NCBI GenBank assembly: GCA_026400395.1
Contig: JAPLPD010000185.1
Span: 1-32,335 of the forward strand
Length of the DNA: 32,335 nucleotides
Direction: 5' to 3'
DNA from: Alphaproteobacteria bacterium
GTDB lineage: Bacteria > Pseudomonadota > Alphaproteobacteria > Rhizobiales > Xanthobacteraceae
Below, one piece after another: positions 1 through 32,335 of the stretch. How positions within the stretch are numbered: the stretch's first letter is position 1; every line of letters starts with the position of its first letter. Below the pieces are notes generated by a model. That model saw only the letters and a program-made list of their open reading frames with translations, did not search any database and was not told the origin of the DNA. The translations under genes and the position numbers were made by a program.

Positions 1-33
1 CGATCTCTCAAGTCCGTCGAATAGCCCTTTGCC

Positions 34-139
34 ATGATCGCCCTCGCCGCTAATGGGAGCGAACATCGAATCTGATTTGCAGGAGTTAGGGAATCCCTCG
101 CTGCTTAAATTGATTCACATCGGGTGGAAACCGCTCTAG
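34..139 (+). repeat. Left copy of a 106-bp terminal inverted repeat
   Basis: These 106 bases are the exact reverse complement of the last 106 bases of the window. I compared them base by base and found no mismatch. The match stops at position 139, where the flanks differ. It could extend further on the outer side, because the other copy is cut by the window end. No open frame or transposase lies in it. It contains a small inverted motif, AGGGA-A-TCCCT, near 87-97. It is probably a dispersed intergenic repeat. Positions 1-33 outside it show nothing recognisable. Confidence 0.9.
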
Positions 140-161
140 CACGCCTCGGTCGCGTTAGCGA

Positions 162-977
162 TCAAACATCCAGCGTCACCGTAACCGGTACGTGGTCGGA
201 CGGCCGTTCCCAGCCTCGTGCGTCCTTGGTGACATCGATTGCCGCCAGCCGGTCGCCCAGTGCCGCTGACGCCCAGATGTGGTCGAGACGGCGGCCCTTG
301 TTGGCGACGACCCAGTCCGGCGAGCGGTAGCTCCACCACGTGTAGAGCTTCTCCGGTTCGCGCACGAAGGTTCGCGCCACGTCGATCCAGTTTCCGGCCT
401 GCTGCGCGGCGGTCAGCTTTTCGCATTCGATCGGCGTGTGCGACACCACCTTGAGCAACGCCTTGTGGCTCCACACGTCGCATTCAAGCGGCGCGACGTT
501 GAGGTCGCCGACCACGATGGCGCGCTGCCCGGCCCCCGGCAGCATGTTGGCGCAAGTGCGCAGCTCATCGAGAAACGCGAGTTTGTGCGCGAACTTCGGA
601 TTGATCTCGGGATCAGGTTCATCGCCGCCGGCCGGCACATAGTAATTGTGGACCGTCAGCGGATCGCGCAGGCCCGCTTTCTCGCCGAGCACCGCGCCGA
701 CATGGCGTGAATCGGTCTTGCCGCAATAGGCCTTCACGCTTTTGGAATCGAACGGCAGCCGCGAGATCACCGCGACGCCGTGATAGCCCTTCTGTCCGTT
801 GACCGCGATGTGCTCATAGCCGAGCCGCCGGAAGCGCTTCAGCGGAAAGGCATCGTCGGGGCATTTGATTTCCTGCAGGCAGAGGACGTCAGGCCGCACC
901 GATTTGATGAACTTCGCCACCAGGTCGATGCGCAACCGCACCGAATTGATATTCCAGGTGGTGAGCTTGAGCTGCAT
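162..977 (-). CDS. xthA: Exodeoxyribonuclease III (AP endonuclease, ExoIII family)
   Basis: This is a 271-residue Mg-dependent DNA repair nuclease of the exonuclease/endonuclease/phosphatase fold. It is expected to cut abasic sites and to remove 3' blocking groups. The family signatures are all present in order: TTWNINSVR at the N-terminus with Asn9, LQEIK with metal-binding Glu36, HNYYVPAGGD with Tyr113, VVGDLNVAP with Asp158 and Asn160, RLDHIWAS with Asp232, and RPSDHVPV with the catalytic Asp261-His262 pair. Length is normal for the family and no residue is missing. The start is the first ATG of the conserved N-terminus; no strong ribosome binding site is visible upstream. It lies downstream of lolA on the same strand, separated by a palindrome. 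Confidence 0.95.
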   Translation of the reverse strand: MQLKLTTWNINSVRLRIDLVAKFIKSVRPDVLCLQEIKCPDDAFPLKRFRRLGYEHIAVNGQKGYHGVAVISRLPFDSKSVKAYCGKTDSRHVGAVLGEKAGLRDPLTVHNYYVPAGGDEPDPEINPKFAHKLAFLDELRTCANMLPGAGQRAIVVGDLNVAPLECDVWSHKALLKVVSHTPIECEKLTAAQQAGNWIDVARTFVREPEKLYTWWSYRSPDWVVANKGRRLDHIWASAALGDRLAAIDVTKDARGWERPSDHVPVTVTLDV

Positions 978-1045
978 GCGGATAATCTAGGGACCAGCCG
1001 CCGGACTTTCCACGCCACCAGCGGTTTGCCCCCGCCTTTTGCGTC

Positions 1046-1090
1046 CGTCATTCCGGGACGCTCGCGCCAATGCGCGCCCCGGAATGACGG
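1046..1090. repeat. GTCATTCCGG-type intergenic palindrome
   Basis: The left arm CCGTCATTCCGG (1046-1057) and the right arm CCGGAATGACGG (1079-1090) are perfect reverse complements around a GC-rich centre. The element starts just past the stop codon of the lolA-like gene and could fold as a hairpin in its transcript. There is no T-run, so it is not a standard intrinsic terminator. A related element lies at 24671-24778. Confidence 0.8.
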
Positions 1091-1092
1091 GC

Positions 1093-1896
1093 CTACTGAA
1101 TCTGCCGCGTGTAATCGATACGGAACATGTTCGGGTCGGGGGTGACCCGGGCATCCAGGTTGTAGACCGCGACGGTGGTGTCGTAGCCCTGCGGATCGGT
1201 CACGGTCCATTGCCGCAACTGAAAATCCTGCGCGCCGAACATCAGCATCACCTTATGGGTGCCGCCGAGAATCTGCCGGTCCTCGATCACCACGGTGACG
1301 AACACATCGTCGGCATATACGCCGATCAGATTGGTGTCGCGCAGCAGATCGATGCGGTCGGCCAGCAGAAACCGCAACGGCGTCTGCGACAGCGGATAGA
1401 GGTCCTGGGTGGCGAGCTTGCGGTCGCGCACCACGACCGATGAGCCGTCGGCGATCAGTTCGATCGGGCTTGGCGGATTATAGTCGAAGCGGACCTTGCC
1501 GGGCTTCTGCAAGGTGAATTCGCCTTCGGACTTCCCGCCATCCGGGCCGACCTGAACGAAGTTGCCGTGCAACTGGCGCACGTTGGACAGATAGCCGCTG
1601 ACCCGGTCGGCCAGGGCCCGCTGCCGCGCATCGAAGGCGGTGGCTTTGCCGGATTTGCCGAAGCTGGCCGGTGGCTTGAAGATGTTCGGTAATATGCTGG
1701 ATGACTGTTCGGCGGGCCTGGCCGGAGCCTGCTGCTGGGAGGTCGCGGCCGGCGGCCGTGGCGGCGCCGTACCCTGACTCTTGGGCTGTGGCGCGGGAAC
1801 CGGCATCGGGACGCCTTGCGCGAGGGCGGCGCTCACCGCCACGCCGATGACGAGGCTCGCAAGCAACGCCGCAAATCCGGCCGTCCGGCTCGTCAT
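1093..1896 (-). CDS. lolA: LolA-like outer-membrane lipoprotein carrier
   Basis: This is a 267-residue exported protein. LolA proteins carry lipoproteins through the periplasm from the LolCDE complex to the outer membrane. Residues 1-26 form a signal peptide ending in ALAQ. A Pro/Ala/Gln-rich linker covers about residues 27-75. The LolA-like beta-barrel domain follows, with GNFVQVGPDGGKSEGEF, KPGKVRFDYNPPSP, and a middle segment with RDRKLATQDLYPLSQTPLRFLL. The long Pro-rich linker makes it larger than the E. coli protein of about 200 residues. The start is supported by GGAG seven bases before the ATG. It lies 82 bp downstream of ftsK on the same strand, the usual arrangement in this group. 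The function rests on family similarity only. Confidence 0.82.
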   Translation of the reverse strand: MTSRTAGFAALLASLVIGVAVSAALAQGVPMPVPAPQPKSQGTAPPRPPAATSQQQAPARPAEQSSSILPNIFKPPASFGKSGKATAFDARQRALADRVSGYLSNVRQLHGNFVQVGPDGGKSEGEFTLQKPGKVRFDYNPPSPIELIADGSSVVVRDRKLATQDLYPLSQTPLRFLLADRIDLLRDTNLIGVYADDVFVTVVIEDRQILGGTHKVMLMFGAQDFQLRQWTVTDPQGYDTTVAVYNLDARVTPDPNMFRIDYTRQIQ

Positions 1897-1978
1897 CCTG
1901 TGCTCCGCTGACTCTGACGTTTCCTACGCACCGGCTGTGGCGATTTCGCGGCTCGAGGCCGTATTCCATGCCAACAAG

Positions 1979-4438
1979 TCAATACTTGGCGTGTTCTTCC
2001 TGGCCAACCAGAATTTCGCGTTTTCCGGCGTGATTGGCCTGACCGACGATGCCTTCGTTTTCCATCCGCTCCATGATCGACGCGGCGCGGTTGTAGCCGA
2101 TTTGCAGCCGACGCTGGATGTAGCTGGTGGATGCTTTTTTGTCGCGGGTGACGATCTGGACCGCCTGTTGGTAGAGGTCGGTGGCGTCGCCGGTCGCACC
2201 GACGCTGGTGGCGTCGAACACCGGGTTGCCGTCGCCGTCGAATTCCTCCTCCTCGGCCGCGGTGACGGCTTCGAGGTATTGCGGCTGGCCCTGCGACTTC
2301 AGGTGGCGGACGATCTTCTCGACTTCGTCGTCCGAACAGAACGGACCGTGGATACGGCTGATGCGGCCGCCGCCCGCCATGTAGAGCATGTCGCCCTGAC
2401 CGAGCAGTTGCTCGGCGCCCTGCTCGCCCAGGATGGTGCGGCTGTCGATCTTGGAGGTGACCTGGAAGGAGATGCGGGTCGGGAAGTTCGCCTTGATGGT
2501 GCCGGTGATGACATCGACCGATGGGCGCTGCGTGGCGAGGATGACGTGGATGCCGGCGGCGCGCGCCATCTGCGCGAGGCGTTGCACCGCGCCCTCGATG
2601 TCCTTGCCGGCGACCATCATTAGGTCGGCCATCTCGTCGACGATGACGACGATGTAAGGCAGGGCTTCGAGATCGAGTTCTTCCTTCTCGTAGATCGCAT
2701 CGCCGGATTCCTTGTCGTAGCCGGTGTGGACCGTGCGCGACAGCGTCTCGCCCTTGACCTTGGCTTCGGCGAGGCGCACGTTGTAGCCGTCGATGTTGCG
2801 AACACCAAGCTTCGACATTTTCTTGTAGCGCTCTTCCATCTCGCGCACCGCCCACTTCAGTGCGACCACCGCCTTGCGCGGATCGGTCACGACGGGGGTG
2901 AGCAGATGCGGGATACCATCGTAGACGGAGAGTTCGAGCATCTTCGGATCGACCATGATCAGTCGGCACTGGTCCGGCGTCAGCCGGTAGAGCAGGCTGA
3001 GGATCATGGTGTTGATGGCGACCGACTTGCCCGAGCCGGTGGTGCCTGCGATCAGCAAGTGCGGCATGCGCGCGAGATCGACTACGACCGGTTCGCCGCC
3101 GATGGTCTTGCCGAGGCAGAGCGGCAGCTTGGCCTGGGTGTCGGTGTATTCGTCCGACGACAGCATTTCGCGGAAGTAGACTTTCTCGCGCTTGTCGTTC
3201 GGCAATTCGATGCCGATGGCGTTGCGGCCGGAGACGACGGCGACGCGGGCGGACAGTGCGCTCATCGAGCGCGCGATGTCGTCGGCCAATCCGATCACGC
3301 GCGACGACTTGATGCCCGGCGCGGGTTCGAGTTCGTAAAGCGTCACCACTGGGCCGGGCCGGGCGTTGATGATCTGGCCGCGCACGCCGAAGTCCGACAG
3401 CACGCTTTCCAGTGACGCCGCGCAGGTCTGGATCGAATCCGGGCTCGGCGCGAACTTGTCGGTGGATTTCGGCAGCGCGAGCAGCGACAGTTCGGGAAGC
3501 TGATAGCCTCCACTGGACTTCTTTGCGGGCTTGCGCGCCGGAGCCTTGCGCGGGACGGGCGCCACTTCGGCCTCTTCGCTCTCGGCCTCGGCCTCGTCGA
3601 TTTCGACTTCTTCCTCCGCCGTCTCCACCACACGCGGCTCGAAACGGTCGCGCGGCGATACGGTCGGCGTTGGCATCGGCGCGCGGTGCTGGCGTGCATT
3701 CTGTTTCTGCATCGGCACCCGGCGAGTCACCAGGCGGCCTAGCCGGGCCTTAAAGCTCAACGCCGCATGCACCAGCCAGCCAAGCGAGATCGACGTGCGT
3801 TCCTCGTCGTCGTCGGCAGGGCCTGCGGCCTCGCGCGCCCATTTCTGGTCGAGCTTGATGGCTTCGGGATCGTGTTGGCCGAAGCCGGTCGCGACCACGA
3901 GCGCGGCCAGCGTAAACAGGCCGAGAATGGCTCCGGCCACCAGCACCTGAACGCCACTGAGCGGACCGAACGCCAGCGCCGGGAGGTTGAGGAGCGCGTC
4001 GCCAACGACGCCGCCGAGGCCGGTCGGCAGCGGCCAGTGGTCGCTTTTTGGCATGCAACCGGCAAAGCCCGCGCCGAAGATCGTGCCGGCCAGCCAGAAC
4101 GCCAGCCGCATCCATTCGCGGTCGAACGGACGGTGGGTCGCAATACGCCAGCCCCAGACGGCGACCGGTAGCACCAGCACGGTCGAGGCGAGCCCGAACA
4201 ATTGCATCAGCAGGTCGGCGCCGACCGCGCCGGGCGTGCCGAGGAAGTTGCGGACCGGTCCGTCGGTGGCATGGCTGAGCGACGGGTCCTGCACCGACCA
4301 GGTTGCCAACGCGACGGCGATCAGCGAGGCCAGCGTGATCAGCGCGACGCCACCACTTTCGGAGACGCGGCGGCGGATCATGTCGCTCAGGTCGTCGGAC
4401 CAGCCCGAAAGGTCTATGCCGCGGTCGAGTGATGCCAT
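1979..4438 (-). CDS. ftsK: DNA translocase FtsK
   Basis: This 819-residue protein is a septum-anchored ATP-driven DNA pump that clears the chromosome termini during division and activates XerCD at dif. The N-terminal quarter (about 30-190) contains four hydrophobic membrane segments. A charged Glu/Pro/Lys-rich linker covers about 200-310. The motor domain contains Walker A GTTGSGKS at 465-472, Walker B IVVIVDEMADL at about 596-606, ATQRPSVDVITG, and ILGEQGAEQLLGQGDMLY. The C-terminal gamma winged-helix domain (from about 755) begins DLYQQAVQIVTRDKKAS and carries the RRLQIGYNRAA motif that reads KOPS sites. It is a complete protein; the linker is short compared with the E. coli protein. The ribosome binding site is weak. 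The aminotransferase lies 50 bp upstream on the same strand. Confidence 0.95.
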   Translation of the reverse strand: MASLDRGIDLSGWSDDLSDMIRRRVSESGGVALITLASLIAVALATWSVQDPSLSHATDGPVRNFLGTPGAVGADLLMQLFGLASTVLVLPVAVWGWRIATHRPFDREWMRLAFWLAGTIFGAGFAGCMPKSDHWPLPTGLGGVVGDALLNLPALAFGPLSGVQVLVAGAILGLFTLAALVVATGFGQHDPEAIKLDQKWAREAAGPADDDEERTSISLGWLVHAALSFKARLGRLVTRRVPMQKQNARQHRAPMPTPTVSPRDRFEPRVVETAEEEVEIDEAEAESEEAEVAPVPRKAPARKPAKKSSGGYQLPELSLLALPKSTDKFAPSPDSIQTCAASLESVLSDFGVRGQIINARPGPVVTLYELEPAPGIKSSRVIGLADDIARSMSALSARVAVVSGRNAIGIELPNDKREKVYFREMLSSDEYTDTQAKLPLCLGKTIGGEPVVVDLARMPHLLIAGTTGSGKSVAINTMILSLLYRLTPDQCRLIMVDPKMLELSVYDGIPHLLTPVVTDPRKAVVALKWAVREMEERYKKMSKLGVRNIDGYNVRLAEAKVKGETLSRTVHTGYDKESGDAIYEKEELDLEALPYIVVIVDEMADLMMVAGKDIEGAVQRLAQMARAAGIHVILATQRPSVDVITGTIKANFPTRISFQVTSKIDSRTILGEQGAEQLLGQGDMLYMAGGGRISRIHGPFCSDDEVEKIVRHLKSQGQPQYLEAVTAAEEEEFDGDGNPVFDATSVGATGDATDLYQQAVQIVTRDKKASTSYIQRRLQIGYNRAASIMERMENEGIVGQANHAGKREILVGQEEHAKY

Positions 4439-4488
4439 GTGCTAGTTCCAGAAAACGTCGTAGTTCCAGATAGTCTTAAGCCAAAGAT

Positions 4489-5694
4489 TTATCCGAGCAC
4501 GGACACGATGCGGTGCAGCGCCTCGGCCGTGATGTCTTTGTCCTGAACCAGCGCCACGCGAATGTAGCCGTCGCCGGGATTGAGCCCGTCCGCACCGTCA
4601 CGCGCGAGATAGTGACCGGGGATGACGCGAAGCCCGCCCTCGCGCCAGAGCTTGACGGTGGCGGCTTCGTCGCCGCCGTGCTGGCTCACGTCGAGCCAGA
4701 GGAAGAATCCGCCCGCCGGCCGCTTGTAGCCGTAGCGATTGCCGATGATCTGATCGGCGAGATCGAACTTGGCGACATAAAGTTCGCGGTTCTTTTCAAC
4801 ATGGGCCTCGTCGGCGTAGGCCGCGATCGCGACCTCCTGCGACGGCACCGGCACCTGAGGCGCGGCGATGTTGCGCAACTCGATGTAGCGGGCCAGGAAG
4901 CCGCGGTCGCCGGCGGCAAAGCCGACACGCAGTCCGGGCAGATTCGAGCGCTTCGATAGCGAGTGGAACACCACGACGTTGGTGAAATCCGGCGCCGACG
5001 CCTGCAGCATGCCATGCGGTGCCTGGCCGTTGAGATAGATCTCGCAGTAGCACTCGTCGGCGAAAATCATGAAGCCAAAGCGGCGCGCCATTTTGACAAG
5101 GCGCGTCAAATACGTCTCGTCGGCCACCGCGCCCTGCGGGTTTGAAGGCGAAGCGAGATACAAGGCGACGGTGCGCGCCAGCAGCTTCTCGTCGATGGCG
5201 TCGAGATCGGGCAAGAAGCCGGTCTGGCGCGTGGTCGGCAGATAGACCGGCTCGCATTCGGCGGCGGCGGCGCCGGCCGAATAGGCGGCATAAAACGGAT
5301 TGGGAATCAGGATGGCGGGCTTGCCAGCGCGCTCCGATACGTAGCGCTTGGCGGCCATCGCGCCGAGGAACAGCCCCTCGCGGGTGCCGTTGAGCACGAT
5401 CACCTCGGACTCGTAGTCCAATGGCCGAGCGAGTTGGTAACGCTTGGTCAGCCAGGCGGCGGCCTCCTTGCGGAAGCCATCGGTGCCCTTGTTGGCGGGA
5501 TAGCGGCCGAAATCGTTCAGATGCGCCTGGAGAACCGGGCCGACAAACGAAGGGATCGGGTGTTGTGGCTCGCCGACCGACAGATTGATCGCCGACAGTT
5601 TCGGTTTGATGTCGGCCAAAAGCTCATGCAGCCGCACGAACGGCGAGCGCCCTTCGGCCTTCATTGGAGCGGATGCAGCGGTGGCGGCAGTCAT
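4489..5694 (-). CDS. Class I/II PLP-dependent aminotransferase, DapC-like
   Basis: This is a fold-type I aminotransferase of about 401 residues. Similar alphaproteobacterial proteins are annotated as succinyldiaminopimelate transaminase (lysine/peptidoglycan precursor synthesis), but the substrate cannot be read from the sequence. Visible motifs include INLSVGEPQHP near the N-terminus, the substrate loop SPSNPQG, the PLP-contacting Asp in IFADECYCEIY, and the Schiff-base lysine in FHSLSKRSNLPGLRVGF (Lys248 from the chosen start). An upstream in-frame ATG at 5751 would add 19 residues with no family resemblance. The ATG at 5694 and one ten codons further in are the likelier starts, although none has a strong ribosome binding site. 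It lies directly upstream of ftsK and could be cotranscribed with it. Confidence 0.8.
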   Translation of the reverse strand: MTAATAASAPMKAEGRSPFVRLHELLADIKPKLSAINLSVGEPQHPIPSFVGPVLQAHLNDFGRYPANKGTDGFRKEAAAWLTKRYQLARPLDYESEVIVLNGTREGLFLGAMAAKRYVSERAGKPAILIPNPFYAAYSAGAAAAECEPVYLPTTRQTGFLPDLDAIDEKLLARTVALYLASPSNPQGAVADETYLTRLVKMARRFGFMIFADECYCEIYLNGQAPHGMLQASAPDFTNVVVFHSLSKRSNLPGLRVGFAAGDRGFLARYIELRNIAAPQVPVPSQEVAIAAYADEAHVEKNRELYVAKFDLADQIIGNRYGYKRPAGGFFLWLDVSQHGGDEAATVKLWREGGLRVIPGHYLARDGADGLNPGDGYIRVALVQDKDITAEALHRIVSVLG

Positions 5695-5983
5695 GCACTC
5701 AACATTGCGGTCGGCGGAAACGCCCGCCGCGTTGGGCCTCATGCCAACCATATGGGCGGCTAGGTTAAGGGGTGATTAACCATCGGGGTTCTGGCCTTCA
5801 AGCGGGTAGAGCGGCGGAATGCCCGTGGGCTATCCTGTCGCACCCGCTTGCCGGGAGGGTTGCCGGTTCTTAGCATAGACCCCAACCCGGGTCCGGGCCC
5901 CTCTGGCGCGTGCGTCCCACCGCGATGTCGGACCTCTTTCCCTGCCTTGCGGCCTCGGTCGCAGCGCAACTGGAGGCTCTGAC
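5695..5983. other. Divergent intergenic region between the aminotransferase and terC
   Basis: This 289-bp region must hold the promoters of both divergent genes. An inverted repeat GGTTAA-N7-TTAACC lies at 5763-5781, just upstream of the longest possible aminotransferase frame, and may be an operator. The terC leader is very GC-rich. I looked for the GGGGAGUAG core of the yybP-ykoY manganese riboswitch that precedes many TerC-family genes and did not find it. No clear -35/-10 pair was recognised. Confidence 0.4.
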
Positions 5984-6748
5984 ATGTTCGACTTTTCGCT
6001 CGCCGGGCTTTCGGCGCTGGCCGCCGATCCCGTGGTCTGGGTGTCGCTGGCGACCCTGATCGTCATGGAAGTCGTCCTCGGGATCGACAACCTCATCTTT
6101 ATTTCGATCGTGACCAACCGCCTGCCGCCTGAGAAGCGCGAAAGCGCACGCCGGATCGGTATCGGCCTCGCCTTGATCCTTCGGCTTGCGTTGCTCGGCA
6201 CCGTGGCCTTCATCGTCACGCTGACCGCCCCCGTGATTACCGTGTGGGGCCAAGGCTTTTCGTGGCGCGATCTCATCCTCATCGCCGGCGGCTTGTTCCT
6301 GGTCTGGAAGGCCACCAAGGAAATTCATCACCACGTCGATCCCGATGACGGCCCCGATGTGTTCGACGGCGGCGCGCAGGCCATCTCGTTCGGCGCGGTG
6401 ATTGGCCAGATTTTGCTGCTCGACATGGTGTTCTCGGTCGACAGCATCATCACGGCGGTCGGCATGACGCCCCACGTGCCGGTGATGGTGATTGCGGTCG
6501 TGGTGGCGGTCGCGGTGATGCTGTTCGCGGCGGCGCCACTGGCCAATTTCATCAACGAAAATCCGACCGTGGTGATGCTCGCGCTCGGCTTCCTGATCAT
6601 GATCGGCATGACGCTGATCGCCGAAGGATTCGGCGCGGACGTGCCGAAGGGCTACGTCTACACGGCGATGGCGTTCGCCGCGTTAATCGAGGGCCTCAAT
6701 ATGATGTCTCGCCGCGCGCGGCGAAAAAGCCCGCAGGCGCCGACGTAG
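5984..6748 (+). CDS. TerC-family integral membrane protein
   Basis: This 254-residue polytopic membrane protein belongs to the TerC/Alx family. Studied members export manganese or supply metal to exported proteins; the role here is inferred. It has about seven hydrophobic segments. The two family signatures are present: [15 protein letters not shown] near the N-terminus with Glu29 and Asp35 in the membrane, and [18 protein letters not shown] with Asp147 and Asp153. The loop [14 protein letters not shown] between segments is rich in His and Asp, as in relatives. The start is the first ATG, preceded by CTGGAGG at a normal distance. It stands alone on the plus strand between minus-strand neighbours and is followed by a hairpin shared with the convergent amtB. 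Confidence 0.9.
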
Positions 6749-6819
6749 TTCCGGCTGCACACGGCTCGGCGCCGCGTCTCAGTGCTGACGGCAATGCCCA
6801 GCGACGAGCAGGTGAAGTG

Positions 6820-6861
6820 TACAAAAAGTGAGAGGCCCAGGTCTTGCGACCTGGGCCTCTC
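6820..6861 (-). terminator. Intrinsic terminator of the first amtB unit
   Basis: A perfect 14-bp stem (6830-6843 with 6848-6861) closes a 4-base loop. On the minus strand the stem is followed by ACTTTTTGT, a T-run suited to Rho-independent termination after amtB. The same hairpin could also act at the 3' end of terC, but the plus strand lacks a T-run after it. Confidence 0.85.
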
Positions 6862-6915
6862 GACGGACGGGGCGGTGCCGGGTATCCGCCCCAACCGTAT
6901 CTCGTAGAGCGGTGC

Positions 6916-8412
6916 TTACATGTTGTAGGCGCGCTCGCCGTGATCGGTGAGGTCGAGGCCCTCACGCTCCTTCTCGACAGTCGGGCGCAGACCGATCGTG
7001 AAGTCGATCACCTTGTAGATGATCAGGGAGCCAACACCCGACCAGACCAGGGTCAGCGCCACAGCTTTGCACTGCGCGATAACCTGGGTCATGAAGTCGT
7101 AATCGGCGATCTTGCCGGTGGTGTAGTCCATGATGCCGGTGCCGCCGAGAGCCGGCGCCACCAGGATGCCAGTGCCGATCGCGCCGACGATGACGCCGAT
7201 GCAGTGCACGCCGAACACGTCCAGCGCGTCGTCGTAGCCGAGCGCGTTCTTCACCGTGGTGACGAAGAACAGGCAGACCACGCCGGCCACGAGGCCGAGC
7301 ACCAGCGCGCCCATCGGACCCGCGAAGCCGGAGGCCGGTGTAACGGCGACCAGGCCCGCAACGCAGCCCGAGAGCAGGCCGAGCAACGACGGCTTACCCT
7401 TGATGAGCCACTCGGCGAACATCCAGGACAGCGCAGCGGCTGCCGTGGCGACGAACGAGTTGATCATCGCGATCGTCGAGCCGCCGGTTGCTTCCAGGTT
7501 GGAGCCGGCGTTGAAGCCGAACCAGCCGACCCAGAGCAGGGAGGCGCCGATCATGGTCATCACCAGCGAGTGCGGGGACATCAGTTCCTTGCCGAACCCC
7601 GTGCGCTTGCCGACGCAGATCGCGCCGACGAGGCCGGCGATACCAGCGTTGATATGCACGACGGTGCCACCGGCAAAGTCGATCGCGCCCCACAGGAACA
7701 TCATGCCGCCGTCGGCCAGGACTTCATCGAGCTTGGCCTGGGCAATCTTCTTGGCGGCGTCGTCGGTCGCGGCGGCAAGTGCCTTCGCGGCGGCGTCGAT
7801 CGCGTCCGGTCCGGCCCAGTACCAAACCATGTGGGCGATCGGGAAGTACACCAGCGTCACCCAGAGCGGGATGAAGATGGCGACGGCCGAGAACTTCATG
7901 CGTTCGGCGAAGGCGCCGACGATGAGCGCGGGGGTGATCGCGGCGAACGTCATCTGGAAGCAGATGTAGACGTACTCCGAGATCGGCACGCCGACCGAGA
8001 AGGTGACCGCCTGGGAGTCGACGGTGACGCCCTTCAGGAACAGCTTGTCGAGACCGCCGATCATGGTCGAACCGCCGGTGAACGCGAGGCTGTAGCCGTA
8101 GATCACCCAGATCAGCGTGACGATGCACACGCTGTAGAACACGTGAGTGAGTACCGAGAGCATGTTCTTCGGACGCACGAGGCCGCCGTAGAACAACGCC
8201 AGGCCAGGAATGGTCATCAGCAGGACGAGGATGGTCGAGGTCATCATCCAGGCATTGTCGCCCTTGTTGACGACGAGAGCCGGAGCAGCGGGCGCCGCCG
8301 CCGGAGCCGCCGCTGGCGCAGTCTGCGCGAGCGATGGATCGATAAACAGCGCGAGCGCGGCCAGAGCCGTCAGCCCCGCCAGTCCCGCACCGATAAGCTT
8401 CTTGGACGTCAT
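6916..8412 (-). CDS. amtB: Ammonium transporter AmtB (first copy)
   Basis: This 498-residue Amt/Rh-family channel carries ammonium across the inner membrane and is blocked by its GlnK partner. Residues 1-30 are a cleavable signal sequence ending in SLAQ, followed by an Ala/Pro-rich stretch and about eleven membrane helices. The twin pore histidines are His253 (DFAGGTVVHINAG) and His403 (DVFGVHCIGV). An Ala/Lys/Asp-rich insertion at about 200-238 sits before DFAGG in a periplasmic loop and is absent from the second copy. The start at 8412 is fixed by AGGAG six bases upstream; the longer frame to 8442 would begin ahead of that site. It lies 37 bp downstream of glnK and is very probably cotranscribed with it. 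Confidence 0.95.
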   Translation of the reverse strand: MTSKKLIGAGLAGLTALAALALFIDPSLAQTAPAAAPAAAPAAPALVVNKGDNAWMMTSTILVLLMTIPGLALFYGGLVRPKNMLSVLTHVFYSVCIVTLIWVIYGYSLAFTGGSTMIGGLDKLFLKGVTVDSQAVTFSVGVPISEYVYICFQMTFAAITPALIVGAFAERMKFSAVAIFIPLWVTLVYFPIAHMVWYWAGPDAIDAAAKALAAATDDAAKKIAQAKLDEVLADGGMMFLWGAIDFAGGTVVHINAGIAGLVGAICVGKRTGFGKELMSPHSLVMTMIGASLLWVGWFGFNAGSNLEATGGSTIAMINSFVATAAAALSWMFAEWLIKGKPSLLGLLSGCVAGLVAVTPASGFAGPMGALVLGLVAGVVCLFFVTTVKNALGYDDALDVFGVHCIGVIVGAIGTGILVAPALGGTGIMDYTTGKIADYDFMTQVIAQCKAVALTLVWSGVGSLIIYKVIDFTIGLRPTVEKEREGLDLTDHGERAYNM

Positions 8413-8449
8413 GGTCGAACTCCTGTTCGCGAGCTTGGACATGTGCGGA

Positions 8450-8914
<465 letters not shown>

Positions 8915-8950
8915 TCACTAAAGTGTTGTGGATACTGGATGTTTCGGATT

Positions 8951-8981
8951 TAAAGCCCCGAAGAGCGCCGTTTTTCGGGCT
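8951..8981 (-). terminator. Possible terminator after the second amtB
   Basis: On the minus strand AGCCCGAA and TTCGGGGCT can pair with one bulge around a GC-rich loop, followed by TTTAAAT. It lies downstream of amtB2 and upstream of the glnK1 promoter, so it could separate the two units. The stem is imperfect and the T-run short. Confidence 0.35.
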
Positions 8982-9106
8982 GGCGGAATAAAATCTGCGA
9001 AGGATTTAGTCAGACAAACTGTCGCAGGGCGGAACGTGCCTAAATATCAGACAGTATATTCGGGAAGCTCGCCATAGGCGGGCCTCCAATCGAAAAACAA
9101 TGGCGT

Positions 9107-10435
9107 CTATTGCAGCGATTCGCCGTGCAGGGCCACGTCGAGGCCGACCCGTTCGTCCTCCTCGCGCACCCGGAGCGGCAGAAAGAAGCCGATCACCTTC
9201 AACAGCACGAAGGTGGCTACTCCCGACCAGGCGAGCGTCACGCCGACCCCGTAGAGCTGGGTCAGCACCTGCTGGCCGTTGCCCTCGATCAGTCCGGAGG
9301 TTTCGCCAACCGCGGCCACCGCAAACACACCGGCTAGTATCATGCCTGTGGCGCCGCCAAAGCCATGCACGCCGAACACGTCGAGCGAGTCGTCGTAGCG
9401 GCAGAGCGTCTTCAGCTTGGTGCAGGCCCAATAGCAGACCGTACCGGCGGCGATGCCGATGACGATGCCATGCCAAGGCAGCACGAAGCCCGACGCCGGC
9501 GTGATGGTGCCGAGGCCCGCGACCGCGCCGGAGATCATGCCGAGAACCGACGGCTTGCCGCGATCCCACCACTCCAGCAGCATCCAGGTCAGCACCCCAG
9601 CGCAGGCCGCGAGATGCGTCGCCAGAATGGCGAAGCCGGCGCGGCCATTGGCGCCGAGCGCCGAACCTCCGTTGAAGCCGAACCAGCCGACCCAGAGCAG
9701 GCCGGTGCCAATCACCGCGAGCGAGAGATCGTACGGCGCGAGATTGTCGGTGCCGTAGCCGCGGCGCGAGCCGATCATGATGCAGGCGACCAGTCCGCCG
9801 ATGCCGGCGTTCAGATGCACCACGGCGCCGCCGGCGAAATCCAGCACGCCAGCGGTGGCAAGGAATCCGCCGCCCCAGATCCAATGGGCGACCGGCACAT
9901 ACACTAGCAGCAGCCAGCCGGCGCCGAACCACAGATAGGCCGAAAAGCGCATCCGGTCGGCCACGGAACCGGCCACCAGCGCCACGGTGATGACCGCGAA
10001 GGTCATCTGGTAGAGCATGAACACCGATTCCGGGATGGTCTTGGCCAGCGGGCTGATCGAGTTCATTTCCAGGCCCTGGAGGAACAGGCGATCGAGCGTG
10101 CCGATCACCGGGCCGTCGCCGGTGAATGTCAGGCTGTAGCCGATCGCCATCCAGAGGATCGAGCCGAGCGCGACTGCGGCCAGCGTCTGCGCCATGGTTG
10201 CGAGCACGTTCTTCTTGCGCACCATGCCAGAGTAAAAGAGCGCCAGCCCCGGAATGCTCATCAGCAGGACGAGGCTGGTTGCAGAAATCATCCACGCGGT
10301 GTCGGCGCCGTCGATCTTGGCCGGTGTCGCCGCGGCTTGAGCAAACGCCGGCGTCGCGGCGAGCACAGTCAGCAATGATGCGGCGTTGCGCACGGCAACG
10401 CGCGCGCTATGGCGCGCGAGCGCGGTATTGATCAT
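9107..10435 (-). CDS. amtB: Ammonium transporter AmtB (second copy)
   Basis: This is a 442-residue Amt-family channel. A signal sequence covers residues 1-33 (ending AFAQ), followed by about eleven membrane helices. The pore histidines are retained: His207 in DFAGGAVVHLNAG and the second in DVFGVHGFGG. Compared with the first copy it lacks the Ala/Lys insertion before DFAGG and diverges in many loops, so the pair is an old duplication or two acquisitions, not a recent copy. The start at 10435 is set by the strong GGGAGGGGG site just upstream; the longer frame to 10606 would run back into glnK2. It lies 25 bp after glnK2. How the two transporters divide the work is not visible. Confidence 0.95.
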   Translation of the reverse strand: MINTALARHSARVAVRNAASLLTVLAATPAFAQAAATPAKIDGADTAWMISATSLVLLMSIPGLALFYSGMVRKKNVLATMAQTLAAVALGSILWMAIGYSLTFTGDGPVIGTLDRLFLQGLEMNSISPLAKTIPESVFMLYQMTFAVITVALVAGSVADRMRFSAYLWFGAGWLLLVYVPVAHWIWGGGFLATAGVLDFAGGAVVHLNAGIGGLVACIMIGSRRGYGTDNLAPYDLSLAVIGTGLLWVGWFGFNGGSALGANGRAGFAILATHLAACAGVLTWMLLEWWDRGKPSVLGMISGAVAGLGTITPASGFVLPWHGIVIGIAAGTVCYWACTKLKTLCRYDDSLDVFGVHGFGGATGMILAGVFAVAAVGETSGLIEGNGQQVLTQLYGVGVTLAWSGVATFVLLKVIGFFLPLRVREEDERVGLDVALHGESLQ

Positions 10436-10460
10436 CAGCCCCCTCCCGGTAGAAGTTCTT

Positions 10461-10862
<402 letters not shown>

Positions 10863-10892
10863 CTATGTTATCGGCAACTGGTCCGAAGATTA

Positions 10893-10908
10893 AGCGGAAT
10901 CGTTGCCT
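10893..10908 (-). promoter_or_regulatory. Weak sigma-54-like element upstream of glnK2-amtB2
   Basis: On the minus strand the sequence is AGGCAACGATTCCGCT. Only the invariant GG and GC dinucleotides at the correct spacing are kept; the rest departs from consensus. Its distance to the glnK2 start (about 95 bases) nearly equals that of the better element before glnK1, which is the main reason to list it. Confidence 0.3.
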
Positions 10909-10941
10909 TACCAGCAGGCAAACGTCATCGAGTCGGGCATT

Positions 10942-11817
10942 TTAGCCCGGCGCGGGCTCGGACCTGCGAGGGCGCAACATGCCCTCCTGGGCGGCGGAGG
11001 CCACCAGGGTGCCGTCGGCGGTGAATACCAGACCGCGCCCGAAGCCCCGGGCGCCGTGCATGTTGGGACTGTCCAGGGTGTAGAGCAGCCATTGGTCGGC
11101 GCGGAATGGACGGTGAAACCACAGGGCGTGATCGAGACTGGCGCCCATGATGTCGCGATCGAACACGCTGCGCTGGTGCGGCACCAGGGCGGTGTCGAGG
11201 ATGTTCATATCGGAGGCGTAAGCCAGGGCGCAGCGGTGGATCGCCGGATCGTCCGGCAGCGGCGCGGTGGTGCGCAGCCAAATGCTGAAACGGTCGCCCT
11301 CGGGCCGCTTGCCCCTGTAACGATCGAAGTCGACTGGCCGCAGTTCGATCGGGCGGACCCGCTCGTAATAGCGCCGCACCGCCTCCGGCAATTGGGGCAG
11401 GATTGCCTGCCGGATATCGGCGTCGCTCGGAAGCTGGTCCGGATGCGGCACGTCCGGCATTTTCATCTGGTGGTCGAGACTCGGCTCGTCATTGTGGAAT
11501 GACACCGACATGGAAAAGATCGCGCGGCCGTGCTGGATGGCCACCACCCGGCGGGTGGAGAAGCTCTTGCCGTCCCGGATGCGGTCGACATCGTAAATGA
11601 TGGGGACCTTGGGATCGCCGCCGAGCAGGAAATAAGCGTGCAGCGAATGCGGCACCACGCCTTCCACCGTGCGGGTGGCGGCGACCAGTGCCTGCCCGAC
11701 CACCTGGCCGCCGAACACGCGTTGCATGCCGGACGGCGGGCTGGTGCCCCGGAACAGGTTCAGCTCGAGCTGTTCAAGGTCGAGAATGCTGAGAAGATCG
11801 GCGACCGGGGAGGACAT
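10942..11817 (-). CDS. tesB: Acyl-CoA thioesterase II
   Basis: This 291-residue double-hotdog thioesterase hydrolyses acyl-CoA to fatty acid and CoA. The N-terminal hotdog carries GMQRVFGGQVVGQALVAA and HSLHAYFLLGGDP. The C-terminal hotdog carries YASDMNILDTA with Asp203, GASLDHALWFHRPF with Ser227, and ASAAQEGMLR with Gln277. These match the Asp204/Thr228/Gln278 catalytic set of E. coli TesB, with a conservative Thr-to-Ser change. Length is normal. A weak AAGG precedes the ATG. It is divergent from the flavin monooxygenase with only 11 bases between the start codons, so each promoter must lie within the neighbouring coding sequence or the two overlap. Confidence 0.94.
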   Translation of the reverse strand: MSSPVADLLSILDLEQLELNLFRGTSPPSGMQRVFGGQVVGQALVAATRTVEGVVPHSLHAYFLLGGDPKVPIIYDVDRIRDGKSFSTRRVVAIQHGRAIFSMSVSFHNDEPSLDHQMKMPDVPHPDQLPSDADIRQAILPQLPEAVRRYYERVRPIELRPVDFDRYRGKRPEGDRFSIWLRTTAPLPDDPAIHRCALAYASDMNILDTALVPHQRSVFDRDIMGASLDHALWFHRPFRADQWLLYTLDSPNMHGARGFGRGLVFTADGTLVASAAQEGMLRPRRSEPAPG

Positions 11818-11828
11818 GAAAGTACCTT

Positions 11829-13100
11829 ATGGCTAGTGATATGCTCTCGCCAATGGAGAACACAAAGCCCCCCGGCGCGTCGGCCTGGCGCACCGATGTT
11901 TTGATTGGCGGCGCTGGTTTCGCCGGCCTGGCGCTGGCCATTGCGCTGCGCCAGGGGCTCGGCGAATCGTTCCACGTTACGGTCGCCGACCCGGCGCTAG
12001 GACGGAGTCATGCCGGCGATGCGCGCGCCTCGGCGATTGCCGCAGCGGCGCGGCGACTGTTCGAGACCATCGGTGTCTGGGATCAGGTCGCGCCCGGCGC
12101 GCAGCCGATCCTCGACATGGTCGTCACCGACTCAAAGCTGCAGGACGTCATGCGGCCCACCTATCTCAGCTTCAGCGGCAAGGTGGCGCCAGGCGAGCCA
12201 TTCGCGCACATGATCGAAAATCCGGCGCTGCTCGCCGCTCTGATCGCGCGTGCGAAGCAGGAGGGCGTCGAGTTGCGCACCGAAGCCGTCACGGGATTTG
12301 AGGCGAGCACCGATCGCGTCACGGTCGCTCTTTCGAGCGGAGAGCCAATTTCCGCGAAGTTGCTGGTCGCCGCCGATGGCGCGCGTTCGCCCATCCGCGA
12401 GGCGGCGGGCATCCGCAGCACCGGCTGGAGTTATGACCAATCCGGCATCGTCACCACCGTGTCGCACGAGCGCGATCATCACGGCCGCGCCGAGGAGCAT
12501 TTCCTGCCGGCCGGGCCGTTTGCGATCCTGCCGCTGAAGGGCCGCCGTTCGTCTATCGTGTGGACAGAAGAAAAACGCGAGGCCGAGCGCGTCGTCGCAT
12601 TGCCCGACGACGGCTTCCACGCCGAATTGGAACGGCGCTTCGGCCTCAAGCTCGGCGAGATCGCGCTGGCGGGACCGCGCCGCGCCTATCCACTCGGCCT
12701 GTCGATGGCACGCTCGTTCATTGGCGAACGGCTGGCGCTGGTGGGCGACGCCGCCCACGTCATTCATCCGATCGCGGGGCAGGGTCTCAACCTCGGTCTG
12801 CGCGACGTGGCGGCGCTGGCCGAAGCGGTGGTGGATGCCGCGCGGCTGGGCCTCGATCCGGGCGGTCCGGATGTGATGACGCGTTATCAGCGGTGGCGGC
12901 GGTTCGACACAGCGGCCATGGGCGTGGCGACCGACGGACTCAACCGGCTGTTCTCCAACAGTTCCGACGCGCTGCGTATCGTGCGGGACGTCGGCCTGGG
13001 CCTGGTCGATCGGATGCCGGCGCTCAAGACCTTGTTCATCCGCGAAGCGGCGGGCCTCACAGGCGATGTGCCGAAGCTGCTGCGCGGCGAGGCGCTGTAG
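11829..13100 (+). CDS. UbiH/UbiF/Coq6-family FAD-dependent monooxygenase
   Basis: This 423-residue flavoprotein hydroxylase probably adds a ring hydroxyl during ubiquinone synthesis. The FAD-binding Rossmann motif is LIGGAGFAGLALAIAL near the N-terminus. The second FAD motif is LLVAADGARSPIR. The third, LVGDAAHVIHPIAGQGLNLG, is the signature of the UbiH/Coq6 group. The ring position it hydroxylates cannot be assigned. The start is uncertain: ATG codons at 11829, 11841 and 11853 are all in frame. The nearest purine-rich site (GGGGAGG) is about 15 bases before the first, which is too far to decide. The gene converges on the GST with 2 bases between stop codons. Confidence 0.88.
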   Translation: MASDMLSPMENTKPPGASAWRTDVLIGGAGFAGLALAIALRQGLGESFHVTVADPALGRSHAGDARASAIAAAARRLFETIGVWDQVAPGAQPILDMVVTDSKLQDVMRPTYLSFSGKVAPGEPFAHMIENPALLAALIARAKQEGVELRTEAVTGFEASTDRVTVALSSGEPISAKLLVAADGARSPIREAAGIRSTGWSYDQSGIVTTVSHERDHHGRAEEHFLPAGPFAILPLKGRRSSIVWTEEKREAERVVALPDDGFHAELERRFGLKLGEIALAGPRRAYPLGLSMARSFIGERLALVGDAAHVIHPIAGQGLNLGLRDVAALAEAVVDAARLGLDPGGPDVMTRYQRWRRFDTAAMGVATDGLNRLFSNSSDALRIVRDVGLGLVDRMPALKTLFIREAAGLTGDVPKLLRGEAL

Positions 13101-13102
13101 AA

Positions 13103-13729
13103 CTAAGACAGCGGCACGACCGCGATCTTTTCCTTGAAAGCGGGCCGCGATGAAATCGCCGCGTACCAGCGATCGAGATTCGGCGTTGCCGGACGCTCCG
13201 GGATAAGCTGCACGTAGCGATAGATCATGATGCCAACCGGAATGTCGCCGTAGGAAAACTCGTCGCCGGCCATGAACTGCGTCTTGCCGAGTTGGGCGTC
13301 CATCATCTTGGCGGCGGTGATGGTTTTCTCCTTGCCGGTTTCGACAGCGTTGGCGTCGCGCTTGTCGGCCGGCGTGCGGATCAGTTGCCAGAACACCGGC
13401 GTGATTGCCGGCGCCATCACAGAAAGCTGCCAGTCCATCCACATCTGCGCGCGGGCGCGGGTCTGCGGGATGGCGGGTTCGAGCGTACGGCTCTGGTGCT
13501 TGGCGGCGAGGTAGCGGCAGATCGAATTCGACTCCCACATGGTGAAGCCGTCCTCCTCCTCCAGAGTCGGCACCAGCGAGTTCGGATTCATTGCCAGATA
13601 GGCCGGGTCCTTGGTTTTGCCGAATGCGCCGCCCACGTCGATGCGCTCGAACGGCAGTTTCATTTCGGCCAGCGCCCAGATCACCTTCTGCACGTTCGAC
13701 GATGTGTTGCGGCCCCAGATCTTCAGCAT
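13103..13729 (-). CDS. Glutathione S-transferase family protein
   Basis: This 208-residue cytosolic-type GST has an N-terminal thioredoxin-like domain starting MLKIWGRNTSSNVQKV. The Ser10/Ser11 pair is a candidate for activating glutathione, as in the theta/zeta-like bacterial groups. The cis-proline loop NSLVPTLEEEDG and the glutathione-binding WESNSICRYLA are present. The helical C-terminal domain includes FSYGDIPVGIMIYRY, the N-capping motif region. The substrate is unknown. It converges with the monooxygenase with a 2-base gap. The 84 bases between its start and the Trm112-like gene show nothing else. Confidence 0.9.
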   Translation of the reverse strand: MLKIWGRNTSSNVQKVIWALAEMKLPFERIDVGGAFGKTKDPAYLAMNPNSLVPTLEEEDGFTMWESNSICRYLAAKHQSRTLEPAIPQTRARAQMWMDWQLSVMAPAITPVFWQLIRTPADKRDANAVETGKEKTITAAKMMDAQLGKTQFMAGDEFSYGDIPVGIMIYRYVQLIPERPATPNLDRWYAAISSRPAFKEKIAVVPLS

Positions 13730-13813
13730 GTTATTTCTCTCCCGAATTCTGCGGTCATGTTTACTCCGTCAGGGCCGGGACAAGGCCGGGCCTGAAGAAC
13801 GATAGGCGAATCG

Positions 13814-14008
13814 CTAGTCCAACCGCCGCGCTTCTTCCGGCAGCATGATCGGAATGCCGTCGCGGATTGGATAGGCGAGCTTCGCCCCGCGCGAGATCAG
13901 CTCCTGCTTGCCGGCGTCATACTCCAACGTGCTCTTCGTGAGCGGGCAAACCAGAATTTCCAGCAGCTTCGGATCGATGCTGACGGCGGGTCGGTCGGTG
14001 ATGTTCAT
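13814..14008 (-). CDS. Trm112-family small protein
   Basis: This is a 64-residue protein of the Trm112/YcaR family. Eukaryotic Trm112 activates methyltransferases; bacterial members are little studied. The family signature is clear: [17 protein letters not shown], then [22 protein letters not shown]. Only one cysteine remains at the usual CPxC site (CPLT here), so it probably does not hold a zinc ion. I believe this is common in rhizobial homologues. It is part of a minus-strand run with the LON-domain gene 49 bp upstream. The start has a GGAGGC a few bases ahead. Confidence 0.9.
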
Positions 14009-14057
14009 CGGGGCCTCCGCAACATATCGGTAGTTTAGCGGATCGCCGGAACCAATG

Positions 14058-14735
14058 TCACTGCAGCGGCGGTTCGCCGCCCCCGGCGATTTTCTTGGCG
14101 AGCTCCATCTCGGTAACCGCGATCAGGATCTCCGAGCGGGACTTGAGGTCCGGCGCTTCGAGCAGCGCTTGCTTCTCCGCCGCGCCATAGGGCGACATCA
14201 TAGCCAGCGCGTTGACCAGCGCTTCGTTTGGCGCGCTCTCGACGCCCTGCCAGTCGGTCTTGAGATTGTTTGCCTTGAGAAACGATGTCAGCGCTTCGAG
14301 CACGGCATCGCGATCGACCTCGTCCTCTCCCTTGCGGGCTATGAAATCGTCGGCGAACGGCTGGTAGGTGACGCGGCACTGGCGATAGGCGGTGACGACG
14401 TTGAGTTCTTCTTCGATGCGGAAGCGCGCGACGCCGGTGAGTTGCAACACATAGCGGCCGTCGCCGCTCTCGGCCAGTTGGGTGATGCGGCCGACGCAGC
14501 CGATCCTGTACAGGGCCGGCTTTTCCTCGGTGCCGTGATGCGCCGGGTCCGGCTGGATCATGCCGATCAGCCGATGGCCGTCGCGCAGCGAGTCGTCGAT
14601 CATCGCCAGATAGCGCGACTCAAAGATGTTGAGCGGCATCTGGCCACGCGGCAGCAGCAGCGCGCCCTCCAGCGGGAACACCGGAATGTTCTCAGGCAGA
14701 TCGGCGGAGCCCTTATAGATCACGTTCATCGGCAT
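14058..14735 (-). CDS. LON N-terminal (substrate-binding) domain protein
   Basis: This 225-residue protein consists of the N-terminal domain of Lon protease without the AAA+ and protease parts. Typical motifs are [33 protein letters not shown] and [10 protein letters not shown] helical C-terminal part (about 135-225) includes [20 protein letters not shown], matching the three-helix tail of the family. The function of stand-alone LON-domain proteins is not established; a role as adaptor or substrate binder is a guess. It sits between the Trm112-like gene and the thioredoxin-TPR gene, an order I associate with Rhizobiales. Confidence 0.9.
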
Positions 14736-14767
14736 GATCGTTCACCTGCGGACCGTGACCGGACAAC

Positions 14768-15682
14768 TCACGCAAATAACACGGACGACAACTTCTTGCG
14801 GCCGGAAATCGTGGCCTCGTCGGTCGGACCCCAGGCCTCGAAGAACTGCACGAGTTGCTTGCGCGCGCCATCGTCGTTCCATTTGCGGTCGCGCTTGACG
14901 ATGGCCATCAGATGATCGACGGCATCGGCGCGCTTGCTCGCGGCATTCAGAGCGACCGCGAGATCGAAGCGCGCCTGGTGGTCGAGCGGGTTGGCTGCGA
15001 CCTTTTGCTCCAATTCGCCGACCGGACCGACGGAGCTCGCCTGCTCGGCAACGTCGAGCGCCGCTTGCGCGGCCGCGACGGCGGCGTCGTTGCGCTTGGC
15101 CTCCGGGATCAGCGCCAGCGCTTCCTTGGCCTGTTCGATGTCACCGGCCGCGACATGGCAGCGCGCCAGTCCCGCCAGCGCGGGAACATTGGTCTCGTCC
15201 TCGGACAGGATCTGCGCATAGGCGTCCATCGCGGCTTCGATGTTGTTCTCGGCAATCGCCGCGTCGGCGGAGGCCAGCAGGTCCTTGATCTCGGTGCCGG
15301 CTTGGCCCTTGGTCAGCCGCTCCAGGAAGGCGTTGATCTGCGCCTCGGACTGCGCGCCCATGAAGCCGTCGCTGGGCTGCCCGTTGACGAAAGCAATCAC
15401 CGCTGGAATCGACTGGATGCCCATCTGGCCCGGAATTGCCGGATGATCGTCGATGTTCATCTTGACCAGCTTGACCTTCCCTTTGGCGGCTTTGACAACC
15501 TTTTCCAGGATCGGCGTGAGCTGTTTGCAGGGGCCACACCAGGGCGCCCAGAAGTCGATCAGCACCGGCTGACGCTTGGACTCCTCGATGACGTCCTTCA
15601 TGAAGCTCTGGGTGGTGGTATCCTTGATCAGACCCTCAGGGACCGCGGCGGCCGCTCCCCCGATATTCTCAAGCATCGACAT
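14768..15682 (-). CDS. cnoX: Thioredoxin-TPR protein, CnoX/YbbN-like
   Basis: This is a 304-residue cytoplasmic protein with an N-terminal thioredoxin domain (about 20-130) and a C-terminal TPR region (about 145-300). The active site is WAPWCGPCKQ with Cys49 and Cys52, so it can act as an oxidoreductase. E. coli CnoX lacks this full CXXC, whereas Caulobacter-type CnoX keeps it. The cis-Pro site is QSIPAVIAF. Such proteins hold unfolding clients and protect them during oxidative stress. The start at 15682 is supported by GAGGGAA five bases upstream; an in-frame extension to 15724 lies before that site. The LON-domain gene follows 32 bp downstream, suggesting cotranscription. Confidence 0.9.
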   Translation of the reverse strand: MSMLENIGGAAAAVPEGLIKDTTTQSFMKDVIEESKRQPVLIDFWAPWCGPCKQLTPILEKVVKAAKGKVKLVKMNIDDHPAIPGQMGIQSIPAVIAFVNGQPSDGFMGAQSEAQINAFLERLTKGQAGTEIKDLLASADAAIAENNIEAAMDAYAQILSEDETNVPALAGLARCHVAAGDIEQAKEALALIPEAKRNDAAVAAAQAALDVAEQASSVGPVGELEQKVAANPLDHQARFDLAVALNAASKRADAVDHLMAIVKRDRKWNDDGARKQLVQFFEAWGPTDEATISGRKKLSSVLFA

Positions 15683-15779
15683 GCGTTCCCTCGCCTGGCA
15701 TCCGGTGGGCCGGACTGCCCCCAACCAACCTTGTCTTCCTCATTAAATGGGCTGGGAACTCGCCAAATGCAATCGGGGC

Positions 15780-16307
15780 CTAAAGCTCCGAATCCGGTCC
15801 GGTGACGTCCAGGATACGGGGCGGATGGCCGATGGATTCGAGGAATCGCACCAGATCGTCGCGGGCGATCGACGTGGTCATGGTGTTGACCAGTGGGTGC
15901 GCGTTGATAACCGCGTGCTGCATCAGTTCGGCATCCAGGACGATTGTGACCCGGCCGGAGGTGTCATTGAGCGCGCCGAACGGGGTCACCGAGCCGGGTG
16001 TGACACCAAGCGTTGCCAGCAGCAGGTCTGAGGAACCGAACGAGAAACGGCCGGTGGCGCCTAATCCTGCCGCAGCAAGCCGCCGGTGCAGCGATTTCAG
16101 CTCGATGACGGCGCTTTCCAGCGCTGTGACCAGAAACAGCACGCCCTTCTTGTCGCGCAGGAACAGGTTCTTGGTATGGCCGCCTTGGATGGTTCCGCGC
16201 AGGCTTTGCGACTGCTCGACGGTGAACAGCGGCGGGTGGCTGACCGTCGGATGCGCGATGCCGAGGCGGTCCAGGGCGGCAAAGAGCTGATCCGGGGTGG
16301 CGGGCAT
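15780..16307 (-). CDS. YbaK/ProX-type aminoacyl-tRNA deacylase
   Basis: This 175-residue single-domain protein belongs to the editing family related to the INS domain of prolyl-tRNA synthetase. It is expected to hydrolyse misacylated tRNA, most likely Ala-tRNA(Pro). Signatures are GGHTKNLFLRDKKG with the conserved Lys46, and LGVTPGSVTPFGALND. The length fits the PrdX/ProXp-ala group better than the shorter YbaK group. It is divergent from the tRNA-Gly promoter by about 30 bases. The thioredoxin-TPR gene lies about 100 bp downstream. Confidence 0.88.
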   Translation of the reverse strand: MPATPDQLFAALDRLGIAHPTVSHPPLFTVEQSQSLRGTIQGGHTKNLFLRDKKGVLFLVTALESAVIELKSLHRRLAAAGLGATGRFSFGSSDLLLATLGVTPGSVTPFGALNDTSGRVTIVLDAELMQHAVINAHPLVNTMTTSIARDDLVRFLESIGHPPRILDVTGPDSEL

Positions 16308-16336
16308 AGGCGTTTTTTGGCCATTTTTCCGCGTGG

Positions 16337-16365
16337 TTGCAAAGTCCTAACGCTTTTGGCTATAG
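16337..16365 (+). promoter_or_regulatory. Sigma-70-type promoter of tRNA-Gly
   Basis: TTGCAA (16337-16342) and CTATAG (16360-16365) are separated by exactly 17 bases. A start near 16372 would leave a leader of about 40 bases before the mature tRNA at 16412. It is one of the clearest housekeeping promoters in the window. Confidence 0.7.
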
Positions 16366-16411
16366 AAACGGCTCTGGCGGCCGGCCTCCTTGGCCGCCAT
16401 ACCCAACGGAT

Positions 16412-16486
<75 letters not shown>

Positions 16487-16624
16487 ATTTGGCTCGATCT
16501 GACTTTTAGTTGGACGAGCACTCAGCTTTCGATTTTGTCGCTGCATGCTGTGGTGACCTCCAGGGGACCACCGGGAAGGCTCCATCTCGGCTGTACACGG
16601 AGGACTGTGAAGCAGCGACCCAAT

Positions 16625-16672
16625 TGAATCTTGGTGCTGAGGCGCCGCTGAATCTTGGTGCTGAGGCGCTGC
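16625..16672. repeat. Two-copy 24-bp tandem repeat
   Basis: The unit TGAATCTTGGTGCTGAGGCG plus four bases is present twice in direct tandem, with a single C/T difference. It lies in non-coding DNA downstream of the tRNA. Confidence 0.85.
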
Positions 16673-16872
16673 GGTGGACAAGCGTTCGCTGTGGCGCTCG
16701 ATCGTTGCGCGCGCGGAATTTTGTCGTGGCAATGACGTGATGCAGTCGAACAAGCCGACACAGTGGCTGAGCGCTACTGAACTCGCACTCATCGAAAATC
16801 ATAGCGACAGCGCAAGTGCGCGGCTGAGCTGGCCACCTCGTGTTCGAGACTGTCGCAGCATTCTTTGCACCA

Positions 16873-16888
16873 GTTGATTTGGATCAAC
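16873..16888. promoter_or_regulatory. FixK/FNR-type operator upstream of the caspase-fold gene
   Basis: GTTGAT-TTGG-ATCAAC is a perfect 16-bp palindrome apart from its central four bases, and it contains the exact TTGAT-N4-ATCAA consensus of Crp/Fnr-family oxygen regulators (FNR, Anr, FixK). It is centred at 16880.5. If it acts at -41.5, transcription would start near 16922, about 47 bases before the GTG start of the next gene. A GATGAA hexamer at 16910-16915 is a weak candidate -10. No other perfect copy was noticed in the window. Confidence 0.7.
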
Positions 16889-16968
16889 GCGAATATTCTT
16901 CGATTGATTGATGAAAAATACTTCTGCGCATTGGATCTGGTGCGCGCGTACTAATACAGGAGCCCAAC

Positions 16969-19008
<2,040 letters not shown>

Positions 19009-19012
19009 TCGA

Positions 19013-19040
19013 CATGGCCTCTGCTCCGGCAGAGGCCATG
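19013..19040 (+). terminator. Hairpin after the caspase-fold gene
   Basis: A perfect 12-bp stem, CATGGCCTCTGC with GCAGAGGCCATG, closes loop TCCG just past the stop codon. There is no T-run, so it may stabilise the mRNA end or attenuate expression of the next gene instead of ending transcription outright. Confidence 0.5.
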
Positions 19041-19102
19041 CACTCCCGGAATGTTCGAACACCGATTGTCACGCCAGCATCGCTTAACGACGGAGATTTC
19101 AA

Positions 19103-19588
19103 ATGCGTCGCCTTCCAGCTTTCCTCATCGCTTTCGGCCTGTTGTTTATCCCGGCGATGGCCGTCAGCGCGCAGCCATCGCCCGACCCCAAGACGCATCC
19201 TGGTGTGTGGGGCGACATAACGACAACGCCCCAGGCGGAAGGACCCTATGGGACGGGCTTCACCTCGACAGAGCGTGTGGTCGAGCGCTGCACCGCCCTG
19301 GAATGGGCGATTAGAACTAAAAAGGCGGATGGCAGCTTCCGTTGGTATCGTCGGAACTATCAAACCGGCTGCTGCCTCGGGTGGGTCAATGCGACGATGG
19401 CATTCCTCAACTTCCACAACGAGGCCGGCAACCACACGCTCGGCGTTTGCATGCCCGAAGAGATGCATAGCGTGGACGTGGTCAGAGTATTCCTCGATTA
19501 CGTCCATAAGAATCCGGACGACCAGAAATACAATCCGTCGCTGCTGATGTACTGGGCGTTGCTCGAGAAATATCCCTGCCAGCAGTAG
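19103..19588 (+). CDS. Rap1a/Tai-family exported protein
   Basis: This 161-residue protein has a signal peptide (1-24, ending VSAQ). The mature part follows the pattern of Rap1a/Tai proteins: an early Cys63, GCCLGWVNATMAFLNF with Cys90/Cys91, GVCMPEEMHSVDVVRVFLDYV with Cys116, and a final LLEKYPC with Cys159, which could form two disulfides. Studied members neutralise type VI secretion amidase toxins in the periplasm. No amidase or secretion gene is visible here, so an immunity role is only a family-based possibility; many orphan members occur in rhizobial genomes. GGAGAT before the ATG supports the start. It lies 94 bp after the caspase-fold gene. Confidence 0.72.
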   Translation: MRRLPAFLIAFGLLFIPAMAVSAQPSPDPKTHPGVWGDITTTPQAEGPYGTGFTSTERVVERCTALEWAIRTKKADGSFRWYRRNYQTGCCLGWVNATMAFLNFHNEAGNHTLGVCMPEEMHSVDVVRVFLDYVHKNPDDQKYNPSLLMYWALLEKYPCQQ

Positions 19589-19630
19589 ATGAATCAGGCC
19601 TCGATTTCATTTCGTTACCACCATGACAAT

Positions 19631-19903
19631 ATGAAGCTTCTTCTCGGTTTGGTCTGTTTCGCATGCGCGATGGCGCACCCGGCGCAGGCCTCGGCGCCGG
19701 TTCATAAGACGATCGTTGGCTGCGTATCGAATGGCATCTTCACCAGCGATAGCGGATACGTCATCAAGCTTCGCGAACGCTCAGGCGGCCTGATGATTTC
19801 CTCGGGCATGCAAAATCGGAGGCTGCAAGTTACGGGCAATTTGCTGCCGGGTGATAATTTTTACATCGACAGACCACCGATCGTGGTGGGGCGCTGTGGG
19901 TAG
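19631..19903 (+). CDS. Small exported protein of unknown function
   Basis: From the ATG at 19631 the product is 90 residues: a signal peptide (MKLLLGLVCFACAMAHPAQASA) and a mature domain of about 68 residues. The mature part has two cysteines near its ends, IVGCVSNGIF and VVGRC, that could form a disulfide. The pattern of GYVIKLRER, RRLQVTGNLLPGDNFYID and RPPIVVG resembles a small beta-barrel; I cannot name the family. An earlier in-frame ATG at 19589 directly abuts the stop of the Rap1a/Tai gene. It would put 14 polar residues before the signal peptide, so 19631 is preferred although no good ribosome binding site precedes either. Confidence 0.65.
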   Translation: MKLLLGLVCFACAMAHPAQASAPVHKTIVGCVSNGIFTSDSGYVIKLRERSGGLMISSGMQNRRLQVTGNLLPGDNFYIDRPPIVVGRCG

Positions 19904-19999
19904 CCGTCGCGCATGGTGGCGGCGAGCGGCAACTCTAAGATGCTCTCGCGGCAGGCCGTCTGAACAGGCTATTCGACGGCCAAAGGCAATAGGTGTTTG

Positions 20000-20602
20000 A
20001 TGGGTCGATGTCGGAAGCGGCTCTGCCTTGCTATCGTCGCGTTGGTGCCGTTGACAGCGGGTCCAGTGTTTTCTCAGCAACGCAGCGATCCGATCGGAGC
20101 GATGATCAAGGTCTCAGTATTCGATCGCGCCCAGCAGATTTTTGTCGGCAGGATGCGATCAGACCAAATGGCCTGCTATGTCCGCGAGGAAGGCAGCAGT
20201 CATTCGCTGGACATTGGGGTGACCGCGGACCATTCGTTTATCCGTCTTGAAACGGGAGACTCGCGAGAGGCAACTCCGAAACCGCCCGTTCGCGTATTCG
20301 CCGGCAAACAAGGCTCAAATCGAGTCGGAAACAACGAATATGCCAGCGACGAATACGCGTTGTTGCAAGAATATGTCGGTGACATTGAATATTTCGTACC
20401 GAATCCGGATCGCGGCGATTTTGTCTTGGTAGCCAGGGGAGATGCGAAAGCATTTCTCGAAATGGTAGCGCGTGCGAGAACTGAGTTCGTGGTGGTGCAA
20501 TCGGCCACAAATAAGAAAAGCACGGATATCGTCGCAATATACAAGTTCACCAACGCAAAGGTTCTTGCGCTTCTGTCGTGCGCAAGGTCCCGCCTTCAAT
20601 AG
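20000..20602 (+). CDS. Exported protein of unknown function
   Basis: This is a 200-residue protein starting at the ATG at 20000, with AGGTG ahead of it; a TTG one codon earlier is less likely. Residues 1-26 form a signal peptide with two Arg/Lys and two Cys at the front (GRCRKRLCLAIVALVPLTA) and a cleavage site near VFSQ. The mature part begins QRSDPIGAMIKVSVFDRAQQ, is mixed alpha/beta in character with no low-complexity sequence, and ends with ALLSCARSRLQ. No membrane helix, metal motif or catalytic motif is recognised. It is the last of the four same-strand exported-protein genes, 96 bp after the previous one. Confidence 0.65.
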   Translation: MGRCRKRLCLAIVALVPLTAGPVFSQQRSDPIGAMIKVSVFDRAQQIFVGRMRSDQMACYVREEGSSHSLDIGVTADHSFIRLETGDSREATPKPPVRVFAGKQGSNRVGNNEYASDEYALLQEYVGDIEYFVPNPDRGDFVLVARGDAKAFLEMVARARTEFVVVQSATNKKSTDIVAIYKFTNAKVLALLSCARSRLQ

Positions 20603-20801
20603 GCCGAAAAGCTTGCGGGCGTCACACCATTAAAGAAAGGCGCTTCGAGAGCTTGCGAAGGTCGCTGCGGATCAAAGCGGAAACCCTCGCGGCCAGTGCA
20701 TGAGGTCTGTTCACCGCGAAAAGACATTGCCCGGTTGCGGTCGCGCTCACCTCTGCTTGAAACACGTTGAGCATGTTGCGATGCGGCGCACTCGCCGCTG
20801 T

Positions 20802-22439
20802 TCAGTGGCCGACAGCCAGCGCTCCGCGCGTGCGGGTGTCCGCCGCCCCAACCAGTCCGTCCGGCGTTACCAGGATCGACGGCACCGACGTGAACGGCGG
20901 CCATACCTTCACCGAATGGCCGCGGGCCTGCAGCGCCTTGACCAAACTCTCGGGCACGCCGGCCTCGACCATCGTCTCGTCCGGCTTCCATTGATGATGG
21001 ATGCGCGGCGCCTGCACCGCCTCGGCGATCGACATGCGGTGGTCGATGACGTTGAGCAGTACCTGCAGCACCGCGGTGATGATGCGGCTGCCGCCTGGCG
21101 AGCCGGTGACGATCAGCGGCCGGCCGTTGTGCAGCACGATGGTCGGCGTCATCGACGACAGCGGCCGCTTGTTCGGGCCGGGCTCGTTGGCCTCGTAGCC
21201 AACCATGCCGACGCCATAGCTGAGATTGAGCGTGTAGGTGTTGGCGACGGCGTTGCCGAAGCGGTCCAGCACCGAATAGTGCGTGGTGTTGTTGCCCTCG
21301 AACGAGGCGGGATCCGCCGTTTTGATCTTGTCGGACGGCGTGGCGCGCTGCCGGTCGATCTTGGCGCGCAGCGACGCGGCGTAGCGCTTGGACAGCAGTC
21401 CGGCGATCGGCACCTTCACGAAATCCGGATCGCCGAGCAGGTGCGCGCGGTCGGCGTAGGCGTAGCGCATGGTCTCGATCAGCAGATGCGCCGAATCCGG
21501 ATCGCCGGCCTTGAGCCGGAAGCCTTCCAGCATGTTCAGCATTTCCAGCAGCACCACGCCGCCGGAGGACGGCGGCGGCATCGACACGATGCGCAGTCCC
21601 CGGTAGGTGCCGCGCAACACCGGCCGCTCGACGGCCTTGTAGTTCTTCAAGTCCTCAGCCGTCATCAGCCCGCCGGCCTCGCGCACCGCGGCGGCGATTT
21701 TCTCCGCCACCGGCCCTTCGTAGAACGCGCGCGGTCCATTCTTGGATATGGCCTCAAGCGTGGTGGCGAGATCGGTCTGCACCAGCTGCGTGCCGCGCGC
21801 GATCAACGAGCCGTCAGGCTTGAGGAACAGCTTTGCGGTCGATGGCCATTTCGCCATCCTGGTGATCGAAGAGCGCCCGGTGTCCTCGAATTCGTCGCCG
21901 ACCTTGTAGCCGTTGCGCGCCAGATCGATCGCCGGGGTGATCAACTGCGCTAGTTTGAATTTGCCCGAGCCGTATTTCTCCAGCGCATGGGTCAGTCCGG
22001 CGACGGTGCCCGGTACGCCGATGCCAAGGCCCTGGTCGCGTGACTTCGCCGGGTCGGCTTCGCCCTTGGTGTCGAGGAAGGTTTCGCGGGTGGTCGCCGC
22101 CGGCGCGGTCTCGCGGTAGTCGATGGCGATATCCTGCGCCGGGCCGCGTTTGCCTTTGGCGAGATGGATCACCATGAACCCGCCGCCGCCGATGTTGCCG
22201 GCGCGCGGATAGGTCACCGCCATGGCGAAGCCCACCGCGACCGCTGCATCGACCGCGTTGCCACCGCGCTTGAGCACCTCGGCGCCGATCATCGCGGCAC
22301 GGCTCTCCTGCGCCACCACCATGCCGTTGCGGGCGGTGACCGGCTGCACCGGAGGAAATTGCAGCGCGCGCTGGGCATGCGCGGCCGTCGCGGCGCTCGC
22401 CGCGATCAGCAGGGCCGCAAGGAAGGCGCGACGAATCAT
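20802..22439 (-). CDS. ggt: Gamma-glutamyltransferase with an internal active-site deletion
   Basis: This 545-residue periplasmic Ntn-hydrolase homologue would hydrolyse or transfer the gamma-glutamyl group of glutathione. The signal peptide is 1-23 (AHAQ). Recognised residues are Arg109 (DYRETAP), the self-cleavage nucleophile Thr385 (GNNTTHYSV), Asn405 (TYTLN), Ser428-Ser429 (KRPLSSM) and Gly449-Gly450 (SPGGSRI). Between TYTLN and RPLSS the chain runs straight from GVGMV to GYEANEPGPN. About 28 residues are missing relative to E. coli GGT, including the LLNNxMDDF motif (Q430/D433 there) and the lid loop. D433 holds the substrate amino group, so activity is doubtful. The frame is intact, so this is not a frameshift. 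The 199 bp past its stop hold nothing recognisable. Confidence 0.9.
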   Translation of the reverse strand: MIRRAFLAALLIAASAATAAHAQRALQFPPVQPVTARNGMVVAQESRAAMIGAEVLKRGGNAVDAAVAVGFAMAVTYPRAGNIGGGGFMVIHLAKGKRGPAQDIAIDYRETAPAATTRETFLDTKGEADPAKSRDQGLGIGVPGTVAGLTHALEKYGSGKFKLAQLITPAIDLARNGYKVGDEFEDTGRSSITRMAKWPSTAKLFLKPDGSLIARGTQLVQTDLATTLEAISKNGPRAFYEGPVAEKIAAAVREAGGLMTAEDLKNYKAVERPVLRGTYRGLRIVSMPPPSSGGVVLLEMLNMLEGFRLKAGDPDSAHLLIETMRYAYADRAHLLGDPDFVKVPIAGLLSKRYAASLRAKIDRQRATPSDKIKTADPASFEGNNTTHYSVLDRFGNAVANTYTLNLSYGVGMVGYEANEPGPNKRPLSSMTPTIVLHNGRPLIVTGSPGGSRIITAVLQVLLNVIDHRMSIAEAVQAPRIHHQWKPDETMVEAGVPESLVKALQARGHSVKVWPPFTSVPSILVTPDGLVGAADTRTRGALAVGH

Positions 22440-22448
22440 CGTTGCAGT

Positions 22449-23411
22449 CTATCCGTTCGCCTCGTCAAGGAACGTCTGTACGGCGCGGAAAAGGGCTGCG
22501 CGATTGCGCTCCAGCATCATGTGGTGCGTGCCTTCGGCCAGCATGACCAGCCGCTTGTCCGGCGAGTTCACCATCAGCGGGAAGATGGCCTGCGCCATAT
22601 ACGGCGGCGTGTCCTGATCCCATTCGCCGATCGCGATCAGGGTCGGGACGGTGATCCGGGCGGGGTCGTACATGGTTTTGCCGGAGCTCCAGAACTCCTG
22701 GGTGTCGGCCACGGTGCCGTTCGGCGCGCGCACCACCGGCGGATTCTGCTTCGCGCCCACCGGATCGGTCGCCCAGGTGGCGTCAGCCCATTGCTCTAAC
22801 CAGCCGGGCGGAATGAGCGCCGCCTTCTTGTCCTCGGGCACGCCGTTGAGCCAGCGCGCCTTGGCTTGCTCGCGTGTGACGGTGCGGTAGGCGCCGAGCG
22901 GGCCGGGCCCGCCGAGCGGCGAGGGCGTGGTGCGCAACCAGCCCGGCGCGTAGAGCATCAGCCGCGCCACCTTGTCCGGATTGGCAATCGCGGTGGTGGC
23001 CATCAGCGTGCAGCCCCACGACCAGCCCAACAGGTTGAGTTTGCCGATGTTGCGGCGCTTGAGAATGAAATTCAGCACCGCGGTGATGTCGTTCACCGCG
23101 TCGGGCGTGCGCGTCACCGGCGGATTGTTCTGCGGCGGCTCGTCCATCGCAGCGGGTCGCGTCGAGCGGCCGTAGCCGCGCACGTCAAGGCAATAGACGT
23201 CGTATCCGTGCGATGCGATCGACTCCATCCACGATTGCCCGCCGAGCGGGATGTCGAAACCGGTGTGCGCCGGATAGGTCGAGCCGTGGACGAAGAGAAG
23301 CGTGCGCTCCGGCGTGAAGGCCGTGAGATTGGCCGGCCGCTTGTTGCGGACGAAGATGTCGATGCCGGGTTCGGACGGCACCGTCATGTCTTCGGTGATG
23401 AGGTCGGTCAT
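22449..23411 (-). CDS. Alpha/beta hydrolase
   Basis: This is a 320-residue alpha/beta-hydrolase-fold enzyme of unknown substrate. The oxyanion-hole strand is LLFVHGSTYPAH. The nucleophile elbow is LLGWSWGC with Ser131. The acid is likely Asp265 in IGEWDQDTPP, and the base His296 or His297 in EGTHHMML. There is no signal peptide, so it is cytoplasmic. The frame remains open to 23480, but those 23 extra codons read through an intergenic palindromic repeat (MPGSSPGMT is its translation) and are not part of the protein. AAGGGG before the ATG at 23411 supports the shorter form. It lies 9 bp upstream of ggt, so the two are probably cotranscribed. Confidence 0.88.
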   Translation of the reverse strand: MTDLITEDMTVPSEPGIDIFVRNKRPANLTAFTPERTLLFVHGSTYPAHTGFDIPLGGQSWMESIASHGYDVYCLDVRGYGRSTRPAAMDEPPQNNPPVTRTPDAVNDITAVLNFILKRRNIGKLNLLGWSWGCTLMATTAIANPDKVARLMLYAPGWLRTTPSPLGGPGPLGAYRTVTREQAKARWLNGVPEDKKAALIPPGWLEQWADATWATDPVGAKQNPPVVRAPNGTVADTQEFWSSGKTMYDPARITVPTLIAIGEWDQDTPPYMAQAIFPLMVNSPDKRLVMLAEGTHHMMLERNRAALFRAVQTFLDEANG

Positions 23412-23454
23412 GCCGCGAACCCCTTGTTTTCGTTTCGCCAGCGGCCTCTCGTTC

Positions 23455-23530
23455 GTCATGCCCGGGCTTGACCCAGGCATCCATCTCTTTTGCGAAGAAT
23501 ATGGATTGCCGGGTCAGGCCCGGCAATGAC
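23455..23530. repeat. GTCATGCCCGG-type double-hairpin intergenic repeat
   Basis: The element opens with GTCATGCCCGGG and closes with CCCGGCAATGAC, which pair imperfectly. Inside are two smaller hairpins built on CCCGGGCTTGACCCAGG and CCGGGTCAGGCCCGG with ATCCAT/ATGGAT arms. It fills most of the gap between the enolase-superfamily gene and the hydrolase. A second copy of the class is at 32134-32217. Confidence 0.8.
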
Positions 23531-23557
23531 GCGGAGAGATGAGCGCGAAAGCCCGCG

Positions 23558-24652
23558 CTACTGCACCTTGCAGTCCTTCATGATCTCCGGCTTGAACGCG
23601 AGGCCGTGTCCGGGACGCTCCGGCGCGGTGATCGTGCCGTTGATGACCTTCACCGGATCGACCCAGAGATCCTCGGACAATCCCATGTCCTCGATCCAGG
23701 CCCCGTTGGGAATGGATGCGAGAAGCTGAACGTTGAGTTCAGGAAAGAGATGCGGCGCCATCTGCAGGCCCCAGGTGTCGGCCAGCACCGAAATTTTGCG
23801 CAATTCGGTGTAGCCGCCGCGCATCGGATCGGGCTGCAGGATCGGCACCTTCGGATTTTCGAAGAACGGCCGCAGATCGAATCGCGTGAAGTGCGTCTCG
23901 CCGCCGACGATGCGGATCGGCAGCGCGTCGGCCACCCGCATGTATCCCTTGAAATCGTCGGCAGGCACCGGCTCTTCCAACCAGTAAATATCGTAGTCGG
24001 CGATCTTGCGGCCCTGGTTGATGGCGACGTCCGCGCTCCAGCCCTGGTTGATGTCGATCATGATGTCGATGTCGGGGCCGAGCGCGTCGCGCATCCGCTT
24101 CACGTTATCGACGTCGCCGCGCAGGCTGTTGCCGTGCGCCATCTGCATCTTGATCGCCTTGTAGCCCTGCGATTTGTAATGCAGCGCCTTGGCGATCATG
24201 CCGTCGCCACCGGAGCCGCGGAAGCAGCCGGAGCCGTACACCGGCATTTCCTTGCGCACATGACCCCACAGCCGATGCAGCGGCATGTTGGCGCGCTTGC
24301 CGATGGCGTCCCACAGCGCGATGTCGAGCGCGGACATTGCCATGGTGACGATGCCGCCGCGGTTGTAGCTGACGGTCTTTGTCCAGAGATCGTTCCAGAT
24401 GCCTTCGACAGCGGTGGCGTCCTTGCCGATCACGTGCGGCAGGATGGTTTCCTCCAGCGCGGCGACGACGGTCTTGAGGCCGGGGCGGAACGAGAACAGA
24501 TAGCCCATGCCGACGATGCCGCCCTTGGTCTCGACTTCGAGCACCAGAAGATTGCGCGCCTCTCCGAAGGCATGACCCTTGAGCCACGGCGTGTCCGGCC
24601 ACGGCACGCGGATCATGGTGGTGCGGACGGCTTTGATGGTCATGTCGGTCAT
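23558..24652 (-). CDS. Enolase-superfamily enzyme, mandelate racemase subgroup
   Basis: This 364-residue protein has a capping domain and a TIM barrel. The metal ligands are Asp200 (MIDINQGW), Glu226 (WLEEPVP) and Glu252 (GGETHF). The Asp275-His301 dyad (LQPDP and APHLFPE) and Glu321 (WIED) are present and align with constant offset to mandelate racemase. The usual KxK base motif reads Lys168-Met-Gln170, so the second lysine is lost. This argues against racemisation and for a dehydratase using the His-Asp dyad, probably on an acid sugar; the substrate is not known. The start at 24652 is preceded by AAGG; the open frame to 24712 runs into a repeat and was trimmed. Confidence 0.85.
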   Translation of the reverse strand: MTDMTIKAVRTTMIRVPWPDTPWLKGHAFGEARNLLVLEVETKGGIVGMGYLFSFRPGLKTVVAALEETILPHVIGKDATAVEGIWNDLWTKTVSYNRGGIVTMAMSALDIALWDAIGKRANMPLHRLWGHVRKEMPVYGSGCFRGSGGDGMIAKALHYKSQGYKAIKMQMAHGNSLRGDVDNVKRMRDALGPDIDIMIDINQGWSADVAINQGRKIADYDIYWLEEPVPADDFKGYMRVADALPIRIVGGETHFTRFDLRPFFENPKVPILQPDPMRGGYTELRKISVLADTWGLQMAPHLFPELNVQLLASIPNGAWIEDMGLSEDLWVDPVKVINGTITAPERPGHGLAFKPEIMKDCKVQ

Positions 24653-24670
24653 ATTCGAAGCCTTCAGTTT

Positions 24671-24778
24671 GTCATTCCGGGGCGCTCGCGAGCGAGCGAG
24701 CCCGGAATCCATGTGAGGGTTGTTTAGAAATCATGTCTGGATTCCGGGTTCGCACCTTCGGCGCGCCCCAGAATGTCG
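24671..24778. repeat. GTCATTCCGG-type intergenic repeat, two-armed
   Basis: The left half (24671 onward) has CATTCCGGGGCGC, a GCGAGCGAGCGAG run and CCCGGAATCCATG. The right half mirrors it with TGGATTCCGGG and GCGCCCCAGAATG. The halves can pair over about 108 bases. It occupies nearly the whole gap between the peroxidase-related gene and the enolase-superfamily gene. Confidence 0.75.
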
Positions 24779-24785
24779 GAGGGCG

Positions 24786-25436
24786 TTAGCGCGCTTGCGC
24801 ATGATAAACGGAATTCGGCCGCATGTCGGTGGCCGAGGCCACGCGGTTGGTCATGTTGTAGAAGCCCGCCACCGCCGCGATGTCCCAGATGTCGCGCTCG
24901 GAGAAGCCCGCCTTGCGGAGCGCCTCGCGGTCTTCTTCCTCGACGGACCACGGCTCTGCGGTCAGCTTCGCGGCGAAGTCGAGCATGGCGCGCTGGCGCT
25001 TGCTCAAGCGTGCGGCGCGATAGTTCATCACCATCAGCTCGCCCAACGCCGGATCGCCCGACAGCGTGCGCACGGCGGCGCCATGGGCCACCAGGCAGTA
25101 ATAACAGCGGTTCACCGACGACACCGCGACCGCGATCATCTCGCGTTCGAGCTTCGACAGCCCCGACGGTGCCAGCATCAGGTCGTTGTACATGGCGACG
25201 AAGGCTTCGAGTTTGGCATTGTCGAAGGCATAGGCAGAGAGAACGTTGGGCACGAAGCCGAGCTTCTCGGTGCACTTGCCGAAGTAGCCTTCCATCGCCG
25301 GTGAAAGTTTGCCGCGCTGCAGCGAAAGCGCCGTGATCTCGCTGTCGTCCTTCGCGGTCTGGAGCGCCGCCGCAGGAAACGCAGGATTCGGCGGCAATGA
25401 CTTGATATTGCTGGTTTTCTTTTGCGTCTTTGGCAC
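24786..25436 (-). CDS. AhpD-like peroxidase-related protein (carboxymuconolactone decarboxylase fold)
   Basis: This is a 216-residue all-helical protein. The redox motif is VNRCYYCLVAHG with Cys111, Cys114 and His118, preceded by the conserved acidic LSKLEREMIAVAVS; this is the CxxC-H arrangement of AhpD and of the peroxidase-related family. It likely reduces or senses peroxides, using an unknown partner. Further family features are GFYNMTNRVA and the final DMRPN. A GTG start at 25436 is supported by GGGAGG six bases upstream; the open frame continues to 25559 but the extra 41 residues cross that site. It is divergent from the glutamate dehydrogenase gene by 107 bases. Confidence 0.87.
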   Translation of the reverse strand: MPKTQKKTSNIKSLPPNPAFPAAALQTAKDDSEITALSLQRGKLSPAMEGYFGKCTEKLGFVPNVLSAYAFDNAKLEAFVAMYNDLMLAPSGLSKLEREMIAVAVSSVNRCYYCLVAHGAAVRTLSGDPALGELMVMNYRAARLSKRQRAMLDFAAKLTAEPWSVEEEDREALRKAGFSERDIWDIAAVAGFYNMTNRVASATDMRPNSVYHAQAR

Positions 25437-25543
25437 GACTTGCCTCCCAAAGTGTTGGCGGAAGACTACATCTGTTAGGCCGCCGAGCGAAACCGCTAGA
25501 GTCCGCGCGCCGCGCGATGATTCCCTCATTTTTTGAAGCGCAC

Positions 25544-27094
25544 ATGAATCAGCAAACATTCGTCGATCGGCCCGGCGACGAAGAGCGTGCAGCCAGCGCC
25601 CGCATCGCGGCAGCCGGAAAGCTTTTGCGCGGTGACAAGAGCGAAGCCCCGGACGATTTCGCCAAGCTTCTGTTCGGCCGTGGCGATCCAGAAGACTTGA
25701 TCGGCTATGAAGCGAAGGAACTGGCCGCGCTCGCGAGCGCGGCCTGGAGCTTCCTCGCCGTCCGCAAACCCGGTGCGCCGAAAATCCGCTTCCAGCCGGC
25801 CCCAGACGGCGAGCACCTCAAATCAATTTCGGTGCTTGAGATCGTCAACGACGATATGCCGTTCCTGGTCGATTCGGTCATGGGCGAATTGACCGAACAC
25901 GGGCTGGCCGCGCGGATGATCGTGCATCCGATTCTGGAGATCGAGCGCGACAAGGCCGGCAAGCTGAAGGCGGCGCCCAAGGCTGAGGCCAGCAGCGGAA
26001 AGGATGCCGTGCGCGAGAGCTTCATCCACATCCACGTTTCCCGCGTCGATGACTTGGATCGCTGCGCCGAAATCGTGGAGGCGCTCGAGCTGGTGCTTGA
26101 GCAGGTCCGCCGGGCTGTCGCGGATTGGCGGCAGATGCTTGGACGCATGGGCGGCGTCGTCAAAGAACTCCAGGCCAATCCGCCGCCCTTGCCGGTCGAT
26201 GATATCGCCGAGGCGATCCAGTTCTTGGAGTGGCTGGCCGCCGACAATTTCACGCTGTTCGGCGTTGGCGATTACGCCTTCAAAGGCCAGGAATTGTGCC
26301 CGGTCAAGAAAACCGGGCTCGGCATCCTGCGCGACAACGAGATCGCGGTGTTTACCCGCGATGGACAGGCGGTGACCATCACGCCGGAAATCCGCTCATT
26401 TTTCGATGAACCGAAAACGCTGATCGTGACCAAGGCCAACGTGCGCTCCCGCGTCCATCGCCGGACTCATCTCGATTACATTGGCGTCAAACGTTTTTCC
26501 CCCGACGGCGAGGTGGTCGGTGAATTCCGCATCCTCGGCCTGTTCACATCGACCGCCTACACGCGCTCGACGCGAAGCATTCCGTATCTGCGCCGCAAGG
26601 TCGATGCCGTCCTGCGGCGCGCCGGATTCGAATCTGAGAGTCATTCCGGCAAGGCGCTGGTCAACGTGCTGGAAGGTTATCCGCGCGACGAGCTGTTCCA
26701 GATCGACGAGGACACGCTCTACGCCTTCGCGACCGCGATCACCCAGCTGGAGGAACGCCCGCGCGTCCGCGTGTTGTCACGGCTCGACCGCTTCAAACGG
26801 TTCGTATCGACCTTGGTGTACGTCCCGCGCGAGCGCTACAGCTCCGAAGTGCGGACGCGGATCGGCGCCTATCTCGCCCAGGTCTATCAGGGCGAGGTCG
26901 CGGCGTTCTATCCGTTTTTCCCCGAAGGGCCGCTGACCCGCGTTCACTTCATCATTCGGCGCACCGGCGGCGCGGCCAAGGTGGACCGCGCCGTGCTGGA
27001 GGAGAATGTCGGCGCTATCATCCGCACATGGGCGGATGCATTGGGAGCGAGCTTCTGGCCGCTCACGAACCGGGCAAGGCCCAGGCGCTGCTGA
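25544..27094 (+). CDS. NAD-glutamate dehydrogenase, N-terminal fragment
   Basis: About 516 residues starting MNQQTFVDRPGDEER; an ATG at 25517 is the alternative start. It contains the N-terminal ACT-like regulatory region, with LEIVNDDMPFLVDSVMGEL, HPILEIERD and SFIHIHVSR, then NFTLFGVGDYAF and SRVHRRTHLDYIG. After RTWADALGA it leaves the family and ends in an unrelated tail, NRARPRRC. On its own it lacks the catalytic domain. Confidence 0.8.
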   Translation: MNQQTFVDRPGDEERAASARIAAAGKLLRGDKSEAPDDFAKLLFGRGDPEDLIGYEAKELAALASAAWSFLAVRKPGAPKIRFQPAPDGEHLKSISVLEIVNDDMPFLVDSVMGELTEHGLAARMIVHPILEIERDKAGKLKAAPKAEASSGKDAVRESFIHIHVSRVDDLDRCAEIVEALELVLEQVRRAVADWRQMLGRMGGVVKELQANPPPLPVDDIAEAIQFLEWLAADNFTLFGVGDYAFKGQELCPVKKTGLGILRDNEIAVFTRDGQAVTITPEIRSFFDEPKTLIVTKANVRSRVHRRTHLDYIGVKRFSPDGEVVGEFRILGLFTSTAYTRSTRSIPYLRRKVDAVLRRAGFESESHSGKALVNVLEGYPRDELFQIDEDTLYAFATAITQLEERPRVRVLSRLDRFKRFVSTLVYVPRERYSSEVRTRIGAYLAQVYQGEVAAFYPFFPEGPLTRVHFIIRRTGGAAKVDRAVLEENVGAIIRTWADALGASFWPLTNRARPRRC

Positions 27095-30000
27095 CGCGGT
27101 ACCGCGATGCATTCTCGACCAGCTATCGCGCTGCCTATGCGGCGGCGGTCGCGGTGCAGGACATTCGCGACGTCGAGGCGCTGACGCCGGAGCGGCCGCT
27201 CGGCGTCGCGTTCTATGCGCGCACCGAAGATGGCAAGGCCTGCACCGGCCTCAAGGTGTGGAGCCACACGCGCCCGATCCCGTTGTCGGAGCGGGTGCCC
27301 GTGTTGGAGAACATGGGTTTCCGCGTGGTCGACGAGCGCACCTACCAGGTTGGCGGCCAGCCGGGCGATACCGTCGATGTCTGGCTGCACGACATGGCGC
27401 TCGAGCGCGCCGACGGTTCGGACGCGGCGTTCGATGGCACGCGGCTGGAGGCCATGTTCCTGGTCGTGATGGGCGGTGTTGCCGAGAACGACGGCTACAA
27501 CGCCCTGGGTCTTGCCGCCGGGCTGATGTGGCGCGACGTGGCGCTGATCCGCACCATCTCGCGGTTCCTTCGCCAGATCCGCGTGCCGTATTCGCAGGAC
27601 TACATGTGGGCGACACTGCGCAAGCACGCGGCGATCACGCTCGGAATTGTCCGACTGTTTCCCGGGCGTTTCAATCCGGGCCATGAGCAGGCCAAGCGGC
27701 GCGCGGAGTTCGAGGCGGAGGTTCTGGCCGACATCGAAGCGGCGCTGCAGAAGGTCGACAGCCTCGACGAGGACCGCATCGTGCGGCGCTTTGTCAACGC
27801 AGTGCAGTCGGCGATCCGCACCAACTACTACCAGCTCGGCAAGGATGGCTTTCCCAAGCAGGAAATCTCCATCAAGTTTTCCAGCCGCAAGCTCGAAGGC
27901 GTGCCGAAGCCCGCGCCGCTCTACGAAATCTTCGTCTACTCGCCGCGCTTCGAAGCCGTGCACATGCGGTTCGGTAAGGTGGCGCGCGGCGGCATTCGCT
28001 GGTCGGACCGGCCGCAGGATTTCCGCACCGAAATCCTTGGCCTTGTGAAGGCGCAACAGGTCAAGAACGCGGTGATCGTGCCGGTCGGCTCCAAGGGCGG
28101 CTACGTCCCCAAGCGTCTGCCGGTGGGCGGTACGCGCGAGGCGATCGCGGCTGAGGGCGTCGCGACCTACAAGCTGTTCATGCAGTCGCTGCTCGATATC
28201 ACCGACAACCTCGATCTGAAGGGCGTCGTGCCGCCCGAAAACGTAGTGCGTCACGACGACGACGATCCCTATCTGGTCGTCGCCGCCGACAAGGGCACCG
28301 CGACCTTCTCCGATATCGCCAACGGGATTTCCGAGGCGCACCACTACTGGCTCGGAGATGCTTTCGCGTCGGGCGGCTCGGCCGGCTATGACCACAAGGC
28401 TATGGGCATCACCGCGCGCGGCGCGTGGGAATCGGTGAAGCGCCATTTCCGCGAGATGGACACCGACATCACCCAGACCGAATTTTCGACGGTCGGCGTC
28501 GGCGACATGTCGGGCGATGTGTTCGGCAACGGCGCATTGCGCGAGACGACAATGCAATTGCTCGCGGCGTTCGACCACCGCGACATCTTCATTGATCCAA
28601 GCCCCGATTCGGCCAAGAGCTTCGCCGAGCGCAAGCGCATGTTCGCTCTGCCGCGATCGAGCTGGCAGGACTACGACAAGGCGCTGATTTCCAAGGGCGG
28701 CGGGGTGTTCCCCCGCTCATCCAAGGAGATCGCGCTGTCGAAGGAGGCGCAGGGCGCTATCGGTCTGGCCAAGGCCAAGGCAACGCCGCAGGAGGTGATG
28801 AATGCGATTCTCAAGGCGCCGGTCGATCTGCTGTTCTTCGGCGGCATCGGCACCTACATTCGCGCTTCGTCGGAAAGCGACGAGGCGGCGGGCGACCGCG
28901 CCAACGACGCCATCCGCATCACCGGCGGCCAGATTCGCGCCAAGGTGATCGGCGAGGGCGCCAATCTCGGCATGACCCAGCGCGGCCGCGTTGAGGCGGC
29001 TCTAAAGGGCGTGCGGCTGAACACCGACGCCATCGACAACTCTGCCGGCGTCAACACCTCGGACGTCGAGGTCAACATCAAGATCGCGTTGAGCTTGCCG
29101 GTGCGCGATGGCCGTCTCATCCTCAAGGCGCGCAACACGCTGCTTGGAAAAATGACCGACGAGGTCGCGGCGCTGGTGCTGCGCAACAACTATCTGCAGA
29201 CACTCGCGCTGTCGCTGGCGCAGCGGCGCGGCCTGGAAGACCTGGTCTTCCAGCAGCGGCTGATGCAGACGCTGGAGCAGAAAGGCGAGCTCGACCGCGC
29301 CGTCGAGTTCCTGCCCGATGACATTGAAATCGCCGAGCGGATGCGCCGCCAGCAGCCGCTGACGCGGCCGGAGCTTTCGGTTCTGCTCGCCTACGCCAAG
29401 CTTTCGCTCTGCGCCGAACTGCTCGAATCGAACGTGCCGGACGACCTCTATCTCGCCCGCGAACTCGCACGCTATTTCCCGAAGGCGCTGGCGGAGAAGT
29501 TCCCCGACGCGCTGGAGAAGCACCGGCTGCGGCGCGAGATCATCTCGACCCAGCTCGCCAACTCCATGATCAACCGCGGCGGGCCGTCGCTCGTGGTGCG
29601 GATCGCTGATCAGACCGGCGCGTCGCCGGAGGCCATCGCGTTTGCTTTCGCGGCGGTGCGCAACAGCTACGACATGCCGGCGCTGAACGACGAGATCAAC
29701 GCGCTGGACGGAAAGGTGGCGGGCAAGGTTCAGCTCAAGCTCTATGCCGCGGTCGAGGATCTGCTGCTCGATCGTCTGGTCTGGTTCCTGCGCAACGCCG
29801 ATCTGTCGAAAGGTCTGGCGGGCGTCGTCGATCATTTCCGCGACGGCATCACGGCAATGACCAAGGCGCTCGATCAGGCGTTGCCGGCGGAGGCCGCGGC
29901 GGCGCGTGCGGCGCGCATGGCAGAGCTGATCGCGGAGGGCGTGCCGGAGGCGCTGGCTCGTCGGATTGGCGACATTCCCGAGATTGCCGCCGCGCCCGAC

Positions 30001-30369
30001 GTGGTGTTGATCGCCGACCGCGCCAAAAAGCCGATCGCTGCGATCGTCGCGACATACTTCGCAGCCGAGGCGTACTTCCGTCTCGATCGCGTGGTCGCGG
30101 CATCCCGTGGCATCGTGGTGTCCGACTACTTCGATCGGCTGGCGCTGGATCGGGCGCTCGACACCATCGGCGACGCCGAGCGCCGGTTGACCGCGGCGAT
30201 GGTCGAGACCGGTAAAACCGGCGAAGCGGCGGTCGAAGCCTGGGTCAAACCACGCAAGGCCGAGGTCGAGAGCATCCGCGCAGCGATCCACCAGATTGCT
30301 GGGTCCGGGCTGACGCTGTCGAAGCTTACGGTGACGGCGAGCTTGCTGGGAGATCTGGCGAAAGGATAG
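27028..30369 (+). CDS. NAD-glutamate dehydrogenase, catalytic and C-terminal fragment
   Basis: The open frame of 1,113 codons resumes the family from about residue 8. It has the substrate and catalytic region KVARGGIRWSDRPQDFRTEI and VPVGSKGGYVPKRLP, the Asp-rich HDDDDPYLVVAADKGTATFSD, the nucleotide-binding VGVGDMSGDVFGNGALRE, and ADYNMTQ-region equivalents such as EGANLGMTQRGR. A helical C-terminal domain follows. Neither its ATG nor any near alternative has a ribosome binding site, so separate translation is unlikely. Confidence 0.82.
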   Translation: MGGCIGSELLAAHEPGKAQALLTRYRDAFSTSYRAAYAAAVAVQDIRDVEALTPERPLGVAFYARTEDGKACTGLKVWSHTRPIPLSERVPVLENMGFRVVDERTYQVGGQPGDTVDVWLHDMALERADGSDAAFDGTRLEAMFLVVMGGVAENDGYNALGLAAGLMWRDVALIRTISRFLRQIRVPYSQDYMWATLRKHAAITLGIVRLFPGRFNPGHEQAKRRAEFEAEVLADIEAALQKVDSLDEDRIVRRFVNAVQSAIRTNYYQLGKDGFPKQEISIKFSSRKLEGVPKPAPLYEIFVYSPRFEAVHMRFGKVARGGIRWSDRPQDFRTEILGLVKAQQVKNAVIVPVGSKGGYVPKRLPVGGTREAIAAEGVATYKLFMQSLLDITDNLDLKGVVPPENVVRHDDDDPYLVVAADKGTATFSDIANGISEAHHYWLGDAFASGGSAGYDHKAMGITARGAWESVKRHFREMDTDITQTEFSTVGVGDMSGDVFGNGALRETTMQLLAAFDHRDIFIDPSPDSAKSFAERKRMFALPRSSWQDYDKALISKGGGVFPRSSKEIALSKEAQGAIGLAKAKATPQEVMNAILKAPVDLLFFGGIGTYIRASSESDEAAGDRANDAIRITGGQIRAKVIGEGANLGMTQRGRVEAALKGVRLNTDAIDNSAGVNTSDVEVNIKIALSLPVRDGRLILKARNTLLGKMTDEVAALVLRNNYLQTLALSLAQRRGLEDLVFQQRLMQTLEQKGELDRAVEFLPDDIEIAERMRRQQPLTRPELSVLLAYAKLSLCAELLESNVPDDLYLARELARYFPKALAEKFPDALEKHRLRREIISTQLANSMINRGGPSLVVRIADQTGASPEAIAFAFAAVRNSYDMPALNDEINALDGKVAGKVQLKLYAAVEDLLLDRLVWFLRNADLSKGLAGVVDHFRDGITAMTKALDQALPAEAAAARAARMAELIAEGVPEALARRIGDIPEIAAAPDVVLIADRAKKPIAAIVATYFAAEAYFRLDRVVAASRGIVVSDYFDRLALDRALDTIGDAERRLTAAMVETGKTGEAAVEAWVKPRKAEVESIRAAIHQIAGSGLTLSKLTVTASLLGDLAKG

Positions 30370-30398
30370 GCGCCATCTTTCTCAAGCAGGAGCCCACC

Positions 30399-30429
30399 CC
30401 GTTCGCTCCCGCTTTCGCGGGGACGAGCG
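30399..30429. terminator. Palindrome between convergent GDH and purH
   Basis: CCCGC-TTTC-GCGGG (30408-30421) with flanking CGCTC/GAGCG can form a hairpin with a small bulge. It lies between the two convergent stop codons. No T-run follows on either strand, so it may be another dispersed palindrome instead of a true terminator. Confidence 0.4.
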
Positions 30430-30466
30430 GAAATCTCAGTCGGCGTACAGTTTCAGTTGCGTGCTG

Positions 30467-32056
30467 CTAATGCCGGAAATGCCGCGTGCCGGTGAGCACC
30501 ATCGCGACGTTGTGGTCGTCAGCGGCCTTGATCACTTCGTCGTCGCGCATCGAGCCGCCGGGCTGGATCACCGCGGTGGCGCCGGCCTCGATCGCCACCA
30601 GCAGACCGTCGGCGAACGGGAAGAACGCATCCGATGCGACAACGGACCCCTTGGTCAGCGGCGACGGCAGGTTCAATTCCTTGGCGGCATCTTCGGCCTT
30701 GCGCGCCGCGATCCGCGCTGAATCGATGCGGCTCATCTGGCCGGCGCCGATGCCGACCGTTGCGCGATCCTTGGCATAGACGATGGTGTTCGACTTGACG
30801 TGCTTGGCGACGCGGAAGGCAAACCGCAGATCGTCCAGCTCGGCCGCTGTCGGTGCGCGCTTGGTCACCGTCTTGAGCGCCATGTCATCGACGGTGGCGC
30901 TGTCGCGCGATTGCACCAGCAGTCCGCCGGCGACCGATTTAACCGTCAGCCCGTAGGCGCGCGGGTCGGGCAACCCGCCGGCCAGCAGTAGGCGCAGGTT
31001 CTTTTTCCCCGCCACGATCCGGATCGCCTCTTCGCTGGCGTCGGGCGCGATGATCACCTCGGTGAAAATCTCGGTGATGGCTTTCGCCGAGTCCGCGTCG
31101 AGCGGACGATTCAGCGCGACGATGCCGCCGAACGCCGACGTCGAATCGCAGGCCAGCGCCTTGCGATAGGCTTCGATGATGCTTGATCCCTCGGCCACGC
31201 CGCACGGGTTGGCGTGCTTGATGATCGCCACGGCGGCGGTGCGCCGGGGATCGAACTCGGCGACGCATTCATAGGCCGCATCGGTGTCGTTGATGTTGTT
31301 GTACGAAAGCTGCTTGCCCTGCACCTGTCGCGCGGTGGCGACGCCGGATCGCTGGTCCGGGGACTTGTAGAACGCGGCGCTCTGGTGCGGATTCTCGCCA
31401 TAGCGCAGCGCTTCGGCGAGCTTGCCGCCGAAGGCACGGAACGCCGGCGCCTGATCGCCAAGTTCGGCGGCAAACCAGTTGGAGATCGCCGCGTCATAGC
31501 TTGCGGTGCGCGCGTAAGCCTTGGCGGCGAGTTTCTTGCGCAAGGCAAGCGTGGTCTCGCCCTTGTGCTGTGCAAGTTCGGCAAGCAGAGCGGTGTAGTC
31601 GTCCGGCTCAACCACCACGGCCACGTCGGCGTGGTTCTTGGCCGCGGCGCGGATCATCGCCGGCCCGCCGATGTCGATGTTCTCGACACAGTCGTCGTAG
31701 GAGGCGCCTTTCGCGACGGTCGCTTCGAACGGATAGAGGTTGACCACCAGCAGGTCGATCGGCCGAATGCCATGCGCGGCCATCGCGCCGGCGTGGGCGG
31801 CGTTGTCGCGGATAGCCAGCAGCCCGCCGTGCACCTTCGGATGCAGTGTCTTGACCCGGCCATCCATCATCTCCGGGAAGCCTGTCAGCTCCGAGACGTC
31901 CATCACGGCAATGCCGGCATCCTTGATGGATTTGGCGGTGCCTCCGGTCGAGACCAGCTCGACGCCGTGGCTGACCAGTCCGCGCGCGAATTCGATCAGC
32001 CCGGATTTGTCGGACACGGAGATAAGGGCGCGGGTGATGCGGCGCAGATCGGTCAT
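30467..32056 (-). CDS. purH: Bifunctional AICAR transformylase / IMP cyclohydrolase
   Basis: This 529-residue enzyme carries out the last two steps of de novo purine synthesis: formylation of AICAR with 10-formyl-tetrahydrofolate and ring closure to IMP. The N-terminal cyclohydrolase (MGS-like) domain begins [12 protein letters not shown] and has [28 protein letters not shown] and [16 protein letters not shown]. The transformylase domain has [14 protein letters not shown], the catalytic Lys-His in [27 protein letters not shown] and [13 protein letters not shown]. The length is typical and no residue is missing. It converges with the GDH gene. No strong ribosome binding site is visible and no PurR-like operator was recognised upstream. 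Confidence 0.97.
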
Positions 32057-32133
32057 GGGGTCAATGTCGTTGTCTCGCCTCGGAAATATGGCGCTCTAGG
32101 CAATTCCTACCTTGTTCCTGCCAGCCTCTCCAC

Positions 32134-32217
32134 GTCATGCCCGGCCCCGTGCCGGGCATCCACGTCTTTCTTTGCGCAAAGCAAGGCGTGGATGGCCGGG
32201 ACAAGCCCGGCCATGAC
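32134..32217. repeat. GTCATGCCCGG-type double-hairpin intergenic repeat
   Basis: The outer arms GTCATGCCCGGC and the closing GCCCGGCCATGAC frame two inner hairpins, with GGGCATCCACG and CGTGGATGGCC pairing across a TTTGCGCAAA-containing centre, itself a perfect 10-bp palindrome. It lies upstream of purH and next to the terminal repeat. It belongs to the same class as 23455-23530. Confidence 0.85.
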
Positions 32218-32229
32218 TATCTCTTATTC

Positions 32230-32335
32230 CTAGAGCGGTTTCCACCCGATGTGAATCAATTTAAGCAGCGAGGGATTCCCTAACTCCTGCAAATCAGATT
32301 CGATGTTCGCTCCCATTAGCGGCGAGGGCGATCAT
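32230..32335 (-). repeat. Right copy of the 106-bp terminal inverted repeat
   Basis: Exact reverse complement of 34-139, running to the last base of the window. Its inner edge, CTAGAGCGG, follows directly on the double-hairpin repeat region. The true outer boundary is not visible. Confidence 0.9.

Follow-up and report, generated by a model that had tools for sequence, protein, structure and literature searches.

Alphaproteobacterial pseudo-orthocaspases carry a caspase p20 domain without the His-Cys dyad, belong nearly all to Rhizobiales and are tied by the main published hypothesis to anoxygenic photosynthesis (main text of PMC6426788, in which the words FNR and promoter do not occur). A caspase-family gene of B. 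diazoefficiens, bll3611, is listed as NnrR-activated in Table 1 of PMC6710368, with a change of -4.3-fold in the nnrR mutant and a level 2.3-fold higher under anoxia; the FixK2-like box assigned to it there, TTGAACCACGTCAG, is imperfect and weak and is located at -330. RPA4677, a caspase protein of R. palustris that may or may not belong to the clade described below, did not respond to oxygen (PMC12844201).

The gene studied here is, like bll3611, a caspase-family gene with a FixK2-like box, whereas only the box of bll3611 is imperfect and as remote as -330. The box shares its sequence (TTGA-N6-TCAA) and palindromic form with the Bradyrhizobium and alphaproteobacterial FixK2/FNR boxes in Table 1 of PMC6710368, and its distance to the start codon is like that of many of them. 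Unlike the known boxes in that source, it precedes a pseudo-orthocaspase gene, and the motif is kept in two genomes without a detected FixK/FNR-type reader. The encoded protein has the same dyad-less p20 domain as the pseudo-orthocaspases in the main text of PMC6426788, one clade of which is tied here to a predicted Crp/Fnr operator.

In the literature searched, no paper was found that links an FNR or FixK site to pseudo-orthocaspases. An earlier note on this DNA knew of no described link between caspase-fold proteins and micro-oxic or anaerobic induction. This was too broad, as bll3611 is in print as an NnrR target (PMC6710368, Table 1) and a caspase-fold gene in a Crp/Fnr low-oxygen network is therefore not wholly new; the new part, within the literature searched, is the conserved predicted operator on a pseudo-orthocaspase clade.

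Results

A perfect palindrome upstream of a pseudo-orthocaspase gene

The whole stretch of DNA analyzed here, called the window, is 32,335 bases long and comes from G000, a draft genome assembled into 369 contigs, 5.31 Mb in size and 99.16% complete. The features of the locus are listed in Table 1. The 679-aa product matches the caspase p20 domain PF00656 with an E value of 1.7e-27 (97 bits, cut-off 21.4), and its catalytic dyad columns hold Tyr in place of His and Ala in place of Cys. The C-terminal part is Pro-rich, and a probable signal peptide was read by eye. A plasmid search with the DNA of the gene returned only weak matches to the Pro-rich part, at 4–10% coverage.

Table 1 Features of the pseudo-orthocaspase locus and of two box-bearing genes outside its clade
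Feature	Location	Strand	Basis
tRNA-Gly(gcc), upstream of the promoter and outside the switch	16412..16486	+	tRNA call
Putative Crp/Fnr-type (FNR/FixK) operator, 16-base palindrome GTTGAT-TTGG-ATCAAC	16873..16888	.	sequence and conservation
Ribosome-binding region with AGGAG, before the GTG start	16957..16968	+	sequence
Pseudo-orthocaspase gene, 679 aa	16969..19008	+	PF00656, dyad columns
Rap1a-family small protein	19103..19588	+	PF18602, E 2.2e-9
Small ORF, 104 aa, possible operon member	19589..19903	+	ORF
ORF, 201 aa, possible operon member	19997..20602	+	ORF
L091, exact TTGAT-N4-ATCAA 153 bases before the match	G015:C29:55287-56706		
L097, exact TTGAT-N4-ATCAA 109 bases before the match	G015:C1:177425-178850		

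The earlier note had reported a perfect FixK/FNR-type box centered about 88 bases before the GTG start, and both points were borne out. The sequence at 16873-16888 reads GTTGATTTGGATCAAC, its core (16874-16887) is exactly TTGAT-N4-ATCAA, and its center, at 16880.5, lies 88 bases 5′ of the GTG at 16969. This is the sole exact match in the window, where 0.02 would be expected by chance and where 2 of 100 dinucleotide shuffles held at least one. The looser pattern TTGA-N6-TCAA likewise matches once; since it is expected 0.28 times by chance and was present in 24 of 100 shuffles, the evidence from the window by itself is modest, and conservation decides.

Sites with up to two mismatches from TTGAT-N4-ATCAA number 15 in the window against 6.15 expected, a count that none of 100 shuffles reached. 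The interval from the tRNA-Gly to the promoter also contains, at 16625-16672, two tandem copies of an approximately 24-base unit (TGAATCTTGGTGCTGAGGCGC...).

The box is conserved within one clade

A quick tree built from 100 distinct caspase domains places the gene of the window inside a clade of 13 (SH-aLRT 97), and clade membership is taken from this tree. The tree set combined the tool-selected loci with 60 further paralogues picked by hand among the matches listed; L060 and L062 were left out as copies of L050 and L020, and the 100-row set was made after removing identical sequences and any match with fewer than 200 aligned residues. The family sample comprised 391 genomes, with at most six candidates scored per genome. 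Relatives of the gene with a named source come from the box-bearing Xanthobacteraceae bacterium Astr-EGSB (locus L060), from Blastochloris sulfoviridis, and from an alphaproteobacterial MAG. In every one of the 13 clade members the catalytic Cys is replaced by Ala or Ser; at the catalytic His position, seven members have Tyr, five retain His, and one has Gln.

The earlier note had named absence of the box upstream of orthologues as a refutation; when this was checked, the box held up. Of the 13 clade members, 9 had TTGA-N6-TCAA in the 320 bp upstream, compared with 2 of the 87 other orthocaspases (Fisher P = 1.2e-7 when the window is excluded and 7.9e-7 when the near copy L053 is excluded as well). 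The presence of the box is clustered on the tree, with 5 changes against a shuffled mean of 10.6 and none of 500 shuffles as low. The nine promoters belong to eight genomes, G000 and seven relatives, as G306 has two copies. G010 and G001, which are of the same genus as G000, encode the two closest orthologues (the G010 assembly is 88% complete). Their upstream regions read TTGATTCAGGTCAA in G010, one base off exact, and TTGATCTGTATCAA in G001; in both, the upstream DNA and the neighbours differ from those of the window despite the box. The remaining boxes are TTGACCGCGATCAA (G070), TTGATCTCGGTCAA (G294), TTGATCTTCGTCAA (G247), TTGATTTCCATCAA and TTGACCTCGGTCAA (the two gene copies of G306), and TTGAGCCTGATCAA (G144). 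The G001 orthologue (L020/L049, G001:C65), whose box is exact, is split near codon 246 into two reading frames, either by an assembly error or by real decay.

A total of 3,584 patterns (256 half-sites with 14 spacers) were scored, and TTGA with a spacer of 6 came first, with 8 of 12 promoters against 4 for the runners-up; TTGA with any other spacer scored zero. When eight promoters were anchored on the box (a count that omits L053, a near copy of L052), the eight half-site columns were the sole invariant ones. The distance from the box center to the start codon is 81–102 bases in all nine box promoters, some start codons being uncertain, chiefly those of G070 and of the second G306 copy. Based on this conservation, the near-fixed distance, and the divergence of the surrounding promoter DNA, we read the palindrome as a genuine Crp/Fnr-type operator, predicted from sequence and conserved before the pseudo-orthocaspase clade.

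We also considered that the palindrome arose by chance and has no function, as the 0.28 occurrences of the looser motif expected per window would allow. This was rejected as highly improbable given the contrast between clade and outsiders (9/13 vs 2/87), the near-fixed distance, and the fact that nothing else in these promoters is conserved.

Four clade members lack a box within 320 bp upstream: those of Blastochloris, G275, and G269, and the second G144 gene. This last gene has a looser sequence, TTGCGCCTGATCAA, 1,104 bases before its caspase match; it seems to be N-terminally extended, so its true upstream region probably lies outside the 320 bp searched. The G144 locus L146 (G144:C188:1-12416) has several caspase-domain stretches on one contig, one of them with an apparent N-terminal extension. 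No further box-bearing orthologues were found in the genus of G306 (43 genomes) or in the order (397 genomes), and at E <= 1e-60 the order sample yielded the window genome alone.

Both outsiders with the box are His-Cys-intact orthocaspases of the same genome, G015 (Table 1). Their boxes are possibly an independent recruitment (rough P = 0.002, for an assumed 4,500 genes).

Downstream neighbours

A Rap1a-family gene lies directly behind the orthocaspase gene in four of the box genomes (G000, G010, G306, and G247). The G070 neighbourhood yielded no such gene, and in G001, G294, and G144 the view was prevented or limited by contig ends. The Rap1a-family protein is probably exported and is a likely functional partner of the pseudo-orthocaspase. 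The 104-aa and 201-aa ORFs that follow in the window have no Pfam or NCBIfam match, and none of the 10 neighbourhood loci searched contained a homologue of either.

Promoter geometry

The placement of the box was judged against the class I and class II geometry of activators. A center 81–102 bases before the start codon fits, as far as sequence can tell, an activator site of either class just 5′ of the core promoter; the leader would then measure roughly 20–60 bases. The transcription start at +41.5 from the box center (16922) put forward in the earlier note is not supported: the hexamer at the matching -10 place of the window, GATGAA, is poor, with better -10-like hexamers elsewhere, and the nine promoters share no -10 at a constant distance.

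Regulators and cbb3 oxidase in the box genomes

In six of the eight box genomes, searches found FixK/FNR-type proteins whose recognition helix is ETVSR, and the same six have FixO. In all four genomes checked (G306, G144, G001, and G070), TTGA-N6-TCAA also precedes fixN, the gene for cbb3 subunit I (COX1 by Pfam), which marks the motif as that of standard FixK/FNR targets there. Low-oxygen control of the clade genes is thus a well-supported prediction in these six genomes. To this extent the induction by FixK2 or a related low-oxygen regulator suggested in the earlier note is supported. It did not extend to the window's own genome, since no FixK/FNR-type (FixK2-like) protein and no FixO/cbb3 oxidase were found in G000, 99.16% complete as it is, or in G010, its closest sampled relative; FixK2-type micro-oxic induction is unsupported there, and it is for G000 that the low-oxygen reading is weakest.

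One explanation for these two genomes is that the box is a relic, or that the regulator gene is missing from incomplete assemblies, the circuit being or having been ordinary FixK control. Both assemblies are drafts. Six genomes have a fixK-type gene as well as fixO, and in five of these the two are a few kb to about 13 kb apart, so that one assembly gap could hide them together. We regard this as unlikely, if worth serious attention: an exact box in G000 and one with a single deviating base in G010, both amid DNA that is not conserved, do not look like decay, and within the genus just 5 of 11 genomes have FixK-like proteins (at least 53% identity), which makes true absence common.

The box may instead be read by another member of the family. 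G000 encodes five Crp/Fnr proteins with a clear HTH_Crp_2 domain. L012 has a partner in G010 that is 73% identical; among NCBIfam models it matches FnrL best, with 90.8 bits and hence far below the cut-off of 300, and its best solved relatives are FNR-type regulators. It has a CxxC and a central Cys but lacks the third N-terminal Cys seen in the Fnr-type protein of G144. The recognition helix of L012 reads VHTNKT. In FNR, the recognition residues expected for TTGAT are E--SR. L010, whose best match is CRP-like, has the helix ARENVSR, and no counterpart was found among the G010 regulators examined. The FnrL-like regulator common to G000 and G010, with its altered recognition helix, would be the best candidate reader of the box in these two genomes.

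Such a reader could also respond to another signal: NO (NnrR/DNR types), a cAMP-like ligand, or aromatics, for which AadR is a Crp/Fnr-type example. The operator would then be real, and low oxygen would not be the direct cue, at least in G000. The retention of the box in G000 and G010 although FixK was not found, the presence of L010 and L012, and the listing of bll3611 as an NnrR target in Table 1 of PMC6710368 all speak for this alternative. We consider it rather unlikely, given the FixK/FNR types in six of the eight box genomes and the motif before fixN in four of four; moreover, L010 is without a G010 counterpart and the L012 helix is without E--SR.

Other exact palindromes in G000

The exact palindrome occurs 10 times in the G000 genome, the reversed control pattern not once. 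Based on ORFs and Pfam assignment, three are inside genes and seven are intergenic and upstream of a gene, namely those for the orthocaspase, a FAD aromatic hydroxylase, a Rieske oxygenase, a sulfatase, PEPCK, a sulphur transporter, and PPK2. At least 7 of 10 intergenic sites would occur with a binomial probability of 9e-6 to 9e-4, for an assumed 10–20% of intergenic DNA. About 3.3 exact sites were expected (P = 0.002, or 0.13 if this rough chance rate is doubled). The neighbours of the boxes other than that of the orthocaspase (oxygenases, PEPCK, PPK2, sulfatase, and sulphur transporter) are not classic FixK targets, and the genes for the FAD hydroxylase, Rieske oxygenase, PEPCK, sulphur transporter, and PPK2 (loci L001, L002, L005, L007, and L009) are a possible unusual regulon.

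Discussion

Our preferred explanation, which we hold to be moderately probable as a whole, is that a Crp/Fnr operator is under selection and that FixK/FNR mediates low-oxygen activation in most of the clade. The palindrome would be a functional operator for a dimer of the Crp/Fnr family, kept by selection before one pseudo-orthocaspase clade in Xanthobacteraceae-type alphaproteobacteria, and is most likely an activating FixK/FNR site. At low oxygen, FixK or FNR would bind the box in most of the clade and activate transcription of the exported pseudo-orthocaspase, often together with the Rap1a-family gene behind it. Several results speak against this explanation: no FixK-type protein or FixO in G000 and G010, four clade members without a box, no -10 at a constant distance, atypical neighbours of the other G000 boxes, an excess of exact sites in G000 that depends on a rough chance rate, and an R. 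palustris caspase protein, RPA4677, that does not respond to oxygen. A more specific proposal is rather doubtful, namely that dead exported caspase homologues are a conserved part of the low-oxygen response and that, in at least one lineage (G000 and G010), FixK was lost and the FnrL-like regulator with the altered helix took over the site.

Bacterial pseudo-orthocaspases still await a function, and a conserved FNR/FixK-type operator, as predicted here, gives a directly testable condition, oxygen limitation, and a class of regulator. G000 and G010 would offer a case of an operator outliving its apparent regulator. For the family, the operator would suggest that what ties pseudo-orthocaspases to phototrophs is in fact life at low oxygen.
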